Below, in pieces: positions 1-64,000 of a stretch of DNA of 64,000 nt. The DNA is from Paraburkholderia megapolitana (lineage in GTDB: Bacteria; Pseudomonadota; Gammaproteobacteria; Burkholderiales; Burkholderiaceae): the NCBI RefSeq assembly GCF_007556815.1, contig NZ_CP041743.1, forward strand, positions 2,046,001 to 2,110,000, written 5' to 3'. The notes below the pieces were generated by a model. The model ran no database searches. It was not told where the DNA came from and was given only the letters and a program-made list of their open reading frames with translations. Made by a program: the position numbers and the translations under genes. Each line of letters starts with the position of its first letter. Position 1 is the first letter of the stretch.

Positions 1-1876
1 CGTTATAGCCCTTGCCGCCGTAGCCGTTGTTGCCCGAAGTCACGTCATGGATCGACGTCGTGGTGGTCGGGAACGTCTGATAGAAGCCGGACGTTGGCAG
101 GCTCAGGCTGTTGTTGTGCGCCGATTCCACGCGCGCCCAGCCGCCGACGAAAATCGGCGACGCGAGGCTCGTACCGCCCACCTGTTGACCCGCCTGGCCA
201 TCGATGACGATCAGGGCGCCCGTTGCGGAAGCCGCATCGAACGCGACGTCCGGCAAGACGCGTTTGGTCACCGACGAACCCAGTGCCGTGGTTTGCCAGC
301 TCGGCGCCGTTTCGTACTGGCTTACGCCGCCGCCCGTGGCCCAGATGCGCACGGCATCGTCGACCGGGTTGCCATTGGAGTCGAGGTCGGCGAATGCCGT
401 GCCTTCGTTCCACACCGTTTCACCAGACCACGTCGTCGTATTCTTCGTCGACAGTGTCGTGCCGCCCACGGCCACGACATAAGGCGAGCTGGCCGGCGAC
501 GAGACGCTGTACTGCGACAGGTTGATCGTCGTCTGGACGCCGCTGCCGTCGTTCGTGCCGATATAGCCCGGCGCGCCCTGCGGCGAAGTGGACCACTGAT
601 ACACGCCCGCGTCACCCGAGGACACCGAGAAGATCTGGCCTTGTGCGACCGCTTGCTGGAAGACCGAGTCGTCAGCCTGCAGCGAGCCATCCGAATTCGC
701 CGATGCTTCGTCGAGACCGAGCGAGACGTTGATGACCTTCGCCACGTTGTCGGTGACGGCCTTGTTGTAGGCCGCCGTCAAGGTCGCGTCGGTCAGGCCG
801 CTATCCTGGCTGTCGCCGTTGACCGCTGCATAGAAGATCAGTTGTTGCACGCCACCGGACGTCCCGATGATGTCCTGGCTATCCAGATCCCATTCGGCCG
901 GGTCGCCGTCGTCGGCGAGCGTTCCCTGACCGCCGGCAACCGTCGAGGTATTGACGGTCGGCAGTCCGGCGTTCTGCGTGAAGGTGTTCAGATCCGAGAT
1001 GGTCTGGGTCATGTCACCCCAGGTGATGATGCCCACCGTGGTGTTGCTCGCGGCCGGCAAGCTGGCTGCGTCGTAGATCGTCGCGAAGTCGGTCGGCTGG
1101 TGGGCGACCTGCGATGCGGCGGCGTTGGTCGTCGCGTGTGCTTCACGCGCAACAGCGCTGCCAGGCAGCACGCGGTGGATCGTCTTGTGCGGAACGACGG
1201 CGTTCTGCAAGCCGAGCACGGCGTCGACAGTCGAGCCCAGCGACGCCGGAATCAACGCTGCCGAGTCGTTGGCGTAGACCTGTTTGCCGCGATAGTTAAA
1301 GCGCTTCAGGCTTGCGTGAAAACCGCTCTGCGCGTTATTGGCATTGCCTTCTGCGGAAACCAGCTTGTTGTTCGCCGATACCTGGATGTTGCTAAAACCG
1401 TTGGCGCGCAGATGCTCGACCACGGCTTGAACCTGGGCATCGGTGGGCGCGAAGCGCGCTTTGAACTGCGACGGCTTCAGAAATTGACGGTAATTCGGGC
1501 TGCCCGGTTGCGCGAGTTCGCGCAGGAAAGTGTCGAGTTGATCCTGATTGCGGTTTTTCAGGACCACCGTGATATGCAGTGGCTGGCTTAATTCGAGAGG
1601 CGTAACAAGGGCATTCACGACTCCGGTGGCAGCGCTGGCGCCGAGCGTAAAGGCGCCCGTTTTCGTCGCGGTGCTCTGGGCTTCGGACTGCGTAGCCGTA
1701 TTGGCGGATGGCGCCGCGGCCTGCAGGAAAGCGCCGGTCCGGGTTGCGACCCAGTTATTCGAAGTATTCGCGGCCTGCGCGCTGAGGGGTATTAGCGTCG
1801 CAGCGATAGCCAACGGTAGGAGTGCTTTGGTAAAGCCCTTTGAAAACGTACTGTCGACGTGCGTAACTTTCTTCAT
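1..1876 (-). CDS. S53 family (sedolisin/kumamolisin) serine-carboxyl protease, 3' end cut by window edge
   Basis: Secreted acid-active endopeptidase of the sedolisin family. The visible 625 residues begin with a Sec signal peptide (MKK start, hydrophobic core, cleavage near SAQA about residue 35). A pro-kumamolisin activation domain follows (about 50-210), then the subtilisin-fold catalytic domain. The catalytic Glu and Asp lie in EWDLD (E328, D332), an SSGDAG motif supplies the oxyanion Asp, and the nucleophile is Ser570 in GGTSLASP. The ATG is at 1874-1876. The reading frame is open at base 1, so the last part of the catalytic domain, including the Ca-binding C-terminus, is missing here. 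It stands alone, facing out of the window. Family assignment is firm; the substrate is unknown. Confidence 0.93.
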   Translation of the reverse strand, partial: MKKVTHVDSTFSKGFTKALLPLAIAATLIPLSAQAANTSNNWVATRTGAFLQAAAPSANTATQSEAQSTATKTGAFTLGASAATGVVNALVTPLELSQPLHITVVLKNRNQDQLDTFLRELAQPGSPNYRQFLKPSQFKARFAPTDAQVQAVVEHLRANGFSNIQVSANNKLVSAEGNANNAQSGFHASLKRFNYRGKQVYANDSAALIPASLGSTVDAVLGLQNAVVPHKTIHRVLPGSAVAREAHATTNAAASQVAHQPTDFATIYDAASLPAASNTTVGIITWGDMTQTISDLNTFTQNAGLPTVNTSTVAGGQGTLADDGDPAEWDLDSQDIIGTSGGVQQLIFYAAVNGDSQDSGLTDATLTAAYNKAVTDNVAKVINVSLGLDEASANSDGSLQADDSVFQQAVAQGQIFSVSSGDAGVYQWSTSPQGAPGYIGTNDGSGVQTTINLSQYSVSSPASSPYVVAVGGTTLSTKNTTTWSGETVWNEGTAFADLDSNGNPVDDAVRIWATGGGVSQYETAPSWQTTALGSSVTKRVLPDVAFDAASATGALIVIDGQAGQQVGGTSLASPIFVGGWARVESAHNNSLSLPTSGFYQTFPTTTTSIHDVTSGNNGYGGKGYN

Positions 1877-2800
1877 TGGTAAGCTCCAGAATAGTGACGA
1901 CGAACCGATGCGGTTATATACGGATATTATGAATCGACCCGGATAACTGTCATTGGAAGCATTGAATTTCCACGCGTAACTCAGGAAGGTGATGGGTAGG
2001 TTCAGGGTGACATTGAACGTCTCCGTAGTGGGAAATGTGAAGCTCAGATAATCCGGTGACTGCGGTGTGAAGACATAATGGCGTGCTGATTCATCCGTCA
2101 ATCAAAACCGGTTATTTCAATCTTTGCAATGAGTGTCATGCTGGCTGGATATTTCTCATCAGCAGATCAACTTCGAGATTCAGGTCAGTTCATGTCTGGC
2201 ACATTCTCCAAAGGGGCCGTGGGCGAGGCGATTCGCTGCCAATCGTGATCTCTCCAGATATCGGGAAATCATATTTACATAGCCGAAAATAATATTAATG
2301 ATATCGATGGGATGGCTTTGTATCGTCAATCATCAAATAAATATCAAGCGCCAACGAGTTATCGCTACCCTCGTCGGAATGAAAGCATTCGGTGAATATA
2401 AAAGCTTTGCCAGATAATGCCGGACCGGCAGCCATGCGCGTCGCATTATCTGCGGGAAAACCCCATCGGAAAATGCGGCGACTGATCAAGAGAGATGATC
2501 GGTGGGAAATTGGGTGATCAAAAGATATAAGGCAGATAACCCACTGTCAAACTTTTTTTGATGGAATTTGAAAAATTTTGAAAAATCGTTCAATTCGATT
2601 ATGTAATAATAAGAAAGCGCAAAGTAAATTATGCTGAATCGTTATAGCGATTGGTGAAAAAGAAATCGCGCTCAATGGAATACGTATGAATCGTCCTCGT
2701 CGGCATCCGAAGCAGTAATCGCCACGTCAGGCAGAGCGCTTGCGTGGAACCCGGGAGGACGACAGAACAAGCCTAGTACTTCCGGACGAGCCGACGAGTC
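1877..2800. other. Long AT-rich intergenic region
   Basis: More than 900 bases lie between the protease and the toxin-antitoxin promoter. Bases 2250-2690 are clearly AT-richer than the surrounding DNA and include a tandem 10-bp repeat (TTTGAAAAAT twice, 2567-2586). Only short ORFs with no recognisable protein or ribosome-binding site occur. The part next to 1876 must carry the protease promoter. I see no RNA gene. Confidence 0.6.
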
Positions 2801-2851
2801 TTGCAAGCAGTGCATCGTTTGCTACAATGTATATACGTTTATGTATATACA
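2801..2851 (+). promoter_or_regulatory. vapBC promoter with overlapping palindromic operator
   Basis: TTGCAA (2801-2806) and TACAAT (2823-2828), 16 bp apart, fit a sigma-70 promoter. A perfect inverted repeat, TGTATATAC / GTATATACA with a 6-bp spacer (2828-2836, 2843-2851), starts at the last base of the -10 box. This is the usual geometry for autorepression by an AbrB-type antitoxin or its complex with the toxin. The binding role is inferred. Confidence 0.7.
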
Positions 2852-2862
2852 TGAGGGATTCG

Positions 2863-3108
2863 ATGGACCTGCAAATCGCAAAATGGGGCAACAGTCTCGC
2901 GCTACGCATTCCCGCCGACTATGTACGTCGGCTTGGAATCAAGGAAGGCGACCACGTACAGGCAGACTTGACCGCCGATGGCGGCATCAGCATTCGTGCC
3001 GCGAAGTGGGACCGCGCCGCGTTCGTTCGGGAACTGGAAAAGATGCACGACACCATGCCGGTGACGGAGTCCGTCATTGAAGAACTGCGGCGCGGAGCAC
3101 GCTACTGA
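2863..3108 (+). CDS. AbrB/MazE-fold antitoxin (VapB type)
   Basis: An 81-residue antitoxin. The N-terminal half (MDLQIAKWGNSLALRIP...LGIKEGDHV) is the swapped-hairpin AbrB/SpoVT DNA-binding fold. The C-terminal 30 residues are charged and would wrap the toxin. It neutralises the PIN RNase encoded next and probably represses its own promoter through the palindrome upstream. ATG 2863 is preferred over the upstream in-frame ATGs because GAGGGA (2853-2858) sits at proper spacing. The upstream ATGs lie inside the operator. The stop overlaps the toxin start (TGATG). Confidence 0.88.
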   Translation: MDLQIAKWGNSLALRIPADYVRRLGIKEGDHVQADLTADGGISIRAAKWDRAAFVRELEKMHDTMPVTESVIEELRRGARY

Positions 3109-3530
3109 TGGTGTATGTCGACACGAGTGTGCTGGTGGCGCTGTGCGTGAACGAGCCGACCCGCGCTGCGATTGCGCGTTGGTATGCGACGTGTTCCGAA
3201 GAACTGGCCTCGGCGGCCTGGTGTGTGACCGAATTTGCCAGTGCCCTTGGCATCAAGCAACGGACAGCGCAAATATCTGCTGAGCAAGGCGCGTCGGCAT
3301 GGCAGGCATTCGAGCGTCTTTGTACCGGGGATTTGCGGCTATTGCCGGTAGAGCCATCTACTTTTCATCGCGCGGCGGCACTGACTCTGGATGCATCAAC
3401 GGGACTTCGAGCGGGTGATGCGCTGCACCTTGCCTCTGCTTTGGATGCGAGGGCCGGCGTCATCGCGACGCTCGATGACGTGCTGGCCCGCAACGCGAAA
3501 CAAGTAAATATCGAGCCGCTCGAGTTCTGA
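3108..3530 (+). CDS. PIN-domain ribonuclease toxin (VapC type)
   Basis: A 140-residue PIN-domain toxin, predicted to be a Mg-dependent RNase that arrests translation when freed from its antitoxin. The four acidic residues expected for a PIN active site are visible: D5 (VDTSVLV), E42 (VTEF), D104 (GDALHLA) and D123 (TLDD). The length is usual for VapC. Its ATG overlaps the antitoxin stop by one base, so the pair is translationally coupled. The VapBC label rests on the PIN fold of the toxin; the antitoxin fold alone could also be MazE. Confidence 0.92.
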   Translation: MVYVDTSVLVALCVNEPTRAAIARWYATCSEELASAAWCVTEFASALGIKQRTAQISAEQGASAWQAFERLCTGDLRLLPVEPSTFHRAAALTLDASTGLRAGDALHLASALDARAGVIATLDDVLARNAKQVNIEPLEF

Positions 3531-3575
3531 ACACCGCACACAACGGGAGTCCGACACAAATTCACTGCATACCCG

Positions 3576-4892
3576 CTACGCCGCCGAACCCACCGCACGA
3601 AACCGCGTCTCCGGCATCCCCAGATACACAAGCAGCGAGATCCCCGCCCACACCGTCACATACCAGTAGAACCACGCTTCATGGCCGTCTGCCTTGAAGC
3701 GCAGCGCGACGAACTCGGTGGTGCCGCCCAGTATCGCGGTAGTCAGTGCATACGGCAGTCCAACCGCCAGCGCGCGGATGCGCACCGGAAACAGCTCGGT
3801 TTTCGCGAGCATGTGGACAGAAGTGAAACCGCTCAGCATCACGAGCCCCGCGAACGACAGCAGGAACGCCGTAGTCGCGCTATGCGTATGGCTCAACGCA
3901 TTGAAGAGCGGCACCGAAAACAGCGTGCTGCAGACGCCGAAGCAGATCAGCACCGGTCGCCGTCCGACTACATCCGATGCAAGGCCGAACAGCGGCTGCA
4001 GCGGCATATAGAGCAGCAGCGCTCCCGCCGATACGAACGTTGCAGTCTCCTTACCGAGCCCCACGGTATTCACAAGAAACTTCTGCATGTACACCGTGTA
4101 GGTGTAGAACGCGACAGTTCCACCAACCGTGATGCCTAAAGCAAGCAGGATCTGCCGCCAGTGCAGCAGCATCTCGCGCGCAACCGATGAACCGGCATGC
4201 TGCGCGCCGTGCGTGAACGCTTCGGTTTCCACCACGTTGCGGCGCATATAAAGTGCAAACAGCGCGAGCGCCCCACCGACGACGAACGGAATGCGCCAGC
4301 CCCAGCGTTCGATCTGCGCAGCAGTGAGCAGCACGTGCTGCATCAGCAGCATCAGCCCGAGCGCGAGCAATTGTCCCGCCACCACACTGACCTGCAGAAA
4401 GCCAAGGTAGAAGCCGCGCCGGTTCGCGGGCGCGATCTCGCTCAGATAGGTCGCACTGGTACCGTACTCGCCGCCCATGCTGAGCCCTTGCAGCAAACGC
4501 GCGGCGATCAACATGAGCGGCGCGAACACACCGATCGTTGCGTAGCCGGGCGTGAGCGCGATCATCAGCGAGCCGATGCACATCGCCAGCACCGAGCCCG
4601 TCAGCGCCGATTTGCGGCCGCGCCGGTCGGCGTACAGGCCGATCAGCCAGCTGCCCAGCGGTCGCGCGATGTAGCCGACCGCGGCGATGGCGGCGGTGTT
4701 CATCAGTTGCACGGTGGGTTTGTCGCTGGGGAAGAACGCGGGGGCGAAATAGATCGAGAAGATGCTGTACGCGAGAAAGTCGTACCACTCGATCAGATTG
4801 CCGGCGAGCCCACCGACGATCGAACGGATTCGAACCGGCGAAGCGGTCGATCCGATGGTCGGCACGATTGCCTCGGCGAGCGCTTTAGCCAT
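3576..4892 (-). CDS. MFS transporter, metabolite:H+ symporter (MHS) family
   Basis: A 438-residue inner-membrane carrier with about 12 hydrophobic segments. The N-terminal stretch GGLAGNLIEWYDFLAYSIFS, the motif-A loop (LYADRRGRKSALTGS) and LLQGLSMGGEYGTSATYLSE are typical of the MHS group, which includes alpha-ketoglutarate (KgtP), citrate and proline symporters. The start at 4892 is chosen because AAGGAGAC precedes it; the open frame extends 17 codons further upstream without a site. It lies downstream of an amidohydrolase and a second MFS gene on the same strand, so it may take up the hydrolase's carboxylate product or substrate. The substrate is not deducible. Confidence 0.88.
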   Translation of the reverse strand: MAKALAEAIVPTIGSTASPVRIRSIVGGLAGNLIEWYDFLAYSIFSIYFAPAFFPSDKPTVQLMNTAAIAAVGYIARPLGSWLIGLYADRRGRKSALTGSVLAMCIGSLMIALTPGYATIGVFAPLMLIAARLLQGLSMGGEYGTSATYLSEIAPANRRGFYLGFLQVSVVAGQLLALGLMLLMQHVLLTAAQIERWGWRIPFVVGGALALFALYMRRNVVETEAFTHGAQHAGSSVAREMLLHWRQILLALGITVGGTVAFYTYTVYMQKFLVNTVGLGKETATFVSAGALLLYMPLQPLFGLASDVVGRRPVLICFGVCSTLFSVPLFNALSHTHSATTAFLLSFAGLVMLSGFTSVHMLAKTELFPVRIRALAVGLPYALTTAILGGTTEFVALRFKADGHEAWFYWYVTVWAGISLLVYLGMPETRFRAVGSAA

Positions 4893-5013
4893 GAGCGTGT
4901 CTCCTTGATTTGTTATGTCGCAGGCTGGCTGTGCGATACCCAACGACGCGGTCCTCGGGTATCGCGCAGCCAGCCTTTGCGTTGCTGCGTATCGTCCTGC
5001 TACCGCTGAACAG

Positions 5014-5919
5014 CTAATCGAAACGAAACAGCCGGCGCGGCGAACCTACAAGGATCGTTTCGCGTGCCTCGCGCTCCGGCACCCACTGCGCGAGCGCCGC
5101 ACAGGTGGTATCGTAATCGACGAGATGCTGGTGCTGCGTATGCGGCCAGTCGCTACCCCAGACAAGGCGCGTCGGCGTGAAGTGTTCGAGCAGCAGCGCG
5201 GCGAGCCGCTGTCCGTGTTGCATACCGTCGGTGTCGACGGCACTGCGATAGGCCGCGGACAGCTTGACCCACACGCGCCCGCTGGACGCAGTGCCAAGCA
5301 GGAAGCGCAGGCCCGGATCGTCGGCGGCAACAAGCGGATCGGGGCGGCCGAAATGATCGACGACCACGGTGCAGTCCGCGTCGAGCAATGCGCCGACAAT
5401 CTGCGGCAGATCGGCCGCTTCGCGATGCACCTCGACATGCCAGCCAAACGCGTTGATCCGTTCGAACAGCGCCCGCCAGCGTGCATCGCGTAGATCGGGC
5501 AGCGGCAGACCGAGCAGATTCAGCCGGATGCCGACTACGCCGGCACGCGCGAGCATCGCGAGTTGCTCGTGGTCGATCGCGGGATCGACCACGATGACAC
5601 CGCGAAAGCGCCGCGGATAACGCCGCAACACGTCGAGCAGAAAGCTGTTGTCGGTGCCGAGAAAACTCGGCTGCACCAGTACGGCATGCGAGATGCGATT
5701 CGCGTACAGATGGGCGACGTAGTCAGCGAGTGTCGCATCGTAGTCGGGTGCGTGACGGCGCTGCGGCGCGAGCGGCAGGCCGCGCACGAATACATGCGCG
5801 TGCGTATCGACGGCGGTGATGCAGACCGGGTCCGTGCGATACCAGCGCGCGACCGCGGTGGCCGGGGTGTCGCCAGAGCGGGCAGCGTCAAACGCGGGAA
5901 GAACGGGACTCTGGGTCAT
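5014..5919 (-). CDS. Amidohydrolase family 2 protein (2-pyrone-4,6-dicarboxylate lactonase-like)
   Basis: A 301-residue TIM-barrel metal-dependent hydrolase of the amidohydrolase-2 group, which includes 2-pyrone-4,6-dicarboxylate lactonase, 4-sulfomuconolactonase and L-fuconolactonase. Visible motifs are DTHAH near residue 40, VEVH after the central strands, VVDHFGRPD and WGSDWPHTQ with the C-terminal catalytic Asp. ATG 5919 follows the upstream MFS stop by about 30 bases and has no clear Shine-Dalgarno sequence, so translation may depend on readthrough from that gene. With two carriers and a LysR regulator around it, hydrolysis of an imported lactone or aromatic ring-cleavage product is a reasonable guess. 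The true substrate is unknown. Confidence 0.87.
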   Translation of the reverse strand: MTQSPVLPAFDAARSGDTPATAVARWYRTDPVCITAVDTHAHVFVRGLPLAPQRRHAPDYDATLADYVAHLYANRISHAVLVQPSFLGTDNSFLLDVLRRYPRRFRGVIVVDPAIDHEQLAMLARAGVVGIRLNLLGLPLPDLRDARWRALFERINAFGWHVEVHREAADLPQIVGALLDADCTVVVDHFGRPDPLVAADDPGLRFLLGTASSGRVWVKLSAAYRSAVDTDGMQHGQRLAALLLEHFTPTRLVWGSDWPHTQHQHLVDYDTTCAALAQWVPEREARETILVGSPRRLFRFD

Positions 5920-5950
5920 TGCATGAGAGGAAGAGAGATCGACACCGGAA

Positions 5951-7243
5951 TCACACGCGCCGCGCCACCGGCGCCGCAGATGCATTCGATGCCGTAGACG
6001 CAGCGGAACCAGCAGGCTCCGCCGCAGCAAGCTTGCGCCCTTTGGTTTCGGGCAGCATCAGCGCCGCGACTACGACGAGCCCATAGGCGATGCCCGCATC
6101 GATGCCGAGCGCCGAACCGAGCGGCATCGAGTTGCCCATGTGTCCGACCAGCACCGGAAATCCCGCCGATACGATGCGCCCGAAGTTGTAGCAGAAGCCG
6201 ACACCGGTACCGCGTATTCCCTGCGGATAGAGCTCGTTGAAGAGCGCACCGAGCGTCGCCGGGATCCCCGCTGCGAAGAGCCCGAGCGGGAAACTCAGGA
6301 TCAGCATCGCGGTGTTGCCCATCGGCAGGAAGGTGTACAGGTTCACGGTGGCCGCGCAGCATACGGCGAACAGGATCACGTTCCTGCGTCGGCCGATGCG
6401 GTCCTGTAGCCACGCACTGACGAAACACCCGGCGATGAACGCCGTGATCATGACCGTGAGGTACGCGCCGGTGCCGAGCACCGACAGATGTCGCTCGGTC
6501 TTCAGATAGGTCGGCAGCCACGTGGTGATCGCGTGATAGCCGCCATGCGCGCCGACGCCGATCAGTGCACCGACGATCGTCGTGCGGATGACCGAGCGAT
6601 CGAAGATATGCGACGCGGTCGCACGGACCTGCCCTGGATCGCGCAGTACGGGTGCGCGTGGTGGCTCTTTAATCGAGCGGCGTACATACAGCACCAGTAG
6701 CGCGGGCACAGCACCGATCGCGAACAGCACGCGCCATGCCCACTCGGGCGATATCCACGTGAACGTTACTGTGTACAGCAGTACAGCCCCAGCCCAGCCG
6801 AAGCCCCATGCGCTCTGCACGATGCCCATCGCCTTGCCGCGATGCTGGGCGCGGATCGTCTCGCTAAGCAGCACCGCACCTGCTGTCCATTCGCCGCCAA
6901 AGCCGAGCCCCTGCAGCGCCTTCAGCACCAGCAACTGTTCGAAGTTCTGCGCGAAGGCACTGAGAAACGTGAACAGCGAAAACCAGATCACCGTGATCTG
7001 CAACGCGCGCACGCGTCCGTACCGGTCGGAAAGCCAGCCCGCCAGCAGCCCGCCGAGCGCGCCAGCCACGAGCGTCGCCCCGCCGATCAACCCCGCCTGA
7101 CCCTTGCCGATCCCCCAGGTGACGAGCAGCGTCGGAATCACGAGGCTGAAGAGCTGGGTGTCGACGCCGTCGAGTGCCCAGCCCGCAAAGCAGCCCCACA
7201 ACGTGCGCTTTTCCGCCGTCGAAATATCCCGATACCAGTTCAT
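5951..7243 (-). CDS. MFS transporter, sugar-acid/aromatic-acid type
   Basis: A 430-residue 12-TM carrier. GCFAGWALDGVDTQLFS, LSDRYGRVRAL (motif A) and LQGLGFGGEWTAGAVLLSE place it with the NanT/AAHS-like carriers. GGAG precedes ATG 7243 at good spacing. It is the first gene of a leftward unit with the amidohydrolase, and is divergent from the LysR regulator at 7389, with a 145-bp shared control region. This is the usual arrangement for a LysR-controlled uptake and catabolism unit. The substrate is probably an organic acid, by context only. Confidence 0.88.
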   Translation of the reverse strand: MNWYRDISTAEKRTLWGCFAGWALDGVDTQLFSLVIPTLLVTWGIGKGQAGLIGGATLVAGALGGLLAGWLSDRYGRVRALQITVIWFSLFTFLSAFAQNFEQLLVLKALQGLGFGGEWTAGAVLLSETIRAQHRGKAMGIVQSAWGFGWAGAVLLYTVTFTWISPEWAWRVLFAIGAVPALLVLYVRRSIKEPPRAPVLRDPGQVRATASHIFDRSVIRTTIVGALIGVGAHGGYHAITTWLPTYLKTERHLSVLGTGAYLTVMITAFIAGCFVSAWLQDRIGRRRNVILFAVCCAATVNLYTFLPMGNTAMLILSFPLGLFAAGIPATLGALFNELYPQGIRGTGVGFCYNFGRIVSAGFPVLVGHMGNSMPLGSALGIDAGIAYGLVVVAALMLPETKGRKLAAAEPAGSAASTASNASAAPVARRV

Positions 7244-7344
7244 CCTGTCTCCGTACCTTCCTGGTTATCGGTTCGCGCTGTGGGCGAACCGCGGCGACTC
7301 CGCCTTGTCTCCGCATTCTAGGGACGCACGGGATAGCGTTGTAT

Positions 7345-7367
7345 TATGAGAAAGATCATTTTTCATA
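7345..7367. promoter_or_regulatory. Candidate LysR binding palindrome between divergent genes
   Basis: An imperfect 23-bp dyad centred on 7356: TATGA-AAA on the left mirrored by TTT-TCATA on the right. It lies 22 bases before the LysR ATG and about 100 bases before the divergent MFS gene. Position and symmetry fit an autoregulatory LysR site. This is inferred only. Confidence 0.45.
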
Positions 7368-7388
7368 TGTCTTTCGTATATCGAGAAC

Positions 7389-8282
7389 ATGGAAACACGC
7401 AACCTCAAATACTTCCTCGCGATCGCCGATGCGGGCAGCGTGACGCGCGCGGCCGATACGCTCGGCGTCGCGCAGCCGGCGTTGAGCCAGGCGCTGACCC
7501 GCATGGAACGGGACCTCGGTGTCAAGCTGTTCACGCGCACGCGGCGGGGCGCGGCGTTGACACCGGCCGGTCTCGCGATCGTCGACGACGTGCGGCTCAG
7601 CGTCGCGCGTATCGACGCCGCTTCGCACCGCGCCCGCGAAATCGGTGCGCAGCGCGGCGGACGGTTGACGGTGGGTTTTGCATCAGCGGCGCTGTTCGAC
7701 GTGCTGCCGCGCGCGCTGGCGGCGTTGCGCGCCGCGGTGCCGGACGTTGCGCTCGCGCTGCGTGAAATGAGCAACGCGGAGCAGGTGAGTGCGCTCGAGC
7801 GCGGTGAAATCGATATCGGGCTATTGCACACGCCCGTTGCGGTAGGCGGGCGGATGCGGGAGAAGCTGATTGCCCGCGAGCGTCTCGTGGCGGTGCTGCC
7901 CGCTTCGTTTCCGGTCGGGCCGGATGGCCGCGTCACGTTGCAGGAGTTATCGGAGCACGGGCTCGTGTGGTTTCCGCACGAGCAGTTGCCGGTGATACGC
8001 GCCGGTATCCTGAGTGCGTTCCGTCAGGCCGGGCACGAGGCGGAGATCGTGCAGGACGCGAACCGCTCGCTGACCGTGCTGGCCTGCGTAGCCGCGGGTT
8101 GCGGTGTGTCGCTCTTGCCGTATTCGGTGCGCACGCTGCAGTTCAACGGCGTGCGGCTGTGCGAGGTCAGCGACGGCGCGACGCTGCCGCGCTTCGAATT
8201 GAGCGCGGTGTGGCCGCATCGCTCGCGGGCGGCGCTGGCCGACCGCTTCGCGGGGTTGATCGAGCCGCGAGGGCTCGATTAA
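7389..8282 (+). CDS. LysR-family transcriptional regulator
   Basis: A 297-residue regulator. The winged helix-turn-helix is at residues 1-60 (NLKYFLAIADAGSVTRAADTLGVAQPALSQALTRME in pieces), followed by the periplasmic-binding-like effector domain (from about 90, with GLLHTPVAV and the VAAGCGVSLLPYS strand). It reads away from the MFS-amidohydrolase-MFS unit and most likely controls it in response to the transported acid. The start at 7389 is the first Met of the family alignment. The Shine-Dalgarno sequence is weak. Confidence 0.92.
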   Translation: METRNLKYFLAIADAGSVTRAADTLGVAQPALSQALTRMERDLGVKLFTRTRRGAALTPAGLAIVDDVRLSVARIDAASHRAREIGAQRGGRLTVGFASAALFDVLPRALAALRAAVPDVALALREMSNAEQVSALERGEIDIGLLHTPVAVGGRMREKLIARERLVAVLPASFPVGPDGRVTLQELSEHGLVWFPHEQLPVIRAGILSAFRQAGHEAEIVQDANRSLTVLACVAAGCGVSLLPYSVRTLQFNGVRLCEVSDGATLPRFELSAVWPHRSRAALADRFAGLIEPRGLD

Positions 8283-8305
8283 GAAGGGCTCGTCGTGCAG
8301 GCCGC

Positions 8306-9412
8306 TCAGAAAATGCTACGAATCCCGACCCGTCCGACAGCCTGCTTCTGGCTCGAAGACGGATTGAACCCGGCGATCTGCGCCACGGTCGCATCGCCGG
8401 CGGCTTTCTGGAACACGCCCAGCGCATACACGGACGTGCGCTTCGATAGCGCGTATTCGACGGTGAGATTGAACTGGCTGTATTTCGGCTCGCCATCGCT
8501 CGCATGATCGCGACCGGTCGTATAGGTATAGCCCGCGCCGATCGTCACCGCCGATGTCGGGTTGTAGATTCCCGACAGTTCGTAGTTCTGGAACGTCGCA
8601 TCGTGACCGGCGCTGCCCTGCTGGAAGATCGTGTTCGTGAAATCGGCGAGCAGACGCAGGGAAGTCAGGACACGGTACGACGCGCCGACGCCGAACACCT
8701 TCTGCGCGCGCGCGTTGGCGAGGAAGTTGCCGTACACCGCGTTGGTGAAGCCCGGGTAGTTCTGATAGCCCTGGGTCGACACTTCCGGATCGTTGATGCG
8801 CAGATAGCCAATCCCCGCGCTGAACGCACCGATCGAGTACGTGCCGCCCGCGCTGTACACCGCGTTGTTCGAGAACTGGCCGGCGATGCCACCCGGTGCA
8901 TACAGTCCGCCGAACGTGAAGCCCGCGATGGTCGGGCTGCGGTACTTGATCGCACTCGAGATCGGGAAGCCGTTATCGGTGTTGTCCATGTCGTTCGGGT
9001 GCGCGAAGTAATAGCCGCCGATGTTGCCGTTCAGCGTATACGGCTCGACATAGTCGACGATCGAATCCCACTGACGCCCGAGCGTCACAGTACCGACCTG
9101 TTCGCTCTGGATACCGACGTACGCATTACGCGAAAACGCGAGGCCGCTGCCGAGGCGCCCCGAATTGATGTCGAAGCCGCTTTCGAGGCGAAAGATCGTG
9201 CTGAGCCCGCCGCCCAGATCTTCGGTGCCGCGTACGCCCCAGCGGCTGCCCGCGGTGACGCCCGAGGCCGTCTGGACCAGATGGCTGCCATTGACATTGC
9301 TGGCAAAATCCACACCGTCCTCCACGATGCCGTACAGTGTGACGGCGCTTTGGGCATGCGCCGCGCATGCGGCAACGAGGAACGGGGCCGCGACGGCGAG
9401 TGTCTTTTTCAT
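8306..9412 (-). CDS. Outer-membrane porin, Gram-negative porin (OmpC-like) family
   Basis: A 368-residue trimeric-porin family protein. It has a Sec signal peptide ending in AHAQ (about residue 21), the family opening SAVTLYGIVEDGV, GVRGTEDLGGGLSTIFRLESGF, a GRQWDS loop, and the terminal phenylalanine (RSIF) that BAM recognises. It allows diffusion of small hydrophilic solutes. The 3' end faces the LysR gene 23 bases away. It probably has its own promoter in 9413-9550. Confidence 0.94.
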   Translation of the reverse strand: MKKTLAVAAPFLVAACAAHAQSAVTLYGIVEDGVDFASNVNGSHLVQTASGVTAGSRWGVRGTEDLGGGLSTIFRLESGFDINSGRLGSGLAFSRNAYVGIQSEQVGTVTLGRQWDSIVDYVEPYTLNGNIGGYYFAHPNDMDNTDNGFPISSAIKYRSPTIAGFTFGGLYAPGGIAGQFSNNAVYSAGGTYSIGAFSAGIGYLRINDPEVSTQGYQNYPGFTNAVYGNFLANARAQKVFGVGASYRVLTSLRLLADFTNTIFQQGSAGHDATFQNYELSGIYNPTSAVTIGAGYTYTTGRDHASDGEPKYSQFNLTVEYALSKRTSVYALGVFQKAAGDATVAQIAGFNPSSSQKQAVGRVGIRSIF

Positions 9413-9745
9413 CGATAATCCGTTGTGATTGTTTGTGGTTGTTCTAGGGTTGTTCTTGACCTCGGCGGATTATCGTGGCACCAATTTGACTTGCAAACCA
9501 CATAGATCTGAAATGCTTTCTAGTTTTACGCCGGGTAGATCGATGGGTACCGTTTGCAGCCGCAACCATTTGGAAATCTGAATTTGTTGGTTTGCGCCGC
9601 ATCCCACCCTCGCTATTCTGCGCAGCTACTGCAGCCGATTGTCTGTCGCGTGGACAGTGCGCGCGCCCGTTGTCCCCGGGTCGTCGCTGCATCGCAGGCA
9701 CCGGCTGCCCATACGAAACTTCCACTCGCTGGAGCGACGGTACCG
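9413..9745. other. Intergenic region between porin and ABC importer
   Basis: 333 bases separate divergent genes. The part next to 9412 is T/G-rich and should hold the leftward porin promoter. The right part can be read in frame with the ABC binding protein but lacks a signal peptide or other protein features, so I treat it as leader DNA. No hairpin or repeat stands out. Confidence 0.5.
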
Positions 9746-10663
9746 ATGAAATACACCCCCACCCTCAAGGGCGTTGCAGCGCTGCTTCTACTGGCCTCGA
9801 TCGGGGCGCATGCCGCCGACACTGTCACGGTCGCATCGAAGATCGATACCGAAGGCAATCTGTTAGGCAATCTGATCGCGCAGGTGCTGAAGTCGCACGG
9901 CATCGCCGTCACCGACAAGATCGGCCTAGGCACTACGCCGATCGTGCGCAAGGCCATCACGACCGGCGAGATCGATATCTATCCGGAGTACACGGGCAAC
10001 GCGGCGTTCTTCTTCAACAAGGGCGACGATCCGCTGTGGAAAAACGCTGCGAAGGGTTATGAAGAAGCGGCGAAGCTCGATTACGCGGCCAATCACATCG
10101 TCTGGCTTGCGCCGGCGCCGGCGAACAACACGTGGGCGGTTGCGCTGCTCGGCACCGTAGCGAAGGCCAACAATATTCATACGTTTAGCGACTTTGGCAA
10201 ATGGGTGTCGGCGGGCGGTCAGGTGAAGCTCGCGGCATCGGCTGAATTCGTGAACAGCGTGGGCGCGTTGCCGTCGTTCGAGAAGACCTACGGTTTCACG
10301 CTGAAACCGGATCAACTGCTCGTGCTGTCGGGCGGCGACACGTCGGCAACGATCAAGGCGGCCGCCGAACAGACCGACAAGGTTAACGCGGCAATGGTCT
10401 ACGGCACGGACGGCGCGATCGAAGCAGCCGGTCTCGTGGTACTCGACGACAACCGTCATGTGCAACCCGTCTACGCCCCCGCACCGCTGATCCGCGAGGC
10501 GGTGCTGAAGGCGCATCCGGAGATCGCCGGGTATCTGAAGCCGGTGTTCGCGAGCCTCGACCTGAAGACGCTGCAAACGCTGAATGGCCGTATCCAGGTG
10601 AACGGCGAACCGGCCGCGGCGGTGGCGGCGAGCTATCTGAAAGCGAAAGGCTTCGTCAAGTAA
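9746..10663 (+). CDS. osmF: Glycine-betaine/choline-type ABC substrate-binding protein (OsmF/YehZ family)
   Basis: A 305-residue periplasmic solute receptor of the OpuAC/OsmF family. The signal peptide ends near GAHA (residue 23). The mature part begins ADTVTVASKIDTEGNLLGN and has the family features GLGTTPIVRKAITTGEIDIYPEYTG and a late VNAAMVYGTDGAI segment. An ATG 9746 start gives a proper signal peptide; the frame stays open upstream without one. It is the first of four genes in the order receptor-permease-ATPase-permease, matching yehZYXW of enterobacteria. YehZ-type receptors bind betaine weakly, so betaine is a family-based guess. Confidence 0.9.
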   Translation: MKYTPTLKGVAALLLLASIGAHAADTVTVASKIDTEGNLLGNLIAQVLKSHGIAVTDKIGLGTTPIVRKAITTGEIDIYPEYTGNAAFFFNKGDDPLWKNAAKGYEEAAKLDYAANHIVWLAPAPANNTWAVALLGTVAKANNIHTFSDFGKWVSAGGQVKLAASAEFVNSVGALPSFEKTYGFTLKPDQLLVLSGGDTSATIKAAAEQTDKVNAAMVYGTDGAIEAAGLVVLDDNRHVQPVYAPAPLIREAVLKAHPEIAGYLKPVFASLDLKTLQTLNGRIQVNGEPAAAVAASYLKAKGFVK

Positions 10664-11898
10664 TGGCGGGCCCGGGAGGCAACGTGCAGACGCATAAATC
10701 GCAGGCGCTTGCGTTTGCCGGGCGACGTACCACTGGCGGCACGCTGCTGGTCGACAAGGTCGATCGGGTCGGTGCGCTGATCGCGATACTGATCGCCGCA
10801 GCGCTCGCGTTCGAACCGTTCGTCACGTTTCGCGCGAACCGGATCGTGTCGGGCAAAGGGCTCAGTCTGCTCGACACCTTTAGCGTCGGCGAGGCGAGGG
10901 TTGCGGTTGCGGTGCTCGCGGCTGCCGCGTTGTTCGCGCTGCTGCGTAGCCGTGCCGCGTTACGGCTCGTGGTCGGCATCGCGCTGCTGGCAGGGCTCGC
11001 CTTGCTGGTCGGATACGCGCCCGCGCATCTCGTCACCGACGAACATCCGCTCGCCCGTGTGTCGCCGTCAGGCGGCTTCTGGATCCTCACGTTCGCGTTC
11101 TCGATGCTGGTCACCGACGCGCTCGCGAAACTGTCGCCCGGTCCCGCACCGCGTCTCGCGGTGCTCGCGCTCGCATGGCTCGCGCTCGCTGCGCTGTTCG
11201 GTAGCGGCCGATGGGACGGCCTGTCGGTGATGCAGGAATACGCGGTGCACGCGGACAACTTCTGGCAGGAAGCTGCGCGCCACATCGAGCTGGTTGTGGG
11301 CTCCGTTGCGGCGGCTGTCGCGTTTGGCGTGCCGCTTGGTATCGCGTGCGTGAAACTGCCTGCGCTGCGTGCGGTCGCATTGCCGGTGCTGAACATTGTC
11401 CAGACCATTCCGAGCATCGCGATGTACGGGCTGATGATGGTGCCGCTCGGGCTGCTCGCCGCCCACGTGCCGCTTGCCGCCGCACTCGGTATTCGCGGTA
11501 TCGGCGTTGCGCCTGCGTTGATCGCGCTGTTTCTCTATTCGCTGCTGCCGGTGACGGCGAGTGTCGTCGTCGGTCTCGGGCAGATTCCGCCGCAGACGGC
11601 GGAAGCCGCCGTCGCGATGGGTATGACACCGGGTCAGCGTCTGCGCTCGGTCGAACTGCCGCTCGCGTTGCCGGTCGTGCTGACCGGCGTGCGCATCGTG
11701 CTGGTTCAGAACATCGGACTCGCAACCGTCGCCGCGCTGATCGGCGGTGGCGGCTTCGGCACCTTCGTGTTTCAGGGCATCGGCCAGTCGGCCATCGATC
11801 TCGTGCTGCTCGGCGCCGCCCCGACTATCGGGCTTGCACTGAGCGCGGCCGTTGTCTTCGACGCCGCGACCGAATTCATCAAGGGACATCGCGCATGA
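10663..11898 (+). CDS. yehY: ABC importer permease (YehY type, long form)
   Basis: A 411-residue inner-membrane permease. An N-terminal half of several hydrophobic segments precedes a conventional binding-protein-dependent permease domain (about 200-400) with the EAA-loop region (QTAEAAVAMGMTPGQRLRSVELPLALPV). YehY-type permeases carry this extra N-terminal part. ATG 10663 overlaps the receptor stop (TAATG). A GTG at 10684 behind GGGAGG is an alternative start that would shorten it by seven residues. The stop overlaps the ATPase start. Confidence 0.9.
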   Translation: MAGPGGNVQTHKSQALAFAGRRTTGGTLLVDKVDRVGALIAILIAAALAFEPFVTFRANRIVSGKGLSLLDTFSVGEARVAVAVLAAAALFALLRSRAALRLVVGIALLAGLALLVGYAPAHLVTDEHPLARVSPSGGFWILTFAFSMLVTDALAKLSPGPAPRLAVLALAWLALAALFGSGRWDGLSVMQEYAVHADNFWQEAARHIELVVGSVAAAVAFGVPLGIACVKLPALRAVALPVLNIVQTIPSIAMYGLMMVPLGLLAAHVPLAAALGIRGIGVAPALIALFLYSLLPVTASVVVGLGQIPPQTAEAAVAMGMTPGQRLRSVELPLALPVVLTGVRIVLVQNIGLATVAALIGGGGFGTFVFQGIGQSAIDLVLLGAAPTIGLALSAAVVFDAATEFIKGHRA

Positions 11899-12833
11899 TT
11901 GAAATCGACAAGATCAGTCGACGCTTCGGCGATGTCGTCGCTGTCGACGACGTTTCGCTCGTGATCGGCAGCGGCACGATCACCGCGCTCGTCGGCACAT
12001 CGGGCAGCGGCAAGTCGACGCTGCTGCGCATGATCAACCGGTTGATCGCGCCGACGAGCGGCACGATCCGCATCGATGGACGCGATACGTCCGGCGTGCC
12101 CGCTGAAGAGTTGCGGCGCGGCATCGGTTATGTGATCCAGGGGCACGGGCTGTTTCCGCACTGGAGCGTCGCTCGCAATATCGCGACCGTGCCGCGTCTG
12201 CTCGGCTGGGAGACGGCACGCATCGACGCACGCGTGCGCGAACTGCTTGAGCTCTTCAAGCTCGATCCCGATACGTACGGTACGAAGTTTCCGCATCAGT
12301 TGTCCGGCGGTCAGCAGCAGCGGGTGGGTGTAGCGCGTGCACTGGCTGCGCAACCCGCGATCCTGCTGATGGACGAACCGTTCGGCGCGCTCGATCCGAT
12401 CATCCGCGGCCAGGCGCAGGAGGATCTGCTCGCGCTGCAGCGGCGACTCGGCATCACGGTGGTGATCGTCACGCACGATATGGAAGAGGCATTGCTCCTC
12501 GGCGATCGCATCGTGGTGATGGACGGCGGCCGCGTGCTACAGGCTGCCACGCCCGCCGAATTGCTCGCACGTCCCGCACCTGGCTTCGTCGAGAAACTCG
12601 TGGCCGGTACCGACCGGCCGCTGCGTTTGCTGTCGCTGACCCAGGTCGATGAAATCGCCGAACCCGGTACCGCCGATGGCGCGCCGATCGCCGGTACGCA
12701 GAACCTGCGCGATGCGCTGTCGGAACTGCTGTGGCGCGGTACGCAGAGCCTGCCGGTAGCACAGGCCGACGGCAGCGTGCGAACCCGCGTATCGCTCGCG
12801 TCGATTCTCGCGCGCGCCGGGCGGCCGAGATGA
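11895..12833 (+). CDS. yehX: ABC importer ATPase (YehX/ProV-like)
   Basis: A 312-residue nucleotide-binding subunit. Walker A is GTSGSGKST, the Q-loop is VIQGHGLFPH, the signature is LSGGQQQRVGVARAL, Walker B is ILLMDEPFGALD, and the switch His is in VTHDMEEA. After about residue 235 there is a short regulatory tail with partial similarity to a single CBS-like segment (ending TRVSLASILAR), shorter than the tandem CBS of ProV/OpuCA. ATG 11895 overlaps the upstream stop by four bases. The long open frame upstream of this ATG is the shadow of the permease gene. Confidence 0.93.
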   Translation: MIEIDKISRRFGDVVAVDDVSLVIGSGTITALVGTSGSGKSTLLRMINRLIAPTSGTIRIDGRDTSGVPAEELRRGIGYVIQGHGLFPHWSVARNIATVPRLLGWETARIDARVRELLELFKLDPDTYGTKFPHQLSGGQQQRVGVARALAAQPAILLMDEPFGALDPIIRGQAQEDLLALQRRLGITVVIVTHDMEEALLLGDRIVVMDGGRVLQAATPAELLARPAPGFVEKLVAGTDRPLRLLSLTQVDEIAEPGTADGAPIAGTQNLRDALSELLWRGTQSLPVAQADGSVRTRVSLASILARAGRPR

Positions 12834-13597
12834 AACTCGTCGCACGGACCTCGCGCCTGCTCGCGCTCGCGATACTGCTCGCGTTACTGGTTCGCCCGCA
12901 ATGGTTTGCGCCGCTCTTCGCGCCGCTCGCCGAGAACGGCGCACCTGTGATCTACGATCGCTCGAGCCTGCTTGGATTGACGCTTGCGCATCTTGCGCTG
13001 GTCGGCGGCGCGAGTCTCGTGGGGACCGTGATCGCGCTGCTCGCCGGGATCTTCGTCACGCGTGAAGCGGGCGCCGAATTTCTGCCGCTTGCGCGCAGCA
13101 TCGTCAATATCGGCCAGACTTTTCCGCCGGTTGCGGTGCTGGCGCTCGCGGTGCCCGCGGTCGGTTTCGGTGTGAAGCCGACGCTGATTGCGCTGATCCT
13201 GTACGGATTGCTGCCGGTGTTCGAGAGCACGATTACCGGTCTCAAGGACATTCCGGCTGCAACCGTCGAAGCCGCACGTGGCATGGGCATGGGTCCGCTG
13301 CGCCAGTTGCTGTCGATCGAACTGCCGCTCGCGCTGCCGGTGATCCTGTCGGGCATCCGTCTGTCGGTGGTGATCAATCTCGGCACCGCGACGCTCGGTT
13401 CGACGGTGGCAGCGAAAGGACTCGGCGATGTGATCATCGCGGGTCTGCAAACCTCGAACACGGCGTTCATCCTGCAAGGCGGGATGATCGTCGGGCTGCT
13501 GGCCGTGCTTGCCTACGACGCGCTCGGCGTCGTTGCGCGTGCGCTCACACAACGCGACTCGGGCGCGACGCTCGCGTTACCGCGCCTCGAGCGCTGA
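12830..13597 (+). CDS. yehW: ABC importer permease (YehW/OpuCB type)
   Basis: A 255-residue inner-membrane permease with about six hydrophobic segments and the coupling EAA loop (ATVEAARGMGMGPLRQLLSIELPLALPV). ATG 12830 overlaps the ATPase stop by four bases (ATGA), completing a four-gene chain with no gaps. It pairs with the 10663 permease to form a heteromeric pore. Confidence 0.92.
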   Translation: MKLVARTSRLLALAILLALLVRPQWFAPLFAPLAENGAPVIYDRSSLLGLTLAHLALVGGASLVGTVIALLAGIFVTREAGAEFLPLARSIVNIGQTFPPVAVLALAVPAVGFGVKPTLIALILYGLLPVFESTITGLKDIPAATVEAARGMGMGPLRQLLSIELPLALPVILSGIRLSVVINLGTATLGSTVAAKGLGDVIIAGLQTSNTAFILQGGMIVGLLAVLAYDALGVVARALTQRDSGATLALPRLER

Positions 13598-13793
13598 ACG
13601 GCGCTTACCTCACTTTCCTCGCTTACCTCACTCGCCGCGCGCGATTTGTCAGCCGCGCTGATAAACATCGAAGAATTCGTTTGTTCCCGATGCGGTGGGC
13701 TTCCCGTATCGTTCAGCCGGCGTCGAACGAACTGATCCCGGCGGGTTCGGCGCTCTGTCTACACGCACGGGTCTCGCATAGCAAGGAACGACG

Positions 13794-13997
13794 ATGGCAA
13801 CGGGTACGGTGAAGTGGTTCAACGATGCAAAAGGATTCGGCTTCATCACGCCGGACGACGGCGGCGACGATCTGTTCGCGCATTTCTCGGAAATCCGCGC
13901 GGACGGCTTCAAGTCGCTGCAGGAAAACCAGAAGGTCAGCTTCGAAGTGAAACAAGGCCCGAAGGGCAAGCAGGCCGCCGATATCAAGCCGGTGTAA
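13794..13997 (+). CDS. Cold-shock domain protein (CspA family)
   Basis: A 67-residue single-domain RNA chaperone with both nucleic-acid-binding motifs: KGFGFI (RNP1) and DLFAHF (RNP2). It opens with the family sequence [15 protein letters not shown] lies about ten bases before the ATG. The nearly 200-base stretch after the ABC operon probably includes its own promoter and a long leader, as is common for csp genes; I see no defined thermosensor fold. Genomes of this group carry several paralogues, so no specific letter is assigned. Confidence 0.95.
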
Positions 13998-14214
13998 CCG
14001 CCACGCGTTTGTCGCCTTCAACCACTATCTTCTGACGAATGCCCATGCATGCCCATGTGGCGACCAAACCGCTGCTTCTTTAGAAAGCACAATTAATTGG
14101 TTCGCCTTCCGGCCGGGTTATTTCATAGTGTCTCGTGATGGCTATAGACGGTTTTTTACCGCCTCGCCAGCCCCCGCCGCACTGACGCGCGCGGATATTC
14201 GGCAAGGAGATGTC

Positions 14215-14691
14215 ATGACGGTTGAAGTCGAAGAGCGGCCTGTGCACGCGGCACTCGATGTGCTTGAAGCGGCGCGATTGGCTGCGGTAGAAGCAGGTTT
14301 GCCCTATGCAGGCGGCATCGCGCCGCAGGACGCGTGGGCGCTGGTGTCGGCAGGCAAGGCGCTGCTGGTCGACGTGCGCAGCGCGGAAGAACGGAAATTC
14401 GTCGGGCATGTGCCGGAGAGCCTGCACGTCGCATGGGCGACGGGCACGAGCCTGACACGCAATCCGCGCTTCGTGCGCGAACTGGAAGCGAAGACCGGCA
14501 AGGATGCGCTCGTGCTGCTGCTGTGCCGTAGCGGCAATCGTTCGGCGCTCGCCGCCGAAGCTGCGACGAAGGGCGGTTTCAGCCAGGTCTTCAATGTTCT
14601 GGAAGGCTTTGAAGGCGAACTCGATGCGGCGCAACGGCGCGGCGGCAGTAACGGGTGGCGCTTTCGCGGGCTGCCCTGGGTGCAGGACTAG
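14215..14691 (+). CDS. Rhodanese-like sulfurtransferase
   Basis: A 158-residue single-domain rhodanese that would carry a persulfide on Cys104 in the active-site loop LLLCRSGNRS. LLVDVRSAEERKFVGHVPES is the typical first-strand motif. ATG 14215 follows AAGGAGA at the right distance; the open frame continues upstream without a site. It is the first gene of the encapsulin locus, 36 bases before the serine acetyltransferase. Rhodaneses are regular neighbours of cysteine-desulfurase-loaded encapsulins and may pass on or receive sulfane sulfur. Confidence 0.92.
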   Translation: MTVEVEERPVHAALDVLEAARLAAVEAGLPYAGGIAPQDAWALVSAGKALLVDVRSAEERKFVGHVPESLHVAWATGTSLTRNPRFVRELEAKTGKDALVLLLCRSGNRSALAAEAATKGGFSQVFNVLEGFEGELDAAQRRGGSNGWRFRGLPWVQD

Positions 14692-14727
14692 CGCTTTTCA
14701 CTTACACACTTTCAGCCGGGAGCCGCT

Positions 14728-15705
14728 GTGGCAGTTTTCGATATCGACGACATCGTAGAAGCACTGCAGACGGCTCGCCAGCAATGGCGCGAAGTACAGA
14801 AGCGCTCGCTCGAGCCGGGCGGGCGCGAATTGCCGGCTCGCGAAGCACTCGCGGAGATCGTCGATACGCTCAAGGGCGTGTTGTTTCCGATGCGGCTTGG
14901 GCCAGCCGATCTGCGTCAGGAAAGTGAAAACTTCTATGTCGGGCATGCGCTCGATACCGCGCTGCATGCGTTACTCGCGCAGGCGCGACTCGAATTGCAT
15001 TACCGGACCCGCCACCACCCACGTTCCGCCGACGAAATCGAAGCGCAAGCCGGCGCGGCTGTCAGGGCGTTTGCGGCAAAGCTGCCGGAGATCCGCACGC
15101 TGCTCGACAGCGATGTGCTCGCTGCATTTCACGGCGACCCCGCGGCAGGTAGCGTCGACGAGGTGCTGCTGTGCTATCCCGGCGTGCTGGCGATGATCCA
15201 TCATCGTTTCGCGCATGCGCTATATGGGCTTGGTTTGCCGTTGCTTGCGCGTATCGTCGCCGAGCTGGCGCATGGCGAAACCGGCATCGATATTCATCCG
15301 GGGGCGCAGATCGGCGCGAGCTTCTTCATCGATCACGGCACCGGTGTCGTGATCGGCGAGACCTCGGTGATCGGGCAACGGGTGCGTGTTTATCAGGCGG
15401 TTACGCTCGGGGCGAAGAGGTTTCCGCGTGACGCTCAGGGGCACCTCGAAAAAGGTTTGCCGCGCCATCCGATCGTCGAGGATGACGTCGTGATCTATGC
15501 CGGTGCGACGATACTTGGGCGCGTGACGCTGGGGCGCGGTGCGGTGATCGGCGGCAACGTCTGGCTTACGCAGGATGTCGCGCCTGGCTCGCATGTCACT
15601 CAGGCGGTGTCGCGCAACGAAGCGACGAGTGCGGGTGTGGGTGCAGGTGCGGCACATGCTAATCCGGCGCCACAATCAGCTGCAGTAGCCGGAGTCGCGT
15701 CGTGA
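14728..15705 (+). CDS. Serine O-acetyltransferase (CysE/EpsC-SrpH type)
   Basis: A 325-residue enzyme that acetylates L-serine to O-acetylserine, the direct precursor of cysteine. An alpha-helical N-terminal part (1-180) precedes the left-handed beta-helix with hexapeptide repeats (GIDIHPGAQIG...FFIDHGTGVVIGETSVIG), including the catalytic His in IDHGTG (H203). The start is GTG 14728 behind CCGGGAG. The low-complexity Ala/Gly tail (from about 300) is unusual and overlaps the next gene (GTGA). It supplies cysteine, the substrate of the encapsulated desulfurase encoded downstream. Confidence 0.93.
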   Translation: MAVFDIDDIVEALQTARQQWREVQKRSLEPGGRELPAREALAEIVDTLKGVLFPMRLGPADLRQESENFYVGHALDTALHALLAQARLELHYRTRHHPRSADEIEAQAGAAVRAFAAKLPEIRTLLDSDVLAAFHGDPAAGSVDEVLLCYPGVLAMIHHRFAHALYGLGLPLLARIVAELAHGETGIDIHPGAQIGASFFIDHGTGVVIGETSVIGQRVRVYQAVTLGAKRFPRDAQGHLEKGLPRHPIVEDDVVIYAGATILGRVTLGRGAVIGGNVWLTQDVAPGSHVTQAVSRNEATSAGVGAGAAHANPAPQSAAVAGVAS

Positions 15706-16022
15706 CGAAGATCGTGCGAGACCTCGGCGTGACAGTGCGACGCCTGCGTGAAGCACGCGGCTGGTCGCAGGAACAACTGGCTGAGCATGCCGCGCTGAAT
15801 CGTTCGTATGTCGGCGAGATCGAGCGCGGTTCGGTGATCGCGTCGATCGTCACTGTCGAGAAACTTGCACAGGCGCTCGATGCAAGCATCGCGGTGCTGT
15901 TATGCGCAGCGTCGGCGGATTCTCCGCGAAGCGTGAGCCCAGCGGTGGTGCCCGTTAGCTCCGGCAAAGCCACTGCGTCATCCACATCGAATACTCCCAC
16001 CGCCCCAAACGTACCCGCGTGA
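15702..16022 (+). CDS. XRE-family helix-turn-helix regulator of the encapsulin locus
   Basis: A 106-residue DNA-binding protein. Residues 5-65 are a Cro/C1-type helix-turn-helix (VRRLREARGWSQEQLAE...NRSYVGEIERG). The last 40 residues are a Ser/Thr/Ala/Pro-rich tail of unknown role. GTG 15702 overlaps the acetyltransferase stop by four bases, so it is co-translated within the locus, directly upstream of the shell gene. It is likely a local regulator of the sulfur/encapsulin genes. Its operator is not identified; 16023-16117 is the obvious candidate. Confidence 0.88.
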   Translation: MTKIVRDLGVTVRRLREARGWSQEQLAEHAALNRSYVGEIERGSVIASIVTVEKLAQALDASIAVLLCAASADSPRSVSPAVVPVSSGKATASSTSNTPTAPNVPA

Positions 16023-16117
16023 CGTCTATAGCATGTTGAGCGGCTGCGACGCCGTTTCCATAATCACGTTTGCTCATAAGCATTCCAGTTTTTCTTCTAT
16101 AGACCCCGGAGCGACAC

Positions 16118-17050
16118 ATGACAGCAACAGTGGGCGGCCTGACGGCGCTCGGCGATACCGCAGCACGGCAACTAGCCAATGCCACCAAGACCGTTCCCCA
16201 GCTTTCGACGATTTCGCCGCGCTGGCTCACCCATCTGCTGCAATGGCTGCCGGTCGAAGCGGGTATCTACCGGCTGAACCAGGTGAAGAATCCGGAAGCA
16301 GTGGTCGCGGCTTGCACCGCGCGCGAAGACGAAAGCCTGCTGCCGCGCACGTTCGTTCCTTACGAAGAAGAACCGCGCGAGTATTTCCTGAACGCGGTGA
16401 GCACCGTACTCGATGTGCATACGCGCATCTCCGATCTGTACAGCAGCCCGCACGACCAGATCAAGGAACAACTGCGCCTGACGATCGAAACGATCAAGGA
16501 GCTGCAGGAAAGCCAACTGATCAACAACCCCGATTACGGCCTGCTTGCCAACGTCGCCGAAGAACAGCGCGTGTTTCCGCTGACGGGCGCACCGACCCCC
16601 GACGACCTCGACGAACTGCTGACAAAGGTCTGGAAAGAGCCGGCATTCTTCCTGACGCACCCGCTCGCGATTGCCGCGTTCGGTCGTGAATGCACGCGCC
16701 GCGGTGTGCCGCCGCCCACGACGAGCCTGTTCGGTTCGCAGTTCCTGACCTGGCGCGGCATCCCGCTGATTCCGTCGGACAAGGTGCCGGTCGCGGACGG
16801 CAAGACGAAGATCCTGCTGCTGCGCGTGGGCGACAAACGCCAGGGCGTGGTCGGCCTGTTCCAGCCGGGTGTTGCTGGCGAACAGGGACCGGGTCTGTCG
16901 GTGCGCTTCATGGGCATCAACAATCATGCGATCGCGTCGTATCTGATCTCGCTGTACTGCTCGCTGGCCGTGCATTCGCCGGACGCGCTGGCGGTTCTCG
17001 ATGACGTGGAGATCGGCAAGTACCATGACTACACCGACACCTACAAGTAA
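16118..17050 (+). CDS. Family 2A encapsulin shell protein (SrpI-like)
   Basis: A 310-residue HK97-fold shell protein. Recognised by overall resemblance to the SrpI / major membrane protein I group: the N-terminal arm with LGDTAARQLANATKT, ISPRWLTHLLQWLPVEAGIYRLNQVK, and a C-terminal SVRFMGINNHAIASYLISLYCSLAVHSPDALAVLDDVEIG in pieces. No cyclic-nucleotide-binding insertion is present, which separates 2A from 2B. Subunits should assemble into an icosahedral cage around the cysteine desulfurase encoded next. GGAG precedes the ATG by six bases. Its stop lies inside the downstream gene if that gene starts at 17025. Confidence 0.93.
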   Translation: MTATVGGLTALGDTAARQLANATKTVPQLSTISPRWLTHLLQWLPVEAGIYRLNQVKNPEAVVAACTAREDESLLPRTFVPYEEEPREYFLNAVSTVLDVHTRISDLYSSPHDQIKEQLRLTIETIKELQESQLINNPDYGLLANVAEEQRVFPLTGAPTPDDLDELLTKVWKEPAFFLTHPLAIAAFGRECTRRGVPPPTTSLFGSQFLTWRGIPLIPSDKVPVADGKTKILLLRVGDKRQGVVGLFQPGVAGEQGPGLSVRFMGINNHAIASYLISLYCSLAVHSPDALAVLDDVEIGKYHDYTDTYK

Positions 17051-19085
17051 GCACATGGACAGCGCCCTGCCGCTCGATGTGCCTGCTGGTCCGCCGCCGG
17101 GGTTGCCCGATCCGTCGACACTCGCGCAACTTGCCAACGCGTTCTTCTCGGCATTGCCTGGTGAGGCATTGCCGGTGGCGCGCAGCGGTGCCGTGAGTGG
17201 TGTGCCGGGTACGGCGGGCGCGTTGCCGCTCGCCGCTCCCGTGCTCGCGGAAGCGAGCAACCCTGTGCCGGCCGGCTCGCCGCTCGCGGGTCCTGGCGGC
17301 GCCGGTACCGGCGTGCCTGGTGCCGCGATTCCGCAAGGGCAGGTGGCGGGCGCGAACCTGCTGCCTGCTGCGCCGACGCATGTGCTGTCGCTCGGTCATC
17401 GGGCGCCGGCGCTTGCACCGCATGCCGCTGCGCAGAACGGTTTGCCCGATAACGTGGTGACGGTGGCGCCTGCGCTCGATCCGCGGTTTGGCGGTGCTGC
17501 GCTGGGTGTGCCGGAAGGGGTGGGGGCGCAGCGTCCGTCGGCGGGTGGGGCCTCTGTTCCGTCTTCGCCATCGGCTCCATCGCCGTATTACTTTCTGGAC
17601 GGTTCGAGCGATCACCGGTCTGCGGCCGGTGCGACACCCGACATCGTCGTGCCGGGCTGGACCAGCGTGAGCGCGCAGTCGTTTGGTTTGCCCGGTGCCG
17701 ATGAACCTTTGACGACGTCGCGTTTTCCTTACGACGTTGGCTCCGCGGGTGCATCGAGCGGTAGCACTTCGCGCTACTTCATCGACGATGCGGCGCAGGC
17801 GCCGGCTTCCGGACAACCCGCGAAAGCCGGCGGCGCCATTCCGGCTGTCGGCCCGTCGAGCCATCCGCCGTTCGACGTCAACGCCGTACGACGCGATTTT
17901 CCGATCCTGCAGGAGCGCGTCAACGGACGTCAGCTCGTGTGGTTCGACAACGCCGCGACGACGCACAAGCCGCAGTCGGTGATCGACCGGCTTTCGTACT
18001 TCTATGCACACGAGAACTCCAACATCCATCGCGCGGCACACGCACTGGCAGGTCGCGCGACGGATGCCTACGAGGCGGCGCGCAGCAAGGTGCAGCGCTT
18101 CATCGGCGCGTCGTCGCCGGACGAGATCATCTTCGTGCGCGGCACCACTGAAGCGATCAACCTGATCGCCAAGACGTGGGGCGTGAAGCATGTCGGCGAG
18201 GGTGACGAGATCATCGTGTCGCATCTCGAGCATCACGCGAACATCGTGCCGTGGCAGCAGCTTGCCGCGCAAACCGGCGCGACATTGCGTGTGATTCCGG
18301 TCGACGATACCGGCCAGGTGCTGCTCGAAGAATATCGGCGACTGCTTAGCGATCGCACGAAGATCGTGTCGGTGACGCAGGTATCGAATGCGCTCGGTAC
18401 GGTGGTGCCGGTCAAGGAGATCGTCGAACTCGCGCATCGTGCGGGCGCGAAAGCGCTGGTCGACGGGGCGCAGTCGGTGTCGCATATGCGGGTCGATGTG
18501 CAGGCCATCGATGCGGACTTCTTCGTGTTCTCCGGCCACAAGGTGTTTGGGCCGACCGGTATCGGCGTGGTCTACGGCAAGCGTGCGATTCTCGAAGACA
18601 TGCCGCCCTGGCAAGGTGGCGGCAACATGATCGCGGACGTGACGTTCGAGCGCACGGTGTTCCAGCCGCCGCCCGGACGCTTTGAGGCCGGCACCGGCAA
18701 TATCGCGGATGCAGTCGGCCTCGGTGCGGCGATCGACTACGTGACGCGCGTGGGCATCGAGAACATCGCGCGCTACGAACACGATCTGCTTGCGTACGCA
18801 ACGAGCGTGCTGGCGCCCGTGCCTGGGGTGCGGTTGATCGGTACCGCGCGCGACAAGGCGAGTGTGCTGTCGTTCGTGCTGAAGGGCTACGAGACGGAAG
18901 AGGTTGGCAGCGCGTTGAACGAAGAGGGCATCGCGGTGCGCTCGGGTCATCACTGTGCGCAACCTATCCTGCGGCGCTTCGGTGTTGAAGCGACCGTGCG
19001 GCCTTCGCTCGCGTTCTACAACACGTGCGATGAAGTCGACCGGATGGTGTCGGTGGTGAAGAAGCTCGCTTCGCGGCGCTACTGA
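17025..19085 (+). CDS. Encapsulin cargo cysteine desulfurase (SufS-like) with long disordered N-terminal domain
   Basis: A 686-residue PLP enzyme that converts cysteine to alanine and sulfane sulfur. Residues 283-686 are a complete SufS-type class V aminotransferase: FDNAATTHKP, the PLP lysine K506 in FSGHKVFGPTG, and the catalytic C644 in RSGHHCAQP. Residues 1-282 are Pro/Ala/Gly/Ser-rich, predicted disordered, with conserved-looking islands (STLAQLANAFFSALPGE near 30, YYFLDG at 188, RYFIDD at 251). Such extensions load this enzyme into family 2A encapsulins. ATG 17025 overlaps the shell gene by 26 bases; ATG 17055 is the alternative, and neither has a strong Shine-Dalgarno sequence. Confidence 0.94.
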   Translation: MTTPTPTSKHMDSALPLDVPAGPPPGLPDPSTLAQLANAFFSALPGEALPVARSGAVSGVPGTAGALPLAAPVLAEASNPVPAGSPLAGPGGAGTGVPGAAIPQGQVAGANLLPAAPTHVLSLGHRAPALAPHAAAQNGLPDNVVTVAPALDPRFGGAALGVPEGVGAQRPSAGGASVPSSPSAPSPYYFLDGSSDHRSAAGATPDIVVPGWTSVSAQSFGLPGADEPLTTSRFPYDVGSAGASSGSTSRYFIDDAAQAPASGQPAKAGGAIPAVGPSSHPPFDVNAVRRDFPILQERVNGRQLVWFDNAATTHKPQSVIDRLSYFYAHENSNIHRAAHALAGRATDAYEAARSKVQRFIGASSPDEIIFVRGTTEAINLIAKTWGVKHVGEGDEIIVSHLEHHANIVPWQQLAAQTGATLRVIPVDDTGQVLLEEYRRLLSDRTKIVSVTQVSNALGTVVPVKEIVELAHRAGAKALVDGAQSVSHMRVDVQAIDADFFVFSGHKVFGPTGIGVVYGKRAILEDMPPWQGGGNMIADVTFERTVFQPPPGRFEAGTGNIADAVGLGAAIDYVTRVGIENIARYEHDLLAYATSVLAPVPGVRLIGTARDKASVLSFVLKGYETEEVGSALNEEGIAVRSGHHCAQPILRRFGVEATVRPSLAFYNTCDEVDRMVSVVKKLASRRY

Positions 19086-19113
19086 CCGCAGGTATCGGGA
19101 AGAGGAAGCGTAG

Positions 19114-19157
19114 GCGTCGTGCGAACGGATTTCGGTCTGTTCGCGCGACGCTTTTTT
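19114..19157 (+). terminator. Rho-independent terminator of the encapsulin locus
   Basis: A 13-bp stem, GCGTCGTGCGAAC paired with GTTCGCGCGACGC (one G-U pair), has a 12-base loop and is followed by six T residues (19152-19157). It lies 29 bases after the desulfurase stop and touches the stop codon of the convergent AraC gene. Confidence 0.88.
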
Positions 19158-19983
19158 ATTGTGCGTCGTGGTTTGCTTCGTTCATCGCCTCAGGTCCGTC
19201 ACCGGACGTTTGAGCCGCGAAATAACGCGCCGGCGTGACACCGAGCGCGCGACGAAACATCGCGATGAATGCGCTGACATTGTCGTAACCCAGATCGATG
19301 GCAACGCGCGTCACGGCTGTGCCGGCAGCTAGCATTTCGAGCGCACGCATCAGGCGTGCGCGCTGCCGCCATTCGGCGAAACTAAAACCCGTTTCCGTGA
19401 TGAAACGCCGCGACAGCGTGCGTGGTGCGATTGCGGCCCACTGCGCCCATTCTTCGAGGCGACGGTTGTCGGCGAGATTTTTCGCAAGCGCATTGGCAAT
19501 GCGTATGAGCCGCGCGTCGCGAGGCATCGGCAGACCGAACTGCTCGCGCGGCAGCGAGCGGATTTCATCGATGATCACACCGGCGATGCGCATCTGCGTT
19601 TCGTCGAGTGCGCCGTCGCTCCAGGTGGCCGCGCGGCTGATCGCGGCGCGCAACAGGAGCGACATCGGGAGGGTGCAGGGCTCGTCCGGCAGCGCCCTGC
19701 ACGCGGCGGCTGCGACGTACACGCTCCACCCCGAGAACGGTCCATGCGATTGCATTGAGTGCGCGAGATCCGGCGGAATCCACACCGCATGCGTGGCGGG
19801 CACGACCCACTGGCTATGCTCGGTACCCACCGACAGGAGCCCGGTTATCGCGCCGAACAGTTGTCCGCGCGCGTGACGATGCGTAGCAGTCACGCGCGTG
19901 TCGTCACCCGTCAGCTCGACCGCGTAGATCGGTGGGCCGTCGGTTGCTTCGAGTTGAACAAAAGGGAGCAGGGGAGCTGACAT
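19156..19983 (-). CDS. AraC-family regulator with cupin sensor domain
   Basis: A 275-residue regulator. The N-terminal cupin-like domain (residues 10-110, with HRHARGQLFGAITG and WVVPATHAVWIPPDLAHSM) precedes two helix-turn-helix motifs (about 180-265: WAQWAAIAPRTLSRRFITETGFSFAEWRQRARL in pieces and VAIDLGYDNVSAFIAMFRRALGVTPARYF in pieces). The start at 19983 (MSAPLLPF) matches the family's usual N-terminus; the open frame extends upstream without similarity. It is divergent from the small gene at 20077. Its target is unknown. Confidence 0.9.
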   Translation of the reverse strand: MSAPLLPFVQLEATDGPPIYAVELTGDDTRVTATHRHARGQLFGAITGLLSVGTEHSQWVVPATHAVWIPPDLAHSMQSHGPFSGWSVYVAAAACRALPDEPCTLPMSLLLRAAISRAATWSDGALDETQMRIAGVIIDEIRSLPREQFGLPMPRDARLIRIANALAKNLADNRRLEEWAQWAAIAPRTLSRRFITETGFSFAEWRQRARLMRALEMLAAGTAVTRVAIDLGYDNVSAFIAMFRRALGVTPARYFAAQTSGDGPEAMNEANHDAQ

Positions 19984-20076
19984 GGCGCGAATGACGTATC
20001 GAATGGCCTTTATACCGCAGCCGATCCGCGTGCGCCAATCTACAGTGGGAAGCCTCAACCACCACAGGAGTACGCG

Positions 20077-20328
20077 ATGCGTGCCGAAGAACTGCTTCCC
20101 GATCACCTCAACCAGGGTGAATTCAATGGCGTGCCGGTCCGCAAGGGCACAGTCGGCGCCTTCCTTGCCAACGCGCGGATCTGGCGCGACGCGAGCGCTA
20201 CAGAAGAAGCACGCGCGACCGCGCAACGCGATATCATCGACGCGTTACCGGCACTACGTGCGCTGGGGCTGTTCGATGTGCTCGAGATTCGCGACGACGA
20301 ACTGCGCGCGTTTGTCGACGCGCAGTAG
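20077..20328 (+). CDS. Small conserved-looking protein of unknown function
   Basis: An 83-residue soluble protein without cysteines or membrane segments: mixed helix, acidic C-terminal third, and the phrase NGVPVRKGTVGAFLANARIW. AGGAG lies six bases before the ATG, and coding bias is normal for the region, so the gene is real. It reads away from the AraC regulator, which may control it. I do not recognise the family with confidence. Confidence 0.7.
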   Translation: MRAEELLPDHLNQGEFNGVPVRKGTVGAFLANARIWRDASATEEARATAQRDIIDALPALRALGLFDVLEIRDDELRAFVDAQ

Positions 20329-20471
20329 ATGATCTGCGTTTGGTCTGGCCAGACACCGTCGCCGTGTCGCCCACGTCGCATGACGCAGCGGTGTGGCGAT
20401 GAGCATGTCACGTAGCGTTGCAGAGCGAGAGCACGAGGACCAGCGCGGCAGAGTTCGCGGCGCTGCTTCCC

Positions 20472-21767
20472 TCAATGCACAGCCGACGCCACCCGATACC
20501 CACGCCGCCCGATCATCAGCGTCAGCATCGCGGAGACAGCGAGACTCCCGGCCACCGCAAAGAGTCCGGCTGCATAACCACCGGTAGCAGACTTCAACCA
20601 GCCGATCGCAAAGGGACCGGCAAAGCCGCCCAGGTTACCGATCGAGTTGATCATCGCAATGCCCGCCGCAGCGCCCGCACCCGACATGAACGTGCTCGAC
20701 ATCGCCCACAGTGGTGCTTTCGCCGCGCTGATACCGACGTTGACCGCAACGAGCGCCAGCACGACACCGGTGGCCGACTGCGCAAAGCCGGCCCAGACCA
20801 GACCGACGGCAGCGAGCACGCAAGGCACGACGATATGCCACGTACGCTCGCCGGTCCGATCCGAATTGCGCGCCCACAACACCATCGCGACGACGGCCAG
20901 CACGCTCGGAATCGCGTTCAGTGCGCCCGTGCCGAACGCGCTGAAACCAAACTGACGGATGATGAGCGGCGCCCACAGTCCCAGCGTATAGAGCCCCGCC
21001 GACGTGCCGAAGTAGATCAACGACATCACCCACACGCGCGGATCGCGCAGCGCACCGAGCGCGTGGCCGGTATGACCGGGCTGCGCATGCCGCTGCAGGC
21101 TTTCCTCACGCAGCACAGCGATGAGCCACGCTTTCTCGTCACGCGTGAGCCACCTTGCCTTGTCCGGCGAATCGGTCAGCAGGCGCAGTACCGCGATGCC
21201 GAGGATGACCGCCGGAATCGCCTCGATGATGAAAAGCCACTGCCAGTTGTGCAGGCCGCCGAACGCAGACATCTGCATCAGCGCGCCGGAGATCGGCGAA
21301 CCGATCGCGGTAGACAGCGGTGCCGCCGCCATGAATGCCGCGGCGGCCATCGCGCGCTGCCGGGCCGGAAACCACTGGCTCAGATACAGGATGATGCCCG
21401 GAAAGAAACCTGCTTCGGCCACACCGAGCAGGAAGCGCAGCGCGTAGAACGAATGCGGCCCGACCACAAACGCCGAAGCGGCCGAGAGCAGCCCCCAGGT
21501 CACCATCACACGCGCTATCCACAGGCGCGCGCCGACGCGGTTGAGAATCAGGTTCGACGGCACCTCGAACAAAAAATAGCCGAGAAAGAAAATGCCGCCG
21601 CCGAGGCCGAACATCGCCGGTGTCAGGCCGAGCTCGCGGTTCATCGTAATGGCCGCGAAGCCGACGTTCACGCGGTCGAGAAAGCTGACGAAGTAAAGCA
21701 GCATCACGAACGGCAGGATGCGCCACGTCAGCTTGCGAATGACCTGCGCCTGCAGATCGTTGGTCAT
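20472..21767 (-). CDS. MFS transporter, anion:cation symporter (ACS) family, tartrate-type
   Basis: A 431-residue 12-TM carrier. LPFVMLLYFVSFLDRVNVGFA, FLGYFLFEVPSNLILNRVGAR and LLGVAEAGFFPGIILYLSQWFP are the standard ACS signatures (TtuB, phthalate and glucarate carriers). ATG 21767 (MTNDLQ) follows GGAG at six bases; the upstream ATG 21779 has no site. It is immediately downstream of the tartrate/D-malate dehydrogenase on the same strand, so it very likely imports that enzyme's substrate. Confidence 0.9.
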   Translation of the reverse strand: MTNDLQAQVIRKLTWRILPFVMLLYFVSFLDRVNVGFAAITMNRELGLTPAMFGLGGGIFFLGYFLFEVPSNLILNRVGARLWIARVMVTWGLLSAASAFVVGPHSFYALRFLLGVAEAGFFPGIILYLSQWFPARQRAMAAAAFMAAAPLSTAIGSPISGALMQMSAFGGLHNWQWLFIIEAIPAVILGIAVLRLLTDSPDKARWLTRDEKAWLIAVLREESLQRHAQPGHTGHALGALRDPRVWVMSLIYFGTSAGLYTLGLWAPLIIRQFGFSAFGTGALNAIPSVLAVVAMVLWARNSDRTGERTWHIVVPCVLAAVGLVWAGFAQSATGVVLALVAVNVGISAAKAPLWAMSSTFMSGAGAAAGIAMINSIGNLGGFAGPFAIGWLKSATGGYAAGLFAVAGSLAVSAMLTLMIGRRGYRVASAVH

Positions 21768-21870
21768 GCTCGTCTCCATCGATGCGCCCGTGACGGATTC
21801 GTCCGGGCGTTTATAGGTGTGTTATCCGCACGCGCCGCACGATGTACGCGCGGTTTCGCTTGCACGCGAC

Positions 21871-22965
21871 TCAGGCCGCCTGCGACGCGAGCGCCGGATG
21901 AGCGGCAAGCAGCGAGCAGACCGCCTGCGTAACCTGCGCGGTGGTTGCCGTGCCGCCGAGGTCGCGGGTGTGCAGCGCAGGGTTCGCAGTGACCTGTTCG
22001 ATTGCAGACATCACTGCGCGCGCAGCTGCGTTCTCGCCGAGATGCTCAAGCATCATCACGACCGACCAGAACGTGCCGACCGGATTCGCGAGGCCCTGGC
22101 CCATGATGTCGAAGGCCGAGCCGTGGATCGGTTCGAACATCGACGGATAGCGGCGCTCGGGGTCGAGGTTCGCAGTGGGCGCGATGCCGAGACTGCCGGC
22201 GAGCGCGGCGGCCAGATCGCTGAGGATGTCCGCGTGCAGGTTCGTCGCGACCAGCGTGTCGAGGCTCGCCGGGCGATTGACCATGCGCGCGGTCGCGGCA
22301 TCGACGAGTTCCTTGTCCCACGTAACGTCCGGAAATTCCTTCGATACCTGCACGGCGATCTCATCCCACATCACCATCGCGTGACGCTGCGCGTTGCTCT
22401 TGGTTACCACGGTGAGCAGCTTGCGCGGACGCGACTGGGCGAGCCGGAATGCGAACCGCAGAATGCGCTCGACACCCACGCGCGTCATCATCGAAACGTC
22501 GGTGGCCACTTCGAGCGGATGCCCCTGGTGCGCACGTCCGCCGACACCGGCATATTCGCCCTCCGAGTTTTCCCGCACGATCACCCAGTCCAGATCGTTC
22601 GGTCCGCACCGTTTGAGCGGCGCATCGATGCCGGGCAGAATCCGCGTCGGACGCACGTTCGCGTATTGATCGAAGCCCTGGCAGATCTTCAGACGCAGGC
22701 CCCACAACGTGATGTGATCGGGAATCTGCGGGTCGCCCGCGGAGCCGAACAGGATCGCGTCCTTGCCGCGCAGCGCGTCGAGCCCATCGGCCGGCATCAT
22801 GACGCCGTGTTGACGGTAATAGTCGCCGCCCCAGTCGAAATGCTCGAATTCGAAGCGAAACGCCGCGCCTTGCGCGGTGAGTGCTTCGAGCACCTGCTGT
22901 CCGGCCGGCACGACTTCCTTGCCGATGCCGTCGCCGGGGATGGTTGCGATGCGATAGGTCTTCAT
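21871..22965 (-). CDS. ttuC: Tartrate / D-malate dehydrogenase (decarboxylating)
   Basis: A 364-residue NAD-dependent beta-decarboxylating dehydrogenase of the isopropylmalate dehydrogenase family. Motifs are IPGDGIGKEVVPAG (N-terminus), GLRLKICQGFDQYANVRP, VIVRENSEGEYAGVGG, TKSNAQRH with the catalytic Lys, and MFEPIHGSAFDI. The NSEGEYAGVGG version and length match TtuC/DmlA rather than LeuB. It converts tartrate or D-malate to pyruvate-level products in the cytoplasm. It forms a leftward pair with the ACS carrier and is divergent from a LysR gene. Which of the two acids is used cannot be told from sequence alone. Confidence 0.9.
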   Translation of the reverse strand: MKTYRIATIPGDGIGKEVVPAGQQVLEALTAQGAAFRFEFEHFDWGGDYYRQHGVMMPADGLDALRGKDAILFGSAGDPQIPDHITLWGLRLKICQGFDQYANVRPTRILPGIDAPLKRCGPNDLDWVIVRENSEGEYAGVGGRAHQGHPLEVATDVSMMTRVGVERILRFAFRLAQSRPRKLLTVVTKSNAQRHAMVMWDEIAVQVSKEFPDVTWDKELVDAATARMVNRPASLDTLVATNLHADILSDLAAALAGSLGIAPTANLDPERRYPSMFEPIHGSAFDIMGQGLANPVGTFWSVVMMLEHLGENAAARAVMSAIEQVTANPALHTRDLGGTATTAQVTQAVCSLLAAHPALASQAA

Positions 22966-23089
22966 GAGCGGAGCGTCTCCTTATGAGTGTCCGGCCATGC
23001 TAGAGCGCGCGACGTCGCGACGAACGCTGCTAGACTTAAACCATCCTTAACCTCAGGTTGACAATCAACGTTGCAATCAGGGCTCTGCA

Positions 23090-24019
23090 ATGACCTCTTC
23101 GATCCAGCCTGACGATCTGCGTTTTTTCTCGGTGCTGGCCGCAAGCGGCAGCCTGACGGCCGCTGCGCGCGAACTTGGCCTGAGCACCGCGGCGGTCAGC
23201 AAGCATCTGTCGCAGATGGAGTCGCGCGCGGGCGTCGCGCTCGTGAACCGGACCACCCGCCGGATGAGCCTCACGCCCGAAGGCGAGCTGTACGTGACGC
23301 GCGCACGGCGGATCCTTGCCGACATGGACGAGCTGGGGCAACTGCTCAGCGGATCGCGCGCGGCGCCGAGCGGGCTGTTGCGAGTCAACGCGACGCTCGG
23401 CTTCGGGCGCAGTCATATCGCGCCGGCAATCTCGCAGTTCGTGCGGCGCTATCCGGAGGTCGACGTGCAGTTGCAGCTATCCGTCGATCCCCCTGCGTTG
23501 AGCGAGGATGCGTTCGACGTGTGCATCCGTTTCGGCGAGCCGCCCGATGCGCGTGTGGTCGCGCGGCGCGTGGCGCCGAACCGGCGGTTGCTGTGTGCGG
23601 CGCCTGCGTATTTCGTCGGCCGCACGCCGCCGAAAAATCCGCATGAGCTAACGCGGCACAACTGCATCGGCATTCGCCAGGGCGACGACGGCTATGGCCT
23701 CTGGCGTCTGACGAGCGGCCGCGGTGCCACGGAAAAGACCGAGACCGTGCGGGTGCGCGGCAACCTCACGACCAACGATGGCGAAATCGCGGTGAAGTGG
23801 GCGCTCGATGGCCACGGCATCCTGATGCGGGCGGAGTGGGATATCGCAGACTATCTGCGCGACGGGCGCCTCGTGCATGTGCTGCCCGACTACCGGACGC
23901 CGGGTGCCGATATCTATGCGGTGTACCCGCAGCATCTGCAGATGACCGCGCGCGTGAAAGCGTTTGTCGATTTTCTGGTGCATACGCTGCACGAACCTGC
24001 GTCTGATTTAATCCGGTAA
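23090..24019 (+). CDS. LysR-family regulator (DmlR-like)
   Basis: A 309-residue regulator. The N-terminal winged helix (DLRFFSVLAASGSLTAAARELGLSTAAVSKHLSQME in pieces) and an effector domain with FDVCIRFGEPPDARVVARRV are typical of the DmlR/YafC group. It is divergent from the tartrate/D-malate dehydrogenase across 124 bases. Known DmlR activates dmlA in the presence of the substrate, and the same logic is likely here. The start is the first Met consistent with family length. Confidence 0.92.
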   Translation: MTSSIQPDDLRFFSVLAASGSLTAAARELGLSTAAVSKHLSQMESRAGVALVNRTTRRMSLTPEGELYVTRARRILADMDELGQLLSGSRAAPSGLLRVNATLGFGRSHIAPAISQFVRRYPEVDVQLQLSVDPPALSEDAFDVCIRFGEPPDARVVARRVAPNRRLLCAAPAYFVGRTPPKNPHELTRHNCIGIRQGDDGYGLWRLTSGRGATEKTETVRVRGNLTTNDGEIAVKWALDGHGILMRAEWDIADYLRDGRLVHVLPDYRTPGADIYAVYPQHLQMTARVKAFVDFLVHTLHEPASDLIR

Positions 24020-24732
24020 TTGTGACCCGGTAAATCGACAGTCGAGTAATAAATGCAGATCGACGCGCGATGTCTTAGTGAAATCGTTATCTGTCTTTAA
24101 TAATCTATTCATCCTCATCGTTTATCGGTGGGGATAACGCCTGTTGTGGAGGCGGGTAGATATGGAGAGGGTTCGTGGATTTAAAAAACCACGGCCCGAC
24201 TGCCAGGATTTATGTACTCGCGTTATATACTGGCGGCGGCCTGTGGATCAGCTGCTTTCAAACTGCAAAATGTTAAATGTAAGCAGGCGAGCATGCCGAA
24301 TCCGGAGCGATATATCGAGGTCGGCCATACGCTATGGAATGGCGCCAATTGATGGGGAATCCTGGTGGATCAAGCAGATACTGGCGGTATCGGGGGGCTG
24401 GGCGGCAAGCCGCGTCAGCTAACGGGATTGCGCCACTTCTTCGGTAGGTAAAACGTGAGTGCCGGACAGAAGACGCGCGGAAAGACTTCGTGAAACTATT
24501 TCGCACAGACTCGTTGAAACGCGCGGACAGATATTCGTTTCTGACAGCGTTACTTGTCTATCGAGGGCATGTCCCGCAGGCTGTTGATTATCCGGATGTT
24601 TTTAATATTGATGTCAGGGACCGGAAGGTAACCGACGGAGACGATGCGTGAATCAACTCGCGTCGATGAACAAATGAACCAAACGATGAGCGCGCCACGC
24701 GAAGGTCGCCGCCCACCTCGGGGCGACCGGCA
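24020..24732. other. Intergenic region without recognisable genes
   Basis: About 710 bases, part of it AT-richer (24040-24130 and 24180-24300). Two short overlapping ORFs on opposite strands have neither ribosome-binding sites nor normal codon bias. I see no strong hairpin, repeat or RNA gene. Confidence 0.5.
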
Positions 24733-25266
24733 ATGAATGGACCAAAGAAGCTGGACGCGTATCGCATCGGGGGCGCACCGCTGACCAAAGCCCAGTTGCT
24801 ACCGCCCACCGCCGCATCGGCGCGCGAGCTTTCGCTGCGCAATCACCTTGCGGTGGCAGCGTGCCGGAGCGGCAACGGAAACCGGGCGTTGCTCCGTGAA
24901 TTGTTTGCGATTGCCTGCCTGAGTTACTTCCTGCGCGAGGCGGGGTTCGCGTTCGGCCCCGACACGTTGTACGGCGAGGTGCAGGGCGCACTTGAGCGCT
25001 GCGTCGAGCGTTGTTCGACCGACGAGCCGTGGCAGGTCGACGAGCCCGACGGCGTGGCGCTGGGTAGACTCGTTACGATCTACGATCGCCAGTTCTCCAC
25101 TGCGCCGATGTACGTGATGGAAGGCGCTCACAAGCGCTTGAAGCGGCTCGCGGTAGGCGAGTGGCGTTTTCCGTGGGCGCGCCGTTCACCGGCGCCTGCG
25201 CCGGAGCAAAGCGAGGGTCCGTCCGCACCGGCGCCGGAGCAAAGCGAGGATCCGCCCGGCGCGTAG
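24733..25266 (+). CDS. Uncharacterised protein with C-terminal 11-residue tandem repeat
   Basis: A 177-residue soluble protein of unknown function. The N-terminal 140 residues are helical with good codon bias (NHLAVAACRSGNGNRALLRELFAIACLSYFLREAG in pieces). The C-terminus holds two copies of APAPEQSE(G/D)P(S/P). At DNA level a 19-bp identical block (25198-25216 and 25231-25249) recurs at a 33-bp offset, so the repeat count may vary between strains. No cysteine pair, signal peptide or membrane segment forms a known motif. It is convergent with the gene at 25271. Confidence 0.72.
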   Translation: MNGPKKLDAYRIGGAPLTKAQLLPPTAASARELSLRNHLAVAACRSGNGNRALLRELFAIACLSYFLREAGFAFGPDTLYGEVQGALERCVERCSTDEPWQVDEPDGVALGRLVTIYDRQFSTAPMYVMEGAHKRLKRLAVGEWRFPWARRSPAPAPEQSEGPSAPAPEQSEDPPGA

Positions 25267-25270
25267 CCTC

Positions 25271-26173
25271 TCACGTAGCGTCGCGCACCCATGCACCACC
25301 GTGCGCCGCGACCTGTGCCGCCGGCGAGGTGGCGAGATAGGCGAGTGCCTGTTCGGTCGAGCCCTCGCGATGCGGCGTATAACCCGGTTTGAAATAGCGC
25401 AGCGCAGCGCCAAGCATTTTCCAGAACGACGGCAGACAGTTGCGGCGCGCGCCGTCGCGCCATGCAAGGGCAAAACCGCGGTACTTGCCGGCATCGGGAT
25501 CGCGCCGGTGCATGAAGCGCGCACCACGCATCAGAAAGCGCAACAACAATACGATGGTCGTAAACATATGGAAGCAGCGCTCCAGATAGCTGCCGCCCAT
25601 GTGCCGGAAAATATCGAATGCGACCGTGCGGTGCTCGACTTCTTCCGCGCCGTGCCAGCGCAGCAGATCGAGCATCGTCGGGTCGGCGTGCGCATCGTCT
25701 AGCCCCCTGGCGTTGAGCACCCAGTTGCCGAGATAGCCGAAGAAGTGTTCCAGCGCCGCGATGATGCCGAGCTGCTGACGCAGCCAGAACCGCGTGTGAC
25801 CGATCTTCAGTCCGAGCGGTGCTTCACCGAGCACTTTCCCGAACATCCAGTCGAGTTCTTTGGTGAACGGCTGCGTGTCGATGCCGTGAACCTTGTAGTA
25901 GTGCGTGAGCACGCCGGCGTGCGAGCGCGAATGTACGGCCTCCTGGCGCAGGAAACCTTCTGCATCTTCGCGCAGCCGCGGGTCGGTGATGAGCGGCAGC
26001 GTCTTGTTGTAGACGCGGCAGAACCACAGCTCGCCGGCCGGAAACAGCAGGTTCAGCACGTTGATAATGTGCGTGCTCGACGGATCGCCAGGAATCCACT
26101 GAACCGGCGTGTTGCTCCAGTCGAACTTGACGTGGCGTGCCTTGATTGTGTGATGAGCGCTCTCATCGGCCAT
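25271..26173 (-). CDS. Predicted metal-dependent hydrolase (COG3687-like)
   Basis: A 300-residue protein of the family annotated as predicted metal-dependent hydrolase. It has repeated His/Glu pairs spaced like a helical di-metal site: RQEAVHSRSH (about 90), IAALEHFFGYLGN (about 145) and HGAEEVEHRTVAFDIFRHM (about 180). The helical context resembles ferritin-like oxygenases more than a hydrolase, so the database name may be misleading. ATG 26173 is chosen over the upstream frame because GGAG precedes it by six bases. Two palindromes sit just upstream. Confidence 0.82.
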   Translation of the reverse strand: MADESAHHTIKARHVKFDWSNTPVQWIPGDPSSTHIINVLNLLFPAGELWFCRVYNKTLPLITDPRLREDAEGFLRQEAVHSRSHAGVLTHYYKVHGIDTQPFTKELDWMFGKVLGEAPLGLKIGHTRFWLRQQLGIIAALEHFFGYLGNWVLNARGLDDAHADPTMLDLLRWHGAEEVEHRTVAFDIFRHMGGSYLERCFHMFTTIVLLLRFLMRGARFMHRRDPDAGKYRGFALAWRDGARRNCLPSFWKMLGAALRYFKPGYTPHREGSTEQALAYLATSPAAQVAAHGGAWVRDAT

Positions 26174-26199
26174 GGCTGTCTCCGTCTCATCTTTAAATG

Positions 26200-26238
26200 T
26201 TACATTGAACGATGTAATTGTTCGATGGTACACCATCG
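26200..26238. promoter_or_regulatory. Two adjacent palindromes upstream of the metal-dependent hydrolase
   Basis: TTACAT-N6-ATGTAA (26200-26217) and CGATGGT-AC-ACCATCG (26223-26238) lie 27-65 bases before the leftward ATG. Both are perfect in their arms. They look like operator sites, perhaps for a TetR-type repressor outside the window. No regulator gene is adjacent. Confidence 0.5.
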
Positions 26239-26585
26239 GATCGATTTGTCCAGACGGTGATCCAGCATGTAGAGGTGCCCGACTAGGGGCGGCCGACGAG
26301 GCCGTTGCCGATCGCCCCGGTAGGGCGCGATAGCCCGATAACAGGATGTCTAGCCGCAAAAAACTGCAATTATTGATTTTCTTTAACCATCTCGGCATTC
26401 ACAGTCGAGCAGACGTCGCTATAATCCGGATGTCTCTGTCGGGGCAGATTTTCTGGTTTATCGTCGTATTGATAAAAACCAGCGCGACGCGACATGAAGC
26501 GAAGTACAGGATGTGTAACAAGGAGCAGTTCAATTCCATCCCGGGCGAGAATAGCTGCTCGTCCCACGCATAATGGACCAGGATA
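26239..26585. other. Intergenic leader of the T6SS effector pair
   Basis: About 350 bases between divergent genes. GC content falls in 26340-26580, close to the effector start. No gene is visible; the effector promoter should lie here. Confidence 0.5.
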
Positions 26586-26987
26586 ATGGCCGACAAGAAA
26601 GACATCAAAACCCTGTGCGAGAACCACTGGGATGACTGGAAGGGCGATTGCAGCGGGTTCCTCAAGGCGGTCGCCGCCGATCTGGGCTTGACACTGACAG
26701 GCGATGCAAACGCTCTCGTCGGTACCATGAGCGGGGCACCCTGGTCGCAACTCGGCACGGATAAAGACAAGGCAGTGGCTTATGCCGGACTCGGATATCT
26801 GGTGGTGGCGGGTTTGAAAGCGACTCCCCACGGGCATGTCGCGATTATCATGCCGGGCGTGTCGAAACCCTACCCGCTCGCTTATTGGGGACGATATGGC
26901 GGTAGCGGGCGTAAAAACACCGCGCTGAATTATTCGTGGTCGCATAAGGATCTTGCTAGCGTTCAATATTACGCAATCCGCCCATGA
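26586..26987 (+). CDS. Type VI secretion peptidoglycan amidase effector, Tae1 (Tse1) family
   Basis: A 133-residue NlpC/P60-fold cysteine amidase predicted to cut peptidoglycan stem peptides of rival cells. The pattern follows Tse1 of Pseudomonas aeruginosa: CENHWDD, the catalytic Cys22 in DCSGFLKAVAADLG, LVVAGLK, the catalytic His84 in HGHVAIIMPG, and a C-terminal (Q/N)YYA. No signal peptide is present, as expected for a T6SS cargo. AGGATA precedes the ATG. The stop overlaps the next gene by four bases. No T6SS structural gene lies in the window, so this is an orphan effector. Base composition is lower in GC than the neighbours, suggesting transfer. Confidence 0.87.
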   Translation: MADKKDIKTLCENHWDDWKGDCSGFLKAVAADLGLTLTGDANALVGTMSGAPWSQLGTDKDKAVAYAGLGYLVVAGLKATPHGHVAIIMPGVSKPYPLAYWGRYGGSGRKNTALNYSWSHKDLASVQYYAIRP

Positions 26988-27439
26988 CTACGAAAGCTTT
27001 CAGGCAAGTCCTGTTTATCGCTGGTTTACTGGTAACCGGTAACGTTGCCATTGCGCAAACGTGTCATTACTCCGAGGTCGACCCCGGTGCCGGCAAGGTC
27101 AGCGCGCGGCACGTGACCATCGATCTCGGCTCAGGCGACCCGAGCGAAAAACCGACGGCATGGATTGGACCGATGAATCTCACGGGTCCGTCGGGCAAAT
27201 CGTGCTCGGTCGATCCGGATGTGAGCATCATCGAGCGGCCGATCTATACGGATGGTCAACACGTGTTCGTGACCACCTATTCCGGCAGCAACCGTGTCGT
27301 CTATGCGATCGATGCGACGAGTTGCGACGTCCTGTGGAAAAGCGCTTCGTTCGCGGGGCCGGTGAAGCTAAGCGGCAATCGTCTGCGCCTCGACAAGCAG
27401 ATGGTGAAGCTGGGTCCCGACTGCGTACCGGCGCACTAA
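26984..27439 (+). CDS. Periplasmic immunity protein candidate for the Tae1 effector
   Basis: A 151-residue exported protein. A Sec signal peptide ends near VAIAQ (residue 25), and the mature part has four cysteines suited to disulfides and a beta-rich pattern (HVFVTTYSGSNRVVYAIDATS). ATG 26984 overlaps the effector stop (ATGA). Tight coupling, periplasmic location and size fit a Tai1/Tsi1-type inhibitor that protects the producer. I infer the role from position and the signal peptide, not from a recognised motif. Confidence 0.78.
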   Translation: MTTKAFRQVLFIAGLLVTGNVAIAQTCHYSEVDPGAGKVSARHVTIDLGSGDPSEKPTAWIGPMNLTGPSGKSCSVDPDVSIIERPIYTDGQHVFVTTYSGSNRVVYAIDATSCDVLWKSASFAGPVKLSGNRLRLDKQMVKLGPDCVPAH

Positions 27440-27479
27440 CCGCAACGTAGCGACCGGATGCGCCGGTAAGGCGTCATCG

Positions 27480-28838
27480 TCATGTTGCGATAGCCGCCCG
27501 CCGTTGCTGTGAAGTGCGACGGTCGGGCGGCTGCGCGAGCCTCAGGTGTTCGCGCAGCGTGCTCCCTTCATATTCCGTGCGGAACAGACCGCGCCGCTGC
27601 AGGATCGGCACCACGCCGTCGACGAAGTCCTGCAAGCCGCCAGGCAGTGCATCGGGCATCAGATTGAAGCCATCAGCGGCACCGCCTCTGAACCAGCGTT
27701 CGATGTCGTCGGCGATCTGCTCCGGCGTACCTACCACGACGCGGTGTCCGCCGCCGCCCGCCAGCGCGCGGATCAACTGTCGCGCGGTGTAGCCATGCTG
27801 TCGAGCCTGTGCGAGCGTCGCGTGAAAGAACGTGTGATTGCCGTTGCCCGCAGCCGGTAGCGGCAGATCGTCAGGCAAACGTTCGTCGAGTTGCAGACGC
27901 TCGGGCGCGATCCCCAGCGTGCCGGCAAGACGCGTCAAGCTGTAGCGCCACGGGATCAGCTCCACCAGTTCGTCGCGGCGCCGCAGCGCGTCGGCCTCGG
28001 TTGCGCCGACGATCGTCGTCAGACCGGGCAGCACCCGGATCGCCTCGGGTCCCCGGCCATGCGCAGCGGCACGCGCCAGCAGATCGCCGCGATAAGCGGC
28101 AGATTCCTCAAACGATTGCGACGCGGAGAAAACCGCTTCCGCATGACGCGCGGCAAGATCGCGACCATCTGCCGATCCACCTGCCTGAACCAGCACCGGA
28201 TACCCCTGCGGCGTGCGCGGCAGGTTCAACGGTCCCTGCACGTTGAAGTATTCGCCGCGATGCGCGACCGGGTGCACCTTGTCCGTATCGATGAAGCGGC
28301 CGCCTGTCTTGTCGCCGACGAACGCGTCGTCCTCCCAGCTCTGCCATAGCGCTTTGACCACATCGGTGAATTCCGCGGCGCGTGCATAGCGCTGCGCATG
28401 ATCCGGTGCCGCGTCGAGGCCGAAGTTTCGCGCGGAGCCGGCGTCGGCGGTCGTGACGATATTCCAGCCGGCGCGTCCGCCGCTGACGTGATCGAGTGTC
28501 GAGAAGCGGCGCGCGATGTTGTACGGCTCGTTGTAACTCGTCGACGCTGTGCCGATCAGGCCGATGTGCGTGGTTGCTGCTGCGATGCTGGCGAGCAGCA
28601 CGGTCGGCTCGAGCGCGGTGATCGGACGAAAGTCGATCTGATCGGCGATCGATGCGTTGTCCGCGAGAAACACCGCGTCGAATTTCGCGGCTTCGGCAAT
28701 CTGCGCGACGCGCACGTAGTGGGCAACGTCGATGAACGCACGCGGATCGGCGCCGGGCAGACGCCAGGCGGACGGGACGAAACCCGAATGCAGGATGTTG
28801 ACGTTCAGATGCAGATGACGTGGGGCACGGGCGTTCAA
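27480..28838 (-). CDS. FMN-dependent monooxygenase, NtaA/SnaA/DszA family
   Basis: A 452-residue flavin monooxygenase of the bacterial luciferase-like TIM-barrel family. FDAVFLADN, RPITALEPTVLLASIAAATTHIGLIGTAST in pieces, ARRFSTLDHVSGGRAGWNIVTT and GYPVLVQAGGS are typical of the nitrilotriacetate, pristinamycin and dibenzothiophene-sulfone monooxygenase branch. It needs a separate flavin reductase, not found nearby. Such enzymes commonly serve scavenging of sulfur or nitrogen from organic compounds. The start at ATG 28838 has a GAGAG-rich leader. The gene is alone on its strand. Confidence 0.9.
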   Translation of the reverse strand: MNARAPRHLHLNVNILHSGFVPSAWRLPGADPRAFIDVAHYVRVAQIAEAAKFDAVFLADNASIADQIDFRPITALEPTVLLASIAAATTHIGLIGTASTSYNEPYNIARRFSTLDHVSGGRAGWNIVTTADAGSARNFGLDAAPDHAQRYARAAEFTDVVKALWQSWEDDAFVGDKTGGRFIDTDKVHPVAHRGEYFNVQGPLNLPRTPQGYPVLVQAGGSADGRDLAARHAEAVFSASQSFEESAAYRGDLLARAAAHGRGPEAIRVLPGLTTIVGATEADALRRRDELVELIPWRYSLTRLAGTLGIAPERLQLDERLPDDLPLPAAGNGNHTFFHATLAQARQHGYTARQLIRALAGGGGHRVVVGTPEQIADDIERWFRGGAADGFNLMPDALPGGLQDFVDGVVPILQRRGLFRTEYEGSTLREHLRLAQPPDRRTSQQRRAAIAT

Positions 28839-29036
28839 GACGGAACTCGCTGGAGAGAGCAGGGCGGATCATTCGCCCGGGTGATGAATATTCTCGGCCG
28901 CTGCTGCGTGCGCCGCCACCAAGCATTTTGCGCATCGATATGCGTGAGAAAAATAAGCGCGACTGCAATGGCTCGTGCTGGTTTCCCCTGGGCGATTCGT
29001 GCTTGACCGCACGAAGGTCATCCTCGTAATCTACGG

Positions 29037-29070
29037 AACATGTTCCTACTTGTACTTTTTATAAGGTGCA
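29037..29070 (+). promoter_or_regulatory. Porin upstream element, copy 1 of a 34-bp shared sequence
   Basis: A 34-bp block 51 bases before the porin ATG. It is identical at 26 of 34 positions to a block at 30203-30236 before the GntR gene. Conserved cores are AACATGT and TACTTGT. Its left end is part of a perfect GGAACA/TGTTCC dyad (29035-29046). It is a likely operator for the GntR regulator. Confidence 0.6.
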
Positions 29071-29121
29071 GGGAAGTCTAGGTAAAACCCGTTCTTTCAA
29101 TCGACCTCGCAGAGAAATCCG

Positions 29122-30147
29122 ATGAACCGTCGCTTGCCGGCCGTGCTGCTCGCACTCAGTGTGTGTTCGATGCCGTTGGCCGCACACGCCGAATCGAGCG
29201 TGACGCTGTACGGAATCGTCGACGAGTTCTTCCAGTACGTGAATACCGGCAACGGCTACACACCGGCAATCGGTTCATCGGGGCAATGGGCGAGCCGTAT
29301 CGGGCTGCGCGGCAGCGAGGATATCGGCGGTGGTAATCGCATCAACTTCGATCTGCAGAACGGTTTCAATCCGAACGACGGCACGTTTGCGTCGCCGGGT
29401 TCGATGTTCAACCGTCAGGCGTGGGTGGGCATGTCCGGAACATGGGGCGAAGTTCGGGCAGGGCGGCAAAACTCGCCGCTTTTCAACGACCAGGGTGGGC
29501 TCGATGCGTTCGGTGCGGCGACCCAGGCGTCGGGCTTCAGCAACATGATGACCTTCACGGTCCGCACCAGTAACACGCTGTCGTACACATCGCCGACGTT
29601 GGCCGGGCTGCAGTTCAGCATTTACGCGGGCTTCGGCGATGCGGGCGGATTGCGTTCGGCCGGTTCGAGCTATCAGGCTGACGTGACTTACACGAACGGT
29701 CCGTTTTCCGCGATTGCCGCAGCCCAGGCCGTAAAAAACGCGGACGACAGCGCCACCGATCGCACCGCGGAAGTCGGTGCTTCGTACCAGATCGGCAAGA
29801 CCACGCTGTTCGCCGGTTGGAGCGGCTCGAAGTGGCTCGACATCGGTCTCGACGTGAACGTGTATGGCGTGTCGGCGCTTTATCAGATCACGCCCGCCAG
29901 CGGCTTCGCGCTCGGCTACACGTACCTGCATGATGAAACAGGCGCGGGCAATAACGCCGCCCAGTTCGGTGCGCTCTATACGTACACCGTATCGAAACGC
30001 ACCAACATTTACAGTGCGCTGTCCTTCCTGCAGAATCGCGGTCAGGCGGCGTACCGGCTTGCCGGTTCGGCCAATGCCGGACTGCCGCTCGCCTATCCTG
30101 GTGCCGATGCGCGCGGCTTCCAGCTCGGCGTAGTCCACCGTTTCTGA
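29122..30147 (+). CDS. Outer-membrane porin, OmpC-like family
   Basis: A 341-residue porin. The signal peptide ends at AAHAE (residue 24). The mature chain starts SSVTLYGIVDEFFQYV, has IGLRGSEDIGGGNRINFDLQNGF and a GRQNSP loop, and ends LGVVHRF with the terminal Phe. It is the shortest of the three porins here. It stands just before the GntR operon and shares an upstream element with it, suggesting it is the outer-membrane gate for the compound that operon imports. Confidence 0.93.
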   Translation: MNRRLPAVLLALSVCSMPLAAHAESSVTLYGIVDEFFQYVNTGNGYTPAIGSSGQWASRIGLRGSEDIGGGNRINFDLQNGFNPNDGTFASPGSMFNRQAWVGMSGTWGEVRAGRQNSPLFNDQGGLDAFGAATQASGFSNMMTFTVRTSNTLSYTSPTLAGLQFSIYAGFGDAGGLRSAGSSYQADVTYTNGPFSAIAAAQAVKNADDSATDRTAEVGASYQIGKTTLFAGWSGSKWLDIGLDVNVYGVSALYQITPASGFALGYTYLHDETGAGNNAAQFGALYTYTVSKRTNIYSALSFLQNRGQAAYRLAGSANAGLPLAYPGADARGFQLGVVHRF

Positions 30148-30202
30148 TGTCATCCCGCCGATGAACTCGATCGAGGTACATGCGTCGCGCCGTAGCCCAG
30201 AA

Positions 30203-30236
30203 AACATGTGCATACTTGTGCCTTTCAGAAGGCGCG
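30203..30236 (+). promoter_or_regulatory. GntR operon upstream element, copy 2 of the 34-bp shared sequence
   Basis: Lies 62 bases before the GntR ATG and matches 29037-29070 at 26 of 34 positions on the same strand, with AACATGT and TACTTGT exactly conserved at the same spacing. This is consistent with autoregulation by the GntR protein and co-control of the porin. Confidence 0.6.
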
Positions 30237-30298
30237 ATATCGCGCGGACCGATGGCTGGTTCGCAGTATGCGCAGCGTTTTTTCATGGGAGTCGCGAG

Positions 30299-31027
30299 AT
30301 GGTACGAAAGGCAGCAAAGGCGGCTGAAGTCGGCCGGTCGAAAGCACACATGGTGGCCGCGACGATCGAGCACGAGATCCTGACCGGACGCCTGCCGTTC
30401 GGTCAGCAGCTCGAGAGCGAAAGCGAGCTGGTGGAGCGTTTCGCGGTTAGCAGAAACACCGTGCGCAAGGGACTCGATCTGCTGACGAACGGTGGTCTGA
30501 TTACGCGCAAGGGAGGTATCGGTTCGTTCGTCACGTTCAACGGCCGCGCGATCGACGGTTCGCTCGGCTGGAATACGGCGCTCGAACGCGCGGGCGGCAA
30601 CGTGCATACGCGGCTGCTGCAGATCGCGATCGTCGAGGACAAGGCGCTGGCCCGCGAACTGAAGCTCGATACATCCGCATTCGTCGCCATCGACCGGATG
30701 CGGCTCATCGACAAGGACGCGTTGTGTATTTCGCTCGAACGCAGCCGTCTGCCGTTTAACGACGAACTCGCGGCGTTACCGCTCGAAGGACTGGTTGGCG
30801 GATCGCTGAATCGCACGCTGATCGAACACGGGATGGTGCCGCATCACGGCGAGCAGTGGGCCGAAGTCGTTGCGCTGGAGGCGCCGGACGCGCGGCTGCT
30901 AAAACGCCGTACCGGCACGTCGTTCCTGCGGTCGCGGCGCCTCACGCGCGATCGCGACGATCGCATCATCGAGTACGTGGTGAGCTTGCTCGATCCGGCT
31001 CACTTTGCCTTACACCTGGAATTCTGA
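30299..31027 (+). CDS. GntR-family regulator with UTRA effector domain (HutC subfamily)
   Basis: A 242-residue regulator. The winged helix at about 10-75 (IEHEILTGRLPFGQQLESESELVERFAVSRNTVRKGLDLL in pieces, then GGIGSFV) is followed by a UTRA ligand-binding domain (about 95-240). The start ATG 30299 has GGGAG seven bases before it; the frame extends 46 codons upstream through the shared 34-bp element, so those codons are not coding. Its stop overlaps the next gene (TGATG). It likely senses a product of the operon's own substrate. Confidence 0.92.
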   Translation: MVRKAAKAAEVGRSKAHMVAATIEHEILTGRLPFGQQLESESELVERFAVSRNTVRKGLDLLTNGGLITRKGGIGSFVTFNGRAIDGSLGWNTALERAGGNVHTRLLQIAIVEDKALARELKLDTSAFVAIDRMRLIDKDALCISLERSRLPFNDELAALPLEGLVGGSLNRTLIEHGMVPHHGEQWAEVVALEAPDARLLKRRTGTSFLRSRRLTRDRDDRIIEYVVSLLDPAHFALHLEF

Positions 31028-32073
31028 TGTCGATGTCTACGCTTACCTCAACTTCATCCGCGCAGGAGCGCGTCGAACGGGCGCGCGGCGCCTTCTACGG
31101 GCTCGCACTTGGCGACGCGTTCGGCATGCCGACGCAATCGCTGAGTCGCGCACAGATCGCAGCGCAATTCGGCCGTATCACGACGCTCGAAGATGCGCGC
31201 ACCGATCAACCGATCGCGCCCGGCATGCCAGCCGGTTCGGTCACCGACGACACCGAACAGGCGGTGCTGGTCGGCGAATTGCTGGTGGCCGGGCAGGGGA
31301 CGATCGAACCACGCATGTTCGCGCAGCGCCTGATCGAATGGGAAGCGTCGATGAAGGCGCGCGGCTCGCTCGATCTATTAGGCCCGTCGACCAAGCGAGC
31401 GATCCAGATGATCATCGACGGCGAGGCACCCGATCAATCGGGCCGCTTCGGTACGACCAACGGCGCCGCGATGCGCGTGACGCCAGTCGGTATCGCCACG
31501 GACCTGCACGATCGCGCAGCGTTCATCGATGCAGTCGTGCAGTCGTGCCGCGTTACGCACAACACGACGTTAGGCATCGCGAGCGCGGCGGCCGTTGCGG
31601 CGGCGGTGTCGGCGGGGATCGAAGGTGCATCGCTTGCCGAAGCGCTCGACGCGGGCGCCGCGTTAGCCGATGCCGGCGAAGCGCATGGCTACTGGGTAGC
31701 AGGCGGTCGCATCGGCGAACGCATCCGCTGGGCACGCGAGTTCGTCGCACAAGGCCCCGCCGATGCGATTCCGCAAAAACTGTACGACGTGATCGGAACA
31801 TCGGTGGCGTCGCAAGAGTCGGTTGTCGCCGCGTTCGCGCTTGCAAGCGATGCGGCGCAGCGTGGCATCGACATCGGTGCATCGCTTGGTGTCGCGGCGA
31901 GCCTCGGCGGCGATACCGACACGATTGCCGCGATGCTCGGCGCGATCCTCGGTGCGTGCGCCGGCTATCGCGCGTTGCCGCAGGATTTGATCGACACGGT
32001 GCGCCGTGTCAACCGGCTCGACCTCGATCCGCTCGTCGGGCAACTACTCGCGTTGCGCGCGCGGTCCGCATAA
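31027..32073 (+). CDS. ADP-ribosylglycohydrolase family protein
   Basis: A 348-residue all-helical di-magnesium enzyme of the DraG/ARH family, which splits N- or O-glycosidic bonds to ADP-ribose-like groups. The metal-binding motifs are present: ALGDAFGMPTQ, SVTDDTEQ (residues about 70-77) and GGDTDTIAAMLGA near 300. Its place between a nucleobase-type permease and a sugar kinase suggests it removes ribose (or another sugar) from a small nucleoside-like substrate rather than from protein. That is inference. ATG 31027 overlaps the GntR stop. Confidence 0.9.
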   Translation: MSMSTLTSTSSAQERVERARGAFYGLALGDAFGMPTQSLSRAQIAAQFGRITTLEDARTDQPIAPGMPAGSVTDDTEQAVLVGELLVAGQGTIEPRMFAQRLIEWEASMKARGSLDLLGPSTKRAIQMIIDGEAPDQSGRFGTTNGAAMRVTPVGIATDLHDRAAFIDAVVQSCRVTHNTTLGIASAAAVAAAVSAGIEGASLAEALDAGAALADAGEAHGYWVAGGRIGERIRWAREFVAQGPADAIPQKLYDVIGTSVASQESVVAAFALASDAAQRGIDIGASLGVAASLGGDTDTIAAMLGAILGACAGYRALPQDLIDTVRRVNRLDLDPLVGQLLALRARSA

Positions 32074-32107
32074 GCCACGCACTTTTCCTCAACCTCTGGA
32101 GGCCCAG

Positions 32108-33556
32108 ATGGCTTCGTCAGTCACGTCAACCGGTGCCGGCAAGATCGAAGCACGCGGCATCGAACCGGTCCCGGAAAGCGATTGCAACGGCCATCCGCTG
32201 CAACTGTTCTGGGTCTGGTTCGCGGCCAACATCAGCATCCTTGGGTTGCCGCTCGGTGCGACGCTGGTCGCGTTCCAGCATCTCGCGATCTGGCAGGCGT
32301 TGCTGGTGGCGACGGTCGGTGCGGCGGGCTCGTTCGCAATTGTCGGCGTGATTTCGATTGCGGGTCGTCGCGGGCATGCACCTAGCCTGACGCTGTCGCG
32401 GGCGATCTTCGGCGTGCGCGGCAATGTCGGGCCGACCATCGTCTCGCTGCTGTCGCGTCTCGGTTGGGAGACGGTCAACACGACCACCGCAGCGTTCGTG
32501 CTGCTGTCGCTGTCGACCATTGCGTTCGGCACGCCAGCCGCCGCGAAGGACGCGCCGGTTCTGACGCTGCTCTTTATCGCCGTGTTCGTCGTGCTGACCT
32601 TGATCGTCTCGGGGCTCGGCCACGCGACGCTGCTCGTGATCCAGAAGTGGTCGACGTATGTGTTCGGCGCGCTCAATCTGCTGGTAGCCGGTTTCCTCGT
32701 GGTGACGGTCGACTGGACCGCGGTCTTCGCAGTACGGCCGGCACCGGCTAGCGCGGTCATCATCGGTATCGGCACGATTGCCGCGGGCACGGGGATCGGC
32801 TGGGCGAATGCGGGCGCGGACATGTCGCGCTACCAGGCGCGCGATGTGAAGGGACCACCGCTTGTGGCATCGGCCGCATTCGGTGCGGGCATTCCGCTAA
32901 TCCTGCTCGTCACGCTCGGCGCGCTGCTCGCTGTCGGCAACGATCATTTCGCTTCCGCGACCGACCCGATCGCGGCGATCCGCGAGATGCTGCCGAACTG
33001 GATGGCGATTCCGTATCTGATCACGGCGTTCGGTGGCTTGTTGTTGTCGAACTATCTGTCGGTCTACTCGGCGGGCCTCACGACGCTCACACTCGGGCTT
33101 AAGGTCAAGCGCGTGCAAGCGGTGGTCGTCGATGTGGTCGTGATTTTCTCGGGATCGATCTATTTCATGTTGATCGCAGGTAGTTTCTACGGACCCTTCA
33201 TCGGTTTTATTTCGCTACTGGCGGTACCGATCACCGCATGGGTCGGCATTTTCATCGTGGATCTGATTCATCGCGATGTTTATCTGCCGCATGCGTTGCT
33301 GGATGTGGGCCCGACCAGTGCGTACTGGTATCGCGGTGGTGTCGAATGGCGCGCAGTGGGCGCATGGGCTGTGGCGATCGTGCTTGGGTTCTGCTTCCTG
33401 TCGGTGGGATCGGGCGGCTTTCACGGTCCGTTCGCGGATTCATGGCTTGGACGCAATGGCCTCGGCTGGATCGTGACGTTTGTTGTTGCGGCCGGCGGCT
33501 ACGCGCTGCTCGGTGGATCGCGCCACGCTCGCACGTTGATGGAGAAACCGGCATGA
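32108..33556 (+). CDS. NCS1-family purine/cytosine-type permease
   Basis: A 482-residue inner-membrane symporter with 12 predicted membrane segments, of the nucleobase:cation symporter-1 family (CodB-like). The soluble start (ESDCNGHPLQLFWVWFAANISILGLPLGA in pieces), SRAIFGVRGN, and GWANAGADMSRYQ (the substrate-site segment of helices 6-8) are family features. GGAGG lies six bases before the ATG. It is followed by a PfkB kinase with overlapping stop/start. It imports a nucleobase, nucleoside or related heterocycle. Confidence 0.92.
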   Translation: MASSVTSTGAGKIEARGIEPVPESDCNGHPLQLFWVWFAANISILGLPLGATLVAFQHLAIWQALLVATVGAAGSFAIVGVISIAGRRGHAPSLTLSRAIFGVRGNVGPTIVSLLSRLGWETVNTTTAAFVLLSLSTIAFGTPAAAKDAPVLTLLFIAVFVVLTLIVSGLGHATLLVIQKWSTYVFGALNLLVAGFLVVTVDWTAVFAVRPAPASAVIIGIGTIAAGTGIGWANAGADMSRYQARDVKGPPLVASAAFGAGIPLILLVTLGALLAVGNDHFASATDPIAAIREMLPNWMAIPYLITAFGGLLLSNYLSVYSAGLTTLTLGLKVKRVQAVVVDVVVIFSGSIYFMLIAGSFYGPFIGFISLLAVPITAWVGIFIVDLIHRDVYLPHALLDVGPTSAYWYRGGVEWRAVGAWAVAIVLGFCFLSVGSGGFHGPFADSWLGRNGLGWIVTFVVAAGGYALLGGSRHARTLMEKPA

Positions 33557-34506
33557 CGCAGCAGGTGTCTCGTCCATCGCGACTGATTCATACAGGCCAG
33601 GTGATCGTCGATCTCGTGATGCAGGTAGACGGCTTGCCGGAAGCCGGTGGGGACGTGCTGGCTTCGTCGGCAAGCTTCGAGGTAGGTGGTGGCTTTAACG
33701 TGATGGCTGCCGCGCGGCGCAGCGGCATGCAGGTGGTCTACCCGGGCGGCCACGGACGAGGCCGTTTTGGCGACATGGCGCGCGCGGCGTTGGCGCATGA
33801 AGATGTGGAGATAGCAGGCGCACCGGTCGAGGACAAAGACACCGGCATCTGCGTCGCGATTGTCGACGCTTCTGCCGAACGAACCTTCGTCTCACACCTC
33901 GGCGCCGAGGTGCATCTCGAACGACACGTGCTCGATGGTTTGCATGTCACTGCGCACGATATCGTCTACGTCAGCGGATATAGCCTGTTCAACGCGGACA
34001 AGCGCGCGGTGTTGATCGAGTGGCTCGATACCTTGCACGCCGATGTCCGCATTGCGTTCGATCCGGGTCCACTCGTCGGTTCGATCGACGAGGCTGTGCT
34101 GAGTGCTTTAATCGCGAAGGTATCGATCTGGACCAGCAATCGTCGTGAGGCGTTGCGATACACGGGCAGTGAATCGATTGCGCAGGCGCAACAGGTGCTT
34201 GCATCGCGATTGCGAGCTGTCGATGCACTTGCCGTCGTGCGCGATGGCGCACAGGGATGCCACGTGGCGTCAGCGGGCCGCAGCGTGCAGGTGCCTGGCT
34301 TTGCCGTCGAATCGATCGATAGCAACGGTGCCGGCGACGCGCACGCTGGCGTATTTCTGGCAACGCTTGCGTCGGGACAGGATGCAGAGAGTGCCGCGCG
34401 TCGCGCGAATGCAGCGGCTGCGATCGCTGTTACGCGTCGTGGTCCGGCTACGGCGCCGTTCGTTGCGCAGATCGATGAGTTCCTCGCACGGAACGCTGCA
34501 AAGTAA
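33553..34506 (+). CDS. PfkB-family sugar/nucleoside kinase
   Basis: A 317-residue ribokinase-fold kinase. The N-terminal PfkB signature (GGGFNVMAAARRSG) and the C-terminal ATP/anion-hole signature with the catalytic Asp (DSNGAGDAHAGVF) are both intact. ATG 33553 overlaps the permease stop by four bases. As the last gene of the operon it probably phosphorylates the sugar freed by the glycohydrolase, or the nucleoside itself. It resembles both ribokinase and pseudouridine kinase; no pseudouridine glycosidase (PsuG) is present. Confidence 0.92.
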   Translation: MTQQVSRPSRLIHTGQVIVDLVMQVDGLPEAGGDVLASSASFEVGGGFNVMAAARRSGMQVVYPGGHGRGRFGDMARAALAHEDVEIAGAPVEDKDTGICVAIVDASAERTFVSHLGAEVHLERHVLDGLHVTAHDIVYVSGYSLFNADKRAVLIEWLDTLHADVRIAFDPGPLVGSIDEAVLSALIAKVSIWTSNRREALRYTGSESIAQAQQVLASRLRAVDALAVVRDGAQGCHVASAGRSVQVPGFAVESIDSNGAGDAHAGVFLATLASGQDAESAARRANAAAAIAVTRRGPATAPFVAQIDEFLARNAAK

Positions 34507-34525
34507 TCGCGACGCTTCACCGCGA

Positions 34526-35335
34526 TCAGGCAAGCACCTTATCTACGAACGCAAGCACGACGCCGTTGAACTCATCCGGCCGTTGTAACGGCGCGAAATG
34601 GCTCACACCCGGCAGCACGATCAGTTCCGCACCAGGGATACTTCGCGCCAGATACTCGGCATGTTCGCGCTTGATGAATTCGTCGTGCTCGCTCTGCACG
34701 ATCGCAACGGGCACGGCGATGGTAGCGAGATCGTGCACCGAGTAATTGGGCTCGGTCTGCATCATCTGCGTGACTGCCGCCACAAAGGCGTTGAACTGAT
34801 CGGGTGTAGCCGACAGTTGCGCATAGTCTTTGGCGTGGCGCGCGAAACAACGCTCAAGCACTGGCCCGGGCTCGAGGATTTCCTTCGTGCCGCTCGGGTC
34901 CATGTTGCAGCCGAAGAAGAATACACCGGCTACTCGCGCAGGGGCCCGCATCGCTAGGATCATCGCGACGCAGGCACCGTCGCTCCAGCCCACCACGGCG
35001 GCGCGCTGCAGTTGCAGCGTGTCCATCACGGCCAGCACGTCGGAGGCCATCAACTCGTATTTGTACGGCCGCGCATCGCGTGTGCTGCGACCGTGGCCGC
35101 GGCTATCGATGAGTACGGCGCGGTAACCGGCGTCAACGAGCGCCGGAACCTGGTAACCCCAGTTGCCGCCGTGACCCAGCCCTCCGTGCAGCAGAACGAC
35201 CGCTGGCCCGGACCCGTAGGTCGCATACCAGATGCGTGCGCCGTCGTGTTCCACGTAGCCCTGTTCGTTGGCGGAAGGTAGCGGTGCGGCACCTTGTGCC
35301 GCGAAGGTCGTGAGATCGTCGTCGTACGTTGGCAT
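34526..35335 (-). CDS. Alpha/beta-hydrolase fold protein
   Basis: A 269-residue alpha/beta hydrolase. The oxyanion segment is VVLLHGGLGHGGNWG, the nucleophile is Ser118 in GWSDGA, the acid is probably in QSEHDEF, and the His is in GVSHFAPLQRP near the C-terminus. No signal peptide. It is convergent with the PfkB gene and faces a long AT-rich intergenic region. The ester or C-C substrate is unknown. Confidence 0.9.
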   Translation of the reverse strand: MPTYDDDLTTFAAQGAAPLPSANEQGYVEHDGARIWYATYGSGPAVVLLHGGLGHGGNWGYQVPALVDAGYRAVLIDSRGHGRSTRDARPYKYELMASDVLAVMDTLQLQRAAVVGWSDGACVAMILAMRAPARVAGVFFFGCNMDPSGTKEILEPGPVLERCFARHAKDYAQLSATPDQFNAFVAAVTQMMQTEPNYSVHDLATIAVPVAIVQSEHDEFIKREHAEYLARSIPGAELIVLPGVSHFAPLQRPDEFNGVVLAFVDKVLA

Positions 35336-35775
35336 GTGAGTTCCAGGTGGACAGGTTCGACAGGCCGATCAGCATAGCGCGTCTGGTGGCGCATCGACTG
35401 TGGCCGACAGTTTGACTTCTTCGAGTGGTGTTTGAATTATGTGAAGAAAGATATGAAGATATTGTTCGTACCTTGGAGATAACAAGGTGCTGATATATGG
35501 ATGAGCGGGCAAGAAATTCGCATATTGTTGATTTTAATTAAATTTCGCAGATTGCGAATTTTCTACTTCTGTTTCTTCTCAAAAAGCGGTCGAAATATCC
35601 GTTGATAGTCTTTGCGTAAGGGCAATACAGGCGAGACATCCGCACTCTCTTCGATGAAAATAAGTATGCGATCAATGAAAATGTAACTGAATGAAAGTGT
35701 GATCTTGATAACGAACCGGGATAATAATTTAGAGTATAAGATGCGCCCTCGTATATAACCTGGGTTCCGTTCGAG
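35336..35775. other. AT-rich intergenic region before the haem-c lipoprotein
   Basis: About 440 bases between divergent genes, notably AT-rich from 35400 to 35750. No coding sequence or strong repeat is seen. TTGATA near 35704 followed by AT-rich sequence could be part of the promoter of the 35776 gene. Confidence 0.5.
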
Positions 35776-38004
35776 ATGGCTAATAAGATAATCAGCATTT
35801 TGCGTATTTTCGCGGTGACCGCAATTGCGATATCAGCATTAGATCTTGCCGGATGCGGTAACGGTGGAGGCGGGAGCACACCGTCCGCGGCGGCATCGAC
35901 TGCGAGTCCGGCACCCACGAGCAACCCGACGGGCCTCACGACAGGGCCAACCAATCCGACCTCCCCGCAGACACAGGCCGGCGCGACCGCATTGCCGCTG
36001 GAAGTGCTGGGTGTGGACGGCTCGGTTGTCACGGTGAGTGTGAACGCGCCGAACGGCAGCGCAACAGCGCGCCTGTGGCTGCAGGCGAACAACCTCTCGT
36101 ACGACGCCAAAGGCTCGGTGAAGGTGAACAACGGGCCGTGGGTCGACCTGACCAACGCAAACGTTACGATCGAAGGCGGGGGCCGCTATTACGGCGGCAT
36201 CGGCGGCGGCTTCGATACGCTCAAGATGAGCGTGCCGGTGAGTGGCGCCGTCAATGGAGCGAATCTCGTCAGCTTCCGCTTCAACAAGACCGATGGGATC
36301 ACGTCGGGTTACCGTGTGCTGGCGTTCAATCTGCTCGACGCATCGGGCAACCAACTGGTGAGCAGCGCCAGCTTCACCGAAGACGATCCCACCCGCTGGA
36401 CACCGCCGCTTTCTTCAGCCGCCGATATCGCCACAGGCAAGCAGCTCTGGCAGAGCGCGCAGCTCATCGAGTCGCCGATCAATGTGGGCCACGTGCTCAA
36501 GGCGCACTGCATGGACTGCCATGCAGCCGACGGTTCGGACCTGCAGCGTTTCAACTACTCGAACTACGCGATTGCCGTGCGCGCGCAGTTTCACGGGCTG
36601 ACGAGCGGGCAGGGCGCGCAGATCGCGAGCTATATCCGCAGTCTGAACAGCACGCTCGGTGTGCCGGGGCCGCATTGCCGACCGTGGAATCCGCCGTATC
36701 AACCGGGCCCCGGGCTCGATGCCGGTGACGTGCGCAACTGGACCTGCGGCGCGGGGCTCGAGAGCGTGTCCGACAACGACATCGATACGCTTAACACGGT
36801 GTTCCCGAACGGCATCAGCAAGGATGCGATCGCGACGGGCAGTCATCTGAACGCACGCGAGATCCCGATCAGCCTGCAGTTGCCGGACTGGAACCACTGG
36901 GTGCCGCATGTTCATCCGAAGGACGCGTGGGGCGACTACTTCACGAACTCGAATCTGAACAAGCAGTACGCGGGCGAAGGGACGGGTAACGCCACGTACA
37001 ACATGCGCGCGCAACTGACTGCCGGTGGCGCGTCATATGCAACGGGCCACACCGGCGACATCTTCAACGATCTGTATTACTGGGGCAACGAACTCGGCTC
37101 CGACTTCACGCCGCCGAATGAAGGCACCACAGGGGCCTACACCGTCCCGCAGCAGCAGAACCTGTACGCGACCGCGCAATGGCAACTGATCAAGTCATGG
37201 GAGCTTGCGCAGGACTTCAACCTCGAGGCGCAGTGCCCGCAGGCGTGGGCTGCGCACAACGCACCGAAGATCGAAACACGCGGGTGGTGCGGCTACTGGC
37301 GCTTTGCGTTCAATGTGTCGCCGCATATTCTCGGCTTCCCGGTGAACAACAGCATGTTCGGCAGTCCGGTGGCCGATCTCACGAAGGCTAACCAGTGGTA
37401 CGAAATGCAGTTGCTGCTGAATCCCGGTAACGGTGCGCATCTGGTGCATCTGCCGCTCGACTGGCAGTACGCGTATGGGTTGTTCGACGATCTGTCGGCG
37501 GCGAGCGGGCGCACCGAGCCGGCACGCAAACTCGTATTCGTCGTGAAGGGCGCGCAGGAGATGGATAACGGTGTCGGCGTGACCGATGTGAACCGCGGCT
37601 GGACGACACGCGATACGAGCCCGATGGACGTGTGGGACTTCGGCCAGTCGGGTATCTGGAAGGGCGTTGCGCCTGCCACCGAGCAAGCCGTAGTCAATGC
37701 GTTCCTGACGACGTGGCTCGATCGCACGACGAGCTTCGATGTTTCGACGTGGCAGCGTCTAGGCGCGAATCCGGCTTCGGGCGAGGTTGGTTGCGGCTGG
37801 AGCATCCGTTCGCTGTGCTGGAGCAACTATGTGCCAGGGACCTTGCAGGGGCCGACACCGACCGTCGCGAACTTTCCTTCGTGGGCCTTTACGCGCATTC
37901 CGTTGATGCGGGGTGAAGGCGTCGATGGTTCGCAGTTGAATCGCTTTGCGAACTGGATGAATACGGCGTATCCGAGTGGGAATTTTGCGAGTCTTGTGAA
38001 GTGA
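35776..38004 (+). CDS. Large lipoprotein with a single c-type haem motif
   Basis: A 742-residue exported protein. The signal peptide ends in a lipobox (LAGC, Cys27), followed by a Gly/Ser/Thr/Pro linker. Residues about 75-200 form a beta-rich module. One haem c attachment site, CMDCH, is at 245-249, followed by SYIRSLN, in a cytochrome-c-like segment. The remaining 400 residues are rich in Trp, Asn and Gly and match no family I can name. It may be an outer-membrane redox or binding protein. The long leader and AT-rich upstream DNA suggest separate regulation. Start ATG 35776 is supported by the signal peptide. Confidence 0.82.
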   Translation: MANKIISILRIFAVTAIAISALDLAGCGNGGGGSTPSAAASTASPAPTSNPTGLTTGPTNPTSPQTQAGATALPLEVLGVDGSVVTVSVNAPNGSATARLWLQANNLSYDAKGSVKVNNGPWVDLTNANVTIEGGGRYYGGIGGGFDTLKMSVPVSGAVNGANLVSFRFNKTDGITSGYRVLAFNLLDASGNQLVSSASFTEDDPTRWTPPLSSAADIATGKQLWQSAQLIESPINVGHVLKAHCMDCHAADGSDLQRFNYSNYAIAVRAQFHGLTSGQGAQIASYIRSLNSTLGVPGPHCRPWNPPYQPGPGLDAGDVRNWTCGAGLESVSDNDIDTLNTVFPNGISKDAIATGSHLNAREIPISLQLPDWNHWVPHVHPKDAWGDYFTNSNLNKQYAGEGTGNATYNMRAQLTAGGASYATGHTGDIFNDLYYWGNELGSDFTPPNEGTTGAYTVPQQQNLYATAQWQLIKSWELAQDFNLEAQCPQAWAAHNAPKIETRGWCGYWRFAFNVSPHILGFPVNNSMFGSPVADLTKANQWYEMQLLLNPGNGAHLVHLPLDWQYAYGLFDDLSAASGRTEPARKLVFVVKGAQEMDNGVGVTDVNRGWTTRDTSPMDVWDFGQSGIWKGVAPATEQAVVNAFLTTWLDRTTSFDVSTWQRLGANPASGEVGCGWSIRSLCWSNYVPGTLQGPTPTVANFPSWAFTRIPLMRGEGVDGSQLNRFANWMNTAYPSGNFASLVK

Positions 38005-38046
38005 TCTGACGGAGCGGATGCATATACACATGCGTGCGCCGTTAAG

Positions 38047-38958
38047 CTACCAGCCGCGCCGGTTCACGAATCCGGCAACCTGCTCTGCGACGACCCGGTA
38101 ACCGCTCGCGTTCAGATGCAGGTTGTCAATCCGCAGCGAAACCGGGACGACATCGGCCTCGCGGTTTCGTTGATTGGCGTCGCTCATATTCGCGTGGGCA
38201 ATCAGAGCGGAGCGTATGTCGATGAAGTTGTGCGGGAAGCGCGCTGCCAGCGCGCGATTGAGCGCGGTCACCGTTGCGTAGCCTGGCGTGCCTCGTTCTT
38301 CGCCCACGCTGTTCGTGATGGACAGCACGATGAAGCGGCCCGCGTCGATGCGTGCCGCGATCCGTGCAATGTTGTCCACCGTATGTGTCGTTTGGCCTGC
38401 GCTAACGTCGTTGCGTCCGGCCCAGATAACGCTGACGTCGCAGCGATGGTCGTCGACGATGAACGGACTGTCCGCAGGGACGCTCGACGGCGACGCGCCC
38501 GGGGTATCGCGAACGAAGATGTGGTGATAGTTCGCGGTGTACGCGAGTTTTCCGGGGATACCGTCTAGCGTACCGTGTACGTCGCCGGCACCCGCACCGG
38601 GAATCGACAAATGGTTCGTCACGGTGACCGGTATCGGGCCATCGACCGGCACTTCACCGCCTTCGACGCTCACACGTGCTACCAGTGCACCCTCGCGTGC
38701 AGCAATCGATTCCGAGACCTGTCCGGACACGCCGAAATTGCGCACAGTGCGGCCACCGAGCAACACCGACAATTGATACGGCCACGTACCAGGCAAGCCG
38801 CCGATGCCGGGCGTACCTGTCGTGAGCGAGTCACCCCAGGCATCGATGGGTTGGCCTTGCGATATCGGCGGGCACGATGCCCCGTATGCCGGCGTGAGCA
38901 ATGTGGCCAGCACCGAACAGCACGCTGCAACACCACCGCGCAGACCGCGTGTCTTCAC
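38047..38958 (-). CDS. Exported SGNH/GDSL-family hydrolase
   Basis: A 303-residue esterase-type enzyme. The signal peptide ends near PAYGA. SGNH blocks are visible: block I DAWGDSLTTGT (nucleophile Ser), block II FGVSGQ, block III WAGRNDV, block V DNLHLNASGY (catalytic Asp and His). GTG 38958 is the best start; it lies about 16 bases after the stop of the acyltransferase gene, so the two are probably coupled. The pair looks like a split version of acyltransferase-3/SGNH fusions that O-acetylate surface glycans. Confidence 0.85.
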   Translation of the reverse strand: MKTRGLRGGVAACCSVLATLLTPAYGASCPPISQGQPIDAWGDSLTTGTPGIGGLPGTWPYQLSVLLGGRTVRNFGVSGQVSESIAAREGALVARVSVEGGEVPVDGPIPVTVTNHLSIPGAGAGDVHGTLDGIPGKLAYTANYHHIFVRDTPGASPSSVPADSPFIVDDHRCDVSVIWAGRNDVSAGQTTHTVDNIARIAARIDAGRFIVLSITNSVGEERGTPGYATVTALNRALAARFPHNFIDIRSALIAHANMSDANQRNREADVVPVSLRIDNLHLNASGYRVVAEQVAGFVNRRGW

Positions 38959-38974
38959 AATGAGCGCCGCAGAT

Positions 38975-40120
38975 TCAATTGCGCACCGGCATTTGAGCGA
39001 GCGCACGCTGCATCGTGAACCTGCGCGCAAGGCGGCTACCGAGACGCATTGCCGGTCGTTCGACGCAGACGTAGCCCGCATAACTCACCGGGATCACCAG
39101 CGCAGCCGCGATGAGCAGCGACAGTGTGACGCCGAGCCGTTCGCCGAGCAGATGCACGACCGCGAACAGCACGACGGCGTGATACAGATACAGGCTGTAC
39201 GAGATTGCACCGAGAAATGGCAGTGGCCGGATCTGTAGCAGCCGCGCAAACGACGCGAGCGCGACCGCACTCGCGATGATGCCGCACACTGCTGCCAGCA
39301 CGATCCAGTCGAACAGGTAGTCGCTGAGAATGCCTGACACCCGCAGCGAAATCGGCCGCGACAGGACATACAGCGCTAGCGAGGCAGCGGGGATGATCAC
39401 AGCCGTTCCGTGGGGCACGCGCCGCAGCCAGTTCGACAGGCTCTCTCGATGTTTGGCAAGCGCGGCACCCGCAACGAACATCAGTAGATAGTGAAGCGTG
39501 GGCAACCACTCGGCGGAGATGCTTGCCTGAATCACCGGATGACCGGTGTGTATTGCACGCCAGCAGACCGCCAGCGACAACAGCACGGCAGCCCCAAGCA
39601 CCTGCCAGGTCGGCACACGCGAAATCAGCAACACGACCGGCACGAAGATCAGCGAAATACGCATCTCGTACACAAGCGACCAGAGAACAGGGTCTAACCG
39701 GCTCGTCTCGAACGGGAAGACGAACAGCAGATGCCACAACAGTTCGATGTTGGGGAAGGTCGCAGGCCATCCGTCGTTGAACCACCAGCCGGCCCATGCA
39801 ACTGGCCCCGCGTAGCACAGCGCATAACATGCATACGCGACGATCACGGCCACCGCATAGGGAAGATAAATCCGGCAAATGCGCCGCATGACATATTCGC
39901 CGTAGCCTGGTTTAGGTGTTCCGCCGATCTGCAAGGCAAGCACGAAACCGCTGAGTGTAAAAAACAGGATGACCGCTTCATGGCCGCCGAACAACACCCG
40001 GAGCGGCGTGTGGCGCAAACCGATCAAAGGCGCGAGCAACGTGAAATGCGAGAAGACGACAGTGAGCGCAGCGAGGCCACGCAGCGCGTCGAGCTGTTGG
40101 TAGCGTTTCTCGTGGGGCAT
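38975..40120 (-). CDS. Acyltransferase family 3 membrane protein (OafA/YrhL type)
   Basis: A 381-residue integral membrane acyltransferase with about ten hydrophobic segments. The family start (QQLDALRGLAALTVVFSHF, with the key Arg and His), FFTLSGFVLA, RRICRIYLPY and LWSLVYEMR are present. It has no C-terminal SGNH domain, unlike many OafA proteins; the next gene supplies one. GGGAG precedes ATG 40120 by six bases. It transfers acyl groups, often acetyl, to O-antigen, exopolysaccharide or peptidoglycan. Confidence 0.9.
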   Translation of the reverse strand: MPHEKRYQQLDALRGLAALTVVFSHFTLLAPLIGLRHTPLRVLFGGHEAVILFFTLSGFVLALQIGGTPKPGYGEYVMRRICRIYLPYAVAVIVAYACYALCYAGPVAWAGWWFNDGWPATFPNIELLWHLLFVFPFETSRLDPVLWSLVYEMRISLIFVPVVLLISRVPTWQVLGAAVLLSLAVCWRAIHTGHPVIQASISAEWLPTLHYLLMFVAGAALAKHRESLSNWLRRVPHGTAVIIPAASLALYVLSRPISLRVSGILSDYLFDWIVLAAVCGIIASAVALASFARLLQIRPLPFLGAISYSLYLYHAVVLFAVVHLLGERLGVTLSLLIAAALVIPVSYAGYVCVERPAMRLGSRLARRFTMQRALAQMPVRN

Positions 40121-40264
40121 CGATTCTCCCGTCGGGATGCGATCGCGCGACAACGCGTATCGGTACGACGCGTTGTTGAGGCTCGCATCTTTGCAGGATT
40201 CCGCTTGCCGCTCTGTGCTCTTGCCAACCATCGGGACGAAACGAGATCGACGAGTTGTACCTCG

Positions 40265-40792
40265 TCAAACGATGTTCACCCGTCCCCCAGACTCACTACC
40301 CGCAGGACGCAAACCGCACATCTCCGCCACATATTCCGCGAACGCCTGACTCGATTGTTCTTCGAGACTACCATCGGGTCGACGCGTTGCACGAAGGTAT
40401 TGATACGTCGCAACGACAAGCTTCATCGCCTTGCCTTCCTGCACGATCATCGGCGTACCGAGCACGATCGAAGCCAGACGGATCGCCGATTCAAGCGCGG
40501 CCATGTCGACGCCTTCAGCGTTTTGATGGCGAAAGTCCGCACCGGTCGCGAGCCACTCCAGCGAACAGTTGGCGGCTCGCGAGATCTGTTCCGCCTTGCC
40601 GAGACCAGGCTCCGATCCCTGCAGATAACGACGGATCAATCCTTCGCCGAGGCCGGCCTTGCGTGCAAACGCGCTGACCGACGAATCGCCGATCAAGGCT
40701 CTCAGCCGATCGGCAAACGTTGCGTCGGCGGGCAACAAGGGCAGGGAATTCGTACTATTGTACGAATCGTCAGTAACGTGTTGCGATTTCAT
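40265..40792 (-). CDS. Small helix-turn-helix repressor (prophage-repressor-like)
   Basis: A 175-residue DNA-binding protein. The helix-turn-helix covers about 25-70 (SAFARKAGLGEGLIRRYLQGSEPGLGKAEQISRAANCSLEWLATG in pieces), like the N-terminal part of Mu-type prophage repressors. The C-terminal half is helical (LVVATYQYLRATRR) and has no S24 peptidase domain. ATG 40792 fits, but a palindrome that looks like its operator falls inside codons 9-15, so a downstream TTG start is possible. A second copy of the palindrome lies 100 bp upstream. It faces the aldo/keto reductase gene. Confidence 0.82.
   Translation of the reverse strand: MKSQHVTDDSYNSTNSLPLLPADATFADRLRALIGDSSVSAFARKAGLGEGLIRRYLQGSEPGLGKAEQISRAANCSLEWLATGADFRHQNAEGVDMAALESAIRLASIVLGTPMIVQEGKAMKLVVATYQYLRATRRPDGSLEEQSSQAFAEYVAEMCGLRPAGSESGGRVNIV
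40748..40767. promoter_or_regulatory. Repressor operator, site 1
   Basis: A perfect dyad, ATTCGTAC-TATT-GTACGAAT. It lies within the 5' part of the repressor gene as annotated. Confidence 0.65.
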
Positions 40793-40847
40793 TCCGGCGT
40801 CCCTATGATTGAGCGCTGCGTTTAGAGGCTCGGCGCAGCACATTGCA

Positions 40848-40867
40848 ATTCGCACTATAGTACGAAA
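40848..40867. promoter_or_regulatory. Repressor operator, site 2
   Basis: ATTCGCAC-TATA-GTACGAAA, the same dyad as 40748-40767 with two arm changes, exactly 100 bp away, between the repressor and the aldo/keto reductase. TATAG at its centre could double as a -10 region for either gene. Confidence 0.65.
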
Positions 40868-40942
40868 AGGTGACTCGATGTATTGCACACAAAATGTGGC
40901 CCACGGTGAAGCCGTGGCGTTCCCGCGCACAGGGATCACGAC

Positions 40943-41842
40943 ATGACCTGTCCACGCACTTCACCTCGCGACGGGCTGACGCTATCGCGCATTGCCGCCG
41001 GCATGTGGCGACTGATGGACTGGAAGATGTCGGAGCAGGCGCTTCGCGGATATATCGACGATTGTCTTGCGCTCGGCGTCACGACCTTTGATCACGCCGA
41101 CATCTACGGCGGTTACGCCGTTGAAGAAGCGTTTGGTAAAACGTTGAAGACGCACCCGTCTCTGCGCGAGCAGATCGAACTGGTGACGAAAACCGGCATC
41201 GCGCTCGTCTCGCCAAACCGGCCTGAACATCGTCTGAAGCACTACAACACGGACCCAACGCACATTCGCGATGCCGTCGAGCGTTCGTTGCGCAACTTCA
41301 ATACGGATCATCTCGACCTGCTGTTGATTCATCGGCCAGATCCGCTGATGCGCTTTGACGAGATCGCAAGAGAGGTCGAGCAGCTTAAACGCGCTGGAAA
41401 AATCAGGGCATTCGGTGTGTCCAATTTCACGCCAGCGCAATTTCAGGCGATGAATACCTTCACGCCTCTTGCGACCAACCAGATCGAGCTTTCGCCGTTC
41501 AGGACAGACACCATCACAGACGGCACACTCGATCAATTGCAGGGCATCGGCGTACCACCGATGATCTGGTCCGCGCTAGGTGGAGGGCGACTCTTTGCCG
41601 AGGGTAACGATGCTGCGGCGCGGGTACGTACTGTAGCGAGTGAGATTGCAGACAGGCACGACGTTTCGATGTTGACGGTGATCTACGCGTGGTTGCTGCG
41701 ACTTCCGTCCGATCCGATCGTCATAACGGGCTCACAACGTCGCGACGCTGTGCGTGATGCGGTTACTGCCACCGAATTGCAACTGGACAGGCAGGAGTGG
41801 TTTGCGATCCTGGAGGCGGCTACGGGTAACGAGGTTGCATAA
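40943..41842 (+). CDS. Aldo/keto reductase (YdhF-like)
   Basis: A 299-residue NADPH-dependent carbonyl reductase. The catalytic tetrad is visible: Asp and Tyr in FDHADIYGGY, Lys in LVTKTGI, His in LLLIHRPDPL. The cofactor-site VITGSQRRD segment is near the C-terminus. It is divergent from the small repressor, with one operator copy in the shared region, so it may be induced when that repressor is released. The substrate is unknown. Confidence 0.91.
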   Translation: MTCPRTSPRDGLTLSRIAAGMWRLMDWKMSEQALRGYIDDCLALGVTTFDHADIYGGYAVEEAFGKTLKTHPSLREQIELVTKTGIALVSPNRPEHRLKHYNTDPTHIRDAVERSLRNFNTDHLDLLLIHRPDPLMRFDEIAREVEQLKRAGKIRAFGVSNFTPAQFQAMNTFTPLATNQIELSPFRTDTITDGTLDQLQGIGVPPMIWSALGGGRLFAEGNDAAARVRTVASEIADRHDVSMLTVIYAWLLRLPSDPIVITGSQRRDAVRDAVTATELQLDRQEWFAILEAATGNEVA

Positions 41843-41991
41843 CGACCCTTGATCATAACAATGCGCATGCGTATTGCCTGCAAGAACCACTGGACGAACC
41901 AGCAACTCAGCGGCGGCAAAAACGCATGCGCGGACCTCTTTATGAACACCTGTCCAATCGTCAGTCAGGCAGGGCGCTTTTCAACGACACG

Positions 41992-44277
41992 TTAAGGATA
42001 CTGCGCAAGCCGCACAACAGATGCCGACGAGTTGGCCGTACCGCCCGTATTGTTGATCACGTGCGTGATCTCTCCGACACCGCCTAGCGAAACCGTCGTC
42101 ATATCCTTAAACGCGATCCCTGAGCCATTGGGTGTTTCGATCGCATTGGCCAGTTTGACGCTCGAGTTGGTGCTGAAGTAACAGTAGATGCCCACTCCCC
42201 AGGCCTGGTGACTCGTGACGGAACTGGCCACCTTGTACGATGCATAGCCGTTCTCACCGCCATTCATCCAGCCCGCCTGGTTCGGTACGTCGTAAGGGGC
42301 TTCGCTTTGATAGAAGTACACCCTGCCGCCATTGCCGCTCCACAAGGTCTGGTACTGCTCGTAGTGTTCAACCGCGAGCCCGTAGATCGTTGCATTCGCA
42401 CCTGTTACGACCAGACCGTTCGTTGCCGGGTTGACAGTCCAGCCCACGCCGGTCCCGTGATCGGCACGCCACAGCCAGAAATCGTCGCCGATGACGTTGT
42501 TGCTGTTGATCTGCAAGCTCACCGTCGCCGCTCCCGCCGCAGCACCGCCCACCCGGAAAAAGAGATCGTGCAACGACGTGGGATTGGCCGAGTGATTTTG
42601 CGAACTTCCCTGCGGTCCCACCTGCAGTAGTACAGGCGAATTGGTTGTGCCCGCATCGAAGAGCAGCCCGGCTATTACCACGCCATCGACATCATCCACC
42701 GACATCGCAGTCACGCCGTTGTCGGCTTCGAGCGTAGCGATGCCAAGGCCAAGGATGACGGTGTTGGCGCGCGTTACATGCAGGTTGCCGTTCAGGTGAT
42801 AAACGCCGGGCGTGAACAAAAGGTTGAGCCCTTGGGCGAGCGCCGCGTTGAGGGTTGCGGCAGTGTCGACATTCTGCCTGGCAACATAGAACTGACTGAT
42901 CGGCAGCAACTGACCTGCTTCTGCCGCATTGACCCAGCCCGCCCCCTGGCTATTGGACTTAACACTCGGAACGAAGACGTTGTAGTGACCCGCGGTGTCG
43001 ATCGTCAGGAACGGCTTCTCTCTCGATACGGGCGTCTGGTTCACTACGACGTAAGGCGGATTCGGCCACGTTCCCGACGGTGCGTTATTGACACCGACAA
43101 ACACCATGTTCCAGTTCGAACCGATCCAGCTTCCCCATTGCGAGTTGCGCGACAACCACTGCTGTTGCGATCCGGAGTTGATCTGGCTATCGATGACGGA
43201 GTCCGCAAGGAAACCGCCGCTGGACCAGCCGCCGTTATCGTCCAGCACGACATTGCCTTTGATATGCATGCGACGCCACGGCGACGCTTGCGACACGGCC
43301 CAGCGGTCGGTACCTCCCGTACCTGAAGGAACGACCGCCATATTCTCGGCGCCGCGCCAGAAATTCTGCGTCGCGTTACCCTGGAACCAGTCCGCTTCGG
43401 CATGCACTGCGCCGTTTATCGTCACATCGTCGGGCGATTGTCCGAGGCCGAGTACCTGGGTATAGAAGCCCACATTCACGTCGACGTTGTACGAGCCCGG
43501 TTTGAAAAGCAATGCGTAACGGTTCGTGCCGAACTGATTCGTTTCCTGCTGACTGAATACGTTGTCGAGCTGACTCTGAATGCTCGATGCGGACATGGTC
43601 GGATCGAAGATCAATACATTGGGTCCGAAGTCCGGCACCGTCGAGTTCGACGCATTGATTACCGAGAACCAGTTGAAGTTGCCAACCGTTCCCGCGCTAC
43701 CCACGCTGTCCATCTGCAATTGAATCGTATGGACACCTGCTGTCAGCGTGACGTTTGACGAGAGCGTCTGCCAGTTTTGCCAGCCGCCGGTGTCGGGCAC
43801 GGAATACTCGCCGGTGGCCGACACGCCATCGACATTGAAATGGAATGTCCCACCGGGGCCGCTGTTAGCCACGCGTACCTGGAGTGCGTAGGTGCCCGCC
43901 GACGTGACGTTCACCGTGTAATTGAGCCATTCTCCTGCGGCAGCCCAACCCACGTCGTAACCGCCGCCGGTGTCGGTGGTGGCTTCGATGCTGACGCCTT
44001 CGCTAGTTCGATATTGCCCACCGTGATTCGTATTGTCCGCGGTGTAATAGCCGACGTTTAAACCACCGGAATCGAAATTCTCCACCTGAACCTGTCCGGG
44101 AACCGGCCAGGGCGTGCCTCCGAATGGACTGCCGGCTGAAGCCTGCATCACCTTGGCTGTGGCTGTGGCCGATGCATGCGCAGTGCTCTGCGCGACCGGA
44201 TTGCCATCGCCGTTGCACCCACCAAGGGCTAGCGCCAGCATACAAGCCGTAAGACACGGGTAGATTGTCGATTTCAA
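41992..44277 (-). CDS. Lipoprotein with CBM6-type module and pectate-lyase-like beta-helix
   Basis: A 761-residue exported protein. The signal peptide ends in the lipobox LGGC (Cys21). Residues about 60-190 are a carbohydrate-binding module of the CBM6 type (VQVENFDSGG, GEWLNYTVNV, GVHTIQLQM). Residues 200-760 form a right-handed beta-helix like GH55/pectate-lyase-fold enzymes. No catalytic residues can be assigned with certainty. The start is TTG 44277 behind GAGGAG at seven bases; an ATG 22 codons upstream lacks a site and would spoil the signal peptide. It probably binds or degrades plant or fungal polysaccharide at the cell surface. Confidence 0.87.
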   Translation of the reverse strand: MKSTIYPCLTACMLALALGGCNGDGNPVAQSTAHASATATAKVMQASAGSPFGGTPWPVPGQVQVENFDSGGLNVGYYTADNTNHGGQYRTSEGVSIEATTDTGGGYDVGWAAAGEWLNYTVNVTSAGTYALQVRVANSGPGGTFHFNVDGVSATGEYSVPDTGGWQNWQTLSSNVTLTAGVHTIQLQMDSVGSAGTVGNFNWFSVINASNSTVPDFGPNVLIFDPTMSASSIQSQLDNVFSQQETNQFGTNRYALLFKPGSYNVDVNVGFYTQVLGLGQSPDDVTINGAVHAEADWFQGNATQNFWRGAENMAVVPSGTGGTDRWAVSQASPWRRMHIKGNVVLDDNGGWSSGGFLADSVIDSQINSGSQQQWLSRNSQWGSWIGSNWNMVFVGVNNAPSGTWPNPPYVVVNQTPVSREKPFLTIDTAGHYNVFVPSVKSNSQGAGWVNAAEAGQLLPISQFYVARQNVDTAATLNAALAQGLNLLFTPGVYHLNGNLHVTRANTVILGLGIATLEADNGVTAMSVDDVDGVVIAGLLFDAGTTNSPVLLQVGPQGSSQNHSANPTSLHDLFFRVGGAAAGAATVSLQINSNNVIGDDFWLWRADHGTGVGWTVNPATNGLVVTGANATIYGLAVEHYEQYQTLWSGNGGRVYFYQSEAPYDVPNQAGWMNGGENGYASYKVASSVTSHQAWGVGIYCYFSTNSSVKLANAIETPNGSGIAFKDMTTVSLGGVGEITHVINNTGGTANSSASVVRLAQYP

Positions 44278-44847
44278 TCTAATCTCCTCGAATGGTTTTA
44301 TTGCAGTTCGGCACCACGGCACAACGCCGCTTGTCGGCGACAAGCACGTACGGTCGATCGAATTGCTTAAGCAGTGTGCTGGTGAGACGCCTGGCGTATG
44401 CCACGCGCATTGCTTCGGCTAAACGCTGGCGTGGCAAGAATCGTTAGTGCAACCAGGCCACGTAGCCGATTACATCGAGCGCAACCGGGAACCCTTGAAC
44501 AGGATCGCTGCGTCAGGTCCCGCTAGAGCAGAAACGGTTTCTCTCTTGATGTTCCATTACACCCACCGGTCGCTTGCCTGGTTGGCAGGCTTCGGGTGCA
44601 TACAGGGTTCCATCAATCCTAGTCGCAGGTAAACTTAAGATTCACCTATCCACTCAGATAGGTGGCGTTAGCGTGACATCCAAATCGCAGCGGGATTCGT
44701 CAATACCCGAAGTAGGTGCGCCCTCAAAGTACTCGTCACAGAACGTGTGCATGGGCGAGATGTGTCCATTCGCTTTTGAATCGACTACATAAAAACCGAC
44801 CCCGGCATACGCATATCTACCCCGTGCCTCTTCAGGAGATGATCCGC
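44278..44847. other. Intergenic region with a perfect inverted repeat
   Basis: About 570 bases between divergent genes. A perfect dyad CACCTATC-N6-GATAGGTG lies at 44643-44664, about 185 bases before the Tat-exported SnoaL-like gene. It could be an operator or a short hairpin without a T tract. No ORF here is convincing. Confidence 0.5.
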
Positions 44848-45993
44848 ATGACTGCTTTTAGCCGCCGCAAATTTCTTGGCTCCATGGCCGCAGCTGTGCC
44901 GTTCGCTGTCATGGCGGACCGCGCGCTCGGTGTCTCTGCGGGAGCTGGTTCGGCTATCTCCGCGGAGATCACGAGCGAACAAACGTGGGCTTTCTTTCGC
45001 GCTTTCTATCAGGACTGGGACAGCGGAGATCCAGCCCGTGTGGTCGCACGTATGGCGCAATCGAGCGCATTTACGTTTTCGGATGCCACGCTTAACCTTT
45101 TGTTCCAGGGAATCAGTACCTTCACTCCTGCGATATCGCAGTTGATCAGTAGCGAGGTACAGGTGCTCGGTACCGCGAATGTCGCCACGCTCTTTCATGC
45201 GACAGGCGACATCAACTATGGCGCCATCATTGAAGAGGTTAGTGTTCGCAACGCGTTCTTTTCGACGAACGCGCTGACGGCACAGAGAGTGTTTGATTTC
45301 GATAGCGGTCTGGTCATCAGGATGACCGACTACTGGGATTCCCGCGAGATGGGCGAGTCCGACATTGTCGGTCCCGCTGTGACTCAGGGTGTCGCATTTC
45401 CTAACGCACCTATCCACCCGGGCGGCGTCCCCCGTTCGTCGACGACGCCCGCGGCGCCCGGACCACTGGCTCTCACGACGAGCGTTACGGGCCAGCCCTC
45501 TGCCTCTGCCGAGATGATCGACTTCGCACAACAGTTTCACGCCGCGCTGTGCAGCGCGAACGTCAACACGATCCTGTCGTTCTTCACCGACGACGCGATC
45601 TACATCAATCCGTTGATTCATCAAGGCCCTGTGCTCTACGGAAACTTCGACCAGACGACGCAGATTCAAGGACTGGACCTCATTTCACAGCTGTTTTTCG
45701 CTGTGGGAGCAGAGCTTCCGGACGGTCTGGGTTCGTCGCTCGTGCACATCGTCGGCGGCCAGAGCGGCGGCGGCTTTGAGTGGAAGGCGGGCGGGCAGTA
45801 TGCCAACACCGGTATCAATCGCAATGGTCTTAACGGTTCAACAGCAATAGATCTCTACAACGGAAAAATTCGCCGAATGTCAGTGAAGTTCGATACGTTT
45901 CAACTTCAACAATCGTCATATGATCTCATCCGGTCGCAGTTGCTTGCCGCTGGTGTCGTGGATCAGAATGCGCAGAGTTCGAAGCGGCGCTAG
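44848..45993 (+). CDS. Tat-exported protein with two SnoaL-like domains
   Basis: A 381-residue protein. A twin-arginine signal (SRRKFLGSMAAAVPFAVMA) implies folded export to the periplasm. Two NTF2/SnoaL-like cone domains follow: about 50-175 (WAFFRAFYQDWDSGDPARVV) and about 225-350 (FAQQFHAALCSANVNTILSFFTDDAIYINPL), joined by a Pro/Ser linker. ATG 44848 is nine bases after AGGAG; the ATG nine bases earlier abuts the site. An AraC regulator follows 20 bases downstream and may be co-transcribed. Catalytic activity, if any, is unknown. Confidence 0.85.
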   Translation: MTAFSRRKFLGSMAAAVPFAVMADRALGVSAGAGSAISAEITSEQTWAFFRAFYQDWDSGDPARVVARMAQSSAFTFSDATLNLLFQGISTFTPAISQLISSEVQVLGTANVATLFHATGDINYGAIIEEVSVRNAFFSTNALTAQRVFDFDSGLVIRMTDYWDSREMGESDIVGPAVTQGVAFPNAPIHPGGVPRSSTTPAAPGPLALTTSVTGQPSASAEMIDFAQQFHAALCSANVNTILSFFTDDAIYINPLIHQGPVLYGNFDQTTQIQGLDLISQLFFAVGAELPDGLGSSLVHIVGGQSGGGFEWKAGGQYANTGINRNGLNGSTAIDLYNGKIRRMSVKFDTFQLQQSSYDLIRSQLLAAGVVDQNAQSSKRR

Positions 45994-46013
45994 CGAGGTG
46001 CATATCGAATCGC

Positions 46014-46991
46014 GTGCCGCCGCCAGGCAAGACCGTCAAATTGACGGGTCATCCGCGCCTCGCTACGATGAAACAGATTGAGGCGCAGAAAGAAGGGATC
46101 GCATTCGTGGAAATCGTCGGTAGCGAACCGCACAATCTCGGCGCGGCTAGAAGGCGAGTTCATTGCTGGAGCGGCATCGAAGTGCATTCGGTGCAGCAAG
46201 AGGTATTGTGCGGTCCCGCGTGGCATCAGTTGAAGAGCGATTGTCCGGTTCTCTCCATTGTCGTGAACGAATCGGGAGGCCGATGCGAAGCTCGGCTTGC
46301 CGTCGATCAGGTCGTTAAGGCACCGAACCGGGACAGACGGAAAGTCGGTCATACAAGCCTGATACCGGGCGGTATGAGTATCTGGGGATACTCGGACGAA
46401 ATTTCGCGAGTCGATGAGCTTCGACTGGTACTCGACCCTGAGCGGGTGCTGGAAATCATGGGCGGTAAGTTTCCGCTTACGAGGCTGGATGAACCGCACC
46501 TGATGTTCTTCGACGAAGATATCCAGGCATTGGCGCGGCTACTGGCATCCATCGAGGGCGAGGCTTCCGGTTCTGGTTTGCTCGGTGACAGCTTGACTGC
46601 TGCGATCATCGCTCGTTTTGCGCGCCTTAATATGTCGGGGACGCAACCTCCGCGGCGTCTTGGTCTTTCCGGACACCAGCTCAGGGTCGTCACCGCGTTC
46701 ATGGCGGAACGTCTCGCACAACCTGTCAGGTTGGCTGAACTGGCGGCGCTAGCAGGACTTTCATCTTCTCAATTCGGGCGAGCGTTCAAGGTTTCGACTG
46801 GTGTGACGCCACACAGATGGCATCTCCAGGGGCGCATCGACTACGCCAAGCGCCTGCTCATGGATCGTAACAACAGTCTTGTCGGCATTGCGCTCGACAC
46901 AGGCTTTTCCGAACAGAGCCCGTTTACCCGAGCGTTTCGCGCGATGACGGGGATCTCTCCAGGCGCGTGGCGCCGCATCCGGTTGAAATGA
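46014..46991 (+). CDS. AraC-family regulator (paralogue of the gene at 47065)
   Basis: A 325-residue regulator. The C-terminal ~100 residues hold both AraC helix-turn-helix motifs (LAALAGLSSSQFGRAFKVSTGVTPHRWHL in pieces and IALDTGFSEQSPFTRAFRAMTGISPGAWRR in pieces). The N-terminal sensor domain contains NESGGRCEARLAVDQ, mirrored in the convergent AraC gene next door. GTG 46014 gives the longest form; ATG 46068 is equally possible, as neither has a good ribosome-binding site. It follows the SnoaL-like gene closely. Confidence 0.88.
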   Translation: MPPPGKTVKLTGHPRLATMKQIEAQKEGIAFVEIVGSEPHNLGAARRRVHCWSGIEVHSVQQEVLCGPAWHQLKSDCPVLSIVVNESGGRCEARLAVDQVVKAPNRDRRKVGHTSLIPGGMSIWGYSDEISRVDELRLVLDPERVLEIMGGKFPLTRLDEPHLMFFDEDIQALARLLASIEGEASGSGLLGDSLTAAIIARFARLNMSGTQPPRRLGLSGHQLRVVTAFMAERLAQPVRLAELAALAGLSSSQFGRAFKVSTGVTPHRWHLQGRIDYAKRLLMDRNNSLVGIALDTGFSEQSPFTRAFRAMTGISPGAWRRIRLK

Positions 46992-47064
46992 ACTAAAGGC
47001 TGAGAGTCGGGTAAGTTGTATCCGCAACCGATGACGATCTTTCACAGGCGCTGGTTCTTGAGCA

Positions 47065-47931
47065 TTACCTGTTCTGATGAATCCAGGCAGTCGGCGTGGT
47101 GCCGACGATTTCCACGAATACCCGGGAAAGATGCCCTTGATCCGCGAAGCCGGCGAGGGCTGCGACTTTCGCAAGGCATTCAGCGGGAGTGTCGATCATC
47201 AAACGTTGAGCTCTTCTCACGCGGGCGTCCATCTGCCAGCGTTGTACCGACAGACTCGTTGCGTCGCGGAAGGCTGCGCCGAATTGAGCCATTGGAATGC
47301 TCGCGATGTGGGCGAGTGCTTCAACGGTCACGGGTTGATCGAGATGGTCGAGGATGTGGGTAGAGATTGCTTCCATGGTGTTGCCCGTGAGTTTCCGGGC
47401 AAACGGGGAGACAGAGGCAAGCGGAGCACACGCTACACCATGCAATGCAGCTATTAGTGCACGCGCGAGATGGAAGCCGTATGAATCTCCTTCGCTTTTG
47501 TCATGTCGTCCAAGGATTTCCGCGCAGACCTGCACCGGTTCGTTCCGGAACATGTACCGGCTTTGCATTTCGACGATCGGGCGTGTCTCTGCGGGAGAGA
47601 GGCAGTGCGCTCCGGCCGGATCGAAGAGATAGAAGACTAGCCGCGCCCGGAGCATTTCCGTGGCATGAATCGCGACCGGCTGTCCGGTTGCAATCAGGCT
47701 TAGATGTCCGGTGCCGAAGTATTCGCCCTGTACCGGCCGATCGGCGCACATACGCACCTGGCAGCGACCGCCGATTTCCTCGACGGCCATGCACAACACA
47801 GGCTGCTCGAACGACAGTTCGATCCAGCCAGGCTCCGTCTGCCAACGCAGACTCATGACAATGCGGGTGACGCCGGGTAGATCCCATGTGTCGAGGACAG
47901 TCGCCTTAACGCCGTGCTCCGCGCGGATCAT
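47065..47931 (-). CDS. AraC-family regulator (paralogue of the gene at 46014)
   Basis: A 288-residue regulator. The C-terminal helix-turn-helix pair (LAHIASIPMAQFGAAFRDATSLSVQRWQ in pieces and VAALAGFADQGHLSRVFVEIVGTTPTAW in pieces) and a sensor domain with VLCMAVEEIGGRCQVRMCADRP correspond to the neighbouring AraC protein. Its start lies 12 bases after the stop of the MarR gene on the same strand, so the two are probably co-transcribed from the operator region at 48438-48492. It is a likely second regulator of the aromatic cluster. Confidence 0.9.
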   Translation of the reverse strand: MIRAEHGVKATVLDTWDLPGVTRIVMSLRWQTEPGWIELSFEQPVLCMAVEEIGGRCQVRMCADRPVQGEYFGTGHLSLIATGQPVAIHATEMLRARLVFYLFDPAGAHCLSPAETRPIVEMQSRYMFRNEPVQVCAEILGRHDKSEGDSYGFHLARALIAALHGVACAPLASVSPFARKLTGNTMEAISTHILDHLDQPVTVEALAHIASIPMAQFGAAFRDATSLSVQRWQMDARVRRAQRLMIDTPAECLAKVAALAGFADQGHLSRVFVEIVGTTPTAWIHQNR

Positions 47932-47943
47932 GAGCAGCGGCCT

Positions 47944-48408
47944 CTAATCCGACTCGTCGAGCTCGCCGGCGTTCTTGTACAGCTTGAGCAGCATCGAGCG
48001 AAGCGCGCGCACATCGCCTGGGGCAAAGCCTGAAAGGATCACCGACTCATGGCGTTTTGCGACCGGAACGATGGTGAGCGCAAGTTCCTCTCCCTTTTCG
48101 GTCAGGACAATCCTGACCGATCGTCCGTCCGTCGTGCTGCGCTCGCGTTTCACCAGTTCCTGGTCCTCGAGACGATCGATGATTCTGGACAACGCCGAAA
48201 TGTCCGATGACGCATGGAGCGATAGTTCAGACAGTGTCTGGCGCGGATCGTACAGAAGCGACGCGCAGACGCGCCATTCGCTAAGACTGAGGCCAAAGGG
48301 TTTGAGCGATTTTGCGAATGCGTTCCCCATCCGGGTAGTCGCACGTGCCATCAGAAAGGGGATCGCTTTTTCCAGATCTTTGAGTGACAGGGGAGTGTTC
48401 ACGGTCAT
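47944..48408 (-). CDS. MarR-family repressor of the aromatic-acid cluster
   Basis: A 154-residue winged-helix dimer protein. LSLSEWRVCASLLYDPRQTLSELSLHASSDISALSRIIDRLEDQELVKRE in pieces covers helices 2-4, and STTDGRSVRIVLTEKG is the wing. It is divergent from the decarboxylase operon across a 166-bp region holding two identical-core palindromes. MarR proteins usually bind such sites as dimers and let go on binding an aromatic ligand. The same palindrome pair lies before the FAD monooxygenase at 59.5 kb. Confidence 0.92.
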   Translation of the reverse strand: MTVNTPLSLKDLEKAIPFLMARATTRMGNAFAKSLKPFGLSLSEWRVCASLLYDPRQTLSELSLHASSDISALSRIIDRLEDQELVKRERSTTDGRSVRIVLTEKGEELALTIVPVAKRHESVILSGFAPGDVRALRSMLLKLYKNAGELDESD

Positions 48409-48437
48409 CGATGATTTAAGGGTTTACGCGGAGAACA

Positions 48438-48492
48438 TGTATTTGATAAATCAATTATACTCCGCTGCAATGTAATTGATAAATCAAATACA
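48438..48492. promoter_or_regulatory. Tandem MarR operators before the decarboxylase operon
   Basis: Two copies of the core TTGATAAATCAA (48443-48454 and 48476-48487), each flanked by TGTA(T/A) on the left and an AT-rich mirrored half (TTATA, ATACA) on the right. The second is nearly symmetric over 22 bp. Start-to-start distance is 33 bp, three helical turns, so both dimers would sit on the same face. Confidence 0.82.
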
Positions 48493-48574
48493 TTGTTACC
48501 CGAAATGACCCTGGGTGATGCCCTGATCGCCTTCTCGAAACTGAGGTCGCGATGCGTTGAACTGGAGCAGCTCG

Positions 48575-49546
48575 ATGAGAAACAAGATTGCGCTTGAAGA
48601 ACACTTCGCGATAGATCTCACGATCGATCAGTCGAAAATCTATGCGCCTCCCGTCTTCTGGGAGACGCTGAAATCGAACCTGCTGGACATCGAGCAGCAG
48701 CGGCTCGAACGGATGGAGCAGGGCGGGACCGAATATTCAATCCTGTCGCTCAACTCACCTGGCATCCAGGGCATCCCGAACAGCAAACAGGCAATCGATG
48801 TAGCGAGACGGGCCAACGATGTCCTTGCGGAACATGTTGCGCGTCATCCAAAACGCCTCGGTGGATTTGCCGCATTGCCGATGCAGGACCCCGAAGCCGC
48901 GGCGCGCGAGCTGGAGCGCAGCGTGAAGGAGCTCGGATTTCACGGCTTCATGGTGAATGGCTTTTCCCAGGTGGGCGATGCCGAAAATGTCGTGTACTAC
49001 GACGCTCCGCAGTACGCCGATTTCTGGACCAGCACGGCTGCGCTCGGCAAGCCTTTCTATATGCATCCGCGGGACCCGCTGCCGTCGCGTGAACCGATCT
49101 ACGACGGTTTCCCATGGTTGACCGCCGCAACGTGGGCGTTCGCGGTTGAAACGAGTATCCACGCATTGCGGCTGATCACGTCAGGTCTCTTCGACCGCAA
49201 CCCGACGTTGCAGATGATTCTTGGTCATCTCGGCGAGGGCATTCCGTTCAACGTCTGGCGTGTCGATCACATTCTGCAAAAAGCGCCGCGAGGACTGCCG
49301 TGCAAGCGCAGCGTCGGTGAATATCTAAGAGAAAACGTCTACGTCACGACCAGCGGCAATTTTAGAACGCAGACGCTTCTATCCACGATGCTGGAAGTGG
49401 GCAGCGACCGCATCATGTACTCGGTGGATTACCCATTTGAAACGCATGACGAAGCGTCCCAGTGGTTCGACACGTGCTCGATCAGCGAAACCGATCGCGT
49501 GAAGATCGGGCGCGAAAACGCGCGACGTCTGTTTGGTCTTGAGTGA
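48575..49546 (+). CDS. Gamma-resorcylate-type (2,6-dihydroxybenzoate) non-oxidative decarboxylase
   Basis: A 323-residue amidohydrolase-2 decarboxylase. It strongly resembles gamma-resorcylate decarboxylase: metal ligands at matching positions E8 and H10 (KIALEEHF), H164 (FYMHPRDP) and D285 (SVDYPFE), plus H218 in GHLGEG. Such enzymes remove the carboxyl group of 2,6-dihydroxybenzoate, salicylate or 2,3-dihydroxybenzoate reversibly. ATG 48575 has GGAG seven bases before it. It is the first gene of the operon downstream of the paired MarR operators. The exact ring substrate cannot be read from sequence. Confidence 0.88.
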   Translation: MRNKIALEEHFAIDLTIDQSKIYAPPVFWETLKSNLLDIEQQRLERMEQGGTEYSILSLNSPGIQGIPNSKQAIDVARRANDVLAEHVARHPKRLGGFAALPMQDPEAAARELERSVKELGFHGFMVNGFSQVGDAENVVYYDAPQYADFWTSTAALGKPFYMHPRDPLPSREPIYDGFPWLTAATWAFAVETSIHALRLITSGLFDRNPTLQMILGHLGEGIPFNVWRVDHILQKAPRGLPCKRSVGEYLRENVYVTTSGNFRTQTLLSTMLEVGSDRIMYSVDYPFETHDEASQWFDTCSISETDRVKIGRENARRLFGLE

Positions 49547-49568
49547 TACGAGGAAAAGGAGAATTCAG

Positions 49569-51038
49569 ATGTCCGTGACTGAGCTGGCACCCGCAGACGT
49601 GTGGCGCAACAGGATCTATAGCGGCGGTTGGAAAACCGGAGGCGCGGGAACGATCGCGGTGACGGAGAAGGCGACCGGCATCGAAATCGGCTCGGTTGGC
49701 GCTGCATCGGCCGCCGATGTGTCGGCTGCCGCTGCGATCGCAACCGAGGCACAACGCGCCTGGGCCGCAACACCCGGGCCACAGCGCGGCGATGTGTTGC
49801 GCGAGGTCGCTCGCTTGTTGCAGGAGCATCGAGAGGAGATCGCGCGTCAGATTGTCCGGGAGACCGGATCGATACGGCCGAAGGGTTATCTCGAGGTGAA
49901 GCTGGCGATACGCGAGATCCTGGAAGGTGCTGCGTTGGCCAGTCAGTCAACCGGGGTGATCACGACCAGTGACGTGAGGGAGCGGCATAGCGTCGCGCGC
50001 AGGGTGCCGATGGGTGTGGTCGGCGTCATTACTCCATGGAATTCGCCCTTGATACTTGCAGCGCGAGCGATTGCGCCGGCGCTCGCCACCGGCAACGCAG
50101 TGCTGCTTAAGCCCGATCCGCAAACACCGGTTAGCGGCGGCATCCTGTATGCGTGTCTGCTTGAGATTGCAGGGTTGCCCGAAGGACTGTTCCACGTCCT
50201 TCCCGGTGGCGCAGAAACGGGCGACGCCCTAGTGCGCGACCCGCAGGTCAACATGATCAGCTTCACGGGGTCCACGCGGGTTGGCCAGGCGATCGGCTCC
50301 GTAGCAGGCGGCCTGCTCAAGCGCGCGAACCTCGAACTCGGTGGCAAGAATCCCTACATCGTGCTCGACGACGTCGATGTCGAAGCGGCGGCGAGTGCGG
50401 GTGCATGGGGGTCGTTTTTGCACCAGGGGCAAGTCTGCATGGCCGCGGGTCGGCATCTCGTTCAGGAAAGCATTGCGGACGCATACATCGAAAGCCTCGT
50501 GCGGCGAACCAGCGCACTAACGGTTGGCGATCCTTTTAAAGGCGACTTTCATCTTGGACCGATCATCAATGAACGGCAGGCAGAAAACGTCGATCGCATC
50601 GTAGCGGACTCGGTAAGCAAGGGCGCAAAGATTCTGGCGGGCGGATCTCGCGACGGGCTGTTCTTCAAACCGACGGTCATGGTCGACGTTGTGCCCGGCA
50701 TGCCGGTGTTCGACGAAGAGATCTTCGGCCCGGTCGCGGCAGTCACCGTGTTCAAGGACGATGACGAAGCCGTTTCACTGGCCAATCAGAACCGGTACGG
50801 CCTGGTTGCGGCAGTAGCGTCTTCCAACCTGCGTCGGGCCCAGCGAATTGCCGACCGGTTGCATGCGGGCATCGTTCATATCAACGACCAGACAATCCTG
50901 CATGAAGTGTTTGGACCGATGGGTGGTGTGGGTTTGTCCGGTAACGGGCATAACTACAGCACATTGACCAACGCCGACCAGTTCACGGAGTGGCAGTGGG
51001 TGACGACGCGTGACGACCTGCCGGCCTATCCATTCTAG
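49569..51038 (+). CDS. NAD(P)-dependent aromatic aldehyde dehydrogenase
   Basis: A 489-residue aldehyde dehydrogenase. GVVGVITPWNSPL, the general-base Glu in LELGGKNP, the nucleophile Cys in GQVCMAAGR and EIFGPVAAV are present. It most resembles benzaldehyde/vanillin dehydrogenases by the HQGQVCM motif and lack of a long extension. AAGGAG is eight bases before ATG 49569. It lies 22 bases after the decarboxylase and would oxidise an aromatic aldehyde to the acid that enters the pathway. Confidence 0.9.
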   Translation: MSVTELAPADVWRNRIYSGGWKTGGAGTIAVTEKATGIEIGSVGAASAADVSAAAAIATEAQRAWAATPGPQRGDVLREVARLLQEHREEIARQIVRETGSIRPKGYLEVKLAIREILEGAALASQSTGVITTSDVRERHSVARRVPMGVVGVITPWNSPLILAARAIAPALATGNAVLLKPDPQTPVSGGILYACLLEIAGLPEGLFHVLPGGAETGDALVRDPQVNMISFTGSTRVGQAIGSVAGGLLKRANLELGGKNPYIVLDDVDVEAAASAGAWGSFLHQGQVCMAAGRHLVQESIADAYIESLVRRTSALTVGDPFKGDFHLGPIINERQAENVDRIVADSVSKGAKILAGGSRDGLFFKPTVMVDVVPGMPVFDEEIFGPVAAVTVFKDDDEAVSLANQNRYGLVAAVASSNLRRAQRIADRLHAGIVHINDQTILHEVFGPMGGVGLSGNGHNYSTLTNADQFTEWQWVTTRDDLPAYPF

Positions 51039-51118
51039 AAATCCGCGGCTAGGGACCGACGTCGTCGGACGTGGTCTATAGGTACGGATTTCATGCCCGA
51101 ACGGAGCGAGGAGCGAAA

Positions 51119-52498
51119 TTGATCCTGGATACCGCGCAGCGTGCGGAGCAAGAGCGCGCTTCGATCGTCGATATCGGCGAACTGATCGATAGTCAGCCGT
51201 TGAGCACCTTCCAGAAATGGATCATGGTGCTGATCGGTTGCTCGGTGGTGATGGATAGGTTCGATGTGCAGACGATGGGTTTTGTCGCCCCCGCAATCGT
51301 CCGCGCGTGGGGCATCGGCGCTGCCGAACTCGGTCCGGTATTCGGTGCGAGCCTGTTAGGGATGCTTGCGGGTTCCATCGTTCTCGGCGCAATGGCCGAT
51401 CGCATAGGGCGCCGGCCGGTACTGGTCGGTGCGACGGTCTTCTATGGGTTGTGCATGCTCGGTACGACGCTGGTTCACAGCGTGCCGGAATTTCTGGCGA
51501 TTCGTTTCCTGACCGGTTTCGGTATCGGTGGCGTGATGGGTAACGCGATCGCGCTGGTCAGCGAATACAGTCCGCGCAAATATCGCGCGTCGTTGATGAC
51601 ATGGGTGTCGTGCGGTTTCACAGGTGGGGCAATTGCCGGCGGACTGCTTTGCGCAACGCTGTTGCCGTCACTTGGATGGAGGCCGGTGTTCCTCGTCGGT
51701 GGTCTGCTGCCGTTGATCATTGCAGTCGTCATGGCGAGGTATCTGCCGGAGTCGCTTCAACTGATGGTGATCAAGCAGCGCACCCCGGAAACGATCGGCA
51801 GGTGGCTTGAGCGAATTGCTCCGGATGTTCGGATCGGACCCGGAACCCGCTTCGTCGTCCACACACAGTCGCAAACGAAGGCTTCCGTTGGCGAACTGTT
51901 TCGCGATGGTCGCGGCGCGATGACGCTACTGCTGTGGGGGATCAACTTCGCGAACCTGCTCGATCTCTTCTTCCTGTCGAACTGGCTGCCCATGTTGTCC
52001 TTGCGCGTTGGCCACGCGGTCTCGACGGCCGTGCTCATCGGCACCTTGCTGCAGATCGGCGGAACGGTCGGTGCGTTGCTGATGGGGCCGTTGATGGACC
52101 GCTTCGGTTTCTATCGGGTGCTCGCGCTCGGATTTCTGCTGGCGACGTTTTCGGTGTCGTCGGTCGGTCTCCCCGATCTGTCGACGGGATTGCGCTACGC
52201 CGTCGTGTTGATCAGTGGAATCTGCATTGTGGGTGGGCAGCCGGCGGTCAACGCACTGACGGCGACGCTGTACCCCACTTCGTTGCGCGCCACCGGGGTT
52301 GGCTGGAGTCTGGGAATCGGCCGGGCGGGTTCGATTATCGGCCCCGTCGTGGCAGGACAGCTCATCAGGCTGCAGTGGTCGAATACTGCATTGTTTATCG
52401 CCGCTGCGGTGCCCGCGCTCGCATCGTGCGTCATGGTTGTTTTCCTGAGCCGTGTTTCGGGAAGACAGAACGTACCAACGAATAGGGAAAAAACATGA
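51119..52498 (+). CDS. AAHS-family aromatic acid:H+ symporter (PcaK-like)
   Basis: A 459-residue 12-TM carrier. VVMDRFDVQTMGFVAPAI (with the membrane-1 Asp typical of aromatic-acid symporters), ADRIGRRPVL (motif A) and the order of segments match PcaK/BenK. TTG 51119 is chosen because GAGGAG lies six bases upstream and the resulting N-terminus has the usual length; a GTG at 51071 without a site would add 16 residues. The stop overlaps the next gene (ATGA). It imports the aromatic acid handled by this cluster. Confidence 0.88.
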   Translation: MILDTAQRAEQERASIVDIGELIDSQPLSTFQKWIMVLIGCSVVMDRFDVQTMGFVAPAIVRAWGIGAAELGPVFGASLLGMLAGSIVLGAMADRIGRRPVLVGATVFYGLCMLGTTLVHSVPEFLAIRFLTGFGIGGVMGNAIALVSEYSPRKYRASLMTWVSCGFTGGAIAGGLLCATLLPSLGWRPVFLVGGLLPLIIAVVMARYLPESLQLMVIKQRTPETIGRWLERIAPDVRIGPGTRFVVHTQSQTKASVGELFRDGRGAMTLLLWGINFANLLDLFFLSNWLPMLSLRVGHAVSTAVLIGTLLQIGGTVGALLMGPLMDRFGFYRVLALGFLLATFSVSSVGLPDLSTGLRYAVVLISGICIVGGQPAVNALTATLYPTSLRATGVGWSLGIGRAGSIIGPVVAGQLIRLQWSNTALFIAAAVPALASCVMVVFLSRVSGRQNVPTNREKT

Positions 52499-54234
52499 TT
52501 GAAGAACGCGACGTCATCGTAACGATGCGAGACGGTACCCGTCTTGCAGTCGACGTCTATCGACCCGAAGCGAGCGGGAAATATCCTGTGCTCTATGCTT
52601 CGGCTTTGCACAATAAGGATATTCAAGGCCCGGAGATTGCCGACGTCCTGCCGCCGCAACCGGCGCATGCGCCACTGTGGTTCGGACCGATCGAAGCGGG
52701 CGATACACGACGCTTTATCGCTAACGGCTATGTGCATGTCATTGCGCAGCCGCGAGGCTCGGCGAAGTCGGAAGGTCACTATGGTGGTGAGAACACCGAT
52801 CACTACGACATGATCGAATGGATCACGCAGCAGCCATGGTCTGACGGCAAGGTCGGGATGGTCGGTATTTCAGGTTACGCAGGAGAGCAATGGCGCGCGG
52901 CTGCGCAAGGGCATCCGGCGCTTAAGGCGATCTTCCCTTACGACGCCTGTAGTGCCTACGGAGGTATGTTCGGCTTTCGGGACTTCAATCCTGGCGGCGT
53001 CATCCATACGTTCCCCTACCTGCTCGACGTTTTTAGCACGGTTCACGAATCGCGCGACGTACCTGGACCGCTGCCCGACGATCAGGAGGCGCACTGGCGA
53101 ACGGCCATGCGCAATCCCGACTACAAGATGTACATCAACCTCTACAACATTCTGACGCAGAAGGGTCAGCGTACAGCGGTGATGTATCACATCATGACAA
53201 ACCCATGGGAGCCGGACGGAACCGTTGAGCGTGCCGAAGAGGTCTTCAGGGCGATCAAGGTGCCGTTCTATACGGGGTCCGGCGCCTATGCGTATACGTA
53301 CAAATTGCATTGGCTCGGTGCCCAGCACTATTTCGGCAACGTCAAGCAGCCGCGCAAGCTGGTCTTTACCGGTCCGGCTCATCTGGAGAGACCGTTCCAT
53401 CAGTATCACGACGAAGTCATTCGCTGGTACGACTACTGGCTCAAGGGTGTCGACACCGGCATCATGGACGAGCCGCCGGTTCGCTACTGGGTGATGGGCG
53501 CGAACGAATGGCGCACGGGTACCGATTGGCCCTTGCCCGAAACACAATGGGTCAAGTATCACCTCGCCGGTTGGGAGCGGCTTTCCACCGATGCCCCCCG
53601 ACCGTCGGCTGAGGTCGGCAATGCGCAGCGCGAGCCCGATGTTTTTACGCAGATGCCGCTCAAGAAAACCACCAGGGTCGAGCGCCTGCGCTATATGACC
53701 GAACCGCTCGCCCACGACGTGCTGGTAGCGGGCCCGATCTCACTCACGCTCTACGCTGAAATCGATCAGGCAGACACGAACTGGATCGTCGTGCTCAAGG
53801 ACGTAGGGCCGGACGTCTCGGTGGTCACGGCGCGTGCCGGCGAACGAAGCGTTCCGGATACGTTGCCGGAACGCGAACTGACGCGTGGCTGGTTGAAAGC
53901 CTCATATCGGGCAACCGATCCCGATCGGTCGAAGCCTGGAGAGCCGTTCCACAAGTTGACGAAGAATTCGATCGAACCGGTTACGCCAGGCGAGATCGTC
54001 AAGTATGAGATTCAGGTGCTGGCGACGGCGAACCAGTTCAAGGCGGGTCATCGGATCTGCCTGGAGATTTGCAGTCTGGACGTGCCGACCGGAACCGGTG
54101 CGATGACCGATGTCGAGTACATCCCGTATCACGTATGCAGCAGCGACACGGTTACCCACAAGATCTACCGCGACGCGGATCGTCCGTCGCATTTGTTGCT
54201 TCCCATCATTGCGCTGAATGGGCAGTCGTCCTGA
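52495..54234 (+). CDS. CocE/NonD-type (X-Pro dipeptidyl-peptidase S15 fold) hydrolase
   Basis: A 579-residue serine hydrolase. The alpha/beta-hydrolase domain has RGSAKSEGHYG (oxyanion region), the nucleophile in VGISGYAGEQ, and the His in GPAHLERPF. A C-terminal jelly-roll domain (from about 390) follows, as in cocaine esterase and NonD. No signal peptide, so it acts in the cytoplasm. Four-base overlap with the carrier gene suggests it hydrolyses an ester or amide of the imported aromatic acid. Confidence 0.9.
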   Translation: MIEERDVIVTMRDGTRLAVDVYRPEASGKYPVLYASALHNKDIQGPEIADVLPPQPAHAPLWFGPIEAGDTRRFIANGYVHVIAQPRGSAKSEGHYGGENTDHYDMIEWITQQPWSDGKVGMVGISGYAGEQWRAAAQGHPALKAIFPYDACSAYGGMFGFRDFNPGGVIHTFPYLLDVFSTVHESRDVPGPLPDDQEAHWRTAMRNPDYKMYINLYNILTQKGQRTAVMYHIMTNPWEPDGTVERAEEVFRAIKVPFYTGSGAYAYTYKLHWLGAQHYFGNVKQPRKLVFTGPAHLERPFHQYHDEVIRWYDYWLKGVDTGIMDEPPVRYWVMGANEWRTGTDWPLPETQWVKYHLAGWERLSTDAPRPSAEVGNAQREPDVFTQMPLKKTTRVERLRYMTEPLAHDVLVAGPISLTLYAEIDQADTNWIVVLKDVGPDVSVVTARAGERSVPDTLPERELTRGWLKASYRATDPDRSKPGEPFHKLTKNSIEPVTPGEIVKYEIQVLATANQFKAGHRICLEICSLDVPTGTGAMTDVEYIPYHVCSSDTVTHKIYRDADRPSHLLLPIIALNGQSS

Positions 54235-54250
54235 GTCGCGGATTTCTGCA

Positions 54251-54286
54251 GGGTGCCAACTGGCACCCGCTGAATTTGATCATCAA
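54251..54286. promoter_or_regulatory. Palindromes between the CocE hydrolase and enoyl-CoA hydratase genes
   Basis: A perfect dyad GGGTGCCA-AC-TGGCACCC (54251-54268) followed by TTGATCATCAA (54276-54286), which resembles the MarR core with one spacer base missing. The pair lies just before the hydratase ATG at 54301, so an internal promoter or attenuator is possible. Confidence 0.5.
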
Positions 54287-54300
54287 TCTGAGGTTTATCA

Positions 54301-55089
54301 ATGAAGAGCATACGTTTCGATCGTGATGGAAAGGTGGGCACGATCGTATTGGCGAATCCGCCCTACAACCGGCTTGATCTGCGCTTTTCGCAAGGTCTGC
54401 GCGATGCGATTCATGACGCTAGCGAAAGCGATATCCGGGTGCTCGTCGTTCGCGCGGAGGGGCCGGATTTCAGTCACGGCGGCGAGGTTCGCGAGTGGCC
54501 CGGTAAAGACCTGAACTGGTTTCGCACGTTCGTCGCGGATGTCAACGCGTCGTATCGTGCCATCGAGGCACTGCGTATTCCGACGGTGGCCGTGGTGCAG
54601 GGCCTCGCATTCGGTGGCGGCTTTGAACTTGCCTTGAGTTGCGATTTCATCGTGGCGGCAACGAATGCGGTTTTCAGATGCGTGGAGGTCACTACCGCGA
54701 TGTTGCCGGTCGCCGGCGGACTGCAGCGGCTGGCCGAACGCGTGGGACGTAGCCGCGCGTCGCGCTTTGCCATGCTCGGCGAAGGAATTCCAGGCGCTCT
54801 CGCCGGGGAGATCGGCATTGCCACACATGTGGCCGAACCGGATGAGCTCGAACGTGTTGCGGGTGAGTTGATCACACAACTATCGGACGGTCCTACGCTT
54901 TCCTACGCGGTGACACGGACGCTGCTAAAAACGTGGTCGAGCGGCGGTGTGGCGGGCGCCGACATTGCAATGCCGGACCTTTGGCTGGATCTGTATCACA
55001 CGGAAGACGCTACGCGTGGTTTTGCCAACACCGCCGAAGCGTTCGATCGCGATGCGGTGCCTGGCGATCTGGTGTTTTACGGCAAGTAG
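54301..55089 (+). CDS. Enoyl-CoA hydratase/isomerase family protein
   Basis: A 262-residue crotonase-fold protein. The CoA/oxyanion segments are FSHGGEVREWPG and LAFGGGFELALSCDFIVA. The usual catalytic Glu positions are not both obvious (VEVTTAMLPVAGG region), so hydratase, isomerase or thioesterase activity is open. The gene lies 17 bases before the acyl-CoA ligase gene. Together they suggest CoA-dependent shortening of an aromatic side chain. Confidence 0.88.
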   Translation: MKSIRFDRDGKVGTIVLANPPYNRLDLRFSQGLRDAIHDASESDIRVLVVRAEGPDFSHGGEVREWPGKDLNWFRTFVADVNASYRAIEALRIPTVAVVQGLAFGGGFELALSCDFIVAATNAVFRCVEVTTAMLPVAGGLQRLAERVGRSRASRFAMLGEGIPGALAGEIGIATHVAEPDELERVAGELITQLSDGPTLSYAVTRTLLKTWSSGGVAGADIAMPDLWLDLYHTEDATRGFANTAEAFDRDAVPGDLVFYGK

Positions 55090-55106
55090 TCGGAGAGAAA
55101 GGCGTG

Positions 55107-56827
55107 ATGCAAACCTTACCCGGTTCTCCTGCGTTTATCGCACCTGTCGATGGCGTTGCGTACGTGCGTGGCGAGACAGACGTTCCGTTAAGCGAGGCGA
55201 CCATCGGTCAGTTGCTGAGAGATACGGCGCTACGCTTTCCTGATCGACAAGCCGTCGTGTTCCGCGAGCAGGGCGTGCGCTGGACGTGGAAGGAGTTCGA
55301 CGAACGCGTCGATCGACTGGCTGCGGGTCTTTTGTCCCTGGACATAACGAAGGGCGACCGCGTCGGAATCTGGTCGCCGAACCGATTCGAATGGTTGCTC
55401 ACGCAGTTCGCCACGGCACGCATCGGTGCGGTACTGGTCAACATCAATCCGGCCTATCGGGTTTCCGAGCTCGAGTACGCCTTGCGCAAGGTGGGGTGCA
55501 AGGCGCTCGTAACGGCTGAGCAATTCAAGAAGTCACACTACATTTCGATGCTGCTCGACATTGCTCCGGAGCTTAAGGCGCAGCGAGCCGGTCACTTGCA
55601 GTGTGCGCGTTTGCCAGAACTGCGGACTGTCATATCCGTCGGCGAACCGAACATCCCGGGGGTAACGCCGTTTGCCGCCGTCATGCTGGGCGGCGCGGCG
55701 AATTTACATGAAAGACAGAAAGCCGCGAACGATCTATCCGCGCAAGACCCAATCAACATTCAATTCACGAGCGGTACCACGGGTAGCCCGAAAGGTGCCA
55801 CGCTGACGCATCGAAACGTCGTCAACAACGGACGTTTTGTGGCAATGGCCATGAAGCTGACCGAGACCGACTCGCTTTGCATTCCGGTTCCGCTTTACCA
55901 CTGCTTCGGGATGGTGCTCGGCGTTATGGCATGCGTATCGGTTGGCGCGCAGATGGTCTTTCCTGGCGAGGGATTCGATGCCGGCGCGACGCTCGCGTCG
56001 GTCGAGCAGGAGCGCTGCACGGCACTACACGGCGTCCGACAATGTTCATTGCCGAGCTGGAACATGAGGGGTTCGCCACGTTTGATCTGAGCAGTCTCCG
56101 CACGGGCATCATGGCGGGCTCGCCATGCCCGATCGAGACCATGAAGCAGGTGATGGCCAGAATGCACATGCGGGAGGTCACCATCGCGTATGGCATGACG
56201 GAGACGAGCCCCGTGTCGTTTCAGAGTGCAACCACGGATCCGCTCGATAAACGCACTACCACTGTCGGGCGGATTCAACCGCACCTTGAGGTGAAGATCG
56301 TCGATTACCTCGGCAATACGGTGCCCGTCGGCGTAACAGGGGAACTCTGTACGAAGGGATATTCCGTCATGCTGGGCTACTGGGACGACGAGGTGAAGAC
56401 ACGTGAGAGCATCCTCGATGGATGGATGCATACGGGCGACCTTGCAACGATCGATGCCGAGGGCTATTGCAACATCGTCGGCCGGCTGAAGGACATGGTG
56501 ATTCGCGGCGGCGAGAACATCTATCCTCGCGAGATAGAGGAATATCTCTTCACGCATCCCAAGATCCAGAATGTTCAGGTGTTCGGTGTGCCCGACGACA
56601 AAACCGGCGAGGAACTATGCGCGTGGATCGTGCTTCGACAAGGCGAACATGCCAGCGAGGAAGACATCCGCGATTTTTGCCGCGGACAGATCGCGCATTA
56701 CAAGGTGCCGCGGTATGTTCGCTTTGTCGATGAAATGCCGCTGACCGTTACGGGAAAGGTGCAGAAGTTTGCGATGCGGGAGGAGATGGTTCGTCTTTTA
56801 AATCTTGACGCGAAGAAGACCACGTAG
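55107..56827 (+). pseudogene. AMP-binding acyl-CoA ligase, split by a one-base frameshift
   Basis: Both parts together encode a 573-residue ANL-superfamily ligase. Part 1 (55107 to about 56037) has the P-loop [15 protein letters not shown] and ends in CTALHGV. Part 2 continues from [10 protein letters not shown] in the next frame with [42 protein letters not shown] and the catalytic Lys in TGKVQKF. The break is at GTCC-GACA (56036-56037), where one C is missing for the expected Val-Pro-Thr-Met. All other domains are intact, so this is either a recent mutation or a base-calling error. ATG 55107 follows GGAGAG. Confidence 0.88.
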
Positions 56828-56833
56828 TGGGGC

Positions 56834-56899
56834 ATCCTGCCCGTCAGTGGATGGGCAGGATAGAACCCGATGATGATTTGATAGGGCCGGCGCCCTATC
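56834..56899. terminator. Two hairpins between convergent genes
   Basis: ATCCTGCCC-N10-GGGCAGGAT (56834-56861) and GATAGGGC-CGGC-GCCCTATC (56880-56899), both perfect. No long T tract follows either, so their termination strength is uncertain. They sit exactly between the ligase and YceI stops. Confidence 0.6.
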
Positions 56900-56911
56900 C
56901 ATAGGAGTCGC

Positions 56912-57538
56912 TTATTGCTGAAGCTCGAAAGCCCCAGCAATCTTTAGCTGAACCTCGTCGCCGACCAGCGGCAAATACTGCTTGATCTCGAAGTCACTGC
57001 GTTTGATGACACCAGTCGCTTCGAAGCCCACCGTGAAAACCTTATTCAGCGGATTGATACCCGAGCCGACAAGGTGAGCTTTAAGCGTCACCGACCTGGT
57101 GACGCCATGCAGAGTCAGATCGCCGACGATAGTGACCGCACCCTTGCCAGTCGACGTGACCTTGGTCGAGGTAAAAGTCGCAGCGGGGAATTTAGCGGCG
57201 TCGAACCATTGCTCTCCTTTCAGTTGTTCATTGAGCGGAGGCACGGTGGTTAGGATCGACTGCACGGGAATGGAAACGTCCAGCTTCGAGAGCGACACCT
57301 TGGACGGATCATACTGAAGCGTGCCGGAGGCTCCAGAGAAGAAGCCGGAAAAATCCGAGAAGCCGAAATGCGAAATCGAGAAACCGACTTGCGTGTGGAA
57401 AGGCTCGACCTTGTAGTTCCCGGCTTTGACCGCCTCTGGATCTTTCGAGGAAACTTGCTGCGCCATCGCCTGCGGTACCGCGGCAGAGAAGGCTAGCGTT
57501 GCGGCCACAATGCCTGCGGCAAGGTAACGTGATTTCAT
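56912..57538 (-). CDS. Periplasmic YceI-family lipid-binding protein
   Basis: A 208-residue protein. The signal peptide ends at QAMAQ (residue 27). The lipocalin-like YceI domain follows with YKVEPFHTQVGFSISHFGFSDFSG in pieces, a DGTLxxDP-like strand (GTLQYDPSKV), FTSTKV and the GDLTLHGVTRSV motif. YceI proteins bind isoprenoid chains or other amphiphiles. It is downstream of the azoreductase gene on the same strand with about 70 bases between them. Confidence 0.92.
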   Translation of the reverse strand: MKSRYLAAGIVAATLAFSAAVPQAMAQQVSSKDPEAVKAGNYKVEPFHTQVGFSISHFGFSDFSGFFSGASGTLQYDPSKVSLSKLDVSIPVQSILTTVPPLNEQLKGEQWFDAAKFPAATFTSTKVTSTGKGAVTIVGDLTLHGVTRSVTLKAHLVGSGINPLNKVFTVGFEATGVIKRSDFEIKQYLPLVGDEVQLKIAGAFELQQ

Positions 57539-57606
57539 GAAGAGAAATTCCTTGGTAAGGGTAAAGAGCTTGCGTTCAGGTGCTGCGATCTTTTCGAATA
57601 TCGTGC

Positions 57607-58218
57607 TCAGGCAGCCAGTGCTGCGATGTCGGCGAGCGCCGTAGCAATCGACGCATCCTTTGCATCAGGGCCCAGGTTGAGACCCTCAGCACGGACGATA
57701 GTGATGTCGGTCAGCCCGATGAAGGACAACACGCCTGTCAGGTAAGTCTCGTGATGATCGAAAATCGCTGCGGGGCTGCCGCCGCTATAGACGCCACCGC
57801 GCGACGACGCGACGAAGACTTTCTTGCTCTTCGGCAGCAGGCCTTCCGGACCTTTCTCGCCGTACTTGAAGGACTTGCCGGCGACGACGACACGATCGAT
57901 CCACGCCTTGAGCTGCGAGGACACCGAGAAGTTGTACATCGGCGCACCGATGACGATGATATCGGCCGCAAACAGTTCGTCGAGGTATGCACCACCGGTA
58001 GCGAGATCGGTGCCTAACGCAGCATCGGACACGGCCGCGCCCTGGAAGACCGCGAGATGTGCGCCGGACAGATGCAGGAGGGCATCGTTCGCGAGATCAC
58101 GGTAGATGACGTCGATACCCGGATGTAGTTCGACCTGTCGCGCCGCGATTTCTGAAGTGAGAACACGGCTGACCGAGTGTTGACCGAGAATGCTGGAATC
58201 GATATGCAGAAGTTTCAT
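57607..58218 (-). CDS. azoR: FMN-dependent NADH-azoreductase (AzoR family)
   Basis: A 203-residue flavodoxin-fold quinone/azo reductase. The N-terminal FMN phosphate loop ([12 protein letters not shown]), [19 protein letters not shown] and [10 protein letters not shown] are typical of AzoR. It reduces quinones or azo bonds with two electrons and often serves electrophile protection during aromatic degradation. It is divergent from the LysR gene at 58359 and precedes yceI. Confidence 0.93.
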
Positions 58219-58358
58219 GGAAATAGTCTCGCGGGAAGAATTGGATAACGCGTTTGAGGTATCGAAGCACCCGTGATTTGTCTCATGTTTGATGCCGTGT
58301 CGAATAGCCGCTATATTCCGATCTTATCTATCGCTGTGACCGATGGATGGAGTGTGTA

Positions 58359-59276
58359 ATGCTAGATGGTGTCTCTCTCGATCAGTTGCGAACCTTCATT
58401 ACCTCGGTCGACGAGGGCAGTTTCTCCGCCGCGGCGCGTAAGCTGCGGCGAGCGCAATCTGCGGTAAGCGAGCTCGTCAGCAATCTCGAGGAACAGATTG
58501 GTGTGCCGCTGTTTGACCGCTCAGGTCGTTATCCGAAGCTGACGCCGGCCGGTGTTGTTCTGCTTGCCGATGCGCGCGGCATCGTCTCCGGTGTCGACTT
58601 CATGAAGGCGCGTGCCAAAGCCATGTCGTCGGGGCTTGAGCCGGAGCTGTCGGCAGTGATCGATGTGTTTTTGCCGATCGAGGCTATAACCGCGGCGGCG
58701 AAGCAGTTCAAGGAAGAGTTTCCGGGCACGCCGCTGCGACTCTATGTCGAAGCGCTCGGCGGTGTGCTTCAACCCATTCTTGATGGGCGTGCGAGCTTTG
58801 GCATTATCGGACCGCTGCCCGTTGTGCCACCGTCCATGTCGACGGAACGCCTGCTCGACGTTGGTTTCCTGATGGTCGCGGCTCCCGATCATCCACTTGC
58901 AGCGCTGGATGGAATCATTCCGAAAGCTGAGCTTGCCAAGCATGTCCAGCTTGTACTGACCGATAGAACGAATCAATCCGACGGGCGCGAAGTCGGTGTA
59001 ATGTCGCCGTCCACCTGGCGGCTTGCCGACCTCTTCGCCAAACACGCTTTCCTTCTCAACGGCCTGGGCTGGGGTGGCATGCCGCTGCATGCCGTTGCCG
59101 CGGATATTGCCAGCGGCAAGCTCGTCGTCCTGCAGATTGAGGATGTCCCTCCCGGCGGTCTCATGCTGCCGATGTTCGCCATCTACCCGACCGCGGCGCC
59201 ACCCGGGCCGGCCGGGCGGTGGCTTATCGACCGGCTGAAGCTGTGCCCGGGCAAGCTGGGAAACACTTCCCGCTAG
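58359..59276 (+). CDS. LysR-family transcriptional regulator
   Basis: A 305-residue regulator. The winged helix (LDQLRTFITSVDEGSFSAAARKLRRAQSAVSELVSNLEEQ in pieces) and a substrate-binding-like domain (LPIEAITAAAKQFKEEFP, FGIIGPLP) are intact. ATG 58359 is six bases from GGAG; the ATG four codons earlier is too far upstream. The 140-bp region shared with divergent azoR suggests it controls azoR and yceI. Confidence 0.91.
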   Translation: MLDGVSLDQLRTFITSVDEGSFSAAARKLRRAQSAVSELVSNLEEQIGVPLFDRSGRYPKLTPAGVVLLADARGIVSGVDFMKARAKAMSSGLEPELSAVIDVFLPIEAITAAAKQFKEEFPGTPLRLYVEALGGVLQPILDGRASFGIIGPLPVVPPSMSTERLLDVGFLMVAAPDHPLAALDGIIPKAELAKHVQLVLTDRTNQSDGREVGVMSPSTWRLADLFAKHAFLLNGLGWGGMPLHAVAADIASGKLVVLQIEDVPPGGLMLPMFAIYPTAAPPGPAGRWLIDRLKLCPGKLGNTSR

Positions 59277-59307
59277 CACGGGCGCGGCCTCGCGACGAGG
59301 CCCGTGC
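59276..59307 (+). terminator. Hairpin at the end of the LysR gene
   Basis: GCACGGGC paired with GCCCGTGC, with an inner CCTCG/CGAGG alternative stem, beginning at the last base of the LysR stop codon. No T run follows, so a rho-independent role is only possible. Confidence 0.5.
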
Positions 59308-59392
59308 CGGCTAACTCCACGTTTTGTTCAGACTACGGGCAAGGGCGATCCGGCGGAATTCCCGCGTCCGGTCGAGGGTTTACATGAGTATT

Positions 59393-59446
59393 TCTAGTTG
59401 ATAAATCAACTACAATCGTCTTTATGTATTTGACAAATCAAATAAA
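59393..59446. promoter_or_regulatory. Tandem MarR operators before the FAD monooxygenase
   Basis: TTGATAAATCAA (59398-59409, flanked by TCTAG and CTACA) and TTGACAAATCAA (59430-59441, flanked by TGTAT). Start-to-start distance is 32 bp. Sequence, flanks and spacing repeat the pair at 48438-48492 next to the marR gene. Confidence 0.82.
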
Positions 59447-59512
59447 AAATACACGATGCATGGACCGATTGCCATGCCCGGCAGACAGGAGATAGAAAAC
59501 GGAGGTCGCCTT

Positions 59513-61162
59513 TTGCAAGCTCAAGTGGTCATTGTTGGAGCGGGGCCGGTGGGACTGACGCTTGCGATCGATCTCGGCAGACGCGGCATTGCCTGCGTGC
59601 TCGTCGAACAGAAAGCGCAGCCTGAATTTCTGCCGAAAATGGAGCGTTGTAACGCGCGGACGATGGAGATCTTCCGGCGGCTCGGTATAGCCGATCGTAT
59701 TCGCGCGGCCGGGATGCCCGAGGATATTCCGATGGACGTCCAGATCATCCGCTCCATGGTGGAGCCGCCTGTCCTGCACTTGCCCTATCCATCGGTAGCA
59801 CAGGCGCGTGCGCTCGCGTACGAGTCCGAGGACGGCAGCCTGCCACTCGAACCGTATCAGCTCATCTCGCAGTACACACTCGAACCGCTTCTTCTCGAAG
59901 TGGCGGAGCAATTGCCGACGGTCACAGTGATGCGCAGCACGACGTTTCTGGAATTCACTGAGCGGGATGGTGGCGTTCTGGTCACGGTCAATGATGCAAA
60001 CGATGTGAGAAGAACACTGGAGGCTAGCTACCTGGTGGGCTGCGACGGAGGCGCTAGCCGCGTGCGCAAGCAACTGGGTATTCGCCTCGAGGGCGAAGGC
60101 GATATCGCGCGGTTGAGGCAGGGTCTGTTTTACTGCGAGCAACTCTACGAGAGACTGCCGATAGGCAACGGTCCACGCCGCGGGCGCCACTATCTGGTCG
60201 CGGGTGGGCCACCTACCTTCATGATCATGCAGGACTCGACGCGGCATTGGACTGTCCATTCCGCCGTCGCGAGCGATGCTGAGATGCGGCGCGTGTTCGA
60301 GCGGATCGTCGGCGTTCCGCTGCGCTACGAGATGCTTTATTGCGCGGAGTGGCGACAGAACTTGCTGCTGGCCGAACGCTATGGCAAGGGAAGAGTGTTG
60401 CTCGCTGGCGATGCGGTACATCTCGTGATTCCTACGGGCGGGTTGGGCATGAACACCGGCGTCGGCGACGCCACCGATCTTGCGTGGAAACTGGCTGCGA
60501 CGCTGCAAGGGTGGGGTGGTCCTGAGTTGCTGGCCTCGTACGAAACCGAACGGCGCCAGATTGGCGAACGGGTGGTCGGCGCATCGCGCTACGCCTCGCT
60601 TGGATATCGTGCATGGCTGGCCGAGGTGCGCCCGGAGATCGGGGACGATACGCCCGCCGGAGTAGATGCCCGCGCGCATCTTGCCGAGGTAGCGAATGTG
60701 GAGCAGCGCAAGTCGAACGAGATGATCGGCGCGGAGCTGGGCTATCGCTATGTGGATTCGCCGATCATCGAGAACGTACCGGGTGGGCCGCAGCACGATC
60801 TGCGTGCCTATCGTCCCACGACGTGGCCGGGCGCGCGGCTTCCGCACATGTGGCTCGCCGACAGAAGCGCTCTTCACGACAGGTTACGCCCGGATCGTTT
60901 TGCGTTGATCGATGTCAAGGGCGGGCACGACGCGAGTTCGCTTTGCGCTGCGTTCGAAGCGCTTGGCGCGCCGCTCGATGTGCTCGTGGTACCGAATCCC
61001 ATACTACGTGCCGTCTATGAACGCGATCTCATTCTTGTGCGGCCCGACCTGCACGTCGCGTGGCGCGGCGACCGACTCCCACAGGGCGTCGCCGACCTTG
61101 CCAGGCGAGTGACAGGGCATAACAACATGAACCGCGCAGCGTGTTCGACCAGTAGCAACTGA
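59513..61162 (+). CDS. FAD-dependent aromatic-ring monooxygenase (MhpA/resorcinol hydroxylase-like)
   Basis: A 549-residue class A flavoprotein hydroxylase. The N-terminal GxGxxG is VVIVGAGPVGLTLAIDL, followed by the DG motif YLVGCDGGASRVRKQLGI, the GD motif VLLAGDAVHLVIPTGGLGMNTGVGDA in pieces, and a C-terminal thioredoxin-like domain as in phenol hydroxylases. TTG 59513 behind GGAGG (59501-59505) gives a usual N-terminus; ATG 59456 and 59474 have no site. It would hydroxylate the phenol made by the decarboxylase. It follows the second pair of MarR operators. Confidence 0.88.
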   Translation: MQAQVVIVGAGPVGLTLAIDLGRRGIACVLVEQKAQPEFLPKMERCNARTMEIFRRLGIADRIRAAGMPEDIPMDVQIIRSMVEPPVLHLPYPSVAQARALAYESEDGSLPLEPYQLISQYTLEPLLLEVAEQLPTVTVMRSTTFLEFTERDGGVLVTVNDANDVRRTLEASYLVGCDGGASRVRKQLGIRLEGEGDIARLRQGLFYCEQLYERLPIGNGPRRGRHYLVAGGPPTFMIMQDSTRHWTVHSAVASDAEMRRVFERIVGVPLRYEMLYCAEWRQNLLLAERYGKGRVLLAGDAVHLVIPTGGLGMNTGVGDATDLAWKLAATLQGWGGPELLASYETERRQIGERVVGASRYASLGYRAWLAEVRPEIGDDTPAGVDARAHLAEVANVEQRKSNEMIGAELGYRYVDSPIIENVPGGPQHDLRAYRPTTWPGARLPHMWLADRSALHDRLRPDRFALIDVKGGHDASSLCAAFEALGAPLDVLVVPNPILRAVYERDLILVRPDLHVAWRGDRLPQGVADLARRVTGHNNMNRAACSTSSN

Positions 61163-61412
61163 CCGGGTCGATTTGCTAATTACTCAGCCTGCGCGTTGCA
61201 AATTCGACGTGCGACTGCATGGCGTGCCGTTGCCTCGGCGGATGTCTGACCTTGAAGTTCATTACTCGCGCTATCCGCTGTCGAGTGCTTAAGGACGCGC
61301 TGCGCTAAAGCGTCTTCATCGATAGCGATGACTTTGCTTGCACAACAACTCAGAGCGGAACTCATCGAATCCGTCACAACGTATGAGAATTCAACGACAT
61401 GGAGACAGGTGT

Positions 61413-62564
61413 ATGAATGCACAGATGAATCGTGCCCGCGGCGTTTATACGCGGCAGCAGATATTGCGGTGGGCGCTCCTGGTGTTGGTCGCATGTGTGT
61501 CGAGCGCATCGAATGCGCAGAGTTCCGTGACTCTGTATGGAATCATCGATACGGGCTTTGAATATGTGACCAACATCGGTCCGAAGAAGTCGAGCGGAGT
61601 ACATGTGCCCACATTGACGGCTTCCTTACCGTCGCTGTGGGGCCTGCGCGGCAAAGAGGATCTGGGTGGCGGCCTCAGTGCTGTTTTTGTACTGGAGTCG
61701 GGGTTTGCGCCGTCACAGGGCACGCTGAATCAAGGTGGTCGTCTATTTGGCAGGCAGGCTTATGTCGGACTTTCTGGATCATGGGGGACCGTGACTCTGG
61801 GTCGGCAATATTCGCAGATCTTCCGGGCATTGTTGCCAGAAGATACGTTGGCACCGAATATCTATGCCGCCGCCGATCTGGATCCTTACCTGACTCAACC
61901 GCGAGTCGATAACGCGATTACCTATACCTTCAAGTCGTCGGGTTTGACCGTCGGTGTGACCTATTCGCTGGGACGCGATGCGGTGGATAGTGCGGCAGCC
62001 GGAGGGTGCGCCGGTCAATCGCCAGGTAACTGGCGAGCCTGCAAAGCGATGTCTGCGATGGTGAAATACGACGCAGCACAATGGGGTGTGGGAGCAGCAT
62101 TCGATCGCAACTACGGTGGGGATGGCACCGGCTCGCCCTTGCCGCTTGGCTCGCAAACCGATACGCGCGCCGTCATCGACGGCTATGTGAAATTTTCCAG
62201 CGCAACTATCGGCGCGGGACTTGTCCATCGAATCGATCACGGAGCGCAGACACCGAATCTTTTCGACGTGGTGAGCAACTACTGGTGGATTGGCGGAAGC
62301 TGGTTGCCTGTTCCGGAAGTTGCGCTCGACGCCCAGTTCGGTCATATCAGCGTAGACAGCAACGCTTCGGGAGGCTCTGTGATCGCCGCTCGCGCGATGT
62401 ATTTCCTCTCCAAACGTACCGCCGTGTACGTCACGGCGGGGCATGTGTTCAATGAGCGCAACGCGGCGTTCTCGATTGACGGCGGCGTGGTCCCGCCCGC
62501 TTCGACGCCATTGCCCGGCGTCGATCAAACCGGTGTGATGGTGGGCATGCGCCACCAGTTCTGA
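61413..62564 (+). CDS. Outer-membrane porin, OmpC-like family
   Basis: A 383-residue porin. The signal peptide is longer than usual (about 48 residues, ending SNAQ) before SSVTLYGIIDTGFEYV. GLRGKEDLGGGLSAVFVLESGF, GRQYSQIF and terminal HQF are present. ATG 61413 follows GGAGACAGG; upstream in-frame ATGs have no site. It lies 250 bases after the monooxygenase and may be the uptake channel for this catabolic region. Confidence 0.92.
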   Translation: MNAQMNRARGVYTRQQILRWALLVLVACVSSASNAQSSVTLYGIIDTGFEYVTNIGPKKSSGVHVPTLTASLPSLWGLRGKEDLGGGLSAVFVLESGFAPSQGTLNQGGRLFGRQAYVGLSGSWGTVTLGRQYSQIFRALLPEDTLAPNIYAAADLDPYLTQPRVDNAITYTFKSSGLTVGVTYSLGRDAVDSAAAGGCAGQSPGNWRACKAMSAMVKYDAAQWGVGAAFDRNYGGDGTGSPLPLGSQTDTRAVIDGYVKFSSATIGAGLVHRIDHGAQTPNLFDVVSNYWWIGGSWLPVPEVALDAQFGHISVDSNASGGSVIAARAMYFLSKRTAVYVTAGHVFNERNAAFSIDGGVVPPASTPLPGVDQTGVMVGMRHQF

Positions 62565-62589
62565 ACGGGTACGTTAGCTGCTCATCGAA

Positions 62590-63054
62590 TCAGACTGCCT
62601 GGTCTTGAGCACGGATATATTCGTAATCCAGATAGTCGGCTCGTTCCCGGACCCGCTGAAAACCTGCAGCCTCGTACAGGGCACGGGCAGGATTATTGAT
62701 GTGTACGTTCACGATGAGGTGCGTGTGACCATGCGCCGACGCATCCTCTACGAACTTGTCGAAGAGACGCCTGCCCAGGCCGTGTCGACGCTGTTCGGTC
62801 GCAACGTAGATCGACGCGAGAACTGCTTTCTGGTCGTCCGTCTGCCAAAAACAATATCCGACCACTTTCCCTTCATGCTCGACGACGAACATTCGATCGA
62901 GATTCGATGTCCACTGTCGCAGGTGTGAAGGGATGGCATTTTTCCATCCAGCTTCCTGCTCGGGTTCGATGTTGCGGATGTAATCGAGTTCTCCGCTGTA
63001 GATAAAAGGAAGATCTGTCGGGTGTGATTTTCTGATGATGTGCGTGGGTTGCAC
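62590..63054 (-). CDS. GNAT-family N-acetyltransferase
   Basis: A 154-residue acetyl-CoA-dependent acyltransferase. Motif A (VLASIYVATEQRRHGLGRRLFDKFVEDA in pieces, with the Q/R-x-x-G-x-G/A loop) and motif B (NPARALYEAAGFQRV) are clear. GTG 63054 follows AAGGA at seven bases. The open frame runs 40 codons further upstream without similarity. It is convergent with the porin. The substrate is unknown. Confidence 0.9.
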   Translation of the reverse strand: MQPTHIIRKSHPTDLPFIYSGELDYIRNIEPEQEAGWKNAIPSHLRQWTSNLDRMFVVEHEGKVVGYCFWQTDDQKAVLASIYVATEQRRHGLGRRLFDKFVEDASAHGHTHLIVNVHINNPARALYEAAGFQRVRERADYLDYEYIRAQDQAV

Positions 63055-63342
63055 TGATAGATCCTTGTAAGCGGGGCACCGTTGCGCACGATGCGCGTCG
63101 CAATGGTATACCGGTCTGACTGCTAGCGAACTGAAAAAGAGGTGGCTTGCGGCGGCTTGACACTGGAAGCGCAAGTCGACGCGCGTTCATGGTGTTCTCG
63201 ATAGATGCGCCAGCAACATAGATCAAATGACATTGATGCCATGGAGAAAGCATGGACCACCATGCAGAATGGCGTCTATCGTAGTTCGTCGGATACGGGC
63301 ACACCGTAATTGCAAACGCACTGCAAACAGAAGGATTACACA

Positions 63343-64000
63343 ATGCGAATATTCATCACGGGCTCGGCTGATGGGCTGGGCCGAATGGCAGCGCGCCTCC
63401 TGGTCGCCGACGGTCACCGTGTCGTTCTGCACGCTCGCAGCGAGGCGCGTGCAGAAGAAGCGTTGAGCATGGTATCGGGCGCGGAAACAGCGGTCTTCGG
63501 CGACTTGTCCAGCATCGAGCAGACAGCTAGCGTGGCCGACCAGGTCAATCGGCTCGGGCATTTCGACACGGTCATTCACAATGCGGCGGTCGGTTATCGC
63601 GAACCGAAACGGATTGAGACGGTCGACGGATTACCTCATGTCTTTGCTATCAATACGCTTGCACCGTATGTGCTGACTGCGTTGATCGAGAGGCCGCAGA
63701 GGCTGGTCTATTTGAGTTCTGGTCTACACCAGCAGGGCGATACAAGTCTCATGGATCTTGAATGGAAAGCGTGCCCGTGGGTTGGTGTCGCGGCCTATTC
63801 GGATTCGAAACTTCATGACGCATTGATCGCGTTTGCGGTGGCACGTCGTTGGCACAACGTATTCTCGAACGCGCTGGAGCCGGGGTGGGTTGCGACGAAA
63901 ATGGGTGGCGCAGGGGCGCCTGACGATCTCGAGGCAGCGCCCAAGACGCAAGTCTGGCTTGCGACCAGTGACGACCCGGCCGCGTGCGTGAGCGGCGAAT
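63343..64000 (+). CDS. Short-chain dehydrogenase/reductase, 3' end cut by window edge
   Basis: The first 219 residues of an SDR oxidoreductase. The Rossmann loop is ITGSADGLGRMAA, followed by HNAAVG (the NNAG-like motif), the Ser in VYLSSGLHQ, and the YxxxK pair in AAYSDSKLHDAL. AAGGA precedes the ATG. The frame is open at the right edge, so only the last few dozen residues are missing. Whether it belongs to the aromatic region to its left is unknown. Confidence 0.92.
   Translation, partial: MRIFITGSADGLGRMAARLLVADGHRVVLHARSEARAEEALSMVSGAETAVFGDLSSIEQTASVADQVNRLGHFDTVIHNAAVGYREPKRIETVDGLPHVFAINTLAPYVLTALIERPQRLVYLSSGLHQQGDTSLMDLEWKACPWVGVAAYSDSKLHDALIAFAVARRWHNVFSNALEPGWVATKMGGAGAPDDLEAAPKTQVWLATSDDPAACVSGE

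Follow-up and report, generated by a model that had tools for sequence, protein, structure and literature searches.

The run of five genes found between 14215 and 19085 of a 64,000-nucleotide stretch of Paraburkholderia megapolitana DNA (hereafter the window, to which coordinates refer) raises the question of when and why a cell builds a sulfur encapsulin. As the first-pass annotation had it, all five genes lie on one strand, here the + strand, to which the other features of the locus described below also belong. They encode a rhodanese-like sulfurtransferase (14215..14691; PF00581, 52.9 bits against a cut-off of 22.2), a serine O-acetyltransferase (SAT) of the EpsC type (14728..15705; NF041874 above its cut-off; closest solved relative 3f1x), an XRE regulator that is kin to the controller proteins of restriction-modification systems (15702..16022; PF13560, PF01381), a family 2A encapsulin shell (16118..17050), and a cargo cysteine desulfurase with a disordered N-terminal loading region (17055..19085, with an alternative start at 17001). 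Among the NCBIfam models, SAT passed the EpsC one (152.1, cut-off 150) and remained below that for cysE (161.9, cut-off 210.65). No Rfam match at gathering scores was returned for an RNA element at positions 9000-20000.

Family 2A identity had been proposed for shell and cargo, and both pass NCBI's own models. The shell scored 518.5 against NF041162 (cut-off 380) and 335.4 against PF19307 (cut-off 22.8), and its 310 residues are aligned nearly end to end, over residues 9-306 or more, with the solved family 2A shells 8t6r and 6x8m, an alignment that speaks against the refuting condition of the first-pass annotation, absence of an HK97 fold. It is of the SrpI type and carries no cyclic-nucleotide domain, consistent with family 2A membership. 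Its HK97 fold is assigned because of this homology to solved shells, the predicted structure (mean pLDDT of 48.3, from 13 sequences) being too weak to stand alone; Foldseek searches with this weak model nonetheless produced seven matches at E ≤0.001, all of them encapsulin shells. The cargo scored 948.9 against NF041166 (cut-off 800) and also matches PF00266. When read from the Met at 17055 it has 676 residues, and its SufS-type domain begins near residue 273-277, so that the disordered extension, put at ~280 residues in the first-pass annotation, comprises about 270 (about 290 if the start is 17001). This extension contains the loading motifs LAQLANAFFS and SPYYFLDG, which are not exact copies of the family 2A cargo motifs LARLANEFFS and AASPYYFLDG given in the available part of PMC8049743.

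Order and strand of all five genes are kept in 72 of 80 loci retained from at least 587 matches, the other eight being devoid of one to three of the genes and several of them situated at contig ends; the arrangement recurs beyond chance. That SAT and rhodanese are recurrent neighbours is, like the family 2A and cargo identities, indeed already in print (PMC8346489, PMC8049743, as far as their available parts go), PMC8346489 describing them as the most enriched partner genes and rhodanese as the sulfur acceptor. Hand-off of sulfur to rhodanese is a suggestion taken from the literature. The related idea that the locus makes its own cysteine supply holds by half, SAT making O-acetylserine while none of the five genes was recognised as encoding a cysteine synthase. 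From what is available of PMC8049743, the locus shares with the SrpI system of Synechococcus elongatus, and with the Acinetobacter baumannii shell 8t6r, the shell family and SufS-type cargo, together with features common to SrpI-type systems, namely a disordered cargo N-terminus, two motifs, and SAT and rhodanese nearby. Moreover, a Burkholderiales cassette with these same five genes in identical order is already annotated on plasmid 3 of Variovorax sp. PBL-E5. The five-gene locus as such is, therefore, known. What distinguishes the Paraburkholderia locus from SrpI-type systems is the XRE gene, with putative operators, between SAT and shell, and it is this control layer of XRE and palindromes that, judged from sequence, looks new.

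The genes had also been described as one run with mostly overlapping joins and a strong terminator. They are contiguous and share a strand, but one join of four clearly overlaps, that of SAT and XRE (4 nt); rhodanese and SAT are separated by 36 nt, XRE and shell by 95 nt, and shell and cargo by 4 nt if the ATG at 17055 is used, the ATG at 17001 giving a 50-nt overlap. The intrinsic terminator at 19112..19153, with its 19-pair stem followed by a T-run (fold z-score -3.59), deserves the adjective; since the scan as a whole returned 5 sites against 5.0 in shuffles, what sets this site apart is its long stem. Within the 95-nt gap lies a promoter-like site, TTGAGC-17-CATAAT (16036..16064), detected by the consensus scan (which gave 2 sites of this kind for the region where 1.1 are expected) and of fixed geometry in relatives, which makes a single transcript doubtful; the genes from rhodanese to desulfurase probably form two transcription units.

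Next to the -35 of this shell promoter a palindrome is placed around TATA (16023..16034, TATA at 16027-16030), here proposed as a putative XRE activation site. Across relatives it is found exactly 4 nt before the TTG of the -35 upstream of the shell gene in 111 of 121 regions, with spacers of 17 (80) or 18 (31), and the same geometry is seen in 100 of the 110 distinct upstreams of 120 loci, bearing in mind that the site patterns were composed after inspecting the loci and that these are akin to one another and in part redundant. In the Paraburkholderia locus the putative operator falls just past the stop codon of the XRE gene, whereas loci of the Comamonadaceae type have it overlapping that gene's end. 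Wherever palindrome and XRE reading frame overlap, Ile is encoded by the rare codon ATA (22/22, compared with 15 of 1376 Ile codons nearby). Over 299 family genomes, 63 of 77 matches to the shell-site pattern fall 79-90 bp before a shell gene, a reversed control pattern also having matches in many genomes; the remaining 14 lie away from shell genes, and at the seven off-shell sites fetched (L211-L217) neither XRE nor shell was detected at E 1e-3. Within the window, TCTATAGA with one mismatch allowed is no commoner than in shuffles (10 occurrences, shuffle mean 5.75). A second XRE operator was considered in the shell leader, where 16096-16104 is an exact inverted copy of 16024-16031, and rejected for want of support across relatives, the best 10-mer leader palindromes (8 or 10 matching positions) being present in 37 of 111 leaders of relatives and, hardly less often, in 28 of 111 shuffled leaders.

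Presence of XRE and presence of the site go together. Of 120 loci, 105 have both, 10 neither, 4 XRE only and 1 the site only (95, 10, 4 and 1 among distinct upstreams), and in the single site-only genome (G146) rhodanese-SAT-XRE is found on another contig. These observations bear on the possibility that all five genes form one operon read from the rhodanese promoter, XRE tuning that promoter only and the internal one being weak or unused. The common strand, the short gaps, a terminator scan that gave no site between XRE and shell, and XRE-less relatives such as L053-L057, where SAT lies close to the shell, all speak in its favour; nevertheless, the fixed -35/-10 geometry ahead of the shell, the ATA constraint in operator overlaps and the split of the two halves between contigs in G146 make it rather improbable.

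XRE itself, with matches to HTH_31 and HTH_3 in Pfam profile search, is closest to the controller (C) proteins C.BclI and C.AhdI and has their small XRE fold. No sensor domain was found in it, and a cysteine-based sensor was rejected, no Cys column exceeding 17/92. As far as the available parts of the sources describe them, C.AhdI, C.BclI and C.Esp1396I share with it TATA-centred palindromes, which in the Paraburkholderia locus are putative operators, and sites at a -35 and at a start site, C.Esp1396I binding TATA-centred sites, activating from one and repressing at the start site (PMC4041747). Unlike in C-protein systems, no restriction-modification genes are present in the five-gene run, whose neighbours are sulfur and encapsulin genes, and the sites are single, one per promoter; paired operators, carried by most studied C proteins according to what is available of PMC3115060, were not found upstream of the XRE operon. 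XRE could still be a passenger, with the palindrome serving another regulator, given that their pairing is read from sequence and that other XRE-type proteins, though distant, exist elsewhere in the genome. This seems very improbable, considering that (i) site and XRE gene co-occur, even in trans in G146, (ii) the best matches in the five XRE-less genomes searched have 43% identity or less, and (iii) the TATA-centred form agrees with the operators of its closest relatives (PMC4041747, available part). Among more distant shell loci, no XRE relative was found in 10 of 13.

A further palindrome, GATGGCTATAGACGGT (14137..14152), occupies the expected start site of the rhodanese promoter and is a putative XRE repression site. 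The -10-like hexamer CATAGT of this promoter (14124..14129) was not detected by the consensus scan, its position being conserved across relatives. A palindrome just downstream of such a hexamer is found in 93 of 115 rhodanese upstream regions, a count obtained with a rewritten expression after the first one had matched 1/115; 15 of the 22 upstreams without it have XRE. In the P. megapolitana genome, GRYGKCTATAGNC occurs 2 times against 15 for its reversed control, at rhodanese and at C3:2203393, where the genes seen show no evident link to sulfur. A wider XRE regulon was rejected, GRYGKCTATAGNC being rarer than its control and the shell-site pattern occurring once in this genome.

Most small XRE proteins are repressors, and the shell-side site abuts the -35, hence XRE might simply repress both promoters, blocking polymerase beside the shell -35 until relieved under sulfur stress. 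Against this, lambda CI is known to activate from a position near -42, which is where the predicted promoter places the dyad. The available part of PMC4041747 has C.Esp1396I activating at OL from the same position. Besides, the site precedes the -35/-10 core at the shell promoter and follows it at the rhodanese promoter, and release would go unexplained in a protein having neither sensor domain nor conserved Cys column. Plain repression is therefore regarded as unlikely.

Upstream of the rhodanese promoter, a matrix match at 14079..14104 suggests a box for a sulfur-limitation activator, putatively of the CysB type. A weight matrix was used since a strict pattern matched the rhodanese site only in this genome. 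Six non-rhodanese matches above 18 were obtained in the loci of 80 relatives, two of them, in two relatives, preceding genes for a sulfate-binding (sbp) and a sulfonate-binding (ssuA) protein, both proteins being above their family cut-offs. These two matches, together with the induction of the S. elongatus encapsulin system by sulfate starvation reported in the available text of PMC8049743, are consistent with a CysB-type site. On the contrary, the box scores at least 7 at 2 of 11 sulfate/sulfonate loci of the genome itself and is weak or absent at the other 9, and a strong copy at 9569-9594 precedes an OsmF-type glycine betaine transporter. It is thus a tenable, if somewhat doubtful, alternative that the box is not a CysB site and that the locus responds to something other than sulfur limitation. 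Against the circuit proposed below it also weighs that building a sulfur store during sulfur shortage is physiologically puzzling.

Taking the CysB-type reading of the box together with both palindromes, we consider it rather likely, as predicted from sequence, that two transcription units are linked by an XRE switch. Upon sulfur limitation, a CysB-type activator would switch on rhodanese-SAT-XRE and, SAT being in this first operon, O-acetylserine for cysteine synthesis would be made first. XRE dimers would then accumulate and bind both palindromes. At the one next to the second promoter's -35 they would recruit RNA polymerase, leading to production of shell and desulfurase, and at the start site of the first promoter they would turn rhodanese-SAT-XRE off. 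The disordered extension would serve to load the desulfurase into the cage, which would gather the sulfur removed from cysteine. On this proposed reading XRE would, unlike C proteins, turn its own operon down and not up. The regulated sulfur store of the first-pass annotation would survive in spirit, with two units under a controller-type switch instead of one operon.

More broadly, it appears an even matter whether Burkholderiales recruited a switch of the controller-protein type to time sulfur encapsulin building, with the operator inside the end of the switch gene in several lineages. Were the regulatory reading wrong, the locus would be just another representative of a family already catalogued. 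If that reading is true, the switch would represent a natural timer for encapsulin production, and the predicted regulator, its operators and their order of action provide a testable account of why, and at what moment, a sulfur encapsulin is built.

The plus-strand run at 14215-19085 encodes a rhodanese (14215-14691), an EpsC-type serine O-acetyltransferase (SAT, 14728-15705), an XRE regulator (15702-16022), a family 2A encapsulin shell (16118-17050) and a cargo cysteine desulfurase (17055-19085, alternative start 17001), and a strong terminator follows 3' of the cargo gene. The first-pass annotation had most joins overlapping, which is wrong, the joins being, in gene order, a 36-nt gap, a 4-nt overlap, a 95-nt gap and, depending on the cargo start, a 4-nt gap or 50-nt overlap. 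Shell and cargo score 518.5 and 948.9 bits, respectively, against the NCBI family 2A shell and cargo models, and the closest solved shells are that of A. baumannii (8t6r), followed by S. elongatus SrpI (6x8m). Within the 7.6 Mb, three-contig source genome the shell has a single match and the cargo one match above the family cut-off. Paraburkholderia acidicola ATCC 31363 carries an identical shell protein (100% identity).

The locus type is already known. In the available portion of PMC8346489, 1281 family 2A desulfurase operons are counted; serine O-acetyltransferases and rhodaneses top the list of enriched accessory components, and the rhodanese is proposed as sulfur acceptor. The available portion of PMC8049743 describes a system induced by sulfate starvation, whose cargo loading requires a disordered extension with the motifs LARLANEFFS and AASPYYFLDG, whereas the window cargo carries the versions LAQLANAFFS and SPYYFLDG. 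The YYFL loading motif repeats in the extension (17055-17870 in the window) of some relatives. A simple expression matches twice in 31 of 117 distinct extensions, once in 55 and not at all in the other 31; the second YYFL-type copy of the window cargo, SRYFIDD, is degenerate.

Shell matches were found in 73 of 299 same-family genomes, including a 66-residue remnant (G291, locus L059; 59% identity, two internal stops), and, own genome counted, above cut-off in 17 of 398 phylum and 5 of 274 class genomes, four of the 17 lying barely above it, their matches split in the way family 2B would give. The 120 loci compared comprise 80 from named genomes (the best 80 of 587 relatives, in genera that we take to belong to Burkholderiaceae, Comamonadaceae and Oxalobacteraceae) and 40 others, some genomes appearing twice. 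The five genes keep order and strand in 72 of these 80 and in 101 of all 120. Three shell copies occur in one genome (G112; L050, L051, L070), and two in P. xenovorans LB400, on chromosomes 2 and 3 (L072, L076). A local XRE relative was not found in 11 of the 120 loci (L042, L052-L058, L059, which holds a fragment, L125 and L139) or, among shell loci of more distant origin, in 10 of 13, some ending at contig edges; the XRE gene therefore seems to have joined a SAT-shell-cargo core later.

A palindrome at 16023-16034, a putative XRE activation site, lies beside the shell promoter (16036-16064). CTATAG is present in 106 of 120 shell upstream regions (160 nt each), versus 247 occurrences across 1.71 Mb of the same loci. 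Exactly 4 nt separate the palindrome, or its GATAG variant, from the -35 TTG that follows it in 111 of 121 regions (the 120 loci and the window), and the spacer to the best -10 is 17 nt in 80 of these and 18 nt in 31. This constant gap is informative because the expression permitted 2-8 nt, though it was composed after the sequences were seen; counting identical upstreams once, the 120 loci keep the arrangement in 100 of 110. Across the 299 family genomes GNCTATAGCNNGTTGA has 77 sites, 63 of them 79-90 bp upstream of a shell gene and 14 elsewhere, and is present at 63 of 75 shell places; 62 genomes hold pattern and shell, 11 the pattern only, 11 the shell only and 215 neither. Because the control, the same pattern reversed, has matches in many of them too, the informative feature is where the site lies and not that it occurs. 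Within the window, CTATAGA is found 7 times (shuffle mean 1.16; 0 of 100 shuffles reach 7), four matches falling in the locus at three places and three elsewhere; TCTATAGA, allowing one mismatch, shows no excess there (10 versus a mean of 5.75; 8 of 100 shuffles reach 10). In the shell leader, TCTATAGAC at 16096-16104 is an exact inverted copy of 16024-16031, retained in some close relatives and overall no better than in shuffled leaders.

The shell-side site tracks the XRE gene: over the 120 loci both are present in 105, neither in 10, XRE only in 4, all carrying GCGATAGC, and the site only in 1. In this last genome (G146) the switch would act in trans, since rhodanese-SAT-XRE lies on a different contig, with no CTATAG and no shell gene within 1.5 kb downstream of XRE. 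Searches of five XRE-less genomes (G024, G113, G129, G042, G111) gave best XRE matches of at most 43% identity. The site overlaps the XRE coding end in 22 of 102 distinct XRE genes and lies 5-139 nt past the stop codon in 79, its position in L070 being unassigned by the expression. The overlap, used to probe selection acting on the DNA, reads Ala-Ile-Ala-(Cys, Gly or Ser)-stop, with ATA as the Ile codon in 22 of 22 versus 15 of 1376 Ile codons in neighbouring genes; this exceeds what protein constraint alone explains, although the loci are related and not independent.

A GATGGCTATAGCCATC-like palindrome (14137-14152 in the window) lies downstream of a -10-like hexamer in 93 of 115 rhodanese upstream regions (114 loci and the window; pattern fitted by eye), its centre 8 or 14-16 nt past the hexamer in 90; among the 22 without it, 7 lack a local XRE and 15 have one. 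The window hexamer (14124-14129) is absent from the consensus promoter scan matches. Placed at the expected start site, the palindrome would be a putative site in a repressing position.

Sequence, profile and Foldseek comparisons (model pLDDT 80.4) agree on C.BclI and C.AhdI as the solved proteins closest to XRE, whose helix-turn-helix is nearly invariant and tail variable among relatives, with no conserved Cys in those aligned. The accessible text of PMC4041747 describes C.Esp1396I dimers centred on TATA, activating from OL through sigma and repressing at the start-site operator OM, a logic that the placement of the putative XRE sites matches. According to the accessible text of PMC3115060, the usual C-box is GACTtatAGTC, often with outer TG...CA, and almost all C-protein systems have two operators. 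XRE is not classed as a C protein proper, because the window locus has neither restriction-modification genes nor paired operators.

Upstream of the rhodanese -35 lies TTTAGAAAGCACAATTAATTGGTTCG (14079-14104), the sulfur box, for which CysB is the natural candidate; we infer a CysB-type site. A matrix built from 31 distinct sequences (loci L031-L051 and L060-L120), scanned over L071-L150 (80 loci, 2.54 million positions), gave 64 distinct matches above 18, whereas 20 matrices with shuffled columns averaged 0.15 and the reversed matrix gave 2. Judged by where they lie, 58 fall at rhodanese promoters, many of these in training loci; the other six precede genes for a sulfate-binding protein in L125 and a sulfonate-binding one in L083, both above family cut-off, a taurine-like ABC ATPase (L097) and a peptide- or nickel-type binding protein (L074), both below it, OsmF (L071) and another gene (L105). 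Outside training (L122-L150, n=29), 15 loci exceed the background maximum of 10.4 (248 control windows). Against a CysB-type site, only 2 of 11 own-genome sulfate/sulfonate loci (L219-L229) score at least 7 (11.1 and 18.2 under a first, wider matrix), and the best sulfate-binding locus among them has no match.

A near copy of the box (9569-9594, score 32.8-35.3) precedes an OsmF-type ABC transporter operon (9746-13597). Given a sulfur-limitation box, this glycine betaine type transporter might take up a compound that contains sulfur; its binding protein also shows distant similarity to EgtUC, an ergothioneine transporter. Between the operon and the rhodanese lies a gene for a cold-shock domain protein (PF00313, 13794-13997). 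Paraburkholderia polaris (L125, 8001-15723) has a second shell-cargo pair that lacks the palindrome and the rhodanese, SAT and XRE genes; after it come the sulfate-binding protein gene with its sulfur box and, judged by eye, a probable SulP-type transporter. A PF06821 serine hydrolase precedes the sulfate-binding protein gene of own-genome L220, and similar-looking proteins adjoin shell genes, by eye, in L052, L058 and L208.

A Variovorax record annotates the same five genes in the same order, labelling shell and cargo family 2A and the regulator only "helix-turn-helix transcriptional regulator"; its cassette is one of 5 plasmid records matching XRE at E 1e-10, another of which carries no annotation. 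A search of non-subscription papers found "encapsulin" together with neither "XRE family" nor "CysB", and among the papers listed none dealt with this regulator, judging from titles and the opening of abstracts.

Gene identities, site positions and covariation with XRE are the established layer of the switch model. Sulfur limitation would turn on rhodanese-SAT-XRE transcription, and XRE would then repress this operon and activate shell-cargo; the SAT product may act back on CysB. Why a store is built during sulfur shortage remains a puzzle for this mechanism, whose outcome would be a lag between cysteine supply and cage building.
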